Origin: Candidatus Gastranaerophilales bacterium | Lineage (GTDB): Bacteria > Cyanobacteriota > Vampirovibrionia > Gastranaerophilales > Gastranaerophilaceae | NCBI GenBank assembly: GCA_947589425.1 | Contig: CANQAV010000001.1 | Span: 1 to 64,000 of the forward strand | Length of the DNA: 64,000 bases | Direction: 5' to 3' | Shown here: positions 1 to 64,000 of the stretch, in pieces | How the letters are laid out: the number at the start of each line of letters is the position of its first letter | Numbering within the stretch: position 1 is the stretch's first letter | Position numbers and translations under genes: made by a program | The notes under the pieces: generated by a model | Told to the model about the DNA's origin: nothing | Database searches by the model: none | What the model saw: only the letters and a program-made list of their open reading frames with translations

Positions 1-117
1 GGAAATCCCCTAATTGATTTAATCGGGCAAAAACTTGGGTATACGAGTGAGGAGCTTGATTATTTGTTTTTGAATAAGGAATTAGCAAACAAAGGAGAAG
101 AAGAAAAACAAGAATGA
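1..117 (+). CDS. C-terminal end of a phage-type gene (5' end outside window)
   Basis: An open frame enters from the left edge and codes for 38 residues before a TGA at 115-117. The tail is rich in Glu/Lys (NKGEEEKQE at the end). Its stop overlaps the start of the next gene in an ATGA arrangement, so the two are translationally coupled. The following genes are phage lysis-type genes, so this is probably the last part of a phage structural or tail gene. Too little is present to name a family. Confidence 0.6.
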   Translation, partial: GNPLIDLIGQKLGYTSEELDYLFLNKELANKGEEEKQE

Positions 118-575
118 TAGAATGGTACAACGATAGCGAACTTGGAATATTTTTAAGTGAAAAACCCAAAATTGACGTCAATTACCCAAAACCAAAAGAA
201 ACTAAAACGGAAAAGGATAAAACTTCAAAATATCCTTTTGAACTGAAAAACGAAACAGAAGTAATAATTTGCGACCATGTAAACGATAAAAGCTTTGATT
301 TTACTATACCAAAAGGATACACCTGGGACGGCGCAACAATTCCCAGAATTTTTTGGAGATTAATCGGCGCAAAAACAGACAGCCGTTTTTTAATACCTTC
401 TTTAATCCACGACTATATGTGTGAAAACCATAGCTGTGTCGAAAACGACAGATATTTTTCAACTTGCGTATTTGAAAGGCTTTTATATGTTTCAGGGGTA
501 TCTTGTTTTAAAAGGTGGTTAATGAAACACTCTGTAGACAATTTTCAGAAGTTTTGCGGGTGGAAAAGAAAATGA
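114..575 (+). CDS. DUF1353 family phage protein
   Basis: A 153-residue protein. Residues from about 42 onward (YPFELKNETEVIICD, then IPKGYTWDGATIPRIFW and SLIHDYMCEN) match what is known of DUF1353, a small phage family of unknown function found near lysis genes. The conserved W-D-G-A-(S/T)-I-P and L-(I/V)-H-D-x-(M/L) motifs are present. The first ~40 residues are a charged, variable extension. The start overlaps the preceding stop (ATGA) and the end overlaps the next start in the same way, which makes a compact phage cassette. The molecular role is unknown; family membership is fairly sure. Confidence 0.75.
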   Translation: MIEWYNDSELGIFLSEKPKIDVNYPKPKETKTEKDKTSKYPFELKNETEVIICDHVNDKSFDFTIPKGYTWDGATIPRIFWRLIGAKTDSRFLIPSLIHDYMCENHSCVENDRYFSTCVFERLLYVSGVSCFKRWLMKHSVDNFQKFCGWKRK

Positions 576-760
576 GCGAAGAAGTGACTAAACTTATAAT
601 GGCAATGATTGAAGAACAAGGCAAAAAAATAGATAAGCTTGAAGAAAAAGTTGATGAATTAATTGCGCTTAAAAACAAGCTTATTGCAGGAGGAATAATT
701 TTATCGGGTTTTTTCGGCTTTGTTTGGGATTGGTTTAAAAATCTTTTTAGAGGAAGTTAA
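572..760 (+). CDS. small holin-like membrane protein
   Basis: A 62-residue protein starting at the ATG at 572, which overlaps the TGA of the upstream gene. A longer reading to an ATG at 515 would run 60 bases into the upstream gene and is less likely. The N-terminal half is a charged amphipathic/coiled-coil segment (EEQGKKIDKLEEKVDEL); the C-terminal half is a single hydrophobic helix (IAGGIILSGFFGFVWDWF) followed by basic residues. Size, topology and position directly before a peptidoglycan peptidase fit an XhlA-like holin or holin accessory protein. Function is inferred from this architecture and neighbours, not from a specific motif. Confidence 0.6.
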   Translation: MSEEVTKLIMAMIEEQGKKIDKLEEKVDELIALKNKLIAGGIILSGFFGFVWDWFKNLFRGS

Positions 761-761
761 T

Positions 762-1154
762 ATGCTTAATTTTAAAATATCCGAACTTATTCACTCCGAT
801 ATTGCCGTTCAAAACAATATCAATAATATGCCCGATATCAACAGTTTAGATAATATGCTCAATTTAATTTTTTATTGCCTTCAACCTATAAGAAATTTAA
901 TTAAAAAACCGATGATTATAACATCGGGCTATAGAAACGAAGCTGTTAACAGACTTGTCAAAGGCAAATTAAATTCTCAGCATCTAAAAGGTGAAGCAGC
1001 CGACTTTAAAATATCGGGGATGACATCTAAAGAAATTATTAGCATAATTAAAAAATCAAATATTGAATATGACCAACTGATAAATGAATATGACAGGTGG
1101 GTGCATATATCATATTCAAAAGGCAAAAATCGTTATCAGGTTTTAAAATACTAA
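762..1154 (+). CDS. M15 family peptidase (phage endolysin-like)
   Basis: A 130-residue protein. The start at 762 is chosen because AGGAAG lies just upstream (751-756); a longer frame from 720 would overlap the holin-like gene. The sequence carries the peptidase M15A signature: ITSGYRNEAVN, then QHLKGEAADF (zinc ligands His and Asp), and WVHISY near the end (third ligand His). These enzymes cleave D-Ala-containing peptide bonds in peptidoglycan. There is no signal peptide, so export through the preceding holin is the likely route, as in phage lysis modules. A strong terminator follows directly and closes the cassette. Confidence 0.8.
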   Translation: MLNFKISELIHSDIAVQNNINNMPDINSLDNMLNLIFYCLQPIRNLIKKPMIITSGYRNEAVNRLVKGKLNSQHLKGEAADFKISGMTSKEIISIIKKSNIEYDQLINEYDRWVHISYSKGKNRYQVLKY

Positions 1155-1181
1155 AGGCTCTTTTACAAAGAGCCTTTTTTT
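1154..1181 (+). terminator. Rho-independent terminator after the phage lysis cassette
   Basis: GGCTCTT pairs with AAGAGCC around a short loop and is followed by seven T. It sits directly after the stop of the M15 peptidase gene. Confidence 0.85.
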
Positions 1182-1197
1182 GCAGGTTTTTTTAAGT

Positions 1198-1965
1198 TTA
1201 TATATAGGAAATATATTTGGTGTCGAATTGACCTTTTGTACCCATATCGTATAGTATTGTTTTTGCCGTTAAGTCACCCAGCGGTCTTTTATAAGGACGT
1301 TTTTCCCGAAGGGCGCAGTATACATCCGCAACGGTTAATGCTTGGTTTTCATCATTTCTTGCTACTTTTCCGCTGTAATTATGGTGCTCATAAATAAATT
1401 TTGCCACAAGAGGATTTAAATTTGTTGTTTTTATAACTTCATATCCCAAAAGATTATGAAGCTCGACAATTTGTCTTTCGCTTGAAGACAATCTTCCTTT
1501 TTTCAAAAGAATAGATGAAGGAATGAAAACTTTTCCTATATCATGCAAAAGTGCCGCTTGAGTTAAATGCAGATAATTAAGCTCGGTTTCTTTATGACCG
1601 ATTTTTTTATAAATATTTTGAGCGGTTTTAGCACACGGAATTAAATGCGACATAATAATTGAAGTCGCATTTGCAATCTCAAATCTTGCTTCAAGAGCAT
1701 TTTCATTCAATATTGATTTAATATTCGGGTTTATTTTAATTGCACGCTCAATTATCGGATAATTGAGATATCTTTTAATAAATTGTATGGGGGAACACAG
1801 CGCCAATTCCGTTTCATATATATAATAGTCCCCAACGGAACGCTTAAATGCTGAATTTTGCGGACTGTCGGATAAATCTTCAAAAGCTAAATCACTATTA
1901 TCATTTCTTTCAATAACATGTTTTTGTACAGCATTAGCTATGCGGTCAAAAAACTCCATATTCAC
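1198..1965 (-). CDS. HD-domain protein related to HD-GYP phosphodiesterases
   Basis: A 255-residue soluble protein. The HD signature LLHDIGK is at about 139-145 (His141, Asp142), followed by the loop with a His pair (EHH at 193-195) and an ADVYCALREKRPYK segment typical of HD-GYP proteins. The GYP motif itself is missing: after the HH pair the text is NYSGK rather than the usual G-x-GYP. It may still bind metal, but cyclic-di-GMP hydrolysis cannot be assumed. The first ~85 residues have no recognised domain. It stands alone between the phage end and a lipid gene. No Shine-Dalgarno is obvious; the second Met (residue 3) is an equally possible start. Confidence 0.65.
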   Translation of the reverse strand: MNMEFFDRIANAVQKHVIERNDNSDLAFEDLSDSPQNSAFKRSVGDYYIYETELALCSPIQFIKRYLNYPIIERAIKINPNIKSILNENALEARFEIANATSIIMSHLIPCAKTAQNIYKKIGHKETELNYLHLTQAALLHDIGKVFIPSSILLKKGRLSSSERQIVELHNLLGYEVIKTTNLNPLVAKFIYEHHNYSGKVARNDENQALTVADVYCALREKRPYKRPLGDLTAKTILYDMGTKGQFDTKYISYI

Positions 1966-2052
1966 CTACTAAAATAAACACTATACCTATGAGTTTATAA
2001 AGTATTTTTTAAAACAAAAATTGCCCAAAAAGAAAAAAAATTTTACAATAGT

Positions 2053-3354
2053 TTAATATTTGTTTTCATATCCGCTAAACGAAGCTATTTGCTCTCCCCA
2101 GGATTTAATGATGACATCTTCGGGCAGAGTATAAGATATCGGTGTGCCTACAACAACATTAATATTTTTTTTGAAAAAAGGTTTCCAATTGTATGTTTCA
2201 AGTCCGCTTAGTGCAACCGGAAGAATATCAACCTTATTTCTCTTTGCAAAATATATAAATCCTTCATTAATATTTTCAATTGTTTTGTTTTTCCTTATGC
2301 CGCCCTGCGGAAAAATACACAAATTAAAATTAGCTTTAAAAACTTCATTAACGGATTTAATTGTTGAAATACTTACTTTTTCACGATTAACCGCAAACGC
2401 CCCGAGCCTGAGCACATTTCTTGTAACCCAGCGTTTTGCCCAGCTGTCCGTTTTAAAAAGTTCTTTTTTTGCCATATAAGCCAGAGGGCGACCAACCGCA
2501 TAATTTACAATAAACACATCCATATAAGAAATATGGTTAGGGGCAATTATATAGGGTTTATTTTCAAGCTTTTTATTTCTTTCAATTTTAAAATTATAGA
2601 ACAGTCCGCCAAAAATAGGGAGAAAAAGAACATAAAGAGCATAATATTGATAAAGTCTTGTTAATACATTAAAATCTTTTGCTTTTTTTTGCGCAAAATT
2701 AACTTTTTTATTCTCATTTTCGCAAGGGTTATCTTGGGAAAGCTCGGTAATTGTTTTGCTCCATATTTCAACCATTTCATCGGGATTATCGCAATAGGGA
2801 ATCGGCTTACCTATTTTGACTTTCATTTTTCCTTTTAAGAATTTTCTCTCGGATTTTTTTGCGCCTAATACCGCAACAGGAAGCACATCACATTTTAAGT
2901 CTTTTGCAAATGCGGCAAAACCTCGGTTAATATTTTCCATGTTTCCGTCTTGTTCACGTGTCCCCTGGGGAAAAATACCAAGACACCACTTTGTTTGTTT
3001 TAAACCGAGTACCGTTCTTATTGTTGACTTAGATACCTTGCCCCTGTCAACGGCAAATGCACCCAGATTGCCAAGGAAAAATCTTGCAATTGGGTTTTTA
3101 AAAAGCTCAACTTTAGCCATGAAGGCAATATTTCTCTGAAGAGCATAAACTAAGATAAACGGGTCAATAGCGCTTACATGATTGGATGCAACAATAAGAA
3201 AACCGTCTTTCGGAACATTTTCCCTGCCTTCAATTTTTAAATTAAAGGCAAGTCTGTAATATAGCCCATATACAAGATTACAAGTAATCCATTGAAAGAT
3301 TGCTCTAAATGTATTAAATTCTTTTGCATTCCTATTTTGGTAATTTTTAGCCAT
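2053..3354 (-). CDS. double-domain 1-acylglycerol-3-phosphate acyltransferase (PlsC-PlsC)
   Basis: The protein contains two complete LPLAT/PlsC domains in tandem. Domain 1 has the HX4D motif NHVSAID at 58-64 and FPQGTRE at 128-134; domain 2 has NHISYMD at 273-279 and FPQGGIR at 348-354. These motifs carry the catalytic His-Asp and the acceptor-binding residues of enzymes that acylate lysophosphatidic acid at the inner membrane. Normal PlsC proteins are ~200-250 residues with one domain; this one has 433. I chose the ATG at 3354, preceded by GGGG six bases upstream; an ATG at 3372 adds six residues. A TATAAT box lies at 3386-3391 on the minus strand, divergent from the Skp-like gene. Whether both domains are active is unknown. 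Confidence 0.8.
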   Translation of the reverse strand: MAKNYQNRNAKEFNTFRAIFQWITCNLVYGLYYRLAFNLKIEGRENVPKDGFLIVASNHVSAIDPFILVYALQRNIAFMAKVELFKNPIARFFLGNLGAFAVDRGKVSKSTIRTVLGLKQTKWCLGIFPQGTREQDGNMENINRGFAAFAKDLKCDVLPVAVLGAKKSERKFLKGKMKVKIGKPIPYCDNPDEMVEIWSKTITELSQDNPCENENKKVNFAQKKAKDFNVLTRLYQYYALYVLFLPIFGGLFYNFKIERNKKLENKPYIIAPNHISYMDVFIVNYAVGRPLAYMAKKELFKTDSWAKRWVTRNVLRLGAFAVNREKVSISTIKSVNEVFKANFNLCIFPQGGIRKNKTIENINEGFIYFAKRNKVDILPVALSGLETYNWKPFFKKNINVVVGTPISYTLPEDVIIKSWGEQIASFSGYENKY

Positions 3355-3441
3355 TTTAACCCCAATAAACATAAAACATGATAAAATTATACTAAATAAT
3401 TAATAATTATGATATAATTTTTTTTAAACGGAGGAGATAAT

Positions 3442-3885
3442 ATGAAAAAAACATTATGCTGCACACTATTAGCACTAACACTGGGATTTTCTGCCGCTGT
3501 ACAAGCTGAAACAATGGGTGTGTTTGACTTTGATAAAGTAGTTGATAACTACTCAAAAGTTAAAACATCAAGCGACGAAATTTCAGATAAACTTGCAGAA
3601 ATTCAAAGATACAGTCTTGATAAAGAACGTGAATACAAAAAGCTTTCAACCCCTCTTGAAAGAAAAAATTTTGAAGAAAATATTGCACGTGAAATATCAA
3701 AAAAACAAGAAGCATATCTTCGTCTTAAAGAAAAGAAAGAAAATGAAATAGATACTGCAATTAAAAATGCCGTAAAACAGGTTGCAATTGCTAACAAAAT
3801 AGATACGGTTGTTGAAAAATCCGTTGTATTCTTCGGCGGTGTTGATATCACGGACAAGGTGATAAAAGCACTTAATTCGCAATAA
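3442..3885 (+). CDS. OmpH/Skp-family periplasmic chaperone-like protein
   Basis: A 147-residue protein with a clear Sec signal peptide (MKKTLCCTLLALTLGFSAAVQA, cleavage after about residue 22). The mature part starts with MGVFDFDKVVDNY, which resembles the opening strand of OmpH/Skp proteins, and continues as a long charged coiled coil (EREYKKLSTPLERKNFEEN...), the tentacle-like helices of this fold. Skp chaperones unfolded outer-membrane proteins in the periplasm. Length fits the family. GGAGGAG precedes the ATG, and a TATAAT at 3413-3418 makes a likely divergent promoter with the PlsC gene. The family is likely; the exact client role is inferred. Confidence 0.75.
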   Translation: MKKTLCCTLLALTLGFSAAVQAETMGVFDFDKVVDNYSKVKTSSDEISDKLAEIQRYSLDKEREYKKLSTPLERKNFEENIAREISKKQEAYLRLKEKKENEIDTAIKNAVKQVAIANKIDTVVEKSVVFFGGVDITDKVIKALNSQ

Positions 3886-3952
3886 CAAAAGTTCTTTACT
3901 TAAAAATATATTTGCGCTACTATGATTATACTAAGAAATCATAGCAGCATTC

Positions 3953-4039
3953 GGAGGAATGCCGGAGTGGTTGATCGGAGCGGTCTTGAAAACCGTCGAG
4001 CATGCGAGTGCTCCGTGGGTTCGAATCCCACTTCCTCCT
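3953..4039 (+). tRNA. tRNA-Ser (UGA)
   Basis: Acceptor stem GGAGGAA (3953-3959) pairs with TTCCTCC (4032-4038). The anticodon loop CTTGAAA gives anticodon UGA, there is a long class II variable arm, and the T arm is GTGGG-TTCGAAT-CCCAC. CCA is not encoded. The position after the acceptor stem (discriminator base, 4039) reads T, whereas bacterial serine tRNAs normally carry G there. Confidence 0.93.
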
Positions 4040-4046
4040 AATTTAA

Positions 4047-4075
4047 ATAAAACCCTCAATAATTGAGGGTTTTAT
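4047..4075 (+). terminator. terminator after tRNA-Ser
   Basis: AAAACCCTCAAT pairs with ATTGAGGGTTTT, starting eight bases after the tRNA. The T run is short (TTTTATTG). Confidence 0.7.
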
Positions 4076-4147
4076 TGTATACGGAATATGCTAAATTGGT
4101 TATTTGTATATAAAGGTCACCTGATTAATAATTCGTTTTATGCTGCC

Positions 4148-4367
4148 TTATCTTTCATTGTTTCTAAGCTTAAGCTCAAAACAAAAGTAATATCTGCAGG
4201 CAGAGTGAATTTCCTTTTTTAATTGTTCATATTCTCTTAATTCAGACTCTAATTGTCCGATTAAGGATTCAATGCTTCCAATAGCCGATTTATGAACTGT
4301 TTTTCTTTTCTTGTAATTCTTCTATCATTTTTACTGTTCTATATTTTTGTTGTTCGGATTTAATCAT
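4148..4367 (-). pseudogene. broken small antitoxin-like gene
   Basis: On the minus strand an ATG at 4367 has a good ribosome site (AGGCGG) and codes for MIKSEQQKYRTVKMIEELQ before a stop at 4290-4292. One frame over, the text goes on as KTVHKSAIGSIESLIGQLE and then SELREYEQLKKEIHS, stopping at 4148. Joining the two frames across the A-rich stretch near 4300-4315 gives one ~70-residue helical protein. It resembles the N-terminal helical region that precedes the helix-turn-helix in HigA-type antitoxins. This is most simply a one-base frameshift in a decayed gene. The rest of the 4076-4410 interval shows no other feature. The antitoxin link is a pattern judgement. Confidence 0.4.
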
Positions 4368-4410
4368 ATGATAACCGCCTTTCATACAATCTTTATTTTA
4401 TAATTTATTA

Positions 4411-4452
4411 AAAAAAAGCCCAAAGCAGAATAAACTTGCATTTGGGCTTTTA
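4411..4452 (-). terminator. terminator of the pilin gene
   Basis: AAAGCCCAAA (4417-4423 core) pairs with TTTGGGCTTT (4441-4450). Read on the minus strand it ends in a run of T directly after the pilin gene; it could also work in the plus direction. Confidence 0.75.
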
Positions 4453-4472
4453 TGTCTGGAATTAAATTACAA

Positions 4473-5201
4473 TTATTTTAAATCAGCCATTATACGACCT
4501 GAAACAGAGTTTGTTTTTGCACCTGTTGCAGCGCCGTCCATACCAACGTAAATATAATAACGGTCACCTGTTAATGTATCCATTAATTTATTTGCAGCGT
4601 TGCTGCCGCATCCTGCATAAGCAATACCGGATTCAACTTGTGATTCAAGTCTGTTTGGTCCTTTGGTTAAACCGTTAACGTCAACTTCAACAACTGCACA
4701 TGCTGCGCTTGCTGCAGACTTATCGGAATCTGTTGCATTGATTGAAGCTTTCGTATAGCAACCACCACCTTGAAGAACTTTGTATGCAAGGTTATCATCA
4801 GATACAATCCAAATATCACCGGTGCTAACTCCACTTAACATGTTTGAACCTGAACCTGAACCTGAAGTGGTCGTACCGCCGTTAGAGTTTGAAAATTCTA
4901 CGCCCGAATAGTAGTTTACACTGTTTGTTGAATTACCGTAACCATATTCTTTAACAGATAATGAAGAGTTAAGTGCTTCCCAGAATTTAGTATACTCACC
5001 TGAAGAAGTAGGCAGCGAGCCTGCGATTTTTTCCATGGCAGCAATGTTTGCTACAGCGTTGTAAGCTTTTTTATATGCTGTTTTGTACTGTGCTTCCGTA
5101 ACACCTTTCATCAATGACGGAATCGTCAAAGTTGCAATTACACCGATAACCATTAATACGATAAGGATTTCGGCCAATGTAAAACCTTTTTTAAATCTCA
5201 T
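4473..5201 (-). CDS. type IV pilin-like / pseudopilin protein
   Basis: A 242-residue protein with a class III signal: basic leader MRFKKG, cleavage before FTLAEILIVLMVIGVIATL, and Glu at +5 of the mature helix. This is the substrate type of the prepilin peptidase encoded at 57343. I start at 5201 because AAAGGAGA lies upstream at the right distance; a longer frame to 5240 adds 13 residues ahead of the leader and would hide the ribosome site. The C-terminal part is rich in Gly/Ser (GSGSGS) with Cys residues that could form disulfides. Such proteins build type IV pili or type II secretion pseudopili. It stands alone here, with its own terminator. Confidence 0.85.
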   Translation of the reverse strand: MRFKKGFTLAEILIVLMVIGVIATLTIPSLMKGVTEAQYKTAYKKAYNAVANIAAMEKIAGSLPTSSGEYTKFWEALNSSLSVKEYGYGNSTNSVNYYSGVEFSNSNGGTTTSGSGSGSNMLSGVSTGDIWIVSDDNLAYKVLQGGGCYTKASINATDSDKSAASAACAVVEVDVNGLTKGPNRLESQVESGIAYAGCGSNAANKLMDTLTGDRYYIYVGMDGAATGAKTNSVSGRIMADLK

Positions 5202-5320
5202 AGTTTGGAATCTCCTTTTATATTTCCTACTAATATTCACTTGGACAGCATGATTATAACTGCCGTTTTGTTTGGTGTCAAATATTTTTTTATTTTTTAC
5301 AGAATTTGGTTTATTTTTTA

Positions 5321-6157
5321 TTACGAAGATAAAAGTATGAAAGGACGGGCTTTTTTGTTCATCTTTGAAGAATATATTTCACAAATTCTTCCGACCAGCG
5401 AGCGGGCAGTTGAAGAATTTGGCTTGGCTGCGATATATTTTTTATAGTTTCTTGCGGCATAGCTGTATTTCCCAAGCTTGTCGAAACAAAGTCCCAGTCC
5501 CAAATATGCTCTGTAATAATTTTTGTTTACGTTTATAATCTTCTTGTATAACAGTATGGCATCCTCGTATTCTTCGTTTTCAACATGTATGCCCGCAAGA
5601 GAAGTCATCGCCGGAATATATGAAGGGAATTTTTCTATAATAGTATTATAGACCAATCTTGCCATTTCAACTTCACCTTGCATTTCATGCGTTAAGGCAA
5701 GTTTTATTTGGGCGTTTTTATTCTCCGGAGATAATTTAATTGTTCGTATAAAATTTTTTTGTGCATTTTCACAGTCGGCATTCAGTAAGTAGTTTAACCC
5801 AAGTTCGTAGTATATTTCGGAATCAAAGCCATATATATTTCTTGCGTTCTTTAAATGTTTTATGGCTTTGTCATATTCTTTAAGATTTTTGTATGCCTTT
5901 GATGCTCCCATGAGAGCATGGATATTATTCTTATCCATCATCAATGACACCAGGTATTCTTTTATTGCCACCCTATAATCATTCTGTAACATAAAAGAAT
6001 CGCCGAGTGCGCAGAAAAAATCTTTGTCCTTTTTCTGCGGGTTTTCGGCAAACGATTTTTTGTCCGAATTTAAGATATTTTCGCTATTGTTTGTATTTCT
6101 TAAAGTCAAAACGCCTCCAAACAATATAAGTTTAGCGTTTGGGCACAAAAAGCCCAT
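5321..6157 (-). CDS. TPR repeat protein
   Basis: Roughly five to six tetratricopeptide repeats run from about residue 50 to 265 (for example HALMGASKAYKNLKEYDKAI and AYLGLGLCFDKLGKYSYAA), making a right-handed superhelix used for protein binding. There is no signal peptide and no catalytic domain. The start is uncertain. The ATG at 6157 has no ribosome site, whereas a TTG at 6109 follows GGAGG closely and would remove 16 residues, including a doubtful hydrophobic start. The gene is divergent from mscS. Partners cannot be told from sequence. Confidence 0.75.
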   Translation of the reverse strand: MGFLCPNAKLILFGGVLTLRNTNNSENILNSDKKSFAENPQKKDKDFFCALGDSFMLQNDYRVAIKEYLVSLMMDKNNIHALMGASKAYKNLKEYDKAIKHLKNARNIYGFDSEIYYELGLNYLLNADCENAQKNFIRTIKLSPENKNAQIKLALTHEMQGEVEMARLVYNTIIEKFPSYIPAMTSLAGIHVENEEYEDAILLYKKIINVNKNYYRAYLGLGLCFDKLGKYSYAARNYKKYIAAKPNSSTARSLVGRICEIYSSKMNKKARPFILLSS

Positions 6158-6225
6158 TAATCAAAAGATGAATTTTTCTTTGACCTTAAGATTTATTTTT
6201 TTTATAATTCAAAAAAGGAGGAAAA

Positions 6226-7101
6226 ATGGAGACTTTCTTAAATTCAAGTTTTTTCACGAATTTTTTTACTTTAAAAGCGGAATATTTAAAGATAATATTA
6301 TTTATTTGGGAAATAGTAAAATGCACGTTTCTGCTTGTTGTATCAATAAAACTTTTAAAATTTATATTTAATAAATTTTTCAAAAAAATTTTAAGCAGGA
6401 TAGATAACGGCGAAAGAAAGCAGCAGTTTTTAACCTTAAAAACCATACTGATTCATATTATTGAGGCTGTCATATTTGCAATTTATGCGGCAAACATACT
6501 TCATATTTTCGGGATAGATATACGTCCGTTTCTTGCTGCTGCGGGAGTTCTTGGCGTTGCGGTAGGTTTTGGCGCAAAAAGATTTGTTGAAGATATAATT
6601 ACCGGTCTTATCATACTTGCCGAAGGGCAAATCAGAGTCGGAGATTATATAAATATACATGGCATGTCGGGTTTTGTGGAAAAAATTACCCTTCCCATGA
6701 TTACAATGCGCTCCGAAAAAGACGGTGCGGTTTATTATATCAGATGCGGCTATATTGATACCGTTATAAACCACACAATGCAATATTCATACGCTTTTAT
6801 TGAATTAAATGTTGCATATAAGGAAAATATAGACCATGTATTTAAAGCAATTAAAGATGCTTTTTGTACTCTCAAGTCAAACGAAGAGTATAAGAAAAAT
6901 TTAGCATCGGATGAAATCGAAATTTTCGGTGCGGATGAATTTAAGGACAGTTCAATTTGTATTAAATGCAGGATTAAAACTCAACCAAAAGGACAATGGT
7001 TAATTAAACGTGCTTTTAATAAAATAATAAAAGAACAATTTGACAAAGAAGGAATTGAAATACCGTTCAATCAAATTGTTGTAAGAAATATTGACAAATA
7101 A
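6226..7101 (+). CDS. MscS-family small-conductance mechanosensitive channel
   Basis: A 291-residue inner-membrane protein. Hydrophobic helices lie at about 18-45 and 65-90. They are followed by the pore-lining TM3 (RPFLAAAGVLGVAVGFGAKR), with the Gly/Ala packing pattern and the amphipathic VEDIITGLIIL helix of MscS. The beta domain follows (EGQIRVGDYINI, VEKITLPMITMRS) and then the alpha-beta C-terminal domain. The channel opens on membrane tension to release solutes after osmotic downshock. GGAGG lies just before the ATG. The length matches the MscS core (~286 in E. coli). Confidence 0.92.
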   Translation: METFLNSSFFTNFFTLKAEYLKIILFIWEIVKCTFLLVVSIKLLKFIFNKFFKKILSRIDNGERKQQFLTLKTILIHIIEAVIFAIYAANILHIFGIDIRPFLAAAGVLGVAVGFGAKRFVEDIITGLIILAEGQIRVGDYINIHGMSGFVEKITLPMITMRSEKDGAVYYIRCGYIDTVINHTMQYSYAFIELNVAYKENIDHVFKAIKDAFCTLKSNEEYKKNLASDEIEIFGADEFKDSSICIKCRIKTQPKGQWLIKRAFNKIIKEQFDKEGIEIPFNQIVVRNIDK

Positions 7102-7204
7102 TCTTGTAAAAAAATCTTTAAATGCGATAATAAACACAAAAGCATCAATTGTGTTTATAGCGTTTGCACACCATGTCACATTAACAATAACGAAAGGAAT
7201 AAAA

Positions 7205-7567
7205 ATGCGCTCAAAGCACGGAGTACTGGAAAGTGCAGTATTAAAAACCCTCTGGGAATTAGAGAGGGAAGGAATTTACACCAATTCAGTCAAAGATGTG
7301 TATGACATACTGGCACAAGATGACGGACAAACAAGAGCATATACAACAATTAAAACAGTGATGGACAGATTGCACGAGAAAAAAATCTTATTAAGATTTA
7401 AACAGGGAAAAAAATTTTTCTACAGAACAATGTATTCCAATCAGGAAATTATTGTGGAATCACTTAATGAAATTGCGCAAAGATATTGTAACAATGATCT
7501 TATAAAACTGGCACAAGTATTAAATATAATGATACAATCAGGAGAAGAAAGCTTAATCAGTGCGTAA
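7205..7567 (+). CDS. BlaI/MecI/CopY-family repressor at the head of the division cluster
   Basis: A 120-residue protein. The start at 7205 has AAAGGAAT before it; the longer frame from 7091 overlaps mscS and carries no ribosome site. The fold is the winged helix of the penicillinase repressor family: LESAVLKTLWELEREG, VYDILAQD, then TTIKTVMDRLHEKKILLRFKQGKKFFYR (recognition helix and wing), followed by a C-terminal dimerisation helix. BlaI regulators repress beta-lactamase or PBP genes and are usually inactivated by a BlaR1 sensor protease. None is visible here. The gene ends 2 bp before the next, which ends 2 bp before rsmH, so it probably leads the wall operon and may autoregulate it. Confidence 0.85.
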   Translation: MRSKHGVLESAVLKTLWELEREGIYTNSVKDVYDILAQDDGQTRAYTTIKTVMDRLHEKKILLRFKQGKKFFYRTMYSNQEIIVESLNEIAQRYCNNDLIKLAQVLNIMIQSGEESLISA

Positions 7568-7569
7568 AA

Positions 7570-7950
7570 ATGGAATACGACAACCAAAAAACCAACAAAA
7601 ACAGACTTATTGTATCTAAATTAATAACGGATGTTTTGTCAAACAAAAAAACGGTAAGCGAAGCCCTTTCTTTGTTTCCGAAAGACAAAAATGACGTTGA
7701 TTTAAAATGCGCATTTGATGCACTTGTACACAGAGAGGCGGATGAAGATTTAAGAAAAAAAATTGCCGATTATTCTCTTATGCAAGATAGTTATCTTAAT
7801 GACATAGCAAAATTTTTAAAAGAAAATCAAAGGCTGCCTAAAAATATAGTTAACCAATATCTGAAATATCACCCCGACAACATTTTGGGCGAAAATCCGA
7901 AAGATATCAAAAATATAATAAAAGGCATAAAAAGAATAATAAATTTTTAA
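7570..7950 (+). CDS. unknown protein between the repressor and rsmH
   Basis: A 126-residue soluble, mainly helical protein that I do not recognise. It is rich in Lys/Asp/Asn and has no signal or membrane segment. It is packed between the BlaI-like gene (2-bp gap) and rsmH (2-bp gap), so it is almost certainly co-transcribed with the division cluster. Many bacteria have mraZ just before rsmH, but this protein shows no MraZ/AbrB signature. Helical segments such as DEDLRKKIADYSLMQDSYL and a basic end (IKGIKRIINF) hint at a small regulatory or nucleic-acid-linked role, which is speculation. Confidence 0.7.
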   Translation: MEYDNQKTNKNRLIVSKLITDVLSNKKTVSEALSLFPKDKNDVDLKCAFDALVHREADEDLRKKIADYSLMQDSYLNDIAKFLKENQRLPKNIVNQYLKYHPDNILGENPKDIKNIIKGIKRIINF

Positions 7951-7952
7951 AT

Positions 7953-8879
7953 ATGGAAAAAAAATTTAATCATTTTAGCGTAATGAAAAAAGAGATAGTT
8001 GATTCGCTCTGCTGTGAAGGCTCCGATAAAATATATGTCGATTGCACCCTCGGAGGGGGCGGACACAGCGAAGAAATATTAAAGCGTATTTCAAATAAAG
8101 GACGCTTATTCGCATTTGACGTGGATGAAGATGCAATTGAATATGCAAGTGAAAAATTAAAAAACTATAAAAACCTTACCATTATTCACGGAAGCTATAA
8201 AAACATAGACAAATATCTCCATGATTGGGGAATTGAAAAAATTACCGGAGGCGTAATTTTTGACCTTGGCGCATCATATCACCAATTGACAAGCGAAAAA
8301 AGGGGTTTCAGCTTCATGAAAGATTCACCTTTGGATATGAGATTTGACCAAAGCCGGAAATTTTGCGCATACGATGTGGTAAACAAATACTCTGAAAACG
8401 AACTTGTAAGGATTTTTTCACAATTCGGAGAAGAAAGGTTTTCAAAAAGAATAGCAAAAAAAATTGTATCAAAAAGACCGATAAATACCACGGTTGAGCT
8501 TGCAGAGATTATAAAAAGCGCAACAGGACATGTTAAAAGCAATATTCATCCCGCAACAAGAGTGTTCCAGGCAATCAGAATTGAAGTAAATTCCGAATTG
8601 TTAAATTTTGAAAATACATTATTAAAAGTTATCAACATGGCAGAAGTTGGTGCTATAATAAGTTTGTTATCATTCCATTCATTGGAGGATAGAATAGCAA
8701 AACGCACTTTAAAGCTATATTCTCAAACATGCAGATGCGACAAATCAGTTCCAAAATGCATTTGCGGGGGAAAAATGTTGGAATTAATAACAAAAAAGCC
8801 TATAATGGCGACAGATGAAGAAATATCTGCCAATCCGCCTTCAAGAAGTGCAAAACTGCGTATAGCAAAACGTGTATAG
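7953..8879 (+). CDS. rsmH: 16S rRNA (cytosine-1402-N4)-methyltransferase RsmH (MraW)
   Basis: A 308-residue protein of normal family length. N-terminal HFSVMKKEIVDSL and the SAM-binding motif YVDCTLGGGGHSEEIL are diagnostic. FDLGASYHQL, RGFSFMKDSPLDMRFD and the C-terminal SLLSFHSLEDRIAKR with the Cys-containing CRC/PKCIC stretch and PPSRSAKLR also match. It N4-methylates C1402 of 16S rRNA in the decoding centre. It overlaps the next gene by 8 bp, as expected in the mra/dcw cluster. Confidence 0.97.
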   Translation: MEKKFNHFSVMKKEIVDSLCCEGSDKIYVDCTLGGGGHSEEILKRISNKGRLFAFDVDEDAIEYASEKLKNYKNLTIIHGSYKNIDKYLHDWGIEKITGGVIFDLGASYHQLTSEKRGFSFMKDSPLDMRFDQSRKFCAYDVVNKYSENELVRIFSQFGEERFSKRIAKKIVSKRPINTTVELAEIIKSATGHVKSNIHPATRVFQAIRIEVNSELLNFENTLLKVINMAEVGAIISLLSFHSLEDRIAKRTLKLYSQTCRCDKSVPKCICGGKMLELITKKPIMATDEEISANPPSRSAKLRIAKRV

Positions 8880-9360
8880 CGAGGTAACATTGAAACCGTC
8901 ATTTAATAAAAAAATAAAAAATTCCAAACACAATAATAACACTACCGAAAATTCATATATGTCAAATTCCGTTTCAGACGATAACAGCCAAATAATCAGC
9001 GGCTATTTTCTCAATGAAAAATCATATAAAGAAATGATTATACAAAGAGTTAATAATTTTTTATATGTGGTTTTAGGATTTTTGGTTTTGTTTTGTCTGG
9101 TCGGATATTACTTTGTATCTTGCCAGGAAGTGGAATTAAATAAAATTTCAAGAGAAACTCTTGAATTAAATTATGAAAATGATGAATTGCAAAACAAAGT
9201 TGATACTCTTCAATCCTATTACAATATAGATAAAGCGGTATCAAAAACAAATATTTTGGAGCGCGCAAAGCATGTTGTGGAAGTTGATGCCATAAACACA
9301 CCAAACCTCAATTTCAACAATAAAGGCAGAAATACGCACTCATTAGTTGTGAGCTACTAA
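8872..9360 (+). CDS. FtsL-like division protein
   Basis: A 162-residue bitopic protein: a ~60-residue cytoplasmic tail, one transmembrane helix (NFLYVVLGFLVLFCLVGYYFV, about 61-80), then a periplasmic coiled coil (NKISRETLELNYENDELQNKVDTL). This topology and its place between rsmH and ftsI identify the FtsL slot of the dcw cluster; sequence conservation in FtsL is always low. FtsL joins FtsB and FtsQ to activate FtsWI in the septum. Start choice: GTG at 8872 overlaps rsmH, but TTG at 8890 has GAGG five bases upstream and may be the real start. The cytoplasmic tail is longer than usual. Confidence 0.75.
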   Translation: MYSEVTLKPSFNKKIKNSKHNNNTTENSYMSNSVSDDNSQIISGYFLNEKSYKEMIIQRVNNFLYVVLGFLVLFCLVGYYFVSCQEVELNKISRETLELNYENDELQNKVDTLQSYYNIDKAVSKTNILERAKHVVEVDAINTPNLNFNNKGRNTHSLVVSY

Positions 9361-9366
9361 TTAATT

Positions 9367-11076
9367 ATGCCTAAAGAAAAAACACATAGCACTTTTGAAA
9401 GACGCATCGGCTGTCTGCAGTCGGTTTTCTATATAACATGTACCGCCCTTGCTGTATATCTTTTCTTACTGCAAGTTTGCGACATAAGACATTGCAAGAA
9501 AAAAGCAAAAAGCCAGCGTACATCTCACATGTATGTATTAAGGGGTGAAATTGTAGACAGATACGGTTTTAAACTTGCCGCAGACAAAACGACTTTTATA
9601 CTTTATGCGCATCCCGATTACTACGATTCGGAGCCGGAAGAAATAGCAAAAAAACTCTCCCCGCTTGTAAATATTCCCGTTGGCGAGCTTACAAAAAAAT
9701 TGTCGGCACCGAATAAAAAAATAATTACGGTTAAAAAAGATATTGACAGAAAAACAATACGTGAAATTAAAAAACTCGGTTTAAGAGAACTGTCTTATGA
9801 AGTTAAAAATAAACGTGTATATCCGCAAGGAAGCCTTGCAGCGCATGTTTTAGGTTTTTATAACCCGAATGCGGATATTGCGGGCGGCATTGAATATAAA
9901 GCCAAAGACTATTTGGAATACGTTGATAAAACAATAACATACGAAAAAGCTCCCAACGGAGATATTATATATAATATCAGCGTAAATCCCGCAGATGTTT
10001 CCGCACCCGCAAAAGGCAAAACACTGACTTTGACAATTGACAGCGCAGTACAGCATGTATGCGAAAAAAATCTTATCAAAGCCGTGCAGGAATTTCACGC
10101 ACCAAGGGCAGCCGCAATTGTAATGGACCCCAAAACCGGAGAAATACTTGCGTTTGCGGTAGTCCCGACATATAACCCGAATGAATTTGAAAAATATTCA
10201 ATGCAGGAGATGAAAAACTGGGCTCTCACGGACGTATATCCGCCCGGCTCAACCTTTAAAATAATTACCGTTGCAAGCGGTTTTATGAACAAAAAGATAA
10301 ACAAGAATACCAAAATAAATGACACCGGTAAAATGAAATTAGGCTGGTGGGATGTTGTAAACTACGACTATAAGGCAAAAGGCGCTCCCGGCATAATTGA
10401 CCTTGTGTATTTATTTGAACACTCATCAAATATAGGCGCTATAAAAATCGCTCAAATGATGACAGACAAAGAATTTTATGAAAGCTTGAAGTTGTTTAAC
10501 TTTGGCGAAAAAACAGGAATTGATCTTCCCGGTGAATCCGCAGGGCTTTTACCCGCACCAAAGTTTTGGGACATTGCAACCCATGGCGCCATGGGATACG
10601 GATATGGTGCTTCTACAACTGCAATTCAAATGATTGCCGCTGTTAGCGCAATTGCAAACAGGGGGGTGTGGATTACACCGCACGTAATCAAATATACACC
10701 CGAAGAAGAACAGGAAAAAATTGTTAAAAGACGTATTTTAGAAGAACAAGATGCAAAAGATATAACCGAATTACTTGTCAAATCAATGGAAGCCGGAAAA
10801 AGCAAAGCCAAAATGGATGATTTCTACATTGCAGCGAAAACAGGCACTTCAAGAAAACCTAACTCCGGAGGAACGGGATATTCAAACAAACTATATACCT
10901 CTATGATTGGCTTTTTCCCTGCAAGCGATCCTAAAGTTGTTTTGTATGTAATTGTTGACTCCGCATCAGGAGGAGGAGTTTGGGGCTCAACGGTGGCAGG
11001 TCCGATATTTAAGGATATTTCAACCGAGCTTGTGAGAATTTTAAACTTAAACCCTGATAAAAATGTAAAAAAATAA
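9367..11076 (+). CDS. ftsI: septal peptidoglycan transpeptidase (FtsI/PBP3-type, class B PBP)
   Basis: A 569-residue class B penicillin-binding protein with an N-terminal membrane anchor (~17-37). The pedestal domain begins with RGEIVDRYGFKLA. The transpeptidase domain holds the catalytic motif PGSTFK (Ser295), the SSN motif (EHSSNIGA) and KTGTS (Lys491). It cross-links septal peptidoglycan in the periplasm with FtsW. It starts six bases after the FtsL-like gene and is followed by murE, the usual dcw order. Length and motifs are normal. Confidence 0.93.
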   Translation: MPKEKTHSTFERRIGCLQSVFYITCTALAVYLFLLQVCDIRHCKKKAKSQRTSHMYVLRGEIVDRYGFKLAADKTTFILYAHPDYYDSEPEEIAKKLSPLVNIPVGELTKKLSAPNKKIITVKKDIDRKTIREIKKLGLRELSYEVKNKRVYPQGSLAAHVLGFYNPNADIAGGIEYKAKDYLEYVDKTITYEKAPNGDIIYNISVNPADVSAPAKGKTLTLTIDSAVQHVCEKNLIKAVQEFHAPRAAAIVMDPKTGEILAFAVVPTYNPNEFEKYSMQEMKNWALTDVYPPGSTFKIITVASGFMNKKINKNTKINDTGKMKLGWWDVVNYDYKAKGAPGIIDLVYLFEHSSNIGAIKIAQMMTDKEFYESLKLFNFGEKTGIDLPGESAGLLPAPKFWDIATHGAMGYGYGASTTAIQMIAAVSAIANRGVWITPHVIKYTPEEEQEKIVKRRILEEQDAKDITELLVKSMEAGKSKAKMDDFYIAAKTGTSRKPNSGGTGYSNKLYTSMIGFFPASDPKVVLYVIVDSASGGGVWGSTVAGPIFKDISTELVRILNLNPDKNVKK

Positions 11077-11116
11077 ATATTTTTGATAAACTGTTTAAAG
11101 AATCGGGAAGGAAGAT

Positions 11117-12577
11117 ATGAATTTAAGCAACATTATAAAAAACATTAAAACAAAAGAGATATTAAACTTTAAAGATATTGACATTAAAGGAATTTCATAT
11201 AATTCAAATACAATAAATTCACATGAAATATTCGTATGCCTTAAAGGAGAACATGTGGACGGACATAACTATGCACAGAGCGCCTTTGAAAAAGGAGCTG
11301 TTGCGCTTATGTGCGAAAAACCTTTGAATATTGAAATACCTCAACTTATTGTAGAATCAACCCAGGAATCGATTGCGGATTTAGCAGCGGTTTTCTATCA
11401 TAACCCGAGTCTTGAGTTAAATTTAATGGGTGTCACGGGGACAAACGGAAAAACAACAGTTGCACACCTTGTTCAAAAGATTTTTGAACAAGACAGGAAA
11501 AAATGTGCTCTAATCGGCACTTTGGGATATAAACTGTCCAGCACGGACGACTATCTTGAAGCAAAGCACACAACTCCGCAAGCTCCGCAGATGCAAAGAA
11601 CGCTTCAAAAAATATTAAAAGCGGATGTTCTAAATGTTATAACAGAGGTTTCAAGCCACGCTCTCGAACAATTCAGAGTTAAAAACTGCCGCTTTTCAGG
11701 AGCAATATTTACAAATTTAACTCAAGATCATCTTGATTATCATATCACCATGGAAAATTACTTTAACGCAAAAGCAAAACTTTTCAAAGGCCTTGGCGAA
11801 GGCAATTTTGCTATTATAAACAACGATGATAAATATGCTTCACGCTTGATTAAATTGATGAATTCAAAAGTTAATATTATAACATACGGAGTCAAGAATG
11901 CTTCGGACATAACCGCAAAAAATATCGAATTTTTATCCGACGGGGTAAATTTTGATTGCTGTTACAAAGATAAAACAATTAATTTTAAGCTTCATTTAAA
12001 CGGTATGTTCAGCGTATATAACTGTCTTGCCGCAATTGGTGCGGGGATTGCAAACAACATCAATCTTGAAACAATAAAACAGGCGCTTGAAAAAACAAAA
12101 AGTGTTGCGGGAAGATTTGAAATTGTTCAAACAAACCCCATGGTTATCGTTGATTATGCCCATACGCCGGACGGGCTTGAAAACATTTTGCACGCCGCAA
12201 GAGAATTAACCCCAAAAGAAGGAAATTTAATCTGTTTGTTCGGATGCGGGGGCAACAGAGATTGCACAAAACGCCCAAAAATGGGAAAAATTGCTCAACA
12301 GCTCTGTGACAAAATAATCATAACGTCTGACAATCCCAGAAGCGAAGACCCGCAGCAAATTATCACCGATATATTATCAGGCTTGAGCCTTATTAATCCC
12401 AAAACCGTATTTGTTGAGCCCGACAGACATCTTGCTATTAAATTATTAAAAGAAATATCCAATGAAAATGATGTGCTTGTGCTTGCAGGCAAAGGACACG
12501 AAAACTATCAAATTTTAGCGGATAAAACAATACATTTTGACGACAGAGAAGAAGTTGTCAAAGTTTTCCAAAAATAA
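11117..12577 (+). CDS. murE: UDP-MurNAc-tripeptide synthetase, meso-DAP adding (MurE)
   Basis: A 486-residue Mur ligase. The ATP-binding loop GVTGTNGKTTVAHL, QDHLDYH in the central domain and IVDYAHTPDGLEN are all present. The DNPRSEDP motif is the known marker for enzymes that select meso-diaminopimelate rather than lysine. It adds the third amino acid of the peptidoglycan stem peptide in the cytoplasm. It sits 40 bp after ftsI with a weak GGAAGGAAG ribosome site and is the last gene of the cluster here; murF and mraY are not in the window. Confidence 0.95.
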   Translation: MNLSNIIKNIKTKEILNFKDIDIKGISYNSNTINSHEIFVCLKGEHVDGHNYAQSAFEKGAVALMCEKPLNIEIPQLIVESTQESIADLAAVFYHNPSLELNLMGVTGTNGKTTVAHLVQKIFEQDRKKCALIGTLGYKLSSTDDYLEAKHTTPQAPQMQRTLQKILKADVLNVITEVSSHALEQFRVKNCRFSGAIFTNLTQDHLDYHITMENYFNAKAKLFKGLGEGNFAIINNDDKYASRLIKLMNSKVNIITYGVKNASDITAKNIEFLSDGVNFDCCYKDKTINFKLHLNGMFSVYNCLAAIGAGIANNINLETIKQALEKTKSVAGRFEIVQTNPMVIVDYAHTPDGLENILHAARELTPKEGNLICLFGCGGNRDCTKRPKMGKIAQQLCDKIIITSDNPRSEDPQQIITDILSGLSLINPKTVFVEPDRHLAIKLLKEISNENDVLVLAGKGHENYQILADKTIHFDDREEVVKVFQK

Positions 12578-12672
12578 TTTGTTAACTTTTGTAACAAAAT
12601 ATATAAAGTTTGAAATTTAATATCTTATATATACTTTATATATATGTAAGCAGTTACTAAAGGGCACAAGAG

Positions 12673-12846
12673 ATGAAATTAGAAATCACTGAAAACTTTG
12701 ATAAAAAACTCGCAGAACTTTATTCATCTAAAGTAACTGTTAACTTAGAAGCAAAATCAACACTTAACCCTAATGAATTTTGGAATTCAATGGAATTAAT
12801 CGCAGTTAACCACAAAGCAATGATTAACTTCAGAATAGCAAGATAA
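12673..12846 (+). CDS. small unknown protein (57 residues)
   Basis: An ATG at 12673 follows AAGAG and opens a 57-residue frame. It starts MKLEITENFDKKLAELYSS and ends in MINFRIAR, with helical charged character and no membrane segment. An AT-rich stretch upstream (TTGAAA at 12610, TATACT at 12630) could hold a promoter, although the 14-bp spacing is short. A terminator follows at 12892. A single gene with its own ribosome site and terminator between murE and a convergent gene is plausible; no family is recognised. Confidence 0.5.
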   Translation: MKLEITENFDKKLAELYSSKVTVNLEAKSTLNPNEFWNSMELIAVNHKAMINFRIAR

Positions 12847-12891
12847 TAAAATTATTTTATATATCAGAGAGAGAATATGCGGATTTGGAGA

Positions 12892-12919
12892 CACCCTTCG
12901 TTTTAAACGAAGGGTTTTG
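12892..12919. terminator. bidirectional terminator between convergent genes
   Basis: CCCTTCGTTT pairs with AAACGAAGGG and is followed by TTTT on the plus strand. It separates the small plus-strand ORF from the minus-strand RND-like gene. Confidence 0.75.
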
Positions 12920-12921
12920 AA

Positions 12922-14514
12922 TTATTTGTAATATAAAACCGCATAATATTTTGTACCTTTTCTTGTAATTAAATCATAAACATCTGAAGTTTTTTTTGAG
13001 ACCAATGACGACAAAGAAACCAAATTTTTAATTGTTTTAGAATAAACAAAAGCATTTTCGGAAGGATTTAAATTTTTCAAGATAACGGGAATTTTTGATG
13101 AATTATCGAAAAAATAACCGCATAAAATTCCGTCATTTTGTGCTCTTAATGCGTTTAAAACATCTTCTTTTTCTAAGTTATAATCAATAAGGGAATTTTC
13201 GTCAATTGTGTATGAAATTGCATTTGTTTTACCGAGATATTGAGTAAAAAAAATGTTTTCGGGGTTTTGTGATTTAAATTTCGAAACTTTGTCATAAAGA
13301 TTATCTATGTCAATATCCTCAAAAGTAATTTTCTTTATGTCCGAGCTTACAAAAAAATTGTTGTCGTTGAGAATTTTTATAACTTTTCTTTTGCTTGAAC
13401 GAGGTGAAAAAATTGTAAGTTTATTTTTTTGGCATTCAAAAAATTCATCTTTAAATGAAATATTCGGCAAATCTGACCCTATAAAAAACAGCGGATTTTT
13501 AATTTTATTTTGCCGTAATATTTTAGCGATTTTGCTATATTCAAAAAATGTGCTAATAATGCTTGATGTGCCGTCAAAATAGACCTCAACCGGAGAATAG
13601 TTCTTTGTATATATGATATCAACCCTTACAAAATCAGGAAAAGTACTATTTAATTTCGCACACAATACTTTCAGCTTAAAATAGAGCAAAAAATCGGGCA
13701 GAAACTTCCTTGGAGAAACAAATAACGCCTGCGCCTTTGAAAGGTTATATGCAATATAATTTTTTTGCGGGACTCTTGCGGTATAATTCACCTTGAATAC
13801 ATTATTTAAATAATAAGAAAAATCAGAATTTATATAAGGTATTCTTATAGATTTAATATTTCTCTCGCTTTCAAAAGAAGTGTTTAAAAGCATCTGCAAA
13901 TATGCTTGTTTACCGTAATCAAAAGATGCATTTTGAAAAATATTATTTTTATTTAAAATATTTTTTATATCGGTTAAAGACAAAGAATATTTCAATAAGT
14001 CCGAATTTAAAAAATATACATAAACGCATTTTTCCGGCATTGAAGCTTCAAAAACTTTTGAAGAAATTTTTTCATCCAAAATTTTGTCAATCGTTTTATC
14101 CGAATAGTCTTTAAGTAAATCATAATCGGCAATATCGGAATATATAACTAACGCAAAAGGATATGTTTTTTTATATTCTTCATCAATTTCAAATTCAAGG
14201 TCATAGGGCAATATTTCTTTTTTGCTTATGATTGCAGATTTAATTCTTGAAATGACGGAATTTTTGTTTAAAACAAAAGGCTTTATTTTGCAATATATTG
14301 AACAATATTCATCATGAGAAAAAATATAAAAATCGCTCAGTTCTTCAATTTGCGCAAGCAAATCTTTAAGGTTTTCGGCAATTGTTAAATCAATTTTTTG
14401 AGCAGCAACCCCGTATGATTTAACCGTAATTTTAATATCAAAAGAGCGGTTGAAAATAAAAAAAAGCACAGCGGCAAAAAAAAGCAAAAGAATAAGTAAA
14501 TACAATTTTTTCAT
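12922..14514 (-). CDS. RND-like periplasmic porter protein lacking TM2-TM12
   Basis: A 530-residue protein with one N-terminal transmembrane helix (about 4-21) and then only periplasmic sequence. Residues ~25-315 follow the order of the first periplasmic loop of AcrB-type pumps: ITVKSYGVAAQKIDLTIAEN resembles PN1, and SLSLTDIKNILNKNN (178-192) resembles the docking-domain helix. Residues ~320-530 resemble the second loop, with NLEKEDVLNALRAQN at 446-460 as the matching second docking helix. The proton-relay helices (TM4, TM10) and all others are absent, yet the frame is intact. It is translationally coupled (ATGA) to an adaptor lipoprotein. RND relationship is inferred from motif order, so transport activity cannot be assumed; it may be a scaffold or sensor. 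Confidence 0.6.
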   Translation of the reverse strand: MKKLYLLILLLFFAAVLFFIFNRSFDIKITVKSYGVAAQKIDLTIAENLKDLLAQIEELSDFYIFSHDEYCSIYCKIKPFVLNKNSVISRIKSAIISKKEILPYDLEFEIDEEYKKTYPFALVIYSDIADYDLLKDYSDKTIDKILDEKISSKVFEASMPEKCVYVYFLNSDLLKYSLSLTDIKNILNKNNIFQNASFDYGKQAYLQMLLNTSFESERNIKSIRIPYINSDFSYYLNNVFKVNYTARVPQKNYIAYNLSKAQALFVSPRKFLPDFLLYFKLKVLCAKLNSTFPDFVRVDIIYTKNYSPVEVYFDGTSSIISTFFEYSKIAKILRQNKIKNPLFFIGSDLPNISFKDEFFECQKNKLTIFSPRSSKRKVIKILNDNNFFVSSDIKKITFEDIDIDNLYDKVSKFKSQNPENIFFTQYLGKTNAISYTIDENSLIDYNLEKEDVLNALRAQNDGILCGYFFDNSSKIPVILKNLNPSENAFVYSKTIKNLVSLSSLVSKKTSDVYDLITRKGTKYYAVLYYK

Positions 14515-15560
14515 AACTTGATTTTGTTTTTACCCCTCAAAGTGTTTAAATTCTTAGATACTACCAAATCATTTTCGCCGACACCGTTTATAATTTGAAT
14601 TTTTTCGTTTATGATTTCGCCCGTCTCAACTTTTGTTTTTACGACTTGAGCAGCATTGTCTTTTGTTTGCAATATTTTATATACATATTTTTCCTCGCCT
14701 TCCGAGTCAACCGCACTTAAAGGCAAATACAAAATACCCGATTTTAAACTGTTTAATTCTACATCAACCGACATACCGTCTTTCAGGTTAGGATAAACGG
14801 AATCCAAATTAATCTTAACAAGATATCCTCCGGAATTAATGCTTGTATTTGATATATGAGAAATATGACCCTGAAATTTTGAATTGTTATATATTACGCT
14901 TACTTGGTCATTGATTTTTAAATCATTAACATAGCTGCTATCCACCATTATTTCAGCTTGTGTTTTGTTTGTTCCGTTGATAACAAGGATTACATCGCCA
15001 ATTTTAGCATATGACCCGACTTCCGCTACTTTTGATGCAATGTAACCGTCATAAGGAGCAACTATTTCATTGTAGCTCAGTTCTTTGTTAAAATAGTTCA
15101 ACTTTTCTTTTTGTATTTTAATCTGCTGTTCATTTGTTTTATATTCAAAATATGCCTGCTCCCAATCGTTATCGGATATACCGCCTTCCTTATGAAGTAT
15201 ATCCATTCTTTTAAAATAATTTTTTGATTTATTGTATTGAATAACAGCATTTTCAAGATTTGCTTTTTGTTCGTCTTTTTGAATTTTATAGAGTGTATTA
15301 TCAAGCCGTGCCAAAACTTGCCCCTTTTTAACAAAGTCGCCTTTTGAAAAAGGAAGGTATGTAATTTTGCCTTCGGTCTGAAAACTTAAATTTGAGATTA
15401 GCTGAGATTTAATCATGCCGTGAAAAATCAATTTTGACTCATCAGGCAAATACATAGGTTTTATATATTCAATATTATAGTTTTCTCTTGAATTATAATT
15501 TTCGCAAGCACTTACAAAAAAGAGTAAAATTAGTAAAATGACAATTTTACATTTATTCAT
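14511..15560 (-). CDS. periplasmic adaptor lipoprotein (RND membrane-fusion protein family)
   Basis: A 349-residue protein with a lipoprotein signal (MNKCKIVILLILLFFVSAC, lipobox VSAC). It has the HlyD/AcrA order: a barrel-sandwich lipoyl half (GKITYLPFSKGDFVKKGQVLARLD), an alpha-helical hairpin (about 95-150), the second lipoyl half (IVAPYDGYIASKVAEVGSYAKIGD), then beta-barrel and membrane-proximal domains. Such adaptors link an inner-membrane pump to an outer-membrane channel. Its start precedes the RND-like gene, whose ATG overlaps its stop, so the two proteins are made together. No TolC-like gene is in the window. Confidence 0.88.
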   Translation of the reverse strand: MNKCKIVILLILLFFVSACENYNSRENYNIEYIKPMYLPDESKLIFHGMIKSQLISNLSFQTEGKITYLPFSKGDFVKKGQVLARLDNTLYKIQKDEQKANLENAVIQYNKSKNYFKRMDILHKEGGISDNDWEQAYFEYKTNEQQIKIQKEKLNYFNKELSYNEIVAPYDGYIASKVAEVGSYAKIGDVILVINGTNKTQAEIMVDSSYVNDLKINDQVSVIYNNSKFQGHISHISNTSINSGGYLVKINLDSVYPNLKDGMSVDVELNSLKSGILYLPLSAVDSEGEEKYVYKILQTKDNAAQVVKTKVETGEIINEKIQIINGVGENDLVVSKNLNTLRGKNKIKL

Positions 15561-15628
15561 TTCAGAATTTTATTTTAATAATGCCGTAAAATTAATCGGA
15601 TAAAAAGGCTAGTTATATAAAATCAAAG

Positions 15629-16588
15629 TTAAAACTTTTCAAGAGTCTGTATTAAAAAAAGACCGTTAACGCTCGTTGGAGAAGAAGTTGAATTTTTTGA
15701 AACCAATTTCACTTCTTTTGTAGCACAGTTATAGCTCCAAGTGCCCAAAAAAATCTTTTGGTTTTCATTTGAAACAGCGTATGCAAGAGCCAAAACCAAA
15801 TCATCATCCTCAGAGCTGAAACCCAACGGCGAAATATCATATCGGTATTTTTCCAGTTGGATGTTTTTCATATCAAGATAATATTTTTTAATTGCATCAT
15901 CCAATTTATCAAGTTTAACAACCGTTTTGTTATCATTACCGTAGAAACATACATACAAATATGTCTTATAAATTCCCTCGTACATAGAGCCTTTTTTCTC
16001 TTTTACAAGAAGTTTTTTGCCGTCCTTGGACCAATCTACAAGAGTAAGAGAGTCAAACAAATTCGGATAATTTTCTTTAGTACCGGCACTTATAACAGGC
16101 TGTCTTTGAATGGCGCCATGGTCATATTCTATTAATCTTCTTTGTTTTACCTTGCCGGTATCAAGCTTTTCAATAAAAAATTCCGAAGAAAGCTGATTGA
16201 TGTCAGGTGAATAATAATAGTGCGAATATGCGGCATTTTTGCAATCATTATCCGCAACAAGAAACGAGGGAACAAATAAACTCTTTTTAATACCCGAAAG
16301 ATTAGTTTCACGGCTTCCTGCGGGATAATTATATCTTTTAAACTGATAAACGGGTTTTGGAACATGGACATGCCTGTTTCCTTTTTTAATTTCGTATTTT
16401 CTTTTTTCACGCATATCAAGCGGAATGTTTTGAGCTTCGTTTAACCAATCATCAACCGTTTCAACCATTTTTTCATTACGGGGTTTATTTTTTTTCTTCA
16501 AAAAACCAATGTTAATCTTTGCGGCAGCAAAGCCTGAAAAATTCAGAACAAAAACGACAGCAACCAAAATTTCCGCAATTTTTTTCAT
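15629..16588 (-). CDS. secreted protein of unknown function
   Basis: A 319-residue protein with a signal peptide (MKKIAEILVAVVFVLNFSGFA). The mature part starts with a Lys-rich segment. A middle stretch reads VDWSKDGKKLLVKEKKGS, which recalls the blade motif of TolB/WD40-like propellers (W-S-x-D-G-K-x-L), but too few blades are visible to call the fold. It lies four bases downstream of the NarL-type regulator gene on the same strand, so it is probably the last gene of that signalling operon and could be its periplasmic input or output. No enzyme motif is seen. Confidence 0.65.
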   Translation of the reverse strand: MKKIAEILVAVVFVLNFSGFAAAKINIGFLKKKNKPRNEKMVETVDDWLNEAQNIPLDMREKRKYEIKKGNRHVHVPKPVYQFKRYNYPAGSRETNLSGIKKSLFVPSFLVADNDCKNAAYSHYYYSPDINQLSSEFFIEKLDTGKVKQRRLIEYDHGAIQRQPVISAGTKENYPNLFDSLTLVDWSKDGKKLLVKEKKGSMYEGIYKTYLYVCFYGNDNKTVVKLDKLDDAIKKYYLDMKNIQLEKYRYDISPLGFSSEDDDLVLALAYAVSNENQKIFLGTWSYNCATKEVKLVSKNSTSSPTSVNGLFLIQTLEKF

Positions 16589-16591
16589 TAT

Positions 16592-17266
16592 TCAGACCAA
16601 TCCTTCTTTTAAGGCAACAATTGCAGCTTTTGTTCTGTCCGAAAGATATAATTTTTGAAGAATATTGTGTACGTGAGCCTTTGTTGTCGATATTGAAACA
16701 ACAAGCTTTTGAGAAATTTCCTGATTTGAAAGCCCGTCAACTATCAAAGAAAGCACTTCAAGTTCTTTTTTTGTAAGACCGTATTTTTTATTTGCCAGCT
16801 GGCTTTTTTCGTTTGCAGAGGTTATGTCGTCACCATGCTGAATATTTGATAATACAACTCTTGCAATTTGAGAATCAATCCAGGCGCAATGTTGTGCTAC
16901 GGATTCAATTGCATTTATTAAATTTTGCGAACCAGACCCTTTCATAATATATCCGTCCGCACCTGCTTTAAAGGAAGCAAAAATATCGTCATTGTTGTCC
17001 CTTGATGTAAACATTAAAACAGCCGAGCCGAGTTTTAATTCTTCTTTAATTTTTCTTGTTGCCGTAATTCCGTCCATTTTGGGAAGTCCGATATCCATTA
17101 AAATAACATCCGGATTATATTTTTGAGCCATTGCAACGCCTTCTTGTCCGTCCACGGCTTGAGCAATAAGTTTCATACCCTCGGTTGACTCGATTTTCAT
17201 AGCCAAACCCATTCTCGTAAATTCATGGTCTTCAACTAAAAGTATTGATATATCTTTTTTTGTCAT
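16592..17266 (-). CDS. NarL/FixJ-family response regulator
   Basis: A 224-residue regulator. The start at 17266 (MTKKDIS) follows AAGGTGATTTT and overlaps the kinase stop by ATGA. The receiver domain (1-~120) has the acidic pair VEDHE, phosphoacceptor Asp58 in ILMDIGLPKMDG, Thr in MFTSRD and Lys in the GYIMKG loop. A ~40-residue linker leads to a LuxR-type helix-turn-helix near the C-terminus (LTKKELEVLSLIVDGLSNQEIS, then VSTTKAHVHNILQKL). It binds DNA when phosphorylated, most likely by the kinase encoded just upstream. Confidence 0.93.
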   Translation of the reverse strand: MTKKDISILLVEDHEFTRMGLAMKIESTEGMKLIAQAVDGQEGVAMAQKYNPDVILMDIGLPKMDGITATRKIKEELKLGSAVLMFTSRDNNDDIFASFKAGADGYIMKGSGSQNLINAIESVAQHCAWIDSQIARVVLSNIQHGDDITSANEKSQLANKKYGLTKKELEVLSLIVDGLSNQEISQKLVVSISTTKAHVHNILQKLYLSDRTKAAIVALKEGLV

Positions 17267-18807
17267 AAAATCACCTTGCAATCGCTTGTCGAATTATTTA
17301 ACTCAAAAGTAAACGTAGAGCCTTTATTTAGTTGTGAATTAACATAGATTTTGCCGTTATGTGCTTCAATTATCTGTCTTGACAAATATAATCCCAATCC
17401 TGTTGAGCTTGAACGTTTTTGATTTGTTCCCTGGCAAAATCTGGTAAACAGTTTTTCGCAGTCTTCACTACTTAAACCGATACCGTCATCTTTAACATTG
17501 ATTTTGGTAATTTTATCGTTCTTATTAATGCTTATTTGTATATTTGAACTGTTTTGAGAATGTTTAATTGCATTACCTACAAGATTTGCTACAACACGCC
17601 TGATTTCATTTCTGTCCGCATCAACATAGGCTTCTTTGCAATCAGATAATATTTTAAAATCCATGTTTGCTTTTTTTGCCAATGGTGAAAGCTCTTGTGC
17701 ACATTCATTGACCAAATCAACAATATCAAACTTTGTTTTACACAGATATGTTTTCCCGGCTTCATATCTGTATACTTCTAAAAGCGTATTAACAAGCCCC
17801 AGCATATCTTCCGAGCTTTTTTTCATAGCCGCAAACAAATTAAATTGCTTTTGATTAACCTCGCCCAAAGAGCCGTCTAAAACAAATTCCAAACCCGAAA
17901 TTGATGCAAGCAAAGGCGTCCTTAAATCATGTGTCAGTGTCGCAATGAAATCGTCTCTGAGTCGTTCTGTTTCTTTCTGATAAGTCACGTCACGAATAAC
18001 CGCAACATAAAAATTATTAATTTCATCTTTTATGGGAGCAATACTGATTTCAACAGGAATTTTTTCATCTTTTTCATAATTTATCAATATGTAATTTCTT
18101 AAAAATGTATTCTTAGATTTAAGTTCATTTATTGAGAATTGTTTTTTTTCACTCACTATGAGTTCAAATAAATTCTTTTTTATAAGCTGCTCTTTTTTTT
18201 GCCCGAACAATGTCAATGATGCATTATTAACGTCAATTATATGCAATTCGCTGTCAAAAAGGACAATTCCGTCCGCACAATTTGAAATAACCGCATTAAG
18301 TTTTGAATTTGCTCTTGATAATTCAAGAGTCCTTTCTTCAACAATATTTTCAAGGTTTTTCGAATAGTCTTCAAGTTTCTTGTTTGCATCTTCCAATTCT
18401 TTAACTTTAATATTCAATTCTTTTTTTAACGCCCGTTGAATAAGAGCATTTTTTACGCTAATGATTAAATTTGTGTTGTCCCACGGCTTTTCAATATATT
18501 TAAATATGCCAATTTCATTTATTGCCCTGATTGCGTTTTCTTTATCGGCATAACCCGTTAAAAGAATTGTCGAAACGTCGTTTTGAAGTTTTTTTGCAGA
18601 GTTTAAAAAATCAATACCGTTCATCTCCGGCATAATAAAATCACTGATAATCAAGTCAACTTCACGGGTTTTTAGATACTCAAGGGCATCTTTTGGAGCA
18701 TTAAACAAAACAACATTAGAAAAACCTTCCAGCCCTAAAAGCATAGAAAGTGTTTTGGTGACCATTTGTTCGTCGTCAACTATAATAATATGTCCCGACT
18801 TATCCAT
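17263..18807 (-). CDS. REC-PAS-histidine kinase
   Basis: A 514-residue soluble kinase. The order is unusual: a receiver domain comes first (1-~125, phosphoacceptor Asp56, KPW loop), then a coiled coil (~125-170), a PAS domain (~168-280), HisKA with HDLRTP (phospho-His293) and an HATPase domain with N (LVGNAIKHS), G1 (VKDDGIGLS) and G2 (STGLGLYLSRQI) boxes. No membrane segment is present, so it senses a cytoplasmic signal or is itself the target of another kinase through its receiver. It is coupled to the NarL-type regulator by a 4-bp overlap. This N-terminal REC layout resembles phytochrome-type or cyanobacterial hybrid relay kinases. Confidence 0.92.
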   Translation of the reverse strand: MDKSGHIIIVDDEQMVTKTLSMLLGLEGFSNVVLFNAPKDALEYLKTREVDLIISDFIMPEMNGIDFLNSAKKLQNDVSTILLTGYADKENAIRAINEIGIFKYIEKPWDNTNLIISVKNALIQRALKKELNIKVKELEDANKKLEDYSKNLENIVEERTLELSRANSKLNAVISNCADGIVLFDSELHIIDVNNASLTLFGQKKEQLIKKNLFELIVSEKKQFSINELKSKNTFLRNYILINYEKDEKIPVEISIAPIKDEINNFYVAVIRDVTYQKETERLRDDFIATLTHDLRTPLLASISGLEFVLDGSLGEVNQKQFNLFAAMKKSSEDMLGLVNTLLEVYRYEAGKTYLCKTKFDIVDLVNECAQELSPLAKKANMDFKILSDCKEAYVDADRNEIRRVVANLVGNAIKHSQNSSNIQISINKNDKITKINVKDDGIGLSSEDCEKLFTRFCQGTNQKRSSSTGLGLYLSRQIIEAHNGKIYVNSQLNKGSTFTFELNNSTSDCKVIL

Positions 18808-18959
18808 AATAAAAAGATAATTTATTTTCTGTTACAATACAAATTATTAACAAAAATATAAAAAACTTAAAAAAACAGGCAAAAAATATGATTGACGGGT
18901 TTTATAATTATGTGCAAAACTGTAAAATTTAAGGTTAGTCGGAAGCTAAAAAAGGCAAT

Positions 18960-21242
18960 ATGAAACTTGCTTTCAATAATACAAATAATCCACGATACAA
19001 GCATAACTACAAAACTATGCCTAACGGTTTTGCATCCTCAAAAAACAACACACAACCGAGTTTTAGGGGATTGCCTTTTGCAAAAAAGGAAGTATTTTTC
19101 CCCGATATTGATAAAATTGCAAAAAAAATTGATAACATTCTTGGAGACAACTACTTCAGCACAACCGCACAAAAGGCGGGAATTGAACTAAAAAGTTCGG
19201 GAGTTAAGATAATAAAACCCGGCGTAATGCATGATATCAAATCTACTGTCAGATATCCTTTTTTGGATATGCCGCTTGATATAACAAATTGGGTATTAAC
19301 GCTTCTTAAAAAGACACCTCTTAAAGATTTTGCACAAAAAACTTTAAATAACCCGAGATTATTAAAGAGAGCACAACAGTACGAGACTGAAAAAAGCTAC
19401 AAACTGGTCCTCGATATGCTGAACGGTTTTTGCAACGGCAATCCCCCCTCAGACATTAACAAATGTGCTGAAAGTTTTAAAGAAAAGGTTACCCAGGGCG
19501 TAGGAAAAATTACAAAAAAATACAATGCACGTGATGAGAGAACGCTGAACAGAATTGCAACATCAACCGTGAGTGCGCTGTATTCGGCAAGAGATTTTTA
19601 CAATATTTCAATGCTCGAAAAGAACGACAAAGACGAAGCAAAAAAATCAGAAAAAGCACGTAAAAAACAAGAACTCACCAGAATGGCGATAAGCGGTGCT
19701 TTAACATTCTTCACTCTTGGTGCATTAGACAAAGTAACAAAAACAAATGTTGTAATGAATTCATCCGTTATAGCCCTAAGCGCTCTTATTGCAGAAGTTG
19801 TTTCGAGGGTGGCTAACGGAACTCCGCTTCATCCTCTGAGCCCAAAAGAAGCGGAAAAAATAGCTAAAAAAAGAAAAGAAGGGAAAAGCAAATTACAACA
19901 ACAGAACACAAAGACAAATACGCAGCCTTCTTTTAAAAGTGCACAATTTTCGGATGAAAACAAACTCTACTCACAATTCGGCGATAAAAACGGTAAAATA
20001 ACCGCGCTAAATATGCTGAATAAAACACAAAAAACAGCTTCAAAACATAAAAAGAAACAAATAAATTATAAAAAACTTTTAACCGCATGCTTTACTCTGG
20101 CAAGTGCGGCATATTTGACCAAACGAGTTATAGACGGCGAATATATAGCAAAATTTAAAGTAAGAAACATACTTAAAGCCGATAAATATGATGCACACGC
20201 CCTAAAAGGCACAACTCCTTTTGATTCGGACATTGAAAATAAAATTATAAATGCTATTAAACAAATGCTTAAAAGTAAGAAAAAAAGCGATATTTTAGGC
20301 AGATTTAAAACAAATGTTACAACCAAAGAAAAATCAGTTTATGTACAAGATATTATAAATTCATACGAAAAGCTAAAAAGTACACAAGAAGGCAAAACCA
20401 TTGCCAATCTTCTGGATGAGTATATAAAACACGCACAAGAAATGCTCAACAAAGGTATGTCAAAGGTTGAAATAAGAACAAATAAATTTATTGTACCCGG
20501 AATATATGACGGCTTTACAAAAATATTCTCAACCCTATACAGAATTTTCTCTATTCCCGGCGCAATGATTAACAAATGCATGAACAATCTGTTTTTTGAT
20601 AAAAATAAAGATATTTTTGAAAAATACACCAGACAAGTAAGCAATGAAAAAATAGAAAGATATAAAAAAGAATTAGCCGGAATATACGAAATTACAAAAA
20701 AATACGGCAGCAATAAAGCAAAGTTAATTGAACAGCTTAAAAGTCAAACAAGAAATTTTGAAACAAGTCCCGAAACATCCGAACTTGCAAACATTTCACG
20801 TACAATGGTAACGGCAATTACGACATATTTCTTTGTAAATGACTATACAAACAAAGTTTTAATCGAATCCGAAGGTAAAAATATAGACGGAGCAAGAGAA
20901 GAAAGAAACGAAAGAATTGCTCACAAACTGTCTAACTTTGTTATAAACGGTACATTAATGAATTTGTTTAATTCCGTATTCAAAACACAGCTCAATAACA
21001 GCCTGATTGAAGCAACTCTGATTGCAACGGGTACCGAAATGACGAATGAATTTATGGTAAGAAAATCAATCTGCCAGCCCGTTAAACGCATGAAATCACG
21101 TGAAGATATAATTAAATATGAACACGACAAAATGTCGCAGGGCGGAATAGTCGGCTTATATCACAGATTATTTGCTAAAATTACGGGTAAAAAAGCACTA
21201 ACGCAAAAAACCGACACAAATAAAGCACAAAAAAACAACTAA
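18960..21242 (+). CDS. large unknown protein with two membrane-like segments
   Basis: A 760-residue Lys-rich protein of no recognised family. A low-complexity N-terminus contains PSFRG (33-37); the same NTQPSF string recurs at 320-325 before the middle hydrophobic segment. Possible membrane helices lie near 245-275 (AISGALTFFTLGALDK, VIALSALIAEVV), at about 375-395 (LLTACFTLASAAYLTKR) and perhaps around 535-550. Long charged helices separate them. It is alone between divergent signalling genes and the phosphohexomutase; the start has a weak AAGGC site. The repeated motif suggests two related halves. Function unknown. Confidence 0.75.
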   Translation: MKLAFNNTNNPRYKHNYKTMPNGFASSKNNTQPSFRGLPFAKKEVFFPDIDKIAKKIDNILGDNYFSTTAQKAGIELKSSGVKIIKPGVMHDIKSTVRYPFLDMPLDITNWVLTLLKKTPLKDFAQKTLNNPRLLKRAQQYETEKSYKLVLDMLNGFCNGNPPSDINKCAESFKEKVTQGVGKITKKYNARDERTLNRIATSTVSALYSARDFYNISMLEKNDKDEAKKSEKARKKQELTRMAISGALTFFTLGALDKVTKTNVVMNSSVIALSALIAEVVSRVANGTPLHPLSPKEAEKIAKKRKEGKSKLQQQNTKTNTQPSFKSAQFSDENKLYSQFGDKNGKITALNMLNKTQKTASKHKKKQINYKKLLTACFTLASAAYLTKRVIDGEYIAKFKVRNILKADKYDAHALKGTTPFDSDIENKIINAIKQMLKSKKKSDILGRFKTNVTTKEKSVYVQDIINSYEKLKSTQEGKTIANLLDEYIKHAQEMLNKGMSKVEIRTNKFIVPGIYDGFTKIFSTLYRIFSIPGAMINKCMNNLFFDKNKDIFEKYTRQVSNEKIERYKKELAGIYEITKKYGSNKAKLIEQLKSQTRNFETSPETSELANISRTMVTAITTYFFVNDYTNKVLIESEGKNIDGAREERNERIAHKLSNFVINGTLMNLFNSVFKTQLNNSLIEATLIATGTEMTNEFMVRKSICQPVKRMKSREDIIKYEHDKMSQGGIVGLYHRLFAKITGKKALTQKTDTNKAQKNN

Positions 21243-21294
21243 AGTATAATATTTGTGCTAAAATTAATTTGTTATAATACGGTGAGAGTAAAAT

Positions 21295-23499
21295 ATGAAT
21301 TTAGAAGCATTACTTAAAACAAATGTCGAAGAAAATACGCCTCAAAATATAAAAGATGACAAAATATTTGATTATACAAATAAAAATAGCTTTACCTTTA
21401 CATTAACAAAAGAAACAGCGGATAAATTAAACTTAAAAAGCTGGTTTGAAGCATACAAAAAAGAGGCTCTTGTTTCAACGGCAGGTATAAGAGGACCTCA
21501 AAACATCTTATATCCGCATGACACCAGATTTCCGATTAATACAATCGGTATTACATTGGCTACACTTGCAAAAGCTCTTGTTTTAAAAGAAAAATATGCA
21601 AACAGCGAGCTTTTAAAGCTAGTGGGATGCGAAGTAAGATATAATTCAAAAATTTATCTTGATATAATTGCAAGAATACAGGCAGCACTCAAAATAAGAA
21701 CACTATGTCCTTCAAAAAGGCAGACAATGCCGATTTGGCTGGCTTCTTTCCTTGCTTTTAAGCTTGATTTAGCGGGTGCGGAATACATTACTTCATCTCA
21801 TGGAATTTGCGTCAAAAATGCAACAAAAGACCTTAACAATCAAGGCTCGCAATTTTTGCCCGATGAAAGTATGGAATTTGTCAATAAAATTGAAGAAATT
21901 TTAAACAAAGTCGATAAAGAAGGTTTCTATAAAATTCAATTTTCATCCTCAAATGACACATTGATTGATGAAAAAACCATGGAAAGGTTAAATAACGGAA
22001 TTGACCTATATTGCGAATATTTAAGCAAAGGCGTTGCAAACAAAAAAAATATAGACACCATTAAATCTTTTGACAAAAAAATTTTAATAGATACTGTGGG
22101 AGGATGCGCTTACAATACATTATCAAAAATCCTTGATAAACTTGGTATCATAGGAACGTTTGACTGGCTTCACAAAGAAGAAGATTCTTTCTTCCACGGA
22201 ATCGGAAAAGATATTAAAAAAGATAAAAACAATAATGATGTTTTCTATGATTGGTCGCTTGATGTTACGGTCAGCGCTAAAAATAAAGAAGGAAAGGAAT
22301 ATTTTCCTGTTATTGAATCGTTTAAATATGATGAAAAATTAAAAAAATATCCTCTTAATACTGTTGTTTTAATAACAGATCCCGACCATGACAGACTTAA
22401 TATTGTTCAAGTCACGGGGGTTGACAAGCTCGAAGCCGTTAAAAAAGCGGGGGTTGATTATATTCAACTTGATGAAGAAAGAATACTCTGTATTTTTAGT
22501 GCAAATCAAGCTTTTTTGATGATTATGGACTATTGGAACAAAACACTCAATAAAGAAAAAGATAAAACCTATTTCATGGTTAAAACCTCGGCAAGCTCGG
22601 CATCATGGGATGAGTGGGCAAAAGCAAACGGAATTAAAGTAATAAACACCCCTGTAGGTTTTAAAGAAATTGCGGGTGTAATCAAAAAAATTGAAGCACA
22701 GTATGAAAAAAATACAGACAACATTACGATTTATGATACATTTAACCAAAAAATCGAGCTTGATAAACACCCGAGAATGATATTCGGCGGGGAAGAATCG
22801 GGCGGTATGATAATTGGGGCAATTGAGCCGATTAAATCATTTAATTCAAGACTTGCTCTTGCCATGAGAGAAAAATCCGCAACCGAAGCAATAATTGTTG
22901 CAAGCGCTTTAATTTCATCAATAAATACAACTCTTGCGGAACATTTGGAAAAAATATATGATGAAAATAATATCGTATCACGCTATGATGCAAGGATTGA
23001 TATTGCATATTACAACGAATCGGAGCCCGATATTGAAAAATTAAAAACCGCAAAAATTGAAGGAGAAGCAAAAAGAACAAAAAACGACCTCTTCTATCTT
23101 GCACTTGCAATAGCTAAACTTGAAGGCAAAATAACAATAGAAAACATAAGAGAAATATTATCTTCAACATTTAGCGAACTTGATTTTTCAACGCTTCAGG
23201 ATATTTTATTTGTCGGCGACGGAACATATTTAAAATTTAGCGATAAATTTGTTGAAATTCGCCCCTCGGGAACTGATGCAAAAACAAAGGGCTATGCGGG
23301 AGGCTCGTCAAAAGAAATTTTAAATCACTATGCCGATATTTTAGGAAACTACAGCGGTGAATTAAATGATGTCTACAAAAAATATTTAAGCGAAGAATAC
23401 GTTCTTCAATCAAAAGAAAAATCTTTTGAAATATATGAAAAATATTCCCTTAAAGACAGGGATGAAAGAGTTTTCAAAGTTCCGAATTATAATTTTTAA
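21295..23499 (+). CDS. alpha-D-phosphohexomutase (phosphoglucomutase/phosphomannomutase type)
   Basis: A 734-residue enzyme with the four loops of the phosphohexomutase superfamily: the phosphoserine loop ITSSHG (Ser168 before His), metal loop TDPDHDRL, sugar-binding loop GGEESGG and the C-terminal phosphate loop RPSGTDAKTKGY. It interconverts sugar 1- and 6-phosphates for glycogen or wall-precursor synthesis. It is longer than typical members (~450-600), with insertions in the first domain, and its active-site loop reads T-S-S-H-G instead of the usual T-A-S-H-N-P. The substrate (glucose or mannose) cannot be told. A GH13 glucan enzyme lies far downstream. Confidence 0.88.
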   Translation: MNLEALLKTNVEENTPQNIKDDKIFDYTNKNSFTFTLTKETADKLNLKSWFEAYKKEALVSTAGIRGPQNILYPHDTRFPINTIGITLATLAKALVLKEKYANSELLKLVGCEVRYNSKIYLDIIARIQAALKIRTLCPSKRQTMPIWLASFLAFKLDLAGAEYITSSHGICVKNATKDLNNQGSQFLPDESMEFVNKIEEILNKVDKEGFYKIQFSSSNDTLIDEKTMERLNNGIDLYCEYLSKGVANKKNIDTIKSFDKKILIDTVGGCAYNTLSKILDKLGIIGTFDWLHKEEDSFFHGIGKDIKKDKNNNDVFYDWSLDVTVSAKNKEGKEYFPVIESFKYDEKLKKYPLNTVVLITDPDHDRLNIVQVTGVDKLEAVKKAGVDYIQLDEERILCIFSANQAFLMIMDYWNKTLNKEKDKTYFMVKTSASSASWDEWAKANGIKVINTPVGFKEIAGVIKKIEAQYEKNTDNITIYDTFNQKIELDKHPRMIFGGEESGGMIIGAIEPIKSFNSRLALAMREKSATEAIIVASALISSINTTLAEHLEKIYDENNIVSRYDARIDIAYYNESEPDIEKLKTAKIEGEAKRTKNDLFYLALAIAKLEGKITIENIREILSSTFSELDFSTLQDILFVGDGTYLKFSDKFVEIRPSGTDAKTKGYAGGSSKEILNHYADILGNYSGELNDVYKKYLSEEYVLQSKEKSFEIYEKYSLKDRDERVFKVPNYNF

Positions 23500-23518
23500 C
23501 CGACACAAGGAGAAATAA

Positions 23519-25003
23519 ATGGAAGAAAATACAAGCACTTCATCAAGCATAAGAGAAGGAAGAATTCAAAAGCTTACTGATTTAATTGATATGGGAGTTA
23601 ATCCGTATCCTTATACCTTTGATAAAACAGCAAACGCAAAAACCTTGCAGGATAAATATAAAAATCTTGAAGCAGGTGCCGAAACGGATGATAAATATTC
23701 GGTTGCAGGCCGTGTTATGGCAATAAGAAACACCGGAATGTTTATCGACCTTATGGACTCAACGGGAAAAATTCAGATTTTTTCACACAAACAAAATTTG
23801 CCCGAAGATAAAATGAAAATTTTGAAATTGATTGATGTTGGCGACATTGTAGGTTTTACAGGCACGATAAGAAGAACACCCAGAGGCGAACTGTCAATCA
23901 AAACGCTTGATTTAAAATTGTTATCAAAATCACTCCTTCCGCTTCCAGAAAAATTTCACGGCTTATCAGATGTCGAAATCAGATATCGCCAAAGATATCT
24001 TGATATGATAGTTAACCCTGAAGTAAGAGAAACTTTCAGAAAACGCAGTCTTATAATTCAAAAAATAAGAGAATTTTTAGCACGTGACGGTTTTATCGAA
24101 GTTGAAACTCCGACTCTTCAAACAACGGCATCAGGCGCTAATGCAAGACCGTTTTTCACACACCACAATGCGCTTGAAATGGATTTAACCTTGAGAATTG
24201 CCCTTGAACTCTATTTAAAACGTCTTATTGTAGGCGGAGTTTCCGAGCGTGTATTTGAAATCGGAAAATGTTTCAGGAATGAAGGCATAGATACCCGCCA
24301 CAATCCCGAATTTACAATGATTGAATTATATCAAGCCTATGCCGATTATAATGATATGATGACATTAACCGAAAACATGGTTGCCTATGTCGCTCAGGAA
24401 GTTTTGGGAACAACAAAAATTAAATACAGCGAAAACGAAATTGATTTAACTCCGCCATGGGATAGAAAAACCATGCTGGGCTCAATCAAAGATGAAACAG
24501 GAATTGACTTTTTACAGGTTTACAACGCAAAAGAAGCAATTGAACTTGCAAAAAGTATCGGTGTCCATGTTGATGAAAACCTTAACTGGGGACAGGTTGT
24601 TGAAGCGGTATTTGAAGAAAAAATCGAGCCCTCTTTAATACAGCCCTGCCATATAATTGACTACCCCAGAGAAATTTCACCCCTTGCAAAAGTTCACAGA
24701 GATAACGAAAGGCTCACCGAACGTTTTGAAACAAGGGTTAACGGCTGGGAAATAGCAAACGCATTTTCGGAATTATCAGACCCGATTGACCAGCGCCACC
24801 GCTTTGAAGCACAGGCACTTGCAAAAGCACAAGGGGATGAAGAAGCAATGGAAATTGATGATGACTTTATTACCGCTCTTGAATACGGAATGCCCCCGAC
24901 AGGCGGTATGGGTATGGGGGTTGACAGATTGGTTATGCTTTTGACTAATTCACCCTCAATTCGTGATGTCATAGCATTTCCTACAATGCGTCAAACGAAA
25001 TAG
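23519..25003 (+). CDS. lysS: lysyl-tRNA synthetase, class II
   Basis: A 494-residue class IIb synthetase. The N-terminal OB-fold binds the anticodon (YSVAGRVMAIRNTGMFIDLMD). Catalytic motif 1 spans the ETFRKRSLIIQKIREFL helix, motif 2 is RVFEIGKCFRNEGIDTRHNPEFTM and motif 3 is GMGMGVDRLVML. It charges tRNA-Lys in the cytoplasm. GGAG precedes the ATG. The gene follows the phosphohexomutase by 19 bp and precedes a glycosyltransferase by 11 bp, so the three may share a transcript. Confidence 0.97.
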   Translation: MEENTSTSSSIREGRIQKLTDLIDMGVNPYPYTFDKTANAKTLQDKYKNLEAGAETDDKYSVAGRVMAIRNTGMFIDLMDSTGKIQIFSHKQNLPEDKMKILKLIDVGDIVGFTGTIRRTPRGELSIKTLDLKLLSKSLLPLPEKFHGLSDVEIRYRQRYLDMIVNPEVRETFRKRSLIIQKIREFLARDGFIEVETPTLQTTASGANARPFFTHHNALEMDLTLRIALELYLKRLIVGGVSERVFEIGKCFRNEGIDTRHNPEFTMIELYQAYADYNDMMTLTENMVAYVAQEVLGTTKIKYSENEIDLTPPWDRKTMLGSIKDETGIDFLQVYNAKEAIELAKSIGVHVDENLNWGQVVEAVFEEKIEPSLIQPCHIIDYPREISPLAKVHRDNERLTERFETRVNGWEIANAFSELSDPIDQRHRFEAQALAKAQGDEEAMEIDDDFITALEYGMPPTGGMGMGVDRLVMLLTNSPSIRDVIAFPTMRQTK

Positions 25004-25014
25004 CGGAGTATATT

Positions 25015-25743
25015 ATGGATAAAAATGTTATTTGCATAAAATGGGGCAATAAATTCGGAGCTGAATACGTAAACAGCCTTTATGAAATGGCGGAAAAAAA
25101 TTTAACCGTAGAACACAGGTTTGTTTGTTTTACCGATAACGCTGAAGGCATAAACAAAAATGTTGAAATTCGTCCCCTTCCCGAATTAAACGACGAAGGA
25201 ATACCCGATAAAGCATGGAAAAAGCTCGGTTTATTCACGGATAACCTTGCAGACCTTGAAGGCGAAGCCCTGTTTTTGGATTTAGATATTGTAATCAGAG
25301 ATAATATTGACTGCTTCTTTGAAAAAGAAGGAGAATTTTATATCATCAAAGATTGGGATTTCCCGAATGATATAATAGGAAATTCGTCGGTATTTAAATT
25401 CAGCGTTAAAAAGCACAAAGATATAATTGAAAATTTCTATAAAGAAGGGAAAGATATCAGAAAACGCTTTAAAAACGAGCAGGCATTTTTATCGCATCAG
25501 ATGAACAACAAAGGAATTTTAAAATATTGGGATAAATCATGGTGTGTAAGCTTCAAAAGAAGCTGTTTACAGCCCTTCCCTTTAAATTTCTTTCTTGAGC
25601 CCAAAGACCCCAAAGATGCAAAAATCATTATTTTCCATGGCAGACCTACACCCGAGCAGGCATATAAAGGTTTTTGGGGAAAAGGCGGTTTTAGGTATGT
25701 AAAAGCAACAAAATGGCTTGATAAATATTGGTGCAGAAAGTAG
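25015..25743 (+). CDS. glycosyltransferase-like protein with DxD motif
   Basis: A 242-residue protein. The opening (VICIKWGNKFGAEYVNSLYEM) and the region ALFLDLDIVI, with its DxD metal-binding site, match GT8/GT-A-like transferases that use nucleotide sugars. A conserved IIIFHGRPTP near the C-terminus fits the family's distal ligand loop. There is no signal peptide or membrane segment, so it acts in the cytoplasm or at the inner face of the membrane, perhaps on cell-surface glycans. A GGAG site lies upstream. Acceptor and donor are unknown. Confidence 0.75.
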   Translation: MDKNVICIKWGNKFGAEYVNSLYEMAEKNLTVEHRFVCFTDNAEGINKNVEIRPLPELNDEGIPDKAWKKLGLFTDNLADLEGEALFLDLDIVIRDNIDCFFEKEGEFYIIKDWDFPNDIIGNSSVFKFSVKKHKDIIENFYKEGKDIRKRFKNEQAFLSHQMNNKGILKYWDKSWCVSFKRSCLQPFPLNFFLEPKDPKDAKIIIFHGRPTPEQAYKGFWGKGGFRYVKATKWLDKYWCRK

Positions 25744-25750
25744 TTTTGGC

Positions 25751-25779
25751 TTGACTTAAGGGCTTGGTTAGTGTATGAT
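25751..25779 (+). promoter_or_regulatory. sigma-70-type promoter with no ORF behind it
   Basis: TTGACT (25751-25756), a 17-base spacer, and TATGAT (25774-25779). This is one of the best promoter matches in the window. No coding frame follows before tRNA-Leu at 26172. The text just after the -10 box (TAGCTCAATCGG) looks like the D-arm of a tRNA, so this may be the promoter of a lost tRNA or the distant promoter of tRNA-Leu. Confidence 0.6.
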
Positions 25780-25966
25780 TTTATAGCTCAATCGGACATT
25801 TCTAAGCTAAAAATGCGCTAAGCCAATGTTTATAAGTGACATTTTAAAAGCAATGGCGCTTGAACATTACGATAGCGACACGGGATAATCGAGTTAAACG
25901 AACGACAGCGTGAGCGAAAGTGAGTTTTAACGAGATACCCACAGGAGCAAATTACAAATCCATAAC

Positions 25967-26058
25967 GGTTTTGTGAGAGGGGAAAAGCGAAGCGATTCCT
26001 TCGCCACAGAAACCAAACAATAAATTGAAAATTAAATAAATATGAGTGGGCCTGTGGC
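25967..26058 (+). repeat. 92-bp direct repeat, copy 1
   Basis: Begins GGTTTTGTGAGAGG and ends GGGCCTGTGGC. It is identical base for base to 26091-26182. Its last 11 bases equal the first 11 bases of tRNA-Leu, after which this copy diverges. It holds a small hairpin (GCGAAG...CTTCGC). Confidence 0.95.
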
Positions 26059-26090
26059 ACTCTGCCGAACAAAAGCTACCCCAATGGGTA

Positions 26091-26182
26091 GGTTTTGTGA
26101 GAGGGGAAAAGCGAAGCGATTCCTTCGCCACAGAAACCAAACAATAAATTGAAAATTAAATAAATATGAGTGGGCCTGTGGC
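26091..26182 (+). repeat. 92-bp direct repeat, copy 2 (runs into tRNA-Leu)
   Basis: Perfect copy of 25967-26058, 124 bp downstream. A 32-bp spacer separates the copies and contains the inverted repeat TACCC-CAAT-GGGTA. The copy ends inside the 5' part of the intact tRNA-Leu gene. The 25780-25966 stretch before the repeats has no gene; it shares short motifs with the GC-rich island near 53.3 kb. Confidence 0.95.
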
Positions 26183-26252
26183 GAAACTGGTAGACGCGCC
26201 AGATTTAGGATCTGGTGCCTTGTGTGTGAGAGTTCGAGTCTCTCCGGGCCCA
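26172..26252 (+). tRNA. tRNA-Leu (UAG)
   Basis: Acceptor GGGCCTG pairs with CGGGCCC (26245-26251) with one G-U pair; discriminator A. The anticodon loop TTTAGGA, flanked by CCAGA/TCTGG, gives UAG. The variable arm is long and the T arm is GAGAG-TTCGAGT-CTCTC. CCA is not encoded. Confidence 0.95.
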
Positions 26253-26260
26253 AATTTATA

Positions 26261-26286
26261 AGAGAGTTTAAACACTCTCTTTTTTA
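26261..26286 (+). terminator. terminator after tRNA-Leu
   Basis: AGAGAGT (26261-26267) pairs with ACTCTCT (26274-26280), followed by a run of T. Confidence 0.8.
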
Positions 26287-26359
26287 CTGTCCCATCAAGA
26301 TTATGTCCTTAAATATATCCCAATTTGGGGATTTAAAAACCGAAAAACATTTTTCACAA

Positions 26360-27490
26360 TTAACTTTTAAAATTATTTTTAACCCAGTCTATCTCGTTTT
26401 CTTTTGATATAAAACTTTGAGGATTTGAAATTTTTGCATCAAAAAGTTTTTCAAATATCTGTGAAAAAATTTTTCCCTGTTTAAAACCAAGGTTGATTAG
26501 GTCATCTCCCGTTATCAAAAATTTAAAATCCTTGTTTTTAACAAACCATAAAACGTTTTTATCTTGAGTTTTATAATAATAACAAGCAAGCACTGCTTTT
26601 TTCATATTTTTCATGTTGTAAAAAAGCTCTTTTTTTGAATTATATTGCAGTATTTCAAATTCTTGGTTTTTCAAAAGAGATATATAAAAATCATCCGTTT
26701 TAAATTCTTCATCAGAAAACAAATCCAAAACATTATCAACAAGGTTAAAATCAATATTTTGAACATCATCAAAAAGTATTTTATAATACTTGTTTAAAAT
26801 AACTTTCTTAAAAATTTCTTTATGAGGTTTGTTTTTAAAAATTTTTGAAAATACGCTCAACACCCTATCAACGCTCATATTCGTGCGAATTGGAGAAGAT
26901 AAATAATTTTCAATTAAAGTTTTATCATGCTGCGAAAAATCAAAATTAAACCTAAAGGCAAATTCAACTCCTCTTAAAATTCTTGTCGGGTCATCAATAT
27001 AGCTTTTATCGTGCAAAACTCTGAGTGTTTTTGAATTAATATCTTTTATGCCCTCAACCAAATCTATCAATTTATAGCTTAATTTATTGTTAATAATATA
27101 CAGCTCGCAATATATTGAATTTATTGTAAAATCACGTCTTTTAACATCTTCTTCTATTGGAACACCAATTTTTTGAACAACGGGCAAGCAACCGCTGAAC
27201 GGGTAGTGTTCCGTTCTTGATGAAGCAATATCTATAATTTCATTTTTATACAGCAATTTAACCGTATCAAAATCAGGATGAATTGATTTAACCTTTATTT
27301 CCTGCGGAAGTTTTTTTGCAAATTCTATTGCGGAACCGTTAATTAATATATCAATATCTGAAGTCTTGTACCCTAAAATATTATCTCTTACGATACCTCC
27401 GACAAAAAACACCCGAATATTATTACTGCGGGCGCTTTTTACAATCAATTTCAAGAAATTTTCTTTATCATTATCAAAACAAAAATTCAA
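26360..27490 (-). CDS. CCA tRNA nucleotidyltransferase / poly(A) polymerase family
   Basis: A 376-residue class II nucleotidyltransferase. The head domain has VFFVGGIVRD and the catalytic SDIDIL. Then come RRDFTINSIYCE and the neck/body segment DDPTRILRGVEFAFRF. All three tRNA genes in this window lack an encoded CCA, so a CCA-adding enzyme is required, which fits. The frame opens with TTG at 27490, 9 bp after the accC stop; no ATG lies nearby in frame, and AGAAAG is a weak ribosome site. Poly(A) polymerase or A-/CC-adding subtypes cannot be separated by eye. Confidence 0.85.
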   Translation of the reverse strand: MNFCFDNDKENFLKLIVKSARSNNIRVFFVGGIVRDNILGYKTSDIDILINGSAIEFAKKLPQEIKVKSIHPDFDTVKLLYKNEIIDIASSRTEHYPFSGCLPVVQKIGVPIEEDVKRRDFTINSIYCELYIINNKLSYKLIDLVEGIKDINSKTLRVLHDKSYIDDPTRILRGVEFAFRFNFDFSQHDKTLIENYLSSPIRTNMSVDRVLSVFSKIFKNKPHKEIFKKVILNKYYKILFDDVQNIDFNLVDNVLDLFSDEEFKTDDFYISLLKNQEFEILQYNSKKELFYNMKNMKKAVLACYYYKTQDKNVLWFVKNKDFKFLITGDDLINLGFKQGKIFSQIFEKLFDAKISNPQSFISKENEIDWVKNNFKS

Positions 27491-27501
27491 AACAGAACTT
27501 T

Positions 27502-28869
27502 CTATTTTTTAACTAACACCTCGGGAAAATTTGTTTCAATAAAGCTTGTATTAAAATCGCCCGATATAAAATTCTTGTTGTTTAATATTTTTTTATGGAA
27601 GCCTATTGTGGTTTTAATACCTGTTATGACATAGTCATTAAGGGCTCTCAACATTCTTCTTCTTGCCTCTTCTCTGTCTCTTCCCCAGCAGATTACCTTA
27701 CCCACCAAAGAATCATAAAACGGAGGAATTTTATAACCCGTATAAGCATGGGAATCAACCCTTGTTCCAAAACCGCCCGGAGCGATATAACCTTCGATTG
27801 TACCGGGGTTAGGCATAAAGCATTTTTCATAGTCCTCTGCGTTAATTCTGCATTCTATTGCATGGCCTGACAATTTAACGTCATCCTGAGTATAAGAAAG
27901 CATTTCGCCTTGAGCAATTCTTATTTGCTCTTTAACTATATCAATATTTGATATCATTTCCGTTACACAATGTTCAACCTGAACACGTGTATTCATTTCC
28001 ATAAAATAAAATTTCTTGTTCTTCGGGTCAGATTCGTCAAGCAAAAATTCAATCGTACCCGTTCCTTCATAATTGATTGATTTAGCAGCATTAATTGCAG
28101 CTTCACCCATTTTTTTTCTTATATCTTCCGAAATTGCGCTTGAGGGAGCTTCTTCAAGTAATTTCTGATTTCTTCTTTGAATTGAACAATCTCTTTCGCC
28201 AAGATGAATAACATTTCCGTAACTGTCTGCCAATATTTGAACTTCAATATGACGAGGGTTTTCAATAAATTTTTCAACGTATACTTCAGGGTTTGCAAAG
28301 GCGCTCTGGGCTTCAGCACGACAAAGATTAAAAGCATCGTCCAATTCTTCATCTTTTCTTACAATTCTCATGCCTTTTCCGCCGCCGCCTGCAGTTGCCT
28401 TGATTATAATGGGATAACCCGCTTTTTTGACAAATTTCCTTATTTCATCGGTGTTATCAACTATACCAAGCCCCGGGGTTATAGGTACGCCGGATTTTTC
28501 CATTGTATCTCTTGCATTTGCTTTATCGCCCATTTTAAGCATAGCGGATGAAGAAGGTCCTATGAATTTAATATGATGTTCTTCACAAATATCAACAAAA
28601 TCGGCTCTTTCGGACAAAAATCCGTATCCGGGATGAATTGCATCCGCACCCGTTGTAAGAGCAACCGAAATTAAAGCCGGTATATGAAGATAGCTCTTTG
28701 CACTTTGCGCAGGTCCGATACAATATGCCTCATCAGCCAATGAAACATGCAGACTTTGCGCATCAGCCTGAGAATATACTGCAACGGTTGCAATCCCCAG
28801 TTCTCTACATGCTCTTATTATACGAATTGCTATTTCGCCTCTGTTTGCGATTAAAACCTTTTTGAACAT
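27502..28869 (-). CDS. accC: acetyl-CoA carboxylase, biotin carboxylase subunit
   Basis: A 455-residue ATP-grasp enzyme. It starts MFKKVLIANRGEIAIRIIRA, has the ATP-binding Gly loop TAGGGGKGMRIV, and the EMNTRVQVEH catalytic segment near residue 290. It carboxylates biotin on AccB with ATP and bicarbonate, the first half-reaction of malonyl-CoA synthesis. Length is typical (~450). It lies downstream of accB in the same direction (gap 45 bp); accD and accA form a second locus at 33.4-35.3 kb. Confidence 0.97.
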   Translation of the reverse strand: MFKKVLIANRGEIAIRIIRACRELGIATVAVYSQADAQSLHVSLADEAYCIGPAQSAKSYLHIPALISVALTTGADAIHPGYGFLSERADFVDICEEHHIKFIGPSSSAMLKMGDKANARDTMEKSGVPITPGLGIVDNTDEIRKFVKKAGYPIIIKATAGGGGKGMRIVRKDEELDDAFNLCRAEAQSAFANPEVYVEKFIENPRHIEVQILADSYGNVIHLGERDCSIQRRNQKLLEEAPSSAISEDIRKKMGEAAINAAKSINYEGTGTIEFLLDESDPKNKKFYFMEMNTRVQVEHCVTEMISNIDIVKEQIRIAQGEMLSYTQDDVKLSGHAIECRINAEDYEKCFMPNPGTIEGYIAPGGFGTRVDSHAYTGYKIPPFYDSLVGKVICWGRDREEARRRMLRALNDYVITGIKTTIGFHKKILNNKNFISGDFNTSFIETNFPEVLVKK

Positions 28870-28914
28870 AATTTTTTCCTAAATAAAATCCTCTTGCATC
28901 CCCAAGTTTATTTG

Positions 28915-29361
28915 CTATTCAACATACATTAAAACTTGTCCGAACTCTACGCTTTGACCGTCTTCAACGCAAATTTGAGTAACTTTACCCGAAACTTCGG
29001 ATTCTATTTCATTCATCAATTTCATTGCTTCGACAATACATACAACCTGTCCTGCGCTTACAACATCACCCACTTTAACAAAAGGCTTAGCGCCGGGAGC
29101 GGGAGCCGCATAAAACGCACCCACCATGGGAGATGTAATTGGCGTTCCTTTTTTTGCGGGAGCTTTTTCTTCTGTTGAAACAGCTGGCGCAGGTGAAGAA
29201 ACCGCCTGTTGAACAGGCTGACTTACAACGGGTACTTGCTGTTGTATGATTTCTTTTCTAACTGTTATAGCTTGTTCGCCATCTTCCAATACAATTTCGC
29301 TTAGTTGATTATCTGTTAAGATTTTGGCAATTTTTTCAATATATTCTATTTCGTATTTCAT
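28915..29361 (-). CDS. accB: biotin carboxyl carrier protein of acetyl-CoA carboxylase
   Basis: A 148-residue protein. A short N-terminal helical region is followed by a Pro/Ala/Val-rich flexible linker (~40-72). The C-terminal biotinyl domain contains EAMKLMNE; Lys114 is the biotin-attachment site. It carries carboxybiotin between AccC and the AccAD transferase. It sits 12 bp after efp and before accC, an order common in bacteria. Confidence 0.96.
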   Translation of the reverse strand: MKYEIEYIEKIAKILTDNQLSEIVLEDGEQAITVRKEIIQQQVPVVSQPVQQAVSSPAPAVSTEEKAPAKKGTPITSPMVGAFYAAPAPGAKPFVKVGDVVSAGQVVCIVEAMKLMNEIESEVSGKVTQICVEDGQSVEFGQVLMYVE

Positions 29362-29373
29362 TTATCAATATCC

Positions 29374-29931
29374 TTACATTCTGTCCAGATATTCGTTTGT
29401 TCTGGTGTCAATTCTCAATATATCTCCAACCTGAATAAAGAAAGGAACGTTAACAACCGCACCGCCATCAAGTGTCGCAGGTTTTGAGCCTCCTTGAGCG
29501 GTATTTCCTTTTTCGGCAGGAGGGGTGTCAATAACTTCAAGTTCAACAAAGTTGGGTAAATCAATACCTACAATTTTTGAATCATGAAGTAAAATTTGAA
29601 CTGTCATATTTTCTTTTAAATATTTAATACCGTCTCCTACTCTGTCAATAGGAACAGGCATTTGTTCGTATGACTCTAAGTCCATCATAACAAGGTCGGA
29701 GCCTTCTTTGTATAAATATTGCATTTCACGTCTGTCGAGCATGGCTTTGGCAACTTTTTCGCCCGCACGGAACGTTTTTTCAACAACCTGACCCGTTTCA
29801 ACATTTTTCAATTTAGTTCTTACAAAAGCAGCGCCTTTACCCGGCTTTACGTGTAAGAATTCAACAACAGACCAAAGATTGTTGTCAATGTCTAATGTTA
29901 AACCTGTTTTTAAATCATTTACCGAAATCAT
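29374..29931 (-). CDS. efp: translation elongation factor P
   Basis: A 185-residue protein of standard length with three beta-barrel domains. The N-terminal domain contains EFLHVKPGKGAAFVRTKLKN, whose tip Lys is the site modified in many species. The C-terminal part ends GDILRIDTRTNEYLDRM, close to the EF-P signature. EF-P relieves ribosome stalling at polyproline. The modifying enzyme is not in the window. The gene opens the efp-accB-accC run. Confidence 0.97.
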   Translation of the reverse strand: MISVNDLKTGLTLDIDNNLWSVVEFLHVKPGKGAAFVRTKLKNVETGQVVEKTFRAGEKVAKAMLDRREMQYLYKEGSDLVMMDLESYEQMPVPIDRVGDGIKYLKENMTVQILLHDSKIVGIDLPNFVELEVIDTPPAEKGNTAQGGSKPATLDGGAVVNVPFFIQVGDILRIDTRTNEYLDRM

Positions 29932-29947
29932 AAATTTATCCTGTTAT

Positions 29948-30652
29948 CTAATCTAAAGTCATTTTATCATAAACTTGATTTTTTACATAAAAATTTTGGT
30001 CGCTCTTAACGATTTCTAACAAATCATAAGGAGGATTAGGCAAATTAATAAGTATTTTAGCCGTTTTTTCCCTTATTGTATAGTCAAGAAAAGTAATGGT
30101 ATATTTTAATATTTTTACAATTTCAGAGTAATTTTCTTCCCGATAAGAATAAGTTAATGCTTCCAATAACCAATAAAGGGAAAAAAGCTTTTTGTTTTTG
30201 GCATGGTTTTTCTTATTTTTAATTTTATTATTGAAAAAATCCTTATTCTCTTTTTCATAAATTTTTATATCATCAAGAATTAAATTAATTTTTTTAATCA
30301 ATTCATCAGCTAAAGCACGGGCAAAATCACGATTTTTTTCAAATACCGAACAAATTGAGCGGCAAACATTCGGGTTAATATCAGAAATTGCGTTGATTAT
30401 TTTATTTTTTGCAAAATCATTATCAAAATAAATTTTGTTTATGTTAAATATTTCATCAAGTTTAATTGCACATGCTTCTCTTATGGGATTAGAGTGGTTT
30501 GTTAAAAGATTTATGAATATATCGGCATCTTCCTGATTGGTAATTTTATTTATTTTAAGCAGGGCAAAAATCCTTGAAAAATCATCTTCGTTTTCATTTT
30601 TCAAAATTTCAAATATTTCGCTGTCATTTTTTCTTAAAATTTCATCAGCCAT
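29948..30652 (-). CDS. HEAT-repeat-like unknown protein
   Basis: A 234-residue all-helical protein. Repeated helix pairs with spacing like HEAT repeats are visible (ADIFINLLTNHSNPIREACAIKLDEI; NAISDINPNVCRSICSVFEKN; LDYTIREKTAKILINLP). A Lys/Asn-rich loop lies near 145-160. There is no catalytic motif or signal. It is the first gene before efp (16-bp gap), so it is probably co-transcribed. Such proteins act as binding scaffolds; the partner is unknown. Confidence 0.65.
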   Translation of the reverse strand: MADEILRKNDSEIFEILKNENEDDFSRIFALLKINKITNQEDADIFINLLTNHSNPIREACAIKLDEIFNINKIYFDNDFAKNKIINAISDINPNVCRSICSVFEKNRDFARALADELIKKINLILDDIKIYEKENKDFFNNKIKNKKNHAKNKKLFSLYWLLEALTYSYREENYSEIVKILKYTITFLDYTIREKTAKILINLPNPPYDLLEIVKSDQNFYVKNQVYDKMTLD

Positions 30653-30766
30653 AATAGTAATTAAACCATAATAAAATTATTGAGCAAAAAAGAAACGCAA
30701 ATATATATAATCAAAAATGTTGATTTAAAAAATCTTTTTATTAAATAAACAAAAGAGGTAAATAAA

Positions 30767-30931
30767 ATGGATATAATTAAAAAACTTTTCAGCTTTGGTG
30801 ACGATGATGCCATAATCGGATTATGCAAGTTTAACGACGATTATTTTAAACTTGCCGATTCAAAAGAACAGGTCAAAAAAAGAATTAAAAAAGACATAAC
30901 CCTTACCGAAATATTAAGAAGAAACAGCTAA
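30767..30931 (+). CDS. small unknown protein (54 residues)
   Basis: An ATG at 30767 with AGAGGT eight bases upstream opens a 54-residue frame: MDIIKKLFSFGDDDAIIGLC at the start, then a basic stretch (SKEQVKKRIKKD) and LTEILRRNS at the end. It lies between two minus-strand genes and overlaps the end of the DUF212 gene by 4 bp. The well-placed ribosome site is the main evidence. No known family. Confidence 0.5.
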   Translation: MDIIKKLFSFGDDDAIIGLCKFNDDYFKLADSKEQVKKRIKKDITLTEILRRNS

Positions 30932-31410
30932 CCAAAATAAGAAACGATAAAAGTAAAATAATGCACTGTAAAGGGTACAATTATACCCAATATCATGCCG
31001 CAAAAAACTTCTAATGGGGTATGTCCTAAAAGCTCTTTAAGTGCAGCGTAAGGTCTTACTTCCTGATTTTTTTGAACAAATTCATCCACAAGGCGATTAA
31101 GAGTTGCTGCGGTTTTCCCTGCTGCACGGCGAACACCTGAAGCATCCTGCATAACAATAAGGGAAAAACCCAAAGAAACGGCGAATAAAAGCGAATCAAT
31201 TCCTTCAATTAATGCAACTGAAGTGGTAAGCGCAATAACTCCCGCAGTATGAGAGCTTGGCATGCCTCCGTTTGTGGTAAAAATTTTAAAATTGATTTTT
31301 TTATGAGTGCAAAGATATGTAATAACTTTTATAAATTGCGCAATAAAAGCCGCCAATAAACCGCTTGCAATTGCCTCATATCCCGTATTATAAAAATCAA
31401 TTTCTCCCAC
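30928..31410 (-). CDS. DUF212 / divergent PAP2 family membrane protein
   Basis: A 160-residue protein with three to four hydrophobic segments and the DUF212 signature: TTNGGMPSSHTAGVIAL, MQDASGVRRAAGKTAATLN and LGHTPLEVFCGMILGI. The family is related to PAP2 phosphatases and haloperoxidases (SxxHT), and in plants and bacteria it often neighbours isoprenoid genes. Here it directly follows ispA (2 bp), which supports a role on polyprenyl phosphates. That substrate is an inference. Confidence 0.85.
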   Translation of the reverse strand: MGEIDFYNTGYEAIASGLLAAFIAQFIKVITYLCTHKKINFKIFTTNGGMPSSHTAGVIALTTSVALIEGIDSLLFAVSLGFSLIVMQDASGVRRAAGKTAATLNRLVDEFVQKNQEVRPYAALKELLGHTPLEVFCGMILGIIVPFTVHYFTFIVSYFG

Positions 31411-31412
31411 AA

Positions 31413-32294
31413 TTATTTCACTTTCCGAACAAGCATTTCGTATATTTGGTTAAATACATCGGATTTTATACCGACTTGATTTAGTATATCACAATTTTTG
31501 TCTATAAGGCTACAGAAAATATTTTTTGCTTTTTCAAGACCATAGGCGCTGACATAGGTCAACTTGTTTTCAAGAGCATCTTTATTTGCGGTTTTACCGA
31601 GTTGTTCGGTTGTTAGAGTGCAGTCAATTATATCATCGTATATTTGAAATAAAAGTCCGAAATTATCAGAATATTCTTCAAGTTTTTTAATAATACTTAA
31701 ATTCGCATTTGCAATCTTTGCTCCCGTTAAAATTGCACACTTAAACAAAGCGCCCGTTTTATATCTGTGGATATATTCAAGAGTATCAAAATCAATTTTT
31801 TTACCTTCGGATAAAATATCTGCGCATTGTCCCGCAATAATACCTTTTGCGCCCGCACAGGAAAGATAATCTTTAACAATATCCAAAACGCAATCTTTTG
31901 AAATTGTTTCGGGCGTTTTTTCAATTATCAGCTGTGCTCCAAAAGAAATCAAAGCATCTCCCGCAAGGAGCGCCATAGCTTCGCCAAAAACCTTATGATT
32001 TGAGGGTTTTCCCCTTCTTAAATCATCATTATCCATACAAGGCAAGTCATCATGAATTAAGCTGTAAGCATGCATTATTTCAAGAGCACAAGCCAAAGGG
32101 AGCGCATTTTTATAATCAGCCCCCAATATATTTGCGCTTTCAAGACACATTATTCCTCTCAATCTTTTTCCGCCCAAAAGAGTTGTATATTCCATAGCAT
32201 CCCAAACCAAAGAAGAATGAGAAGAATTTTTTTTGTACTCTTCAAAATATTTTTTAAGTTCGCTCTCTATCTCATTTTTGTATATATTAATCAT
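31413..32294 (-). CDS. ispA: short-chain polyprenyl diphosphate synthase (farnesyl diphosphate synthase type)
   Basis: A 293-residue trans-prenyltransferase. The first Asp-rich motif DDLPCMDNDDLRRG has the DDx4D bacterial FPP-synthase form, and the second is YDDIIDC; GGKRLRG is at the N-terminus. It condenses IPP with DMAPP/GPP to make farnesyl diphosphate for undecaprenyl phosphate and quinones. It overlaps rsgA by one base and precedes the DUF212 gene by 2 bp. Chain length is inferred from the DDx4D form. Confidence 0.92.
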   Translation of the reverse strand: MINIYKNEIESELKKYFEEYKKNSSHSSLVWDAMEYTTLLGGKRLRGIMCLESANILGADYKNALPLACALEIMHAYSLIHDDLPCMDNDDLRRGKPSNHKVFGEAMALLAGDALISFGAQLIIEKTPETISKDCVLDIVKDYLSCAGAKGIIAGQCADILSEGKKIDFDTLEYIHRYKTGALFKCAILTGAKIANANLSIIKKLEEYSDNFGLLFQIYDDIIDCTLTTEQLGKTANKDALENKLTYVSAYGLEKAKNIFCSLIDKNCDILNQVGIKSDVFNQIYEMLVRKVK

Positions 32295-33289
32295 TATTCA
32301 TCATCCTTAATATTTTGATTTTGCGTGCTTCTTGATTTATCTCTTTTCCTTTTTGATATTTTAGTCAGAGTTCTGTCCCCTGAAGTCTTGTGAAGGTTTT
32401 CTTTTTTAATGCTTTGTTTTGAAATTTTATTTTTATAATCTTTTGTTTCTTCCAAAAAACAAAGATAACTTTGATATCTTGAAAGGTTTATATTTTCCAG
32501 ATTATCATAAATTCCGCAAATACCGCTTTGTAAAACATCATGAGTACAATTTGAATATTTGCATAAATTTTTATATATTTTTAAATCATCAAAAAGTTCA
32601 ATCAGTTCATTGGGAAGTAAAAAATCAAACTTTAAGCAGGAAAACCCCGGCGTATCGACAACCCTAAAACCACGGCAGTCAACCATTTCACAGTGTCTTG
32701 TCGTGTGCTTGCCTCTTTGATTTTTGTCTGAAATTAAGCCTGTTTTCAAATTGATGCCGGGATTAAGAGAATTTAATAACGTCGATTTTCCGACACCCGA
32801 TAAACCGCACACAACAATAGTTTTGTTTTTAATATATGAAACAAGTTCATCAAGCCCGATTTTATTTTTTGCACTTATAAGAAAAGTTTTATACCCTAAA
32901 GGCTCATAAATTGAATTAACTTTGTCTTTGATTGAATTAACATCATCAATCAAATCTTCTTTATTAAAACATATTACACAATCAATATTATAATATTTCA
33001 GATAAGTTAAATAACGATTAAGCTGAATAAAATCAAGCTCGGGCTCTTTTATGGCACAAACAACAAGCGCTAGGTCAATGTTTGAAACCTTTGGGCGGTA
33101 TATAATATTTTTTCTTTCAACAAGAGAAACAATAAAATTTTTATCTTCGCTCAATTCGACAAAATCACCGACGCAGACATCAACCTTGCGTTTTTTTAAA
33201 ACATCTCTTAATTTTGCACAAAGTTCAAGATTGTGTTCATCTTTTAAATAATAAAAATCCGAATGAATTTTATAAACCTGTGCTTTCAT
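32294..33289 (-). CDS. rsgA: ribosome small subunit-dependent GTPase A
   Basis: A 331-residue circularly permuted GTPase. An OB-fold comes first, then G4 (CFNKEDL), G1 VVCGLSGVGKSTLLNSL, G3 DTPGFS, and a C-terminal zinc site (Cys/His cluster around LCKYSNCTHDV...GICG). RsgA checks and matures the 30S subunit. A Lys/Arg/Ser-rich tail of about 30 residues is longer than usual. It overlaps the ispA start by one base and is the first gene of the rsgA-ispA-DUF212 run. Confidence 0.95.
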   Translation of the reverse strand: MKAQVYKIHSDFYYLKDEHNLELCAKLRDVLKKRKVDVCVGDFVELSEDKNFIVSLVERKNIIYRPKVSNIDLALVVCAIKEPELDFIQLNRYLTYLKYYNIDCVICFNKEDLIDDVNSIKDKVNSIYEPLGYKTFLISAKNKIGLDELVSYIKNKTIVVCGLSGVGKSTLLNSLNPGINLKTGLISDKNQRGKHTTRHCEMVDCRGFRVVDTPGFSCLKFDFLLPNELIELFDDLKIYKNLCKYSNCTHDVLQSGICGIYDNLENINLSRYQSYLCFLEETKDYKNKISKQSIKKENLHKTSGDRTLTKISKRKRDKSRSTQNQNIKDDE

Positions 33290-33423
33290 AGTTTAATAAT
33301 AGTTAAAAACATTGTTGTTTGCAATAAAGAAACAAAGTGATGTTTTAATTTTTGTCACATTTTGCATTTTATTAAATATTTATAATATAATTATAGGTAA
33401 TACTTGGTGAGGATTATAAATTT

Positions 33424-34290
33424 ATGACTTTAACCGATTGGTTTAATAAAAGAAAAATACAGCAAATTGCAGCCAGAGATAACGATATACATATAGATGA
33501 TTCCGTCGGTAAATTGTGGACATTATGCTACAACTGTTCAAGCCAATTGCCGAAAAAGGACCTTGAAAACAACTTAATGGTTTGCCCTAATTGCGATTAC
33601 CATTTCAGAATAGGGGCAAAGGAAAGAATAAAACTGATTGCCGACGAAGGAAGCTTTATTGAAATGTATTCCAACATAAAGCCATGCGACCCCTTAAATT
33701 TTGTTGATACCCAAAGCTATAAAATGCGCCAGCAATCAGCAAGCGCAAAGTCGGGTCTTGATGAAGCCGTAATTGTAGGTACGTGTTTAATAGATAATCA
33801 AAAAACAGCGATTGCCGTTATGGATTTTGAATACATGGGCGGCTCCATGGGCTCTGTTGTGGGAGAAAAAATAACAAGAATACTTGAATATGCTCTTGAA
33901 AACAGACTGCCCTCAATAGTCTTTACCGCATCCGGCGGAGCAAGAATGCAGGAGAGCGCTTTAAGCCTTATGCAAATGGCAAAAACAAGCTGTATCGTTG
34001 CAAAGTTAAATGAAGCTAAATTGCTTTATATAACGGTATTATGCGAGCCTACTTTCGGGGGAGTAACGGCATCTTTCGGCACGATAGGCGATATCATAAT
34101 TGCCGAAAAAGGTGCGAGAATAGGTTTTGCAGGAAGAAGAGTAATTGAGCAGACAATAAGACAAAAACTCCCCGCAGACTTCCAAACTGCGGAATATCTT
34201 CTTAAATGCGGACAAATCGACTTTATAGTTGAGAGAAAAAATATGAAAGAAAAACTATCAAAATTAATTTTTCTTCACACAAAAAAATAA
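33424..34290 (+). CDS. accD: acetyl-CoA carboxylase, carboxyltransferase subunit beta
   Basis: A 288-residue protein with an N-terminal zinc ribbon (CYNCSS...CPNCDYHF) followed by the crotonase-fold core (EYMGGSMGSVVGEK, TASGGARMQES, PTFGGVTASFG). With AccA it transfers the carboxyl group from carboxybiotin to acetyl-CoA. GAGG lies upstream, though spaced about 12 bases from the ATG. accA follows after 10 bp. Confidence 0.96.
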   Translation: MTLTDWFNKRKIQQIAARDNDIHIDDSVGKLWTLCYNCSSQLPKKDLENNLMVCPNCDYHFRIGAKERIKLIADEGSFIEMYSNIKPCDPLNFVDTQSYKMRQQSASAKSGLDEAVIVGTCLIDNQKTAIAVMDFEYMGGSMGSVVGEKITRILEYALENRLPSIVFTASGGARMQESALSLMQMAKTSCIVAKLNEAKLLYITVLCEPTFGGVTASFGTIGDIIIAEKGARIGFAGRRVIEQTIRQKLPADFQTAEYLLKCGQIDFIVERKNMKEKLSKLIFLHTKK

Positions 34291-34300
34291 GGAAACATTA

Positions 34301-35272
34301 ATGAGCAATAATGATAAAAAAGTTCAAATTCTTGATTTTGAAAAACCGCTGTACGATGCCGAAAACAAAATAGAAGAATTTAAAAAAATGAGCAGTGAAA
34401 CAAAAATAAATTATGATGATCAGATAAAAAAATTGGAAGAGCAGACAAAAGTGTATAAAAAAGAACTCTATGAAAAGCTTGAGCCATATCAGAAGCTTCA
34501 AATCGCACGACATCCTCAAAGACCGAATTTTATGGATTATGTGCAGTTTATGTGCGAAGAATTTATTGAACTTCACGGGGACAGACACGGCTGTGACGAT
34601 AAAGCAATTGCGGGCGGAATTGCAAGAATTGAAGGGCATAATGTAATGCTAATCGGCACTATGAAAGGTAAATCAACAAAAGAAAATCTCGAGTGCAATT
34701 TCGGCATGCCCCAGCCTCAAGGATACAGAAAAGCCTTAAGACTTTTTGAACATGCAAACAGATTTGATTTGCCGATTATAACCCTTGTGGATACAATGGG
34801 TGCATACCCCGGAATGCTTGCCGAAGAAGCGGGGCAAGGGGAAGCAATTGCCGTAAATTTAAAAGAAATGGCAAAATTATCCGTTCCCACTATTGCAGTT
34901 ATTACAGGTGAAGGCTGTTCGGGCGGAGCATTAGGGCTTGCTGTTTCAAATAAAGTTATGATATTGGAGCATGCTTATTATACGGTCATATCTCCCGAAG
35001 GATGCGCTTCAATACTTTGGAAAGATGCATCAATGGCACGTGTTGCAACGGATGCTTTAAAAATTACCGGAGAAGACCTTCTGAAATTCGGCATTGTTGA
35101 TGAAGTTATAAAAGAGCCTACAGGGGGGGCACATTACGATGCAAAACAAATGGCGGACAATTTAAAGGAAGCTCTTTTAAAAGCATTGGATGAATTTAAA
35201 AGCATGGATGAAGAACAAATAAGAGAACAAAGATATTCAAAATTCAGAAGTATGGGAGTATTTTTGCAATAA
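34301..35272 (+). CDS. accA: acetyl-CoA carboxylase, carboxyltransferase subunit alpha
   Basis: A 323-residue protein with an N-terminal coiled-coil region and then the AccA core: LQIARHPQRPNFMDYV, FGMPQPQGYRKALRL, DTMGAYPGMLAEEAGQGEAI and GEGCSGGALG. It binds carboxybiotin opposite AccD in the alpha2-beta2 transferase. Length is standard. It ends about 150 bp before the PilZ gene; the gap shows no ORF. Confidence 0.96.
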   Translation: MSNNDKKVQILDFEKPLYDAENKIEEFKKMSSETKINYDDQIKKLEEQTKVYKKELYEKLEPYQKLQIARHPQRPNFMDYVQFMCEEFIELHGDRHGCDDKAIAGGIARIEGHNVMLIGTMKGKSTKENLECNFGMPQPQGYRKALRLFEHANRFDLPIITLVDTMGAYPGMLAEEAGQGEAIAVNLKEMAKLSVPTIAVITGEGCSGGALGLAVSNKVMILEHAYYTVISPEGCASILWKDASMARVATDALKITGEDLLKFGIVDEVIKEPTGGAHYDAKQMADNLKEALLKALDEFKSMDEEQIREQRYSKFRSMGVFLQ

Positions 35273-35422
35273 TACTAAATTCAAAAGATAAAACCCAAAT
35301 CACATAAAATTTCACCCATAAGGTTGATTTTTTACAAGAAAAAGAAGCGGGAATATGCCAAAATTAAAATATATCATATAATAGAATTAAGCGCTGCCGT
35401 TTAAACGGTGTTTGAGGTTAAG

Positions 35423-36037
35423 ATGAGAGAACTGATTGAAACTGTAAAAGATTTTAAAATAATACCTGAAAATTTTTTAAGTGCAACTTCCTTTGATGTT
35501 ATAAAAGCAGACGATGAAATTATAGAAGCGCATCTTAATCAAATAAAACCCGAAGAGCTTGCCGACTACAAAATAGGCTCAAATGTCGAAGTATTCGGTG
35601 TAAATAGTTTAGGTCTTGTATATTTTGAAACAAAAATTATAAACAAGGATAATGAAAATATAACACTTTCATCCACTAACGATTACAGCCTTATTCAAAG
35701 AAGAGAATACTCTCGTGTGAATTTGAACAAGGGCGAAATAATATTTAATGATGAGTGCGGCGATATTATAAAAAAAGTCGAAGACATATCCGCAGGCGGC
35801 ATAAAATTAATTTCAAAAATACCGCTTGAGCAGGATAAAGAATATAAAATAACTATAAGACTGTCAAACAATTTAAACATAAATTGCACTCTTGTGCCAA
35901 TCAGAATTAAAGAAAAAGACAAGGATGCATATATAGTATCCGGAAAATTTTCGAATTTACATAATGCAGACAGAACAATTCTTGTGCAATATGCATTTAA
36001 AATTAAGATGGAAGAACAAAATAAAGAAAACGAATAG
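35423..36037 (+). CDS. PilZ-domain (YcgR-like) protein
   Basis: A 204-residue protein. The start at 35423 follows GAGGTTAAG; a GTG at 35408 would add five residues. The N-terminal half is a beta-barrel like the YcgR/flagellar-brake domain. The C-terminal half is a PilZ domain with RREYSRVNL (RxxxR-type c-di-GMP site) and DISAGGIKL (the DxSxxG motif). PilZ proteins bind cyclic-di-GMP. It sits 24 bp before a histidine kinase and a REC-HD-GYP gene, which suggests one regulatory unit. Confidence 0.85.
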   Translation: MRELIETVKDFKIIPENFLSATSFDVIKADDEIIEAHLNQIKPEELADYKIGSNVEVFGVNSLGLVYFETKIINKDNENITLSSTNDYSLIQRREYSRVNLNKGEIIFNDECGDIIKKVEDISAGGIKLISKIPLEQDKEYKITIRLSNNLNINCTLVPIRIKEKDKDAYIVSGKFSNLHNADRTILVQYAFKIKMEEQNKENE

Positions 36038-36061
36038 TATTACAAAAGAAACGGAAGAATT

Positions 36062-37696
36062 ATGAACAAAAAAAGTGAGAGCACATTTCAATATAAACAC
36101 ACAAAAGGTATCAGATTGAGCATCTTGTTCCCCGTAATCATAGGTATTGCAATAACGATTTCACTTGCAATAATGTTTGCATTTGTTATGCTTGCGCTCA
36201 AAGACAGTCTTGGCAATATGGAAGGCGAAATACAAAAATTAAGAGGAGCAATCTCAGAAGTTTTGGCCCAAACAATAATAATGGATGCCAAGAAAAACGA
36301 CTTTTCAACCATAAAAACCCTTGCAAAAACCCTTAAAGAAAACGGGCACGTTTTGTTTGTATATATTAAAGATAATAAAACAGGCAAAAACATACTTGAT
36401 GAAGGTAAAGAGGTTGATGACAACCAGCTTGGAGAAAATAATATTGACGAAAAGAATGCATACGTTATACAACAGCCTTTGAACGATTCCCGTTTTGTAT
36501 TAATGCTAGGGCTCAAGACGAGCAACGGTTTTGATGAGTACTTTAAACGCTTAACTACGGATGTTTCTCAAAATCTTAATATCATCTTTAGTTTGGTAGT
36601 CATAAGTATTATTTGCGGTATTTGCATATCAAACATGATTGCAACACCGCTTCGAAAACTTTCAGCTGCCGCAAAAGAAATTGCAAACGGAAATTTTAAA
36701 GCAAAAACAAAAGAAACATTTTATTTGGAAATTAATGATCTTGTTTATTCATACAATTCAATGGGCAAACAGCTTGAAGACTATTATTCTTCACTTGAAA
36801 CCAAGGTTAAAGAAAGAACTGCAGCACTTCAGGTTGCAAACGACAAGTTAAAAGAAACTCAAGCAATGATGGTGCACTCTGAAAAAATGCGCTCATTGGG
36901 CGAACTTGTTGCAGGTATAGCCCATGAAATAAACAACCCCGTAAACTTTATACACGGAAATATTATGATATTAAAGCAATACGCTGATGATTTACTTAAG
37001 CTTATTGACTTATACGACAGCAGTAAGGATAAATTTACAAAAGAAGAAGCTGAAGCAATTGAATCATTAAGAGAACAAATCGATGTTGACTTTTTAAGAA
37101 CTGATATAAATGATTTAATTAAAAGTTGCATTGAAGGAACCGAAAGAACTAAAAACATAATTTTAGACCTTAAAAACTTTTCAAGAATGGAAGAAATGGT
37201 CATCACGCAATTTGATATTCCAAAAGAAATTGATACAACACTTAATATCTTAAATAATAAATATAAAAACAGAATTACCGTAATTAAAAACTATGAGCCA
37301 GGCGTACCCTCGATTGAAGCATACGGCGGTCAGTTAAATCAAGTATTTATGAATATATTGGATAATGCACAAGATGCAATAAAAGGCGAAGGTACATTGA
37401 CAATAAACGTTATGAAAAAGGGCGAAAATGTAGAAATTAACTTTATTGATACGGGTGTTGGCATACCGAAAGAAAATCTGGAAAAAGTCTTTGAGCCGTT
37501 CTTTACAACAAAACCCGTAGGAAAAGGGACGGGGCTTGGCATGAGTATTTCATACAGAGTAATTAAAGATCATCAAGGCACAATTAATGTTGAATCCGAA
37601 GTAGGTAAAGGAACTAAATTTACTATCATATTGCCAATAAACCATTCAACGGAAGACGACGCATATACAATACACGATGCGCAAACAAAAGCTTAA
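36062..37696 (+). CDS. membrane sensor histidine kinase (HAMP)
   Basis: A 544-residue protein with TM1 at ~20-45, a ~125-residue extracytoplasmic sensor region, TM2 at ~172-194 and HAMP (TPLRKLSAAAKEIANGNFKAK). A coiled coil leads to HisKA with GIAHEINNP (phospho-His288). The HATPase domain has N (QVFMNILDNAQDAI), G1 (DTGVGIPKENLEKVFEPFFTTK) and G2 (GTGLGMSIS) boxes. It probably phosphorylates the REC-HD-GYP protein encoded 16 bp downstream. The sensor ligand is unknown. Confidence 0.93.
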   Translation: MNKKSESTFQYKHTKGIRLSILFPVIIGIAITISLAIMFAFVMLALKDSLGNMEGEIQKLRGAISEVLAQTIIMDAKKNDFSTIKTLAKTLKENGHVLFVYIKDNKTGKNILDEGKEVDDNQLGENNIDEKNAYVIQQPLNDSRFVLMLGLKTSNGFDEYFKRLTTDVSQNLNIIFSLVVISIICGICISNMIATPLRKLSAAAKEIANGNFKAKTKETFYLEINDLVYSYNSMGKQLEDYYSSLETKVKERTAALQVANDKLKETQAMMVHSEKMRSLGELVAGIAHEINNPVNFIHGNIMILKQYADDLLKLIDLYDSSKDKFTKEEAEAIESLREQIDVDFLRTDINDLIKSCIEGTERTKNIILDLKNFSRMEEMVITQFDIPKEIDTTLNILNNKYKNRITVIKNYEPGVPSIEAYGGQLNQVFMNILDNAQDAIKGEGTLTINVMKKGENVEINFIDTGVGIPKENLEKVFEPFFTTKPVGKGTGLGMSISYRVIKDHQGTINVESEVGKGTKFTIILPINHSTEDDAYTIHDAQTKA

Positions 37697-37711
37697 AACG
37701 GAGTAGTATAA

Positions 37712-38752
37712 ATGGATAACGGTCACAGATATAAAATATTAGTAGTTGATGATGAAGAAGATAATCTTGCGCTGATGTACAGGACGCTTCGCTCAAGATA
37801 TGATATCGTAAAAGCAAACGGAGCAATTGAAGCACTTGAACTTCTTAAGAGCACACAATTTGATTGTGTGATATCCGACCACAAAATGCCTCAAATGGAC
37901 GGAGTTGAATTTTTAAAAAGAGTATATGATGCACAGCCAAAAACAATGCGTCTTTTAGTTACGGCATATTCGGATGTTAAAATCTTAATTGATGCAATCA
38001 ACTCTGCAAAGATATACAGATACATCAAAAAACCGTACGAGCCCGGAGAACTTATCTTAATTGTTGAAGCAGCACTTGAAACTTATCAATTAAAAAATGA
38101 CAATGAAACACTTATATCCGATTTAAAAGATTTGTTCTCGGGCACTGTTAAAGCGATAACCGAAGCACTTGATGCAAAAGATTCTTTTACATTAGGAAGA
38201 AGCAAAAGAGTTGCGTATTACACAATGAAAATTGTAACAAAACTCGCATTAAAACCCGTTGAAGCAAGTCAAATTGAACTTGCGGGATTATTACATGATA
38301 TCGGTATGATAGGGGTTGAAGAAAGTATATTAAACAAAACTCAAAGACTGACGCCCGAAGAATACGAAAAAGTAAAGATGCATGTACAATACAGTGTCAA
38401 AATACTTGAAGATATTAAACAATTAAAAGAAATAACGGAAATTGTAAAATATCACCATGAATACTATAACGGCTGCGGATATCCTTACGGATTAAAAGGA
38501 GAAGAAATACCTTTGGGAGCAAGAATTATCGCAATTGCGGATGCGTATGATTCAATGATTTCAAACAGGGCATACAGAAACAGTCTTACATCCGAAGAAG
38601 CCATTGCGGCATTAAAAGAAAATGCCGGAGAGCAATTTGACCCTGCATTGGTACAGGTTTTCATTAACGCAATTCCTGAAATGACAAAAGAAATAGAAAT
38701 GCTTGAACAAATGGAAAAAGAACAGCAGCAGAAAGAAACTCAAAATGCATAG
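37712..38752 (+). CDS. response regulator with HD-GYP phosphodiesterase output
   Basis: A 346-residue protein. The receiver domain (1-~125) has phosphoacceptor Asp56 in CVISDHKMPQMDG. The HD-GYP domain has LLHDIG (His195-Asp196), YHHEYYNGCGYP (HH 248-249, GYP 256-258) and GARIIAIADAYDSM. Intact HD-GYP domains hydrolyse cyclic-di-GMP to GMP via a metal centre. Together with the upstream kinase and PilZ protein this forms a sense-degrade-respond unit. The tail is Glu/Gln-rich. Confidence 0.94.
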   Translation: MDNGHRYKILVVDDEEDNLALMYRTLRSRYDIVKANGAIEALELLKSTQFDCVISDHKMPQMDGVEFLKRVYDAQPKTMRLLVTAYSDVKILIDAINSAKIYRYIKKPYEPGELILIVEAALETYQLKNDNETLISDLKDLFSGTVKAITEALDAKDSFTLGRSKRVAYYTMKIVTKLALKPVEASQIELAGLLHDIGMIGVEESILNKTQRLTPEEYEKVKMHVQYSVKILEDIKQLKEITEIVKYHHEYYNGCGYPYGLKGEEIPLGARIIAIADAYDSMISNRAYRNSLTSEEAIAALKENAGEQFDPALVQVFINAIPEMTKEIEMLEQMEKEQQQKETQNA

Positions 38753-38755
38753 TTA

Positions 38756-38787
38756 AAAATATGGAGCCAAAGGCTCCATATTTTTTG
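38756..38787 (+). terminator. terminator after the HD-GYP regulator
   Basis: ATATGGAGCC pairs with GGCTCCATAT around AAA and is followed by six T. It closes the PilZ-kinase-regulator run. Confidence 0.9.
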
Positions 38788-38801
38788 ATTTTAATTTTAA
38801 A

Positions 38802-39128
38802 CTATTGAACTTTATTAATAGGTATGTAAGTTTTTGTTGCAGTACCTGATGAAAAATGGCTTGAATTAATAATTTTTTGCAAGAAACCCGCAGACTTATC
38901 ATCAATGTCATCAACTTCTTTAGCTTCTTGAAGTTGTTCATCGGTTAGATAGTATGAGCTGTCATTAAAATTAAAATCTGCTTCGGTAGGAGTTTTGTCT
39001 TCAGCTGAAACTTCGCTTACCGGAGTTTCAGGACTTTTAGCCGGTTGAGCAGCATCATCAGCCATTACAACGGTAGAAACGTTTAAAAATAAAAATCCAA
39101 ACAATGAAAGTAAAAACAATTTGCGCAT
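38802..39128 (-). CDS. small exported protein of unknown function
   Basis: A 108-residue protein with a signal peptide (MRKLFLLSLFGFLFLNVSTVVMA). The mature part is short, acidic and Pro/Glu/Ser-rich (AKSPETPVSEVSAEDKTP), so probably disordered, with a short amphipathic end. GGAGG is upstream. No family is recognised. It is convergent with the c-di-GMP operon and separated from it by a terminator. Confidence 0.65.
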   Translation of the reverse strand: MRKLFLLSLFGFLFLNVSTVVMADDAAQPAKSPETPVSEVSAEDKTPTEADFNFNDSSYYLTDEQLQEAKEVDDIDDKSAGFLQKIINSSHFSSGTATKTYIPINKVQ

Positions 39129-39228
39129 ATATTTAGCCTCCTAAATAAAAAATACCATTAAATTAAAAAAATTCAACAACGAAAGTATACTCCGCCTTAA
39201 CAATTTTTAATCAATAAAAGGACTATTA

Positions 39229-39690
39229 TTATTTTGCTATGTATTCAACGTATTTTTCAAGTGCAAGATAACCTTTTTGAAATTCCACACTCCTGCCTGA
39301 TGAAACAGTCAATCTTAAATATTTTAGCTCTTTAATTCTGATTTCAAACAATTCGTTTGCGTATGCGGCAAGGAGTATATCACCCCCGTTTGCCCACGCT
39401 TTCAATTGCTCTAATTGCCTGTTGATTTGAGATATTGATGTATTTTCCAAAGGTAAAAACCCATGACGGGAAAGTGTAGCTCTATCAGCATTTGTAATTG
39501 GAATTGATGCCGCACTGGAGCCGAAAATCTTCTTAATTAGAACATAGTTAGAAGCAAGACTTTTTTGTTTAATAGGCACCTGCGATTTTGCAAGAGCAAC
39601 TGCGGTGTTTATGTTTGAATAGTATTCTTCATTGTTTAATTTATTTTTAACACCCGCATAAAGATAGTGCGAGCCGCCTCCCTTTAACAT
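39229..39690 (-). CDS. unknown protein (153 residues)
   Basis: The start at 39690 (MLKGGGSHYLYAGV) follows GGAG by six bases; the longer frame opens with TTG at 39714 without a site. The protein is soluble, with helical segments (TSISQINRQLEQLKAWANG) and no recognised motif. The Gly-rich opening is unusual. Neighbours (exported protein, ndk) give no hint of function. Confidence 0.6.
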   Translation of the reverse strand: MLKGGGSHYLYAGVKNKLNNEEYYSNINTAVALAKSQVPIKQKSLASNYVLIKKIFGSSAASIPITNADRATLSRHGFLPLENTSISQINRQLEQLKAWANGGDILLAAYANELFEIRIKELKYLRLTVSSGRSVEFQKGYLALEKYVEYIAK

Positions 39691-39795
39691 TATACACTCC
39701 ATAATTCTGAACAAAATAATTATATAAAAAATGGAATATAAATAAAAGTTCGTTAATAAAAATTTACTGTATTTGAATTATACAAATTTAGTTAT

Positions 39796-39824
39796 TTGCA
39801 CTAATTTAAAAAATATGATGTAAT
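39796..39824 (+). promoter_or_regulatory. candidate promoter of ndk-tgt
   Basis: TTGCAC, a 17-base spacer, and TGTAAT (39819-39824), 27 bp before the ndk start. The -10 box matches well; the -35 box only in its first three bases. Confidence 0.45.
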
Positions 39825-39850
39825 AAAATAAACACTTTAGAGAGGTAAAT

Positions 39851-40315
39851 ATGGAAAGAACATTTGTTGCAATAAAACCGGACGGAGTAAAAAGAGGCTT
39901 AATCGGTAAAATAATTCAAAGATTTGAAGATAAATCATATAAAATCATCGGGCTCAAAATGATAAACGTATCGCCCGAACTTGCAGCAAAACACTATGAA
40001 GAACACTTTGGAAAACCCTTCTATAATAAATTGATTAAATTTTTAACAATGGGACCTGTTGTTGCAATGGCGGTTGAAGGAAAAAATGCAATTAAAGGAG
40101 TAAGACACCTTGTCGGAAAAACGAACCCCGATGAAGCTGATGACGGCTCAATAAGAGCGGATTACTCATCTTATTCGACAACAAATTTAATCCATGCTTC
40201 AGACTGTCCCGAAAGTGCACAAAGAGAGCTTAATCTTTATTTTAACGAAAGCGAATTTTGCGCAAATTATAAAAACATGTTTGAAATCGTACTTGATGAA
40301 CTTGGCGAAGAATAG
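39851..40315 (+). CDS. ndk: nucleoside diphosphate kinase
   Basis: A 154-residue enzyme. It starts with ERTFVAIKPDGVKRGLIG and contains NLIHASDCPESAQREL with the phospho-accepting His, plus GPVVAMAVEG. It balances NTP pools with ATP as donor. The active-site string usually reads N-x-(I/V)-H-G-S-D; here Ala replaces the Gly. Its stop directly abuts the tgt ATG. Confidence 0.96.
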   Translation: MERTFVAIKPDGVKRGLIGKIIQRFEDKSYKIIGLKMINVSPELAAKHYEEHFGKPFYNKLIKFLTMGPVVAMAVEGKNAIKGVRHLVGKTNPDEADDGSIRADYSSYSTTNLIHASDCPESAQRELNLYFNESEFCANYKNMFEIVLDELGEE

Positions 40316-41440
<1,125 letters not shown>

Positions 41441-41496
41441 AATTTTACAATTTCTGTTACAAAAGTTTACAAAAAAACTTTATAACTAAAAAATCG

Positions 41497-41525
41497 TTGA
41501 CTTTAAACCTTGTTTATTGTGAAAT
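41497..41525 (+). promoter_or_regulatory. candidate promoter of rpsL-rpsG
   Basis: TTGACT (41497-41502), a 17-base spacer, and TGAAAT (41520-41525), 34 bp before rpsL. Good -35 box, weaker -10 box. Confidence 0.45.
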
Positions 41526-41559
41526 TGTTAATACAGATAACTATTATTAAGGGGAAAAT

Positions 41560-41940
41560 ATGCCTACAATTAATCAATTAATTAAAAACGAAAGACAAAG
41601 AATTAAAGATAAAACAAAATCACCGGCTCTTACAAGCTGTCCGCAAAGAAGAGGCGTATGTACAAGAGTTTATACAACAACTCCTAAAAAACCTAACTCT
41701 GCAATGAGAAAGGTTGCCCGTGTACGTCTTACCAACGGTTTTGAAGTTACTTCATACATTCCCGGTATCGGACACAACTTACAAGAGCACTCTGTTGTGC
41801 TGATCAGAGGCGGCAGGGTTAAAGACCTTCCCGGTGTAAGATATCACATCATAAGAGGTACTTTGGATACTCAAGGCGTTGCTAACAGAACGCAATCAAG
41901 GTCCAAATACGGTACTAAAAAAGCTAAAGCTAAAAAGTAA
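41560..41940 (+). CDS. rpsL: 30S ribosomal protein S12
   Basis: A 126-residue protein with the S12 signatures [32 protein letters not shown] and [17 protein letters not shown]. It lies in the decoding centre. AAGGGGAAA precedes the ATG. It heads a two-gene operon with rpsG. Confidence 0.98.
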
Positions 41941-41959
41941 GAAAGGTTAAGAATAAGTA

Positions 41960-42430
41960 ATGTCAAGAAGATCAAAACCGGCAAAACGCATACCTGCACC
42001 GGACCCTATATATAACAGCGTTGATATTGCAAAATTTATCAACAGATTAATGAAAAAGGGCAAAAAATCAGTTGCTCAAAGAATTTTCTATACAACAATG
42101 GAACAAGTTCAACAAAAAGTTAAAACAGAGCCCATTGAAACATTTAAGAAAGCTTTGTCTAACGCAACTCCGTTAATTGAAGTTAAAGCTCGCCGTATCG
42201 GCGGTTCAACTTATCAAGTTCCTATTGATGTTAAACCCGACAGAGGCTCTGCATTAGCTTCTCAATGGATTATTGAAGCCGCAAGAAAAAGAAACGGAAA
42301 ATCCATGATTGAAAAATTGACAAATGAAATTATGGATGCATCTAATTCAACGGGAGCAGCAGTTAAAAAGAAGGAAGATACTCATAAAATGGCTGAAGCT
42401 AATAAAGCTTTTGTTCATTACAGATATTAA
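41960..42430 (+). CDS. rpsG: 30S ribosomal protein S7
   Basis: A 156-residue protein; MSRRSKPAKRIPAPDPIYNS, NRLMKKGKKSVAQRI and ARRIGGSTYQVPIDV are typical. It nucleates assembly of the 30S head and contacts the E site. A terminator follows at once, so fusA and tuf, which often come next, are not part of this operon. Confidence 0.98.
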   Translation: MSRRSKPAKRIPAPDPIYNSVDIAKFINRLMKKGKKSVAQRIFYTTMEQVQQKVKTEPIETFKKALSNATPLIEVKARRIGGSTYQVPIDVKPDRGSALASQWIIEAARKRNGKSMIEKLTNEIMDASNSTGAAVKKKEDTHKMAEANKAFVHYRY

Positions 42431-42444
42431 TCCGATAATTAAAT

Positions 42445-42475
42445 ATAAAAAAACCGCTTCAAAAGCGGTTTTTTA
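42445..42475. terminator. terminator between rpsG and the convergent AAA gene
   Basis: CCGCTT pairs with AAGCGG around CAAA-type loop bases, flanked by A and T runs, so it can work in both directions. Confidence 0.85.
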
Positions 42476-42482
42476 TTGTTTT

Positions 42483-43892
42483 TTAGCCAAACACAAAACC
42501 TATTTTTCTTGTTTTATCTTTCTTGCGGTATTTATTTTCATCGGGCTTATCAAGATTTGATTCTTCAATTGCATGATAGAAACATTCTTTTGTAATATCC
42601 GTTTTTTCATTTTTTGCAAATTTACAAGCAGTATCTATGATATGCACAATCGAGCGGTTTGAATATCCTACCAGCTTTCCTGAAAGCTCATCCAGTGCTT
42701 CTTTATCATTAAGTAAATCTTGTGCTTTTAATCTGTATGACAGATTTTTAACAATGAGTTTTTTAATTTCATCTTTATTCAAAAGTCCGATGAACTTTTG
42801 TTCTTCAAAACGGGAAACAAAAGCTTCGTCTAAAACGTCGTAAATATTTGTAGCTGCAATTATAATCATATTTTCTTCTTTAGATTTATCCATTGCTTCT
42901 AAAAGAGTTGTCGTTAATTTTGAATTTTCAAAAGAACCCGGAGAGCTTGCATTTCTGCGTATTGCAAGCGAATCTACCTCATCCAAAAATACGATTATCG
43001 GCTTTTTGGATTTTCGGGCTTTTGAATAAAGTATATCAAAAGCTGATTGTAAATTGTTTGATGATTCATTTATATATTTTGAGCCGATTTTTGAGATATC
43101 AATTCTGTACAATTCCGCACCCGCTTCTCTTGCAAGAGCTTTAGTTATCATGGTTTTACCGCATCCCGGAGGACCATACAGAAGAAGCGCTTTTGGCATT
43201 GTAACGCCATATTCTTCCAAATCGGTTTGTATTTTTTGAGGGGATTTAAGGTATGATATTACATCGTTTTTTAATTCGGTTTTTAAAACATCAAGCCCGA
43301 TAACATCATCAAAATCATACATTGGATTTTCAATGTCAAGACGGGTCAAAAGCCCATGAGAATTTTTAACTTCCTCTTGTAAATTACTTGTTAATATATT
43401 TTTTATACGCTGATAACCGTCTTCCTGTTCTGTTGTTCGTTCTTTTTTCGAAGAGGGAAGATTTGGAATATTGTATTTAGAGAGAACTTTAGAATAATCT
43501 TTTTTTGAGTACATGGAAATATTGGAAACTAATTTAATTCGCCAAGGAAAACGAGGACTTAATTTCTCTGTTTCATCTATATACTGTTCGATAAGGGAAT
43601 CAACATAGTTTGTATTTGGAAGTAAATCCGTAATAGTATATGCCAGTGCATCTTTTAAATCTATAAGAAAATTGCACAGGTGCCTATAGTCATCCAAAAA
43701 TGTTTCATGATGATTTTCCATCCTAACAATTTCATCTTCAACAGAAAGAATGAACTTGTCTTGAGAAGCAATATATTTTGCTGCCGAAGAGCTGTTCTTC
43801 AACATATCACTTTGAAATTTTTTATGAAATTTTTTATCATAGCCGAAATTGATATTGCTTTTCGGCATCATAGACGTCTTTATTATTCGCAT
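42483..43892 (-). CDS. AAA ATPase with lineage-type N- and C-terminal motifs
   Basis: A 469-residue protein. The N-terminal ~195 residues are helical and unknown, opening with MRIIKTSMMPKSNINFGY (motif NINFG at 13-17). The AAA module has Walker A GPPGCGKT (240-247), Walker B IIVFLDEVDS (299-308) and AATNIYDVLDEAFVSRF. The typical second arginine of the region of homology (R-x-G-R-F) is altered to SRFEEQ. The protein ends in KIGFVFG. It resembles the FtsH/Cdc48 ATPase core without a protease domain. The substrate is unknown. Confidence 0.82.
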   Translation of the reverse strand: MRIIKTSMMPKSNINFGYDKKFHKKFQSDMLKNSSSAAKYIASQDKFILSVEDEIVRMENHHETFLDDYRHLCNFLIDLKDALAYTITDLLPNTNYVDSLIEQYIDETEKLSPRFPWRIKLVSNISMYSKKDYSKVLSKYNIPNLPSSKKERTTEQEDGYQRIKNILTSNLQEEVKNSHGLLTRLDIENPMYDFDDVIGLDVLKTELKNDVISYLKSPQKIQTDLEEYGVTMPKALLLYGPPGCGKTMITKALAREAGAELYRIDISKIGSKYINESSNNLQSAFDILYSKARKSKKPIIVFLDEVDSLAIRRNASSPGSFENSKLTTTLLEAMDKSKEENMIIIAATNIYDVLDEAFVSRFEEQKFIGLLNKDEIKKLIVKNLSYRLKAQDLLNDKEALDELSGKLVGYSNRSIVHIIDTACKFAKNEKTDITKECFYHAIEESNLDKPDENKYRKKDKTRKIGFVFG

Positions 43893-44012
43893 ATTTAAAA
43901 TACTTTCAAACGTATAAAATATATGAATAATTTTTTTTGACAGATTTTAAAAAAATGTATTTGTTTTATATTTTTGTGTTATATTTAAAAAGTAAACAAT
44001 TAAATAAAATTT

Positions 44013-44086
44013 CGGGACGTAGCGCAGCTTGGTAGCGCATCACCTTGGGGTGGTGGGGGTCGCAGGTTCAAATCCTGTCGTTCCGA
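44013..44086 (+). tRNA. tRNA-Pro (GGG)
   Basis: Acceptor CGGGACG pairs with CGTTCCG (44079-44085) with one G-U; discriminator A. The anticodon loop TTGGGGT gives GGG. T arm GCAGG-TTCAAAT-CCTGT. No encoded CCA. No clear terminator follows. Confidence 0.94.
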
Positions 44087-44173
44087 AATTTTTTTATGCA
44101 AAAAATCTATAATAATTCCCCTGAGTATCGTTTCAAAAACGCTCTTGCATTTGATTTTTGTTCATAATAAGAT

Positions 44174-44278
44174 TATTCTGTTATCAGATAAATTTTCGAT
44201 TTTTATATTCCGAATGGCATTTTAGCCAGCCTTTACCATATAGGTCAGGAAAAATCGAAAGAGAAAGGACAAAAAATT
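44174..44278 (+). promoter_or_regulatory. structured 5' leader of rpsB (candidate autoregulatory element)
   Basis: TTTCGATTTTT (44194-44204) is an exact complement of AAAAATCGAAA (44250-44260), an 11-bp stem enclosing 45 bases. Inside lies a second hairpin (TGGC-ATTTT-AGCCA, ~44215-44228). The outer stem ends six bases before the AAAGGA ribosome site. A weak promoter (TTGCAT, 17 bases, TAAGAT at 44168-44173) sits just ahead. S2 is known to repress its own operon in E. coli, so feedback is plausible; the specific structure here is only read by eye. Confidence 0.5.
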
Positions 44279-45040
44279 ATGGCAACAGCAACTCTTGTAG
44301 AGTTATTAGACGCAGGTGTACATTTTGGGCACCAAACTCAAAAATGGAATCCGAAAATGAAACAATACATTTTTGGAGCAAAAAACGGTATCTATATTAT
44401 TGATTTGAGAAAAACATCAGACCTTTTGGATAAAGCTTATGAAGCGGTTAGAAAAATTGCTTCACAAGGCAAAAATGTGCTTTTTGTAGGTACAAAAAAA
44501 CAGGCTGTTGATGTTGTTGCTCAAGAAGCAGCACGCTGCGGAGGCTACTATATTAACCGCAGATGGCTGGGCGGTATGATGACCAACTTTGAAACAATAA
44601 GAGGAAGAGTTAACAAATTAAGAGAACTTGAATCCTTCTTGGAATCAGGCGCAGCAAGCAGACTGCCCAAAAAAGAAGTAGCTCAATTAAACAGACAACT
44701 TGCTAAATTATCAAAAACACTGGGCGGTATTAAAGAAATGAAGGGTATGCCCGATATTTTAGTTGTAATCGACCAAACAAAAGAACTCATTGCAATTAAA
44801 GAAGCAAACAAACTCAATATCCCTGTTGTATGTTTAGCGGATACGAATGCTGATACCGAAGGTATCGACTATATTATACCCGGAAACGACGACGCTCTCC
44901 GCTCAATCAAATTAATCACTTCAAAATTAGCTGATGCGGTTTTGGAAGGTAAGGAACTCAGAGCAAATAATGCTAAAACAACAGGCAAAATTGAACGTGT
45001 TGAAGCAAAAGATGCTAACGCAGAAGCTGTTGAAGCATAG
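44279..45040 (+). CDS. rpsB: 30S ribosomal protein S2
   Basis: A 253-residue protein: [41 protein letters not shown], and [28 protein letters not shown] are S2 signatures. S2 bridges the head and platform of the 30S subunit. It is followed by tsf after 24 bp, the usual pairing. Confidence 0.98.
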
Positions 45041-45064
45041 TTATTAGAATTAGGAGAATGAACA

Positions 45065-45940
45065 ATGGAAATTAAAGCATCAATGGTAAAAGAGCTCAGA
45101 GATAAAACAGGCGCAGGCATGATGGACGCTAAAAAAGCTCTTGTTGAAACCGAAGGCGATATAAATAAAGCAATTGAATTATTAAGACAAAAAGGCATTG
45201 CTTCTGCCGATAAGAAAATGGGAAGAATTGCGGCAGAAGGCACAATTGCTTCAATAATCGAAGGAAAAACCGCAGCAATGGTTGAAGTTAACTGTGAAAC
45301 CGATTTTGTTGCAAAAAACGACGATTTCAAAGCATTTGCAGACATGATGGCTCGTGCCGTTTTAGAGCTTAATCCAAAATCAGTTGAAGAACTTGAAAAA
45401 ATGGATTGCCCTGTTTGCAAAAAACCTATTGAAGATGTTGTAAAAGAAAAAATCGCAAAAATCGGCGAAAAAATTACAATCAGAAGATTTGTAAGATATG
45501 ATGCCGACTGCTGTGTTAATACATACATTCACAACGGCAAAATCGGTGTTCTTCTTGAAGCAAAATGCCAAAACTGCGATAGTGCTTTAACAAAAGATAT
45601 CTGCTTGCATATAGCATCAAACGCACCGGAATTTATCTCAAGAGAACAAATACCCGCTTCCGTTATAGAAGAAGAAAAACGAATTGAAATGGGTAAAGAA
45701 GATTTAGCTAAAAAACCCGAAAATATCAGAGAAAAAATTGTTGAAGGAAGGGTTAATAAATTAATGGCTCAAAAATGCCTTTTAGAACAACCTTTTGTTA
45801 AAAATCCGGATGTTACAATTGCTCAGTTAATTGAAGGCAAATGCGAAATCACAAGATTTGAAAGATTTGTTTTGGGCGAAGGTATTGAAAAAAGACAAGA
45901 TAACTTTGCACAAGAAGTAATGAGCCAAATTGCAGGCTAG
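45065..45940 (+). CDS. tsf: elongation factor Ts
   Basis: A 291-residue EF-Ts. The UBA-like N-terminus (MVKELRDKTGAGMMDAKKAL), the nucleotide-exchange core (VNCETDFVAKNDDF) and the later KIGEKITIRRF are standard. Odd is a Cys-rich stretch in the core: CPVC at 115-118, CC at 149-150 and CQNC at 168-171, spaced like metal-binding knuckles. EF-Ts recycles EF-Tu-GDP. The gene ends with a strong terminator. Confidence 0.95.
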   Translation: MEIKASMVKELRDKTGAGMMDAKKALVETEGDINKAIELLRQKGIASADKKMGRIAAEGTIASIIEGKTAAMVEVNCETDFVAKNDDFKAFADMMARAVLELNPKSVEELEKMDCPVCKKPIEDVVKEKIAKIGEKITIRRFVRYDADCCVNTYIHNGKIGVLLEAKCQNCDSALTKDICLHIASNAPEFISREQIPASVIEEEKRIEMGKEDLAKKPENIREKIVEGRVNKLMAQKCLLEQPFVKNPDVTIAQLIEGKCEITRFERFVLGEGIEKRQDNFAQEVMSQIAG

Positions 45941-45955
45941 AAAACAAAAAATATC

Positions 45956-45985
45956 AAAAGCCCGTATGTTATATACGGGCTTTTT
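45956..45985 (+). terminator. terminator of rpsB-tsf
   Basis: AAAGCCCGTAT pairs with ATACGGGCTTT and runs into TTTTT. The next gene starts only 17 bp later. Confidence 0.9.
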
Positions 45986-45989
45986 GGTT

Positions 45990-45995
45990 TATAAT
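45990..45995 (+). promoter_or_regulatory. -10 box placed for leaderless maf transcript
   Basis: A perfect TATAAT lies six bases before the maf ATG. Transcription would start at or next to the ATG. There is no Shine-Dalgarno between the terminator and the ATG. The -35 region falls in the terminator and matches poorly. Confidence 0.4.
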
Positions 45996-46001
45996 CATTC
46001 T

Positions 46002-46559
46002 ATGGAAATTATTTTAGCAAGCGCCTCTCCGAGAAGAAAAGAAATCCTGGAAAAAGCAGGCTATGAAATAAAAATCATACCTTCAAATTATAAAGAAGGC
46101 ATATTAAACCAAAAATACAGTGATTATCTGGTTGAAAACTGCGCATATCAAAAAGCATTTGATGTCAAAACAAGAGGATACGAAAAAGATATAATCATTG
46201 GAGCGGATACCGTTGTTGTTTTAAACAATAAAATTCTGGGTAAGCCCGAAAATAAGCAGGATGCTTTTGATATGCTTAAATCTTTATCCGATAAAACGCA
46301 TTTTGTTGCAACTTCGATTTGCCTGATAAAAGGTAATAATGTAAAAATAGCGGTAGATAAAACTTTTGTAACTTTTAGAAAATTAACCGATAAAGAAATA
46401 AATGAATATATAAAAACAAAAAATCCTTTAGATAAAGCGGGAAGCTATGGAATTCAGGATATTGGCTTTGATTTTTATACAAAAATTGATGGCGAAATTG
46501 ATAACGTTATCGGTTTTCCTCTGAAATTGTTTGAATCAATGCTTGCTTTCTTCAATTAA
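46002..46559 (+). CDS. maf: Maf-like nucleotide pyrophosphatase
   Basis: A 185-residue protein starting at 46002; a longer frame would run back through the tsf terminator. It opens EIILASASPRRKEILEKAG, has the IIGADTVVVLNNKILGKP motif and ends with GSYGIQDIGF and GFPLKLFES. Maf proteins hydrolyse non-canonical or dTTP/UTP nucleotides and can slow septation. Its 3' end overlaps the convergent OppD-like gene by 24 bp. Substrate class (dTTP vs m7GTP) is not decided. Confidence 0.92.
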   Translation: MEIILASASPRRKEILEKAGYEIKIIPSNYKEGILNQKYSDYLVENCAYQKAFDVKTRGYEKDIIIGADTVVVLNNKILGKPENKQDAFDMLKSLSDKTHFVATSICLIKGNNVKIAVDKTFVTFRKLTDKEINEYIKTKNPLDKAGSYGIQDIGFDFYTKIDGEIDNVIGFPLKLFESMLAFFN

Positions 46560-47495
46560 ATGACATGCGCAAAAAGTTTCGTTATTTAATTTTAAAACGG
46601 GTTTTTGTTTTTTACAAATATCCATTGCACAATTACATCTCGGGTGAAATTTACATCCTTCAATAATCTCTGTAATTGGCGAAATTTGCCCTTTTATATT
46701 TTCAAGTTTTTTACCTCTTTTATCGGGAAGCGCTCCCAAAAGGGCTTTTGTATAAGGATGAAGCGGATTTTTAAAGAGAATATTACTTTTTGTACTTTCT
46801 ACAACATCACCCAAATACATAATCGTTACGCTGTCACAGTAATTTGAAACAATGGATAAATCATGGGTAATTAAAATCACGGTTTTACCCTCATTTTTTA
46901 ATTCCGAAATTAAATCCAAAATTGAATTTGAAATGCTTGCATCAAGCGCTGTTGTAGGCTCATCCGCTAAAATTAACTCGGAATTTGAAATTAATGCCAT
47001 AGAAATTATAATTCTTTGTTTCATACCGCCCGAAAGCTCATGAGGATATGACTTTAAAACAGTATCAATATTTTTTATTCTTGTTTTTTCAAGCGAAGTT
47101 TTAATAATTTCAAGAGCTTCATTTTTTGTTTTATTTTCAAGCGCCCTCACCTCAAGAAGCTGATTTTCAATTGTATACAAAGGATTTAAAGACATAAAAG
47201 GGTCTTGCGGAATAAGAGAAATTAATGTGCCTCTAATATTGCGCATTTTGTCCTGAGAAAAATTTAGAAGATTTTGGTTGAGAAAATTAATTTCGCCCGA
47301 TTTAACTTTTGCGTTTTTTGGAAGAAGATTTAAAATTGTATTTATAAAAACCGATTTACCGCATCCCGATTCGCCCGCAAGAGCGTGGATTTTAGCTTTT
47401 TCAAAAGACAAATTTATATTGTTTAGCGCATAATAAAAATTTTCATCAATATCAAAACCAACGCTTAAATTTTTAACTTCTAAAATATTTTCCAA
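46536..47495 (-). CDS. oligopeptide/dipeptide ABC transporter ATP-binding protein (OppD/DppD type)
   Basis: A 319-residue ATPase: Walker A GESGCGKS, Q-loop LIPQDPFMSLNP, signature LSGGMKQR, Walker B LILADEPTTALD and H-loop ITHDLS. The C-terminus has the oligopeptide-type extension with Cys residues (GCKFHPRCNCAMDICKKQKP). It would power uptake of peptides or nickel. No permease, binding protein or OppF partner is next to it, so the rest of the transporter must be elsewhere. Confidence 0.9.
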   Translation of the reverse strand: MENILEVKNLSVGFDIDENFYYALNNINLSFEKAKIHALAGESGCGKSVFINTILNLLPKNAKVKSGEINFLNQNLLNFSQDKMRNIRGTLISLIPQDPFMSLNPLYTIENQLLEVRALENKTKNEALEIIKTSLEKTRIKNIDTVLKSYPHELSGGMKQRIIISMALISNSELILADEPTTALDASISNSILDLISELKNEGKTVILITHDLSIVSNYCDSVTIMYLGDVVESTKSNILFKNPLHPYTKALLGALPDKRGKKLENIKGQISPITEIIEGCKFHPRCNCAMDICKKQKPVLKLNNETFCACHLIEESKH

Positions 47496-47586
47496 TTTTT
47501 CCCCTTAAACTAAAGGGATTATAACATATTTAAAATTAAATATAAATTGCTCTGCAAAATAATATTTTCAAGTGTTTTATTGAAGT

Positions 47587-48153
47587 ATGAAGATAAATAA
47601 ATTAAATTTAATACCCTTTGAAAAACAACTTAAAGCCGCATGCGCCGTTCTTAAAAACGGGGTAAGCAAGGAATGTAAAATATATAGAATTAGCTATGAA
47701 GAAGATAAGGATTATTATAAAAAAGAAGAAACAATTAACGACTGGGAAGACTGCGGATTGTGGGAAACGCACAGGTTATGGTTTGAAAAAAATTTATTAA
47801 AAGATGATACCTATGTGCTTGAAAGCGAAAATAAACCAATCGGCATTACCCATGTCATAACAAAAAACGGTAAAAAATCAATTAATACACTTGCAAAATG
47901 CCCTAAATCAGATGAAAGAGGATATAAATATATAGGAGAAACTCTTGTAGCATACCTTGCACGTCTTTGCAAACAAACGGGAAAAACAACATTGATTGTT
48001 CCGCACTGGTTTAAAAGTGCGGAAAAATTCTATGTTAATAAATGCGGTTTCAAAAATGTTGATAATTGTCTTTGTTTAGATGAAGAAGGTCTTGATAAAC
48101 TTATCAGCCAAAATGAAAGCCATACCGGAAAAAAACTTGAAATAACAGGCTAA
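47587..48153 (+). CDS. GNAT-like protein, paralog 1
   Basis: A 188-residue protein. The second half resembles the GNAT acetyltransferase fold: a beta strand with GITHVITKNG, then SDERGYKYIGETLVAYLARL in the place of the acetyl-CoA pyrophosphate loop and helix, and SAEKFYVNKCGFKN, the typical (F)YxKxGF end. The opening is MKINKLNLIPFEKQLKA. It is the closer relative of the gene 3 bp downstream; both share the N-terminal layout and a HTG(K/E)K(L/I)(E/D) end. The acceptor is unknown, and the loop lacks the classic Q/R-x-x-G-x-G/A form, so activity is uncertain. Confidence 0.65.
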   Translation: MKINKLNLIPFEKQLKAACAVLKNGVSKECKIYRISYEEDKDYYKKEETINDWEDCGLWETHRLWFEKNLLKDDTYVLESENKPIGITHVITKNGKKSINTLAKCPKSDERGYKYIGETLVAYLARLCKQTGKTTLIVPHWFKSAEKFYVNKCGFKNVDNCLCLDEEGLDKLISQNESHTGKKLEITG

Positions 48154-48155
48154 AT

Positions 48156-48728
48156 ATGAAAATCAACAAAATAAATAATTTATTATTTGAAAAAAAATTA
48201 AAGGCGAATTGCACCGTATTAAAAGACGGAGCAAAATACCCCTGTAAAATATATGAAATAAATACTCAAGAGGATAGTGACTATTTTAAAAACAATTCAA
48301 TAAATACAAACTGGGATAAATCCGGATTTTGGCTGAATATGGAGCGTAATTTCAATAAATATTACCCGAAACAAAAAACTTATGTCATAGAAGACAATAA
48401 AGAATGTCTGGGCTTTATTGATACCGAAATAAACAATAAAGGACAAAAAATAGAATACATTGAAAGCCAGCCTAAAAGCGGCAAAAGAGGTTTTAAATAT
48501 ATCGGTGAAACCATTTTGGCATTTTTAGCAAATGAAGCGCAAAGATATAATATTCCAAAAATTTATATTGACTGCTGGCTTGAAGAAGCCGAAGGGTTTT
48601 ATCATAAATGCGGATTTGAAGGCGGAGAAAGCGACTACAGCAGTTTTTTTATTCAAAATCCGAATTACGGGAAAATTATTGAACAGAACTATCGACACAC
48701 GGGCGAAAAAATAGATTACACCTTTTGA
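48156..48728 (+). CDS. GNAT-like protein, paralog 2
   Basis: A 190-residue paralog of the preceding gene. The shared features are MKINKINNLLFEKKLKANC at the start, SGKRGFKYIGETILAFLANEA in the middle, EAEGFYHKCGFEGG and the HTGEKIDY end. Identity to paralog 1 is clear but moderate, so the duplication is not recent. The two are almost certainly co-transcribed (2-bp gap). The end overlaps the convergent CoA-activase-like gene by 13 bp. Confidence 0.65.
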   Translation: MKINKINNLLFEKKLKANCTVLKDGAKYPCKIYEINTQEDSDYFKNNSINTNWDKSGFWLNMERNFNKYYPKQKTYVIEDNKECLGFIDTEINNKGQKIEYIESQPKSGKRGFKYIGETILAFLANEAQRYNIPKIYIDCWLEEAEGFYHKCGFEGGESDYSSFFIQNPNYGKIIEQNYRHTGEKIDYTF

Positions 48729-49858
48729 GGAGTCTTGTTTTCTTCGATTTTAGCTTTCATTTTCTTTCTTCTCATCAAATCAACAAAAGCTTCAAGCCTT
48801 GTAATATAGCCGGCACGTCCCGTTTGTTCATCCATAATCAAAGACAATATCGGCAAATTTACATCTTCTCTCATTTTAGGAAATATATTCTGGCTCATAA
48901 TTTCAGGCATACATGTAAAAGGCGACACGTGAATTAAACCATCAATATTTCTTTCTTTTGCATATAAAACATCGCTAACACACTCAAGTGCATCTCCACC
49001 TATATCACGCATCAAATAAGGCTTTGCAAGTCTGTATGCACGCTCAAGATGAGTTTCGCCTTTTTTGAACATTTTTGGAATAATGGCATCTTTTAAAAAT
49101 GAAGAAACCGTTAAAGACCTGCGCACTTGAACACCCATAGCGCCAAGCTCACGCTCCATATTTTGGTTTGAAAACTCGTCGTTAACAATATAAATTTCGC
49201 CCGTTAAATCAACTTTTAAAACATCTTTATTTTTGTCTATTTCAGTGCTTGAAATGCCCTTTAGCCCGTTTTTCAAAGCATTTCTAAGCTCTTTCATATT
49301 GTTTGCTTTTCTGATTTCATTAATTGCTCTATTGAAAGCCTTTTCGCTGTCGCCGATATGAATTTCACGAGCCCTGTAATATGAAAGAAAGCTTTGCAAT
49401 TCATCAATTGCAAACACTGTTCTAACCGCCATATATATAGCGTTTAAGATTTTAAAATAATTTTTTGACCCGCTTATTCGGCTCATATAGTCAATCATTC
49501 CCAAAAAACCGTCATAAAGGTTTAATTCAATGTAATTCGCTTTATATCCGAGCTCTTTTAAAACTTGCGCAATATTTCTTCCGTATTCGCCAAGACGGCA
49601 GATGCCCGGCGAAGCAATCATTGAAACATAATCAACGCCGCCTTCAATCGCTTCTATAAAATTTCCGAGAATTAATTTGTAAGGAAGACAAATCGCCTCA
49701 GGCGAATTTTTAGTGCCTAAAGACAATGTTTTTTTACTTGTGTAAGGAGGAATATAAGGCTCAACCCCCATTTTTTTAAGCGCCATTTCCCATGCGACAT
49801 AAATTGTTCCCATGTGAGGAAAAGCAACTTTTATTTTTTTGTTTTCAATCTTTTTCAT
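48716..49858 (-). CDS. CoA-activase-related protein (2-hydroxyacyl-CoA dehydratase component-like)
   Basis: A 380-residue protein from the ATG at 49858. KVAFPHMGTIYVAWEMALKKMG, NSPEAICLPYKLILGN, IASPGICRLGEYG and HVSPFTCMPEIMSQNIFPK match the family of acyl-CoA dehydratase activase-related proteins (DUF2229/HgdB-like), with Cys residues that could bind an iron-sulfur cluster. Function is unproven across the family. The ATP-binding BcrAD-type activase half seen in large fused members is absent. The ATG is six bases after a TATAAT on the minus strand; no ribosome site is present. Confidence 0.8.
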   Translation of the reverse strand: MKKIENKKIKVAFPHMGTIYVAWEMALKKMGVEPYIPPYTSKKTLSLGTKNSPEAICLPYKLILGNFIEAIEGGVDYVSMIASPGICRLGEYGRNIAQVLKELGYKANYIELNLYDGFLGMIDYMSRISGSKNYFKILNAIYMAVRTVFAIDELQSFLSYYRAREIHIGDSEKAFNRAINEIRKANNMKELRNALKNGLKGISSTEIDKNKDVLKVDLTGEIYIVNDEFSNQNMERELGAMGVQVRRSLTVSSFLKDAIIPKMFKKGETHLERAYRLAKPYLMRDIGGDALECVSDVLYAKERNIDGLIHVSPFTCMPEIMSQNIFPKMREDVNLPILSLIMDEQTGRAGYITRLEAFVDLMRRKKMKAKIEENKTPQKV

Positions 49859-49864
49859 AACTAA

Positions 49865-49870
49865 ATTATA
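49865..49870 (-). promoter_or_regulatory. -10 box placed for a leaderless transcript
   Basis: TATAAT on the minus strand lies six bases upstream of the ATG at 49858, directly after the rplL terminator. The layout is the same as before maf. Confidence 0.4.
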
Positions 49871-49886
49871 CAATAAAAAAATATAT

Positions 49887-49911
49887 AAAAAACCCGCACT
49901 GGAAGTGCGGG
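49887..49911 (-). terminator. terminator of rplJ-rplL
   Basis: CCCGCACT pairs with AGTGCGGG around TCC and is followed on the minus strand by a run of T. Confidence 0.9.
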
Positions 49912-49935
49912 AATTTTATTTTAATAAAACCAAAA

Positions 49936-50316
49936 CTATTTGATTTCAACAGTAGCGCCTGCTTCTTCAAATTTAGCTTTAAGTTCTTTTGCTTCTTCCG
50001 GTTTAATGTTTTCTTTAATTGGTTTCGGAGCACCTTCAACAAGGTCTTTAGCATCTTTTAAACCTAAAGCTGTGATTTCACGAACTAATTTAATTACGTT
50101 GATTTTGTTAGCACCTGCATTTGCTAAGATTAATGATACTTCGGAAGGTGCTTCTTCACTTGCAGCTTCAGCAGCACCTGCAGCGGGAGCGGCAGCAACT
50201 GCGACAGGAGCGGCAGCAGATACTCCAAATTTTTCTTCCATAGCTTTAACTAATTCAGCAGCTTCGATTAATGTTAATTTTTCAATTGATTCTAAAATTG
50301 TTTCTACGTTACTCAT
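49936..50316 (-). CDS. rplL: 50S ribosomal protein L7/L12
   Basis: A 126-residue protein with an N-terminal dimerisation domain ([23 protein letters not shown]), an Ala/Pro-rich hinge and a C-terminal factor-binding domain ([29 protein letters not shown]). It forms the flexible stalk that recruits translation GTPases. It follows rplJ by 41 bp. Confidence 0.98.
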
Positions 50317-50357
50317 TTTATTTACCTTTCATATTATATTTGTATAACCGTTTCAGC

Positions 50358-50879
50358 CTAAGCTGATTTTTTATCTCTAACCGCAGCAACCGCTCTTACA
50401 AGAGCCGACATAACTCCGTTGATAGAGTATACTATGCCGCTTGCAGGCGAATTGATTGAGCCGAGAATTTTTGCGTAAAGTTCTTCTTTTGAAGGCATTG
50501 ATGCAAGTTTTTTAGCATCATCCGCACATAAAAGTTTTCCGTCTAAAACAGCACCTAAAATTTCACCTTTTTTATTGTCTTTGATGAATTTTGCCAAAAT
50601 TTTTGCTGCGCTAACTTCATCTGAGCAGCCAAATGCGATAGCGGTAGGTCCTTGCATTAATTCGGAAATTGCTTCAAATTTAGTGTCTTTTACAGCAACC
50701 TTGCATAAAGTATTTTTTGTAACCGTAAGGTCGGAATTTTGAGCTTGAAGAGCACGTCTTAGTTCGGTAATTTCTTCAACAGAAAGACCTCGATAGTCTG
50801 TTACAACAGCAACTTTAGCATTTTCGAATTGTTTTTTATAGTGCTCAATTTTTTCGTTTTTAAATTCTTTTGTTGCCAT
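50358..50879 (-). CDS. rplJ: 50S ribosomal protein L10
   Basis: A 173-residue protein. VAVVTDYRGLSVEEITELRRALQ and the VTKNTLCKVA region are typical; a C-terminal helix binds L7/L12 dimers. It is the stalk base and the known repressor of its own operon via the mRNA leader. AAGGAGAAAATAGC precedes the start. rplK and rplA are not adjacent, so rplJL is a separate unit here. Confidence 0.97.
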   Translation of the reverse strand: MATKEFKNEKIEHYKKQFENAKVAVVTDYRGLSVEEITELRRALQAQNSDLTVTKNTLCKVAVKDTKFEAISELMQGPTAIAFGCSDEVSAAKILAKFIKDNKKGEILGAVLDGKLLCADDAKKLASMPSKEELYAKILGSINSPASGIVYSINGVMSALVRAVAAVRDKKSA

Positions 50880-51033
50880 TTTAAGCTATTTTCTCCTTTC
50901 TTAAAAACTTCGCTAAAACTAAAAAAGTTTTGCGAGTACGTACGCAAAACAGCTCAAAATAAGTATTTAAATTTTACTCTTTTGACCTGAGCCGGATATT
51001 AAGATTAAAAAATCACCGACCTTCTTTGGTACC
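50880..51033 (-). promoter_or_regulatory. rplJ 5' leader (L10-leader-like)
   Basis: About 150 bases of untranslated leader lie between the promoter and rplJ. It contains paired segments (GGTCGG ... CCGGCTC) in the upper part and a terminator-like hairpin below. L10 binding to such leaders is well known from other bacteria; the match here is by position and general form only. Confidence 0.55.
50919..50950 (-). terminator. attenuator hairpin in the rplJ leader
   Basis: On the minus strand GTTTTGCG pairs with CGCAAAAC (loop TACGTACT) and is followed by six T. It stands ~45 bases before the rplJ start, where premature termination would cut rplJL expression. Confidence 0.7.
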
Positions 51034-51038
51034 CTTTG

Positions 51039-51066
51039 ATAATACAATATCAATCCCCTTTGTCAA
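51039..51066 (-). promoter_or_regulatory. promoter of rplJ-rplL
   Basis: On the minus strand: consensus TTGACA (51061-51066), a 16-base spacer, and TATTAT (51039-51044). Confidence 0.75.
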
Positions 51067-51246
51067 GGAAAGCCTATTAAATTGTTCTTAACATAAGTTA
51101 ATATATTCTAAAAATTTAGCAATTATTTTTTTCAGGATATTTTTTTAACACGTGAAATATTTACATTCATAAAAGTTAATAATTTACGGGTAGAGGCTTT
51201 ATTTCAAAAATAAAGCATGATACAATTACATCTCTGGTTGAGGTAT

Positions 51247-51867
51247 ATGCAAACACTAAAAGAAAAAGTTATTAAAGACGCACATTTAAGACGGTATTCC
51301 GACTTAATTTCAAAGATTGCCAAAGTCGAATACAAATCTATGGGAGCACAGCATTTAATTGAATTTGAAGAACTTATTAACATAGGTTTTCAAACAATTA
51401 ATATCTTGTGCGAACAAAAAGATTTCGCAACTTATAACGAGTCTTATTTGTCTACTGCAATCAAATGGGCAATCAGAAACGAACTGCGTAACCGATACAG
51501 GTGGTATGGGGTAAGGCAAAACAAACTTCAGGATGAAAATGAAGCAAATGAACTTCGTGAAGCAATATATAAATCTATATTGTCAGCGGATGAAATGGGC
51601 GAAGCCGAAAACAATTTTGAAATAAGAGACATAAGAAAAACGCCCGAAGAAGATTGCGAATTTTCAATGCTCCAAGCATCAATCAAATCAGCTGTAATGA
51701 CCCTGCCGAAACGTGAAAGAGAGCTTATTGAATCCAAATTTTACAGAGAAAAGAAGCTCCACGAACTTTCGGATGAATTTGAAATTTCACCCAGCAGAAT
51801 TTCAAGAATTATCAAATCAGGGCTGGATAAAATCAAAGATGAATTAATAAAAAGCGAAGTAATTTAA
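51247..51867 (+). CDS. sigma-70-family RNA polymerase sigma factor
   Basis: A 206-residue protein from the ATG at 51247, which follows GAGGTAT; an ATG at 51217 would add ten residues but has no ribosome site. Region 2 is recognisable (EFEELINIGFQTI, then STAIKWAIRNELRNRYRWYG). Region 4 is clear (LPKRERELIESKFYREKKLHELSDEF, then ISPSRISRIIKSGLDKIKDEL), with its helix-turn-helix for the -35 element. Region 3 is short and acidic. It is an alternative sigma factor; no anti-sigma gene is adjacent. Confidence 0.82.
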   Translation: MQTLKEKVIKDAHLRRYSDLISKIAKVEYKSMGAQHLIEFEELINIGFQTINILCEQKDFATYNESYLSTAIKWAIRNELRNRYRWYGVRQNKLQDENEANELREAIYKSILSADEMGEAENNFEIRDIRKTPEEDCEFSMLQASIKSAVMTLPKRERELIESKFYREKKLHELSDEFEISPSRISRIIKSGLDKIKDELIKSEVI

Positions 51868-51880
51868 ACTTCGCTTTTTT
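51851..51880. terminator. terminator shared by the sigma gene and the convergent ORF
   Basis: AAAGCGAAGT pairs with ACTTCGCTTT; A and T runs on both sides allow both directions. It overlaps the last codons of the sigma gene. Confidence 0.8.
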
Positions 51881-52325
51881 ATTTATCAAAATAAACCGTT
51901 GAAAAAACATAGCCTTGTCTTTGTTTTTTTTGCATAAAAATTGAATTTGAAATCAAATATTCAACATATTTTGAAAAATTGTCAATGCTTATTCTGATTT
52001 CAGCCATATCCTTTTCAGCTTCGCTCATTTCATTGTCGAGTTTTTCCATATTTCTTACAATTCTGAATAAAAAATCACTATAAGATTCACATGCAAATAT
52101 TTCGGGTCTTTTTTCGTATTGCATCAGTGTCAAATTTAAAAGTCTTATTTTATCGGAAGTTAAATCAAGTCTGTTCATAATATATCCTGCTTCAAAAACA
52201 GTAATATTTCTAATTCGCAGAATTTGGTAAATATACTTTTTATTTTTAGTTTTGGCATTGCAAAGAATATTTTCAATATCATCTTTACTAAAATGCATAT
52301 CAAATCCAAAGGGCGAAAATCTCAT
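51879..52325 (-). CDS. unknown protein (148 residues)
   Basis: It opens MRFSPFGFDMHFSKDDIENIL, with an F-G-F box at residues 6-8. The rest is helical and charged (NMEKLDNEMSEAEKDMAEIRISI looks like a coiled coil). No signal, membrane or enzyme motif is present. A winged-helix-like start (DDIENILCNAKTKNKKYIYQIL, ITVFEAGYIMNRLDL) is possible but unproven. It is upstream-adjacent to the convergent sigma factor. Confidence 0.6.
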   Translation of the reverse strand: MRFSPFGFDMHFSKDDIENILCNAKTKNKKYIYQILRIRNITVFEAGYIMNRLDLTSDKIRLLNLTLMQYEKRPEIFACESYSDFLFRIVRNMEKLDNEMSEAEKDMAEIRISIDNFSKYVEYLISNSIFMQKKQRQGYVFSTVYFDK

Positions 52326-52391
52326 AACTAACTTCCTTTAACAGAAAACTTAATAATTATTTTAATAAAGTAAATTTTTTAAAAAAAATTG

Positions 52392-53087
52392 CTAATACAT
52401 TTCAATTATCTTCTGTATCGAAGAATGCGCCAAGTCATATATTTCGTCCAATTCTTTTTTGTTAAAAGGGGCACCTTCAGCAGTTGTCTGAAATTCAATA
52501 ATTTTACCCGACTTTGTTAAAACAATATTTGAATCTGCCTGTGCGTTTGAATCTTCGTCATAGCATAAATCAACCATTACTTCATTATTGACAATTCCCG
52601 CCGAAATTGCTCCAACAGGCTCTATTATTGGATTTTTTTCAATTATTCCTTCTTTTAACATTTTCTCAAGCATGATTGACAGTGCTACAAAACCTCCGCA
52701 GATTGAAGCAGTTCTTGTACCCCCGTCAGCTTGAATAACGTCGGCATCAATTGTTATAGTCTTACCTTTGATTAAATTTAAGTCAAGGCATGCCCTTAAA
52801 GACCTTCCTATTAACCTTTGGATTTCTTGAGTTCTTCCCGAGAGCTTAGTTCTTTCTCTTTGGCATCTTTGATGCGTACTTGAAGGCAAAAGAGAATATT
52901 CTGCGCTTAACCAGCCTTGAGAGGAGTCTTTATCCATCCATTTCGGAATGGCTTCTTCATAACTTGCGCAAACAAGAACTTGAGTATCTCCAAATACGGT
53001 CAAAACAGAGCCCAAGGCATGTTTTGTATAATTTTTAATAAATTTTATCGGTCTTAATTCATTGTTTTTTCTGCCGTCATTTCTCAT
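52392..53087 (-). CDS. rph: ribonuclease PH
   Basis: A 231-residue enzyme. The start at 53087 (MRNDGRKNNELRP) follows GGGGGACTTTT; a frame from 53105 includes that site and is rejected. GSVLTVFGDTQVLVCAS, GWLSAEYSLLPSSTHQR, IQRLIGRSLRACLDL, DADVIQADGGTRTASICG and EFQTTAEGAPF are family signatures. It trims tRNA 3' ends by phosphorolysis, feeding the CCA-adding enzyme. Confidence 0.96.
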   Translation of the reverse strand: MRNDGRKNNELRPIKFIKNYTKHALGSVLTVFGDTQVLVCASYEEAIPKWMDKDSSQGWLSAEYSLLPSSTHQRCQRERTKLSGRTQEIQRLIGRSLRACLDLNLIKGKTITIDADVIQADGGTRTASICGGFVALSIMLEKMLKEGIIEKNPIIEPVGAISAGIVNNEVMVDLCYDEDSNAQADSNIVLTKSGKIIEFQTTAEGAPFNKKELDEIYDLAHSSIQKIIEMY

Positions 53088-53218
53088 AAAAGTCCCCCTT
53101 TGCATAATTATAATATTCTAACATATTTTACAATTTTGAATTGTCATAAAATCTAATTTAATTCAAATGAAAAAAATTTATATTATTATAGTAAATCCTC
53201 AACTCTTCTGATTGCTAT

Positions 53219-53243
53219 GCCCCTGCTTTGCAGGGCTTTTTTT
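53219..53243 (+). terminator. terminator-like hairpin at the edge of the GC-rich island
   Basis: CCCTGC (53221-53226) pairs with GCAGGG (53230-53235), loop TTT, then seven T. No plus-strand gene ends here. Confidence 0.6.
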
Positions 53244-53246
53244 AAT

Positions 53247-53276
53247 CCCGAGCCAAGTAAGCTTAGATTGCAGGGC
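53247..53276 (+). repeat. 30-bp direct repeat, copy 1
   Basis: Starts CCCGAGCCAAGTAAGC and ends TTGCAGGGC; identical to 53404-53433. The following bases are also similar (GCGAACGACGGCGAGGGCAT versus ACGAACGAATGCGAGGGCAT). Confidence 0.95.
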
Positions 53277-53403
53277 AATCTTAGCGAACGACGGCGAGGG
53301 CATAGGTGTGTGGAGCACACGCACGGCAAGCGTGGAGCTTGACGGGCTTGTGCGTAATCCGTACCATGGCGACGTGGAAATCTCCGATTTCCTCAGGAGC
53401 AAA

Positions 53404-53433
53404 CCCGAGCCAAGTAAGCTTAGATTGCAGGGC
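53404..53433 (+). repeat. 30-bp direct repeat, copy 2
   Basis: Perfect copy of 53247-53276, 157 bp downstream, within the same island. Confidence 0.95.
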
Positions 53434-53639
53434 GAACTTGACGAACGAATGCGAGGGCATTAAAGTTTGCGAAGCCCGTGACGGCAGACCGTTGAGGTCC
53501 GGCGGGCAGGGCGAAGACATTTCTATGGCGCTTGAATGACAAAGAAAAAAATAAAAAAGTAAATATAAAAAAACAAAACTTTAAGTTATGTTACATTTCA
53601 TATTTATAAGTTATATATATAGCGCATAAGGGCATTATA

Positions 53640-53724
53640 AAAGTACAAGTTGTTCTCTTTTCCACTCCTTCCTCCATATGCAGATTTTTATAACGATAAT
53701 CCGAATTTTATTCGGATTTTTTTT
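53640..53724 (+). ncRNA. candidate small RNA with anti-Shine-Dalgarno stretch
   Basis: A plus-strand terminator (AATCCGAA paired with TTCGGATT, then eight T, 53698-53724) stands where no plus-strand gene exists. Upstream lies a pyrimidine-rich run with ACTCCTTCCTCC (53664-53675), complementary to ribosome-binding sites. TATATATA at ~53612-53620 could be the -10 region. The 5' end is a guess. The terminator is clear; the RNA itself is inferred. Confidence 0.4.
53698..53724 (+). terminator. plus-strand terminator with no gene upstream
   Basis: Stem AATCCGAA/TTCGGATT with loop TTTTA and eight T. It overlaps the end of the minus-strand gene, for which it has no T run. Confidence 0.8.
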
Positions 53725-55273
53725 GTGCATATTTAATTTTAGTTATCTCATCACAGACGCAAAGTTGATACAACCTTGCAAGAGAAGAAGAGTAGTTATC
53801 AAATTTATCAAATACTTCTTCATCAGAAAAACCTTCATGCCAATATGCTTCAAAATGGGGCACACAGCATATATCATCGACTTCGCTTGATGCAATAGCC
53901 ATTTCTATATTTTTCGCATCATCACAATTTAAATCATATTCATCATCCAAAGATAACTTGTAAAGTAAATCAAGTAAAGAACATTTAACAATGCCATCTT
54001 CCTCAATGCCGATTTTATTTATAATTAAATTTACTGCACTATCCAAACTCGAGCCGGTACAAACATAATCAATGACAATATTTTTCTTACCCGAATCTTT
54101 TGCTTCATCAAGGCGGTTTTTCAAATAACGAAGTGCAATATAAATATTTATATTTTTATCGTTCGGATCAATTTTTCTGTTCTTGTGCAATCCGCTAATT
54201 GGCATAAATAGTACATCAGAGCCCATTTTTTGTATTGTTTCACATATAAAAGCGGGTGATGTGCCCAAAGATATTATACGATAGGAGTTTTCACCATATT
54301 GTTTATCAAAATACGCTTTAATTGCATTAGCAGCCTTTGCCGTGTATAAAGGATTTATACATTTGTGTTTTCTAACCGTATTTCTCGCCCCGACAAGAGC
54401 AATCTGGTAATTTGCTCTCAATCTTATATAATCATTAATTGAAAAATTGCCTTTTTTGTTTGCAAAATTTTCCAATGCAATATTATTTTTATTAATTTCA
54501 TCTAAAATGCAAAGCGACACCGCACGTGCATAAGGTTTTGAAAATTTGTCAAAATATTCAAATATTGAATGATTTGAAGCGCTAATTGAAGAATTTGCAT
54601 TAAAATGCGGAACATTGCACATCTCTTCAACGGCGGAAGAATTTATGTTGCGCATGTGTGCACGAATATAACGAGGATTAATTCCGAGAGTTTCTTCAAG
54701 AGTTTTTAATTCATGTTTGATTGAACAAATAACCAAATCCTCTTTTTTTAAACCCGAATTTTTTATAATTAAATTTGCTGCCGTACTAATTGAACGCCCG
54801 CTTACAATCAGGTCAATCAGAATATTTTTTTTATTGCTTGAAAAAGATTTCTTAACACCCTTGGATTTAACATAATCAAGGGACTGTTTCATGCACTTCT
54901 TTTCCCATGATTTAAGCTTGTTTGAATCAGAGCCCGATTTAGCGCAATAAACATTTGAAGCAGGCATAAAAACAACGTCGCAACCCATTGCGGACATCGC
55001 TTCGCAAACTACGGCGGGAGATGTCCCCAAAGATATAATTCGATAACCGTCTTTGCCGTATTTTTCGTCAAAATCATATTTAAGCGCACAAGCACAATAA
55101 GCCGCAGAGAATATCTCCTTCTTATTGGTAATATCACGTGCTTTTTTAAGAGTATCTTCATGCTGTTGGGATATTATTTTGTAATTCTGAAAGGTAACTT
55201 TGCCGGGAGCATAAAAAAAATCAATCGGGGAATATTTGTCCTTTTTTTGTTTTTTTGATTTTTGTAAAAACAT
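53708..55273 (-). CDS. duplicated phosphoribosyltransferase-like protein (5' end probably frameshifted)
   Basis: A 521-residue protein made of two related halves (~58-265 and ~310-515). Each has YRIISLGTSPA (77-87 and 331-341), a strand-loop ID(L/Y)(I/V)xxG(R/S)S (153-161, 401-409) like the PRPP loop of type I PRTases, and a VPHF box. Neither has the full acidic PRPP motif, so activity is uncertain. The ATG at 55273 is poor: GCGGGG touches it without spacing. In another frame upstream, an ATG at 55388 gives MRINLLSN... with TTFCG at 26-30, the N-terminal style of other proteins here. The frames meet at two A7 runs (55242-55248, 55250-55256). Removing one A would fuse them. Confidence 0.7.
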   Translation of the reverse strand: MFLQKSKKQKKDKYSPIDFFYAPGKVTFQNYKIISQQHEDTLKKARDITNKKEIFSAAYCACALKYDFDEKYGKDGYRIISLGTSPAVVCEAMSAMGCDVVFMPASNVYCAKSGSDSNKLKSWEKKCMKQSLDYVKSKGVKKSFSSNKKNILIDLIVSGRSISTAANLIIKNSGLKKEDLVICSIKHELKTLEETLGINPRYIRAHMRNINSSAVEEMCNVPHFNANSSISASNHSIFEYFDKFSKPYARAVSLCILDEINKNNIALENFANKKGNFSINDYIRLRANYQIALVGARNTVRKHKCINPLYTAKAANAIKAYFDKQYGENSYRIISLGTSPAFICETIQKMGSDVLFMPISGLHKNRKIDPNDKNINIYIALRYLKNRLDEAKDSGKKNIVIDYVCTGSSLDSAVNLIINKIGIEEDGIVKCSLLDLLYKLSLDDEYDLNCDDAKNIEMAIASSEVDDICCVPHFEAYWHEGFSDEEVFDKFDNYSSSLARLYQLCVCDEITKIKYAQKKSE

Positions 55274-55476
55274 CCCCGCTTAAAAAAAGTTGTTTTACAC
55301 CGCAAAAAGTCGTATTTCCGTGCAAATTTTTCTTAAGCGGCAGAAATTTTGAATTATTATAACAATTTGAAAGTAAATTTATTCTCATAGCAATATAAAC
55401 AGCCAAATTATTGCAAAATTAAAAATTGCAATATAACAAAACCCGTCAAAACAAAATATTGCTATATTTTAATTTG

Positions 55477-55505
55477 TTGACGAAAGATTTAGTTGAGAAT
55501 AAACT
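55477..55505 (+). promoter_or_regulatory. promoter of ilvC
   Basis: TTGACG (55477-55482), a 17-base spacer, and TAAACT (55500-55505), 35 bp before the ilvC start. Confidence 0.65.
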
Positions 55506-55516
55506 ATTTATTATAA

Positions 55517-56536
<1,020 letters not shown>

Positions 56537-56555
56537 TCAAGGATAAAAATACCAA

Positions 56556-57350
56556 ATGATTGATGAGAATATACTTTCAACACAAAAAATCAACAAATGG
56601 CTAAGCGAATATAAAAAGACGAAAGATGAAAAAACAAAAAAGAAACTAAAAGAACTTGTTGTCTTAGCTTGCATGCCAATCGTTAAAAAAGTGGCACGTG
56701 CTCTTGCCAGACGTTCTACCGACCCTGTGGAAGACATTACACAAGTCGGCTCTTTGGGGCTTATTAAAGCAATTGATTTGTATAATCCCAAAATTTCAAA
56801 AAACTTTAAATCTTATGCAATGTATCTTATAACAGGAGAAATAAGGCATTATTTAAGAGACAGAACTACAATAATAAGAGCACCGAGAGAAATAAAAGAA
56901 CTTTCTTTTCGTGTACATAAATTAACCTTGGAATTAACGGAAAAGCTGGGAAGAACGCCGACGGATAAAGACCTTGCCGAAGCGCTTCAAATGCCGCAGG
57001 AAAAAGTTGAAGAATGCAACAATTTAGAAAGAAGAACAACCGCAATTTCAATCGACCAAATCGTATCAAGCGACGATAACACGCTTTCATTGGTTGAAAG
57101 AATTGAGGATGAAAGCCAAAAAGAAGTTTTTGACAGTTATGAAAACAGAATGATATTAAATGATGCAATAAAAAAACTTGACATAATCGAGCAAGAACTT
57201 ATAATCCTCAACTATTACGAAGGTTTAAACCAAAGAGAAATATCGGAAAAACTTGAAATAAGCCAAATGCAGGTGTCAAGAAAACTCAAAAAAGCAATAT
57301 CAAAATTGTTTGAAATAATCTCAAAAAAAGGTCTGGAGCAATATGAGTAA
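56556..57350 (+). CDS. sigma factor of the SigB/SigF/FliA class
   Basis: A 264-residue sigma-70 factor with region 2 (EDITQVGSLGLIKAIDLYNP, then FKSYAMYLITGEIRHYLRDRT), region 3 (LTEKLGRTPTDKDLAEALQM) and region 4 (QELIILNYYEGLNQREISEKL, ISQMQVSRKLKKAISKL). This is close to the SigB/F/G stress and sporulation class. No anti-sigma or anti-anti-sigma gene is adjacent. The end overlaps the prepilin peptidase start by 8 bp, so the two are coupled, which suggests a link to pilus expression. Confidence 0.9.
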   Translation: MIDENILSTQKINKWLSEYKKTKDEKTKKKLKELVVLACMPIVKKVARALARRSTDPVEDITQVGSLGLIKAIDLYNPKISKNFKSYAMYLITGEIRHYLRDRTTIIRAPREIKELSFRVHKLTLELTEKLGRTPTDKDLAEALQMPQEKVEECNNLERRTTAISIDQIVSSDDNTLSLVERIEDESQKEVFDSYENRMILNDAIKKLDIIEQELIILNYYEGLNQREISEKLEISQMQVSRKLKKAISKLFEIISKKGLEQYE

Positions 57351-58563
57351 CCTCAGCTTGCTCCCCAAATGGTATATTATTTCTTTTATTTTTGTATTGG
57401 GGCTTTGTACGGGGTCTTTCCTGAATGTTGTCATATTAAGAGGCCTTAGCGGAGAAAATTTCATAAACGGACGTTCAAAATGTCCCAAGTGTTCAAATAT
57501 TCTTAAATGGTATATGAACATACCGCTTTTATCTTATATTTTTTTAAAAGGAAAGTGCGCATATTGCAAAGAACATATTTCTCTTCAATATCCGATAGTT
57601 GAAGCAGTTTGCGCATTATGCTTTTTAAGTGCATATTTTTCATTCGGTTTGGGCTTTAAAACAATATTTTTATGGATAATATTGTCACTGTTCATTGTTA
57701 TGGCGGTACAAGATATCAAAGAAATGGTTGTCATTGATGCAAATGCATACGCTTGCGCAATTGTATGTATAGCAGCTTCGTTTTTTTCATTTTTTGAAAC
57801 AAATACACTTCAAGCAATAATGGGTGCAATAAGCGCATTTTTAATATTTGAACTTTTTGCCCGCACAACCAAACTTATAATCAACCAAAGGGCAATCGGC
57901 GAAGGAGACAGCCTAATCGGACTTTCTTTGGGAGCCGTATTCGGTTATAGCCCGAAATTAATTTTATGCATGGTTTTAGCAATTGTACTTCAATGCATCT
58001 GTTGTATCGGAGCGCTTGTTAAAAAGGAATTAAAAAACAAAAATTACATTCTGCTTGCTGCATATTCGGCAATTATTGCAGTGATTTTGATAATTGCTTC
58101 AATAAATTATTTCAAACAAAACATAACAACCCAACTGTACAACATTTCTTACATAATTGCACTGTTGTTAATTTGTACTTCGCTTATAATAGCCGTAAAA
58201 GATATAAAAAACAAATATATTGAGCTTGAAGACAATGATGAAGAAAATAAGTCTTTAGAGCAGAAAAAACCTGTCGGTTTTCATATAATTACACTTATAC
58301 TTCTGGGTATCGGATGTTTTATCGGGTTTAATCAATATATAGCTTTAATACCGATTATTTTGGGAATTTTATGTTTTATTTATGATGTCAAAACATACAA
58401 AAATAATGATGAAGATGATGCCGAAAGCTTTGAAGAAACGAGCAAAGTATACAATGTATTTCCACTCGGACCGGCTCTGATTGTTTCTTGTATTATTTGT
58501 ATTTTTTTCATGGACAAAATAAAATATATAATTCCAAAAATTCTTTATTTGTTTGGCGGTTAG
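57343..58563 (+). CDS. prepilin peptidase/N-methyltransferase with extra C-terminal membrane region
   Basis: A 406-residue membrane enzyme. The N-terminal methylase part has GLCTGSFLNVVILR and two Cys pairs (C47/C50, C72/C75). The peptidase part has the catalytic aspartates in QDIKEMVVID (Asp124 region) and GEGDSLIG (Asp189). It cleaves and methylates pilins such as the one at 4473. Typical family members are ~250-290 residues; here about 140 residues with roughly four more helices follow, separated by an acidic loop (ELEDNDEENKSLEQ). The extension is not a known domain. Confidence 0.9.
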   Translation: MSNLSLLPKWYIISFIFVLGLCTGSFLNVVILRGLSGENFINGRSKCPKCSNILKWYMNIPLLSYIFLKGKCAYCKEHISLQYPIVEAVCALCFLSAYFSFGLGFKTIFLWIILSLFIVMAVQDIKEMVVIDANAYACAIVCIAASFFSFFETNTLQAIMGAISAFLIFELFARTTKLIINQRAIGEGDSLIGLSLGAVFGYSPKLILCMVLAIVLQCICCIGALVKKELKNKNYILLAAYSAIIAVILIIASINYFKQNITTQLYNISYIIALLLICTSLIIAVKDIKNKYIELEDNDEENKSLEQKKPVGFHIITLILLGIGCFIGFNQYIALIPIILGILCFIYDVKTYKNNDEDDAESFEETSKVYNVFPLGPALIVSCIICIFFMDKIKYIIPKILYLFGG

Positions 58564-58629
58564 CAAATATTTTATGTTTATATTAGAATAAATTTATAAA
58601 ATTGTATATATGTTAATAAAGGAGAACAC

Positions 58630-59331
58630 ATGGAACGTATTCAACTCACTTCGGAAATTGAAGAAAAATGCTGTGTAGCTCGTGGTGTAAAAGGCTCACC
58701 CGCTCCAATACCCCAAGAAGGTTTATGGACAAAATGCAAAGAAATAAAAGATATTTCGGGTCTTACACACGGATGCGGATGCTGTGCACCTCAGCAGGGA
58801 ACTTGTAAATTAACTCTTAACGTAAAAGACGGAATTATTCAAGAAGCTCTTGTTGAAACCGTAGGATGCTCAGGTATGACACATTCTGCTGCAATGGCAG
58901 GTGAAATATTACCCGGAAAAACAATTCTTGAAGCATTGAATACCGACCTTGTATGTGATGCTATAAATGTTGCTATGAGAGAATTATTCCTTCAAATTGT
59001 ATACGGAAGAACTCAAACGGCATTCTCGGAAAACGGTTTGCCCGTGGGCGCAGGACTTGAAGATTTAGGCAAGGGCTTGTGCTCAATGGTTGGTACAATC
59101 CATTCAACCAAACAAAAAGGTGTCAGATATCTTTCTTTAACAGAAGGCTATATCCTTGAACTGGGGCTTGATAAACACAACGAAGTTATAGGATATAAAT
59201 TCGTAAATCTCGGAAAAGTTATGGATGAAATCAAAAAAGGGGTTGACCCAAAAACTGCTTATGAAAAAAATATAGGCACATACGGAAGATTTGCGGATGC
59301 CGTTAAAACAATAGACCCGAGACGTGAGTAA
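58630..59331 (+). CDS. NifU-like iron-sulfur scaffold-type protein
   Basis: A 233-residue Cys-rich protein: EEKCCVARG, GCGCCAPQQGTCKLTL, VETVGCSGMTHSA, and a NifU/IscU-like helix region (AMRELFLQIVYGRTQ). It is annotated in related genomes as an iron-sulfur cluster assembly scaffold protein paired with the GGGtGRT protein, which is the next gene here (48-bp gap). The Cys spacing differs from true IscU, so cluster assembly is a family-based guess. AAGGAG precedes the ATG. Confidence 0.8.
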   Translation: MERIQLTSEIEEKCCVARGVKGSPAPIPQEGLWTKCKEIKDISGLTHGCGCCAPQQGTCKLTLNVKDGIIQEALVETVGCSGMTHSAAMAGEILPGKTILEALNTDLVCDAINVAMRELFLQIVYGRTQTAFSENGLPVGAGLEDLGKGLCSMVGTIHSTKQKGVRYLSLTEGYILELGLDKHNEVIGYKFVNLGKVMDEIKKGVDPKTAYEKNIGTYGRFADAVKTIDPRRE

Positions 59332-59379
59332 AAATATACTCAAATAATTGTTAGAACTTAATATAAAGGAAAATATAAT

Positions 59380-60381
59380 ATGGCAAAATTTGAAGGACAA
59401 GACAGACGCAAAGACACAATCGCTAAAGTTCTTAAAGAATACGGCTTTTCATCGCTGGATGAAGCTAATGAACTTTGTCTGTCTAAAGGTATAAATGTAG
59501 ATGAAATCGTAAAAGGCATTCAACCGATTGCTTTTGATAATGCTTCCTGGGCATATACTTTAGGATGCGCCATTGCAATCAAAAAAGATATACGAAATGC
59601 CGCTCAAGCAGCCGAAGCACTCGGAATAGGCTTACAGGCTTTTGCAGTTCCCGGCTCCGTGGGTGATACAAGAAAAGTAGGCTTAGGTCACGGAAACCTC
59701 GGCGCAATGTTATTAAGAGAAGAAACAAAATGTTTCTGCTTCTTAGCGGGTCATGAATCTTTTGCAGCCGCAGAAGGCGCTATCGGTATTGCAAAGAATG
59801 CAAACAAAGTAAGAAAAGAGCCCTTAAGAGTTATCTTAAACGGCTTAGGAAAAGATGCGGCACACGTTATTTCAAGAATTAACGGATTTACCTCTGTTGA
59901 AACGGAATATAACTACAAAACAGGCGAATTAAAAATCGTTAAAGAAACACCTTTTTCGGAAGGCGAAAGAGCAAAAGTAAGATGCTACGGTGCGGATGAT
60001 GTATCCGAAGGCGTTGCAATAATGATAAAAGAAGGAGTTGACGTATCAATCACGGGTAACTCAACCAACCCGACACGCTTCCAGCATCCTGTTGCGGGAA
60101 CATACAAAAAATGGGCAATTGAAAACGGAAGAAAATACTTCTCGGTTGCTTCAGGCGGAGGTACCGGAAGAACACTTCACCCCGATAACGTTGCAGCAGG
60201 TCCCGCAAGCTACGGTATGACCGATACCATGGGCAGAATGCACAGTGATGCACAATTTGCAGGCTCTTCTTCAGTTCCGGCTCACGTTGAAATGATGGGC
60301 GTTATAGGAATGGGTAATAACCCGATGGTAGGTGCTACCGTTGCTGTTGCGGTTGCGGTACAAAATGCAATGACAAAATAA
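59380..60381 (+). CDS. GGGtGRT protein
   Basis: A 333-residue protein with the naming motif SGGGTGRTLHPDNV and the conserved FAVPGSVGDTRKVGLGHGNLGAMLL, AGHESFAAAEGAIGIAK and GVIGMGNNPMVGATVAVAV. The family is conserved in anaerobes, of unknown function, and nearly always next to the NifU-like gene, as here. It is soluble, Gly-rich and without signal. The pair ends with a strong terminator. An enzyme with a bound cofactor is plausible but unproven. Confidence 0.9.
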   Translation: MAKFEGQDRRKDTIAKVLKEYGFSSLDEANELCLSKGINVDEIVKGIQPIAFDNASWAYTLGCAIAIKKDIRNAAQAAEALGIGLQAFAVPGSVGDTRKVGLGHGNLGAMLLREETKCFCFLAGHESFAAAEGAIGIAKNANKVRKEPLRVILNGLGKDAAHVISRINGFTSVETEYNYKTGELKIVKETPFSEGERAKVRCYGADDVSEGVAIMIKEGVDVSITGNSTNPTRFQHPVAGTYKKWAIENGRKYFSVASGGGTGRTLHPDNVAAGPASYGMTDTMGRMHSDAQFAGSSSVPAHVEMMGVIGMGNNPMVGATVAVAVAVQNAMTK

Positions 60382-60395
60382 ATTATAAAACCAAT

Positions 60396-60430
60396 AAAAA
60401 AAGAGGCTTTATAAACAAGCCTCTTTTTTA
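60396..60430. terminator. terminator between the GGGtGRT gene and the convergent GH13 gene
   Basis: AAGAGGCTT pairs with AAGCCTCTT, flanked by A and T runs. Confidence 0.85.
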
Positions 60431-62722
60431 TTCAACTCTTTTAAATATTGCACAGGATTTTCCCGCCAGATTAATCATTGAATTGTTATATCCGTCGGAT
60501 TGGATTGTTGAATTTACAAGATTAGCTCCCATATATTTTTTATCGTCGGTATTTATTACTTCAATCCACTTCCCCTGAGGGAATTTTATTCCATACATGG
60601 GGTTTTCATTTCCATAACTTTGAGATGAAAAATTAGAGATTGAATATATTTCGCTGCCATCCGAAGGCTCAACACAATGAAGCGCAATAACGGAAGATAC
60701 GGGGTGTTTAACCGTTGTCATCATATTCAAATATCCGTTTTTAAGTGCACTGTTTTGAGCGTTTAATTCGTTCAAGTCTTTAACTAAAGAACTATAACCC
60801 TTCATCATTTTTTTGGCTTTATCAGAGTATTTTATATTGCCCGATTTAGATTCCATTAAAGCGGGAAGTCCCGGTTGATAGCCGTGTTCGATATACAAAT
60901 AGTCTTCATTTTTAACGGATTCAAATTCTCTGAAAAACCTGAAAGGTGTAATATCCGCTTTTTCATCTCCCTGGAAAATCATTTTCGCTCCGGGAAGAGA
61001 ATACGTTAAAGCCTGACCCAATTTACATTTTGAAAAACACTTAACAAAAGCGCTCAAAAATTTTTGAGGAGTGATGTCTGAAGTTTGAACTATATCCAGA
61101 GGATATAATATTTCTTTTTTGAAACTTTCCAAATCACAAAAATCATCTTTCAAATATTTGTCAAATTTGCCTTCAATAAATGCAATTGCAAGCTTTTCTG
61201 CCGTAAAATTCGCTTTTTGAGATCTTATTATATTTTGCGATTCGCCTTCGCTTGTATTTTTAAGCTTAGCCCTTAAAGCCGCTCTTTTATAGTCGTTTTC
61301 ATTTAAATATATATTGTTATATAAATTAAGCTCGGGGTTTAAATATTGAGCAATAAACCTGACCCCGCCGCTGTTACCTACTTCGTCGTGAGATGTAAAG
61401 AACTTAACTTTATCTTGAGAACAATAACATGCCTGCTCCAGTTTATCCAAATCGATATTATCATAAAGAGCCGAATTTAATGTATGAAAAAATACAAAAT
61501 CCCATTCGCTGTCAAAACCCAGACGTGAAAGAGGAACGTTATAATTTCTTATGTTTTCAATACAGTTTATATGAGTATTTTCATCCTGCCCCAAACCGCT
61601 TTCAAAAGGATAGAGGGGATTAATAACCCTTTTATCGTGAAGCTCTTGCGGATTAAACCAATAATTATCACCGTCTGTACTGATATGTTCTCTTGCATCT
61701 TCGGCAATTAAAAAAGCATCCGGAACATGGTAGTTGACATCCGCCGAAATTTGCTGCATAAGCGTATCAGATTCAATCATTTTTGTCATATCGAGTCTTA
61801 AACCGTCGCAATGATAATTTTCAAGCCAATTCAAAGCGGCATTTACCATAAAATCTTTAACATAGCGGGAATTTTGCCCTTCATAATTAAATGACTCGCC
61901 AAAACAATTTGTTCCTTTAATATAAGGGCCCGTCCTTAAAAGCGACGCACCGTCAGGACCCAGATGATTAGGTACCATATCCATAATTACATTCAAGCCG
62001 ATAGAGTGCGCATAATCAATAAGCTCTTTTAATTTATCCGGCCCGCCGAGATATTTTGAAGGCGCAAATTTATCAACGCCGTCATAGCCCCAGTTAAACG
62101 AATATGTGTTTTCAACGGGCATGATTTCAATAGCATTAAAGCCCATATCAAAAGCTTTTTTGAACTGTTCTTTTGCTCCTTCAAAATCGCCTCTTTTAGA
62201 AAGAGTTGCAATGTTAACTTCAAAAATTCTAAGTGCGCTCAAAGGTGTTAAACCGTTTTGGGGGTTTGCAAGGCGTGATATTCTTTTTTTATCATCTTTA
62301 AACCACTTATCATCTTTCCACTTATATTTTTTGTGGTCATATATAACTGATTCACCCAGCAGTTTATCCTGTTTATATGAATAAGGGTCTTTAACTTTGT
62401 CTATTGTGCCGTCATTTTTATGCAAAGAATAAAAATAGCTTGCTCCGTCATAGGCAACGGACGAAGGAACGGGTAAATCCGTCTCAAAAACACCTTCTCC
62501 TTTGTTTCTTAACTCATATTGAGAAATTTTTGAACTGTCTTCTTTATCCAAAAGATGAACATATACCTGATTTACACTCGGGTATGTAAAAAGTTTAAAA
62601 TCAACCCCTTCGTTATCCGGGCGCACAACCGCACCCCAACTTTTATGCTCCGCAAGAGCATTTTTAAACACGGGATATTTACGGTTAAATTTATTTGCAA
62701 TACTAATACTGTTAATTTTCAA
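60428..62722 (-). CDS. GH13 alpha-glucan enzyme (branching / trehalohydrolase-like)
   Basis: A 764-residue protein that begins with TTG at 62722 after AGGTG. The order is: an N-terminal tail (MKINSISIANKF...PVFKN), a CBM48/E-set domain (~30-125), then a GH13 barrel. Catalytic regions are MDMVPNHLGPDG, CDGLRLDMTK (nucleophile Asp311), FLIAEDA (acid/base Glu341) and FFTSHDEVG. YDGVDKFAPSKYLGGPDKLKELIDYAH is close to TreZ and GlgB proteins. It acts on glycogen-like or malto-oligosaccharide substrates. The barrel has an insertion of ~130 residues between HDE and the end. Family sure; specificity open. Confidence 0.82.
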   Translation of the reverse strand: MKINSISIANKFNRKYPVFKNALAEHKSWGAVVRPDNEGVDFKLFTYPSVNQVYVHLLDKEDSSKISQYELRNKGEGVFETDLPVPSSVAYDGASYFYSLHKNDGTIDKVKDPYSYKQDKLLGESVIYDHKKYKWKDDKWFKDDKKRISRLANPQNGLTPLSALRIFEVNIATLSKRGDFEGAKEQFKKAFDMGFNAIEIMPVENTYSFNWGYDGVDKFAPSKYLGGPDKLKELIDYAHSIGLNVIMDMVPNHLGPDGASLLRTGPYIKGTNCFGESFNYEGQNSRYVKDFMVNAALNWLENYHCDGLRLDMTKMIESDTLMQQISADVNYHVPDAFLIAEDAREHISTDGDNYWFNPQELHDKRVINPLYPFESGLGQDENTHINCIENIRNYNVPLSRLGFDSEWDFVFFHTLNSALYDNIDLDKLEQACYCSQDKVKFFTSHDEVGNSGGVRFIAQYLNPELNLYNNIYLNENDYKRAALRAKLKNTSEGESQNIIRSQKANFTAEKLAIAFIEGKFDKYLKDDFCDLESFKKEILYPLDIVQTSDITPQKFLSAFVKCFSKCKLGQALTYSLPGAKMIFQGDEKADITPFRFFREFESVKNEDYLYIEHGYQPGLPALMESKSGNIKYSDKAKKMMKGYSSLVKDLNELNAQNSALKNGYLNMMTTVKHPVSSVIALHCVEPSDGSEIYSISNFSSQSYGNENPMYGIKFPQGKWIEVINTDDKKYMGANLVNSTIQSDGYNNSMINLAGKSCAIFKRVE

Positions 62723-62797
62723 GTCATCACCTAACTCTATGCGATAACTATATTTTACAATAAATAACAGTCATGAAAAATAGTTTATGTTTCTTAA

Positions 62798-63475
62798 CTA
62801 TTCGTCTAACACGCCAAGTATTGTAAGGAAAGATTTTGTATCGCCGTCAACAAAAATCGGAACTTTATCGCATCCGCAATCACGAAGTGCAAAATACATA
62901 CATTGATTATTGTTACCCAGCGAATCATCAATTTTAACAATGGTCATTTCTTTTTTATAATCATCGCCGTACATTTTTGCAAGCTTTGCAAGCCCTTCCC
63001 TCAAAAAATAAACTTTAACCGTTGAAGGAGAAACTTTTTTGGCATATAATGCTTCGTTGTCACACTGTTCTTTAAATCGCCTTTTATAATCATCTTCACA
63101 TTTTGCTGCGTTTCCGCCGGGAAGATAAAGATATTCATCAAACTTTTCAGGCTCAACATAGACCGTTTCATAACCGTATCTTGGTTTATCAACTCTATCT
63201 TCTATGTTTTTAATATTCTTATATGCAACAGTATCACATTTATTATATTTAATTCCGTTAACCGCACAATATGATTCCAGCTTCTCATCAAAATCATCCG
63301 GAGAATAAATTGTGGTAATAACCTCTTTCCTTTTAGGATCCATTACGTCAATTGTTTCAACGCCATTGTTATAACAATAATCAACAAGCTGCGTAACATT
63401 ATCTTGTTTTGTTTCCAGTGATTGGCATGATGATTGAACTTTATAAATACTACCGAATGAAATTGGGGAAATCAT
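62798..63475 (-). CDS. unknown protein with N-terminal ISFG motif
   Basis: A 225-residue soluble protein starting MISPISFGSIYKV. The ATG has AGGAG five bases upstream, so the short N-terminal box is real. It is Cys-rich (ten or so) with NNNQCMYFALRDCGCDKVPIF near the end. Sequence elements such as FDEKLESYCAVNGIKYNKCD suggest an alpha/beta fold. No known family. Confidence 0.65.
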   Translation of the reverse strand: MISPISFGSIYKVQSSCQSLETKQDNVTQLVDYCYNNGVETIDVMDPKRKEVITTIYSPDDFDEKLESYCAVNGIKYNKCDTVAYKNIKNIEDRVDKPRYGYETVYVEPEKFDEYLYLPGGNAAKCEDDYKRRFKEQCDNEALYAKKVSPSTVKVYFLREGLAKLAKMYGDDYKKEMTIVKIDDSLGNNNQCMYFALRDCGCDKVPIFVDGDTKSFLTILGVLDE

Positions 63476-63525
63476 ATTTGCTCCTTTTTTTGTTTAATAT
63501 TATAACCGTACAAAACATGTGAAGA

Positions 63526-64000
63526 TTAAAAATTGCCCGTATTAAATAAATATTTTTCCAAATCATTTTTATCAAATACTTCAATACTTTCTTTGTTATG
63601 AATAAACACAAGACAGCTTATTACCGATTTAAACGTCGTAAATTCGCTGAATTCAAATTTTCTTCTTAAATCGTCAACATTTTCAGCTAAAAATTCCGTA
63701 ATAAGAGCTTTATTCTTAAAAGTCAAAGAAGTGAAAAAGTCCAGTCCTTCTTTTGTTGTAATCCCTTCAAAATAAATAATATCAGGGGATTGAAATTCAA
63801 TAAATCTCATTGCTTTATCTAAATTAAAACCGATATTTTCATTTAATTCGCACTGTGAAATATTTTTTAATTTATATTTTGCAACAGATTCAAGAGTCAT
63901 TACATTTTTTGATTTTGAAATTAAGTTTGATAAAATTGAATATATTAAATGTGTTTTTCCCGAAAGAGAAGCTCCGCATATTAAAACCACTCCCGGTTTT
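63526..64000 (-). CDS. GspE/PilT-like ATPase, degenerate (5' end outside window)
   Basis: The open frame continues past the right edge; the first codons seen give KPGVVLICGASLSGKTH, the Walker A region of type II/IV secretion ATPases (usually ...GPTGSGKTTT). PDIIYFEGITTKEGLDFF stands where the Walker B box (PDIIMVGEIRD) is expected and KNKALITEF replaces the His box. The P-loop is intact but other catalytic boxes are weak. It probably belongs to the pilus/pseudopilus system with the pilin and prepilin peptidase seen elsewhere in the window, as a regulatory or inactive paralog. Confidence 0.7.
   Translation of the reverse strand, partial: KPGVVLICGASLSGKTHLIYSILSNLISKSKNVMTLESVAKYKLKNISQCELNENIGFNLDKAMRFIEFQSPDIIYFEGITTKEGLDFFTSLTFKNKALITEFLAENVDDLRRKFEFSEFTTFKSVISCLVFIHNKESIEVFDKNDLEKYLFNTGNF

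Follow-up and report, generated by a model that had tools for sequence, protein, structure and literature searches.

In the common view of RND pumps, the periplasmic part has a use only if it is driven from the membrane. In AcrB, the residues of the proton relay sit in TM4, TM10 and TM11 (PMC8277102), and split or reduced RND proteins such as SecD/SecF illustrate that the RND architecture can be divided or shortened while the transmembrane bundle is kept (PMC8277102). The engineered protein AcrBper is a soluble fusion of both periplasmic loops of E. coli AcrB, which is trimeric in crystals and binds drugs, and of which 5EN5 is the apo structure of the complex with a DARPin (PMC8617272).

The protein described here, tRND, represents the reverse of the SecD/SecF type of reduction, since the bundle has been lost and the periplasmic part retained. 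It is encoded in a metagenome-assembled genome (MAG) of Candidatus Gastranaerophilales, which are uncultured bacteria of the gut, within a stretch of 64,000 nucleotides (positions 1 to 64,000 of contig CANQAV010000001.1) that was analysed as a whole and is called the window below. As in AcrBper (PDB 5EN5, 5ENS, 7B8R), loop 1 is joined directly to loop 2 without TM2-TM7, in the same fold; AcrBper, however, is man-made, free of an anchor and complete in loop 2, whereas tRND is a natural protein that has retained TM1 but lost the end of PC2. By profile, the nearest named family is that of the MexK/TriC-type permeases (RND_permease_2, NF033617), which also adjoin an adaptor gene but have about 1,000 aa, 12 helices and a proton relay. 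A named family of RND proteins without the membrane helices was not found in the open-licence literature, in line with the original prediction, which knew of none with this layout. Thus, tRND can be considered a natural counterpart of AcrBper in which the motor was discarded and the docking half was kept together with the adaptor, a loss that probably happened more than once. It allows the parts of a tripartite pump that serve assembly to be told apart by experiment from those that serve energy supply, and it implies that finding an RND gene paired with an adaptor gene is not always a sign of active efflux.

Layout and predicted fold of tRND

The reduced RND protein tRND, consisting of TM1 and both periplasmic loops, has 530 aa and is encoded on the minus strand (12922..14514) by an open frame, the ATG of which shares four nucleotides with the stop of the adaptor gene (14511-14514), just as had been read from the sequence at first. 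It contains one hydrophobic helix (residues 4-22), and a single helix was also found in 15/15 representatives of the genus and in 4/4 tested copies of a second short lineage (genus g41). The helix belongs to the N-terminal membrane anchor (residues 1-22; 14449..14514, minus strand), which aligns with TM1 of RND proteins. In a profile-profile alignment to the full-length protein of locus L094, residues 2-300 correspond to 10-316 (TM1 and loop 1) and residues 309-528 to 555-805 (loop 2), which indicates that TM2-TM7 were cleanly excised and that TM8-TM12 are absent, as originally proposed. Loop 1 (PN1, PN2 and DN; subdomain borders approximate, in AcrB numbering) comprises residues 26-300 (13615..14439), the junction in place of TM2-TM7 residues 300-309 (13588..13617), and loop 2 (PC1, the first half of PC2 and DC) residues 309-528 (12931..13590), all on the minus strand. 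The expectation that both AcrB-type periplasmic loops would be present was correct for loop 1 and for most of loop 2, but the latter is incomplete: the C-terminus of tRND lies at about AcrB residue 830, and some 40 final residues of the loop, i.e. the second half of PC2 and the last strand of PC1, are gone. A palindromic terminator-like hairpin that can be read from both sides lies 3' of the stop codon (12893..12915).

Because the proton-relay helices TM4, TM10 and TM11 are missing, proton-driven transport is impossible and tRND cannot be a proton-driven pump, which agrees with the early suggestion that normal pump action could not be expected. With one helix instead of the 12 expected of an RND transporter, and without a proton relay, it is RND-derived by descent, yet not an RND transporter in the functional sense. 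A separate gene for the membrane part was not found when the PF00873 matches in the genome were checked; besides tRND, such matches are limited to a single full-length pump and a 482-aa frame matched in part (profile positions 327-482), which is taken to be SecD/F-like.

The AlphaFold2 model of tRND, made with 25 orthologues, has a pLDDT of 86.4 and a pTM of 0.80. The top PDB matches in Foldseek are 5ENO, 7B8R, 5EN5 and relatives (best E 5e-30, TM scores 0.75/0.69), and after this AcrBper series the next matches are whole RND pumps. VIA-align yielded Z scores of 27.2 with OqxB, 26.6 with MdtB, 26.5 with TriC and 26.3 with AcrB over about 500 residues. The porter (PN1, PN2, PC1, PC2) and docking (DN, DC) fold is present in residues 20-530 of the model, with the exception of the second half of PC2, so that the proposed AcrB-type fold was confirmed by fold search. 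The two docking-helix repeats noticed earlier at residues 178-192 and 446-460 coincide in the model with a helix of DN (residues 180-190; 13945..13977, minus strand) and one of DC (residues 449-459; 13138..13170, minus strand).

Among solved sequences, MexK and TriC are nearest to the profile of the tRND family. The window's own protein scores below the cut-offs of NCBIfam RND_permease_2 (NF033617; 38.5 bits, cut-off 1250) and Pfam ACR_tran (22.3 bits, cut-off 28), but 21/25 of the orthologues match ACR_tran independently (best E 8.5e-18), which excludes a chance likeness.

Conservation and origin of the short form

The short layout is shared by orthologues in 25/28 species of the window's genus (g1), with open frames of 408-558 aa. 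At all 25 loci tRND is preceded by the identical four genes in an unchanged five-gene order, and the adaptor is its constant neighbour, a point that the first reading had proposed to check. The three species without tRND, two with a genome completeness of 91-92% and one of 77%, also lack its adaptor. Since a joint profile of the 25 short forms proved too diverse as a query for locus searches, the conserved adaptor was used as bait. In AcrB numbering, with approximate borders, occupancy of DN is at least 93% and of DC at least 96% in 25/25 copies, while PC2 is mostly gone in 5/25 copies and PC1 in 1/25.

Full-length homologues, which according to the original prediction would mark the gene as a deletion remnant, do exist: orthologues of 989-1023 aa with membrane bundles are found in the sister genera g37, g41 and g45 (L133-L142, L094). 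These complete pumps differ from tRND in possessing the membrane bundle and resemble it in the orthologous adaptor encoded upstream. Their existence, together with the fast evolution of tRND (25-36% identity within the genus), could suggest a functionless, decaying remnant of a deleted pump. However, the frames are open in 25 separately assembled species genomes, the predicted fold is confident, the pairing with the adaptor is strict, and the same layout recurs in another genus (g41). NG86 dN/dS values of close tRND pairs are 0.07-0.19, resembling those of the adaptor, although most dS values are near saturation; one pair of the second lineage has a dS of 0.22 and a dN/dS of 0.10. Neither disrupted frames in relatives nor relaxed selection, as expected of a pseudogene, was found. 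With the short form fixed within the genus and purifying selection acting on it, decay is very improbable and, judged from these sequence comparisons, tRND is a derived protein rather than a decaying gene. We have hardly any doubt about this architecture and evolutionary status, that is, about a derived and selectively maintained RND protein without TM2-TM12.

Short forms are restricted to g1 and g41 among 386 sampled genomes of the phylum; in addition, one genome of this sample (G288) has a 407-aa frame with a partial match. In g37, the orthologous adaptor and a full-length RND gene (1008-1023 aa) lie about 3.7 kb from a kinase-regulator-propeller block like that of the window's genus, on the same strand, and therefore the most likely ancestor of the short form in g1 is a full-length pump at such a place, later joined to the block. 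In g41 the pair is located elsewhere, in several genomes next to a gene whose product resembles a SulP transporter. Of the nine species of g41, three have a full-length RND protein, and so apparently does G255, where the first 52 residues match the full-length form up to the contig end. It is short in 5/9 species, four of which were recognised by profile and one (506 aa) was missed. In the short forms of g41, TM2-TM7 are likewise missing, but the C-terminal end lies closer to TM8 than in the window's genus.

The adaptor tree nests the g41 short forms inside g41 and requires three state changes, and monophyly of the short forms is rejected on it (AU p 0.002 and 0.003). The pump-domain tree, on the other hand, joins both short lineages (support 90/99), by which a single origin followed by transfer or adaptor exchange is possible. 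Since the pump-domain tree has very long branches and uneven composition, the question was judged by the adaptor tree and gene order, and two or more independent motor losses are the more probable reading. The short form of G241 is possibly a third independent loss; the AU test on a third origin gave p 0.18. The G241 protein itself (506 aa; L162:7318-8838, G241:C1) is an RND-derived one-helix protein encoded beside an adaptor and too divergent for the genus profile.

Adaptor, channels and proposed function

The adaptor lipoprotein (349 aa; 14511..15560, minus strand) matches TIGR01730 (RND_mfp) with 191.4 bits, well above the cut-off of 94.9, and has a lipobox (VSAC) at position 19, with Cys19. 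Its residues 118-129 (15174..15209, minus strand) form the RLS motif (RxxxLxxxxxxS) of the TolC-binding hairpin tip, a motif of which the definition and role in TolC binding were described earlier (PMC3391258). All adaptors of the genus (25/25) and of the g41 short lineage (5/5) carry the motif without change.

A gene for an outer-membrane factor was not found in the tRND operon, which on its own does not encode a complete tripartite system. Since a shared, unlinked TolC is common among RND systems, a missing channel gene in the operon is a weak point. The window's genome has seven OEP/TolC-type genes, all outside the tRND operon, and for at least two of the seven, the 3.5-kb segments that were read contain neither a pump nor an adaptor gene.

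The retained DN and DC, the invariant RLS motif, the joint loss of tRND and adaptor, and the seven OEP genes point to a motor-less docking platform for the adaptor and a TolC-type channel, presumably trimeric and serving as passive conduit or tether, a reading to which we would give an even chance. It finds a precedent in AcrBper, which is trimeric and binds drugs without any membrane part. tRND retains TM1 as its anchor, PN1 and PN2 as one half of the porter, and DN and DC as docking crown, and three copies of it would form a ring like the periplasmic part of AcrB. This ring would recruit the adaptor lipoprotein, the RLS hairpin tips of which could engage one of the TolC-type channels of the cell. 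In this way, the inner-membrane surface would be linked to the outer membrane by a conduit or tether without energy supply, through which periplasmic compounds might exit down their gradient, by which an outer-membrane channel might be held, or which might lend its adaptor and channel to another transporter. As a point against this reading, the adaptor-binding face or the conduit may be impaired by the loss of the PC2 end and, in some species, of the greater part of PC1/PC2.

Since a full-length RND pump (HAE1) is present in 28/28 genomes of the genus, a role as partner of that pump has to be considered, and mixing of tRND with it is the main rival of the platform reading. MdtB and MdtC are known to mix in trimers, and tRND retains the domains that form the trimer. 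It could thus enter full-length RND trimers, or sit on an ABC or MFS exporter, and tune the transporter or provide it with a new docking crown. Yet it is its own adaptor, rather than the full-length pump, that accompanies tRND; in the genome of the window, this pump is encoded on a different contig together with an adaptor and channel of its own and is only remotely related. We consider such a partner or regulator unlikely.

Returning to the docking platform, a wider interpretation is conceivable, which we put forward tentatively: RND-derived motor-less docking rings, together with an adaptor lipoprotein of their own and a TolC-type channel in shared use, may constitute a new envelope machine, a passive conduit or tether that evolved at least twice from proton-driven pumps within the Gastranaerophilales and is still shrinking towards the docking crown.

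In a comparison of two g41 genomes (loci L143 and L144), the short RND genes are 95% identical (dS 0.22) and the adjoining adaptors 75% (dS 0.63); this difference suggests recombination at the border of the two genes.

Operon context and neighbouring genes

The tRND gene is the last of a five-gene block on the minus strand, which starts with a REC-PAS-HisKA-HATPase histidine kinase (17263..18807) and continues with a NarL-type response regulator (16592..17281), an exported protein of 319 aa (15629..16588) and the adaptor. The exported protein, a partial beta-propeller present in the same operon at 25/25 loci of the genus, has no match in Pfam or NCBIfam, and its model resembles blades of S9 peptidases and TolB, weakly (TM score 0.35 at best). 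Promoter-like sites did not exceed the chance level. As the operon begins with a two-component system and closes with the tRND-adaptor pair, the pair is probably expressed on the command of that system.

The constant linkage to the kinase-regulator pair and the exported propeller protein in the genus could also mean that the loops of tRND act as a periplasmic capture or sensing module, binding a ligand and passing it, or a signal, to the adaptor or the two-component system; the binding of drugs by AcrBper without a transmembrane part is compatible with this (PMC8617272). Direct sensing is made less likely by the kinase, in which a domain search matched no membrane-spanning sensor domain, and by the order-wide distribution of the block: the propeller gene occurs in 136/146 genomes of the order, and kinase, regulator and propeller genes are contiguous at 12/12 loci, mostly without the pump pair. 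Capture of a substrate is disfavoured by the fact that erosion in tRND affects PC1 and PC2, which form the substrate cleft of AcrB. A capture or sensing module therefore seems quite unlikely, and of the three functions originally offered, the passive conduit, here extended to a platform, fits best, whereas capture and a direct sensor are weakened.

Two further genes flank the operon. An ORF of 57 aa (MKLEITENFDKK...; 12673-12843, plus strand) is convergent to tRND and was seen 3' of it at most genus loci read. A second copy in the same genome (G000:C2:73672-73842) encodes an identical protein, and both copies lie in a shared stretch of 293 bp with 97.6% identity, within which several contigs of relatives stop, as expected of a repeat. 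On the other side, a gene for a 760-aa protein (18960-21242, plus strand) without a significant match in Pfam or NCBIfam is divergent to the tRND operon at the genus loci, and a distant relative of this protein is encoded downstream of the full-length pump in L094.
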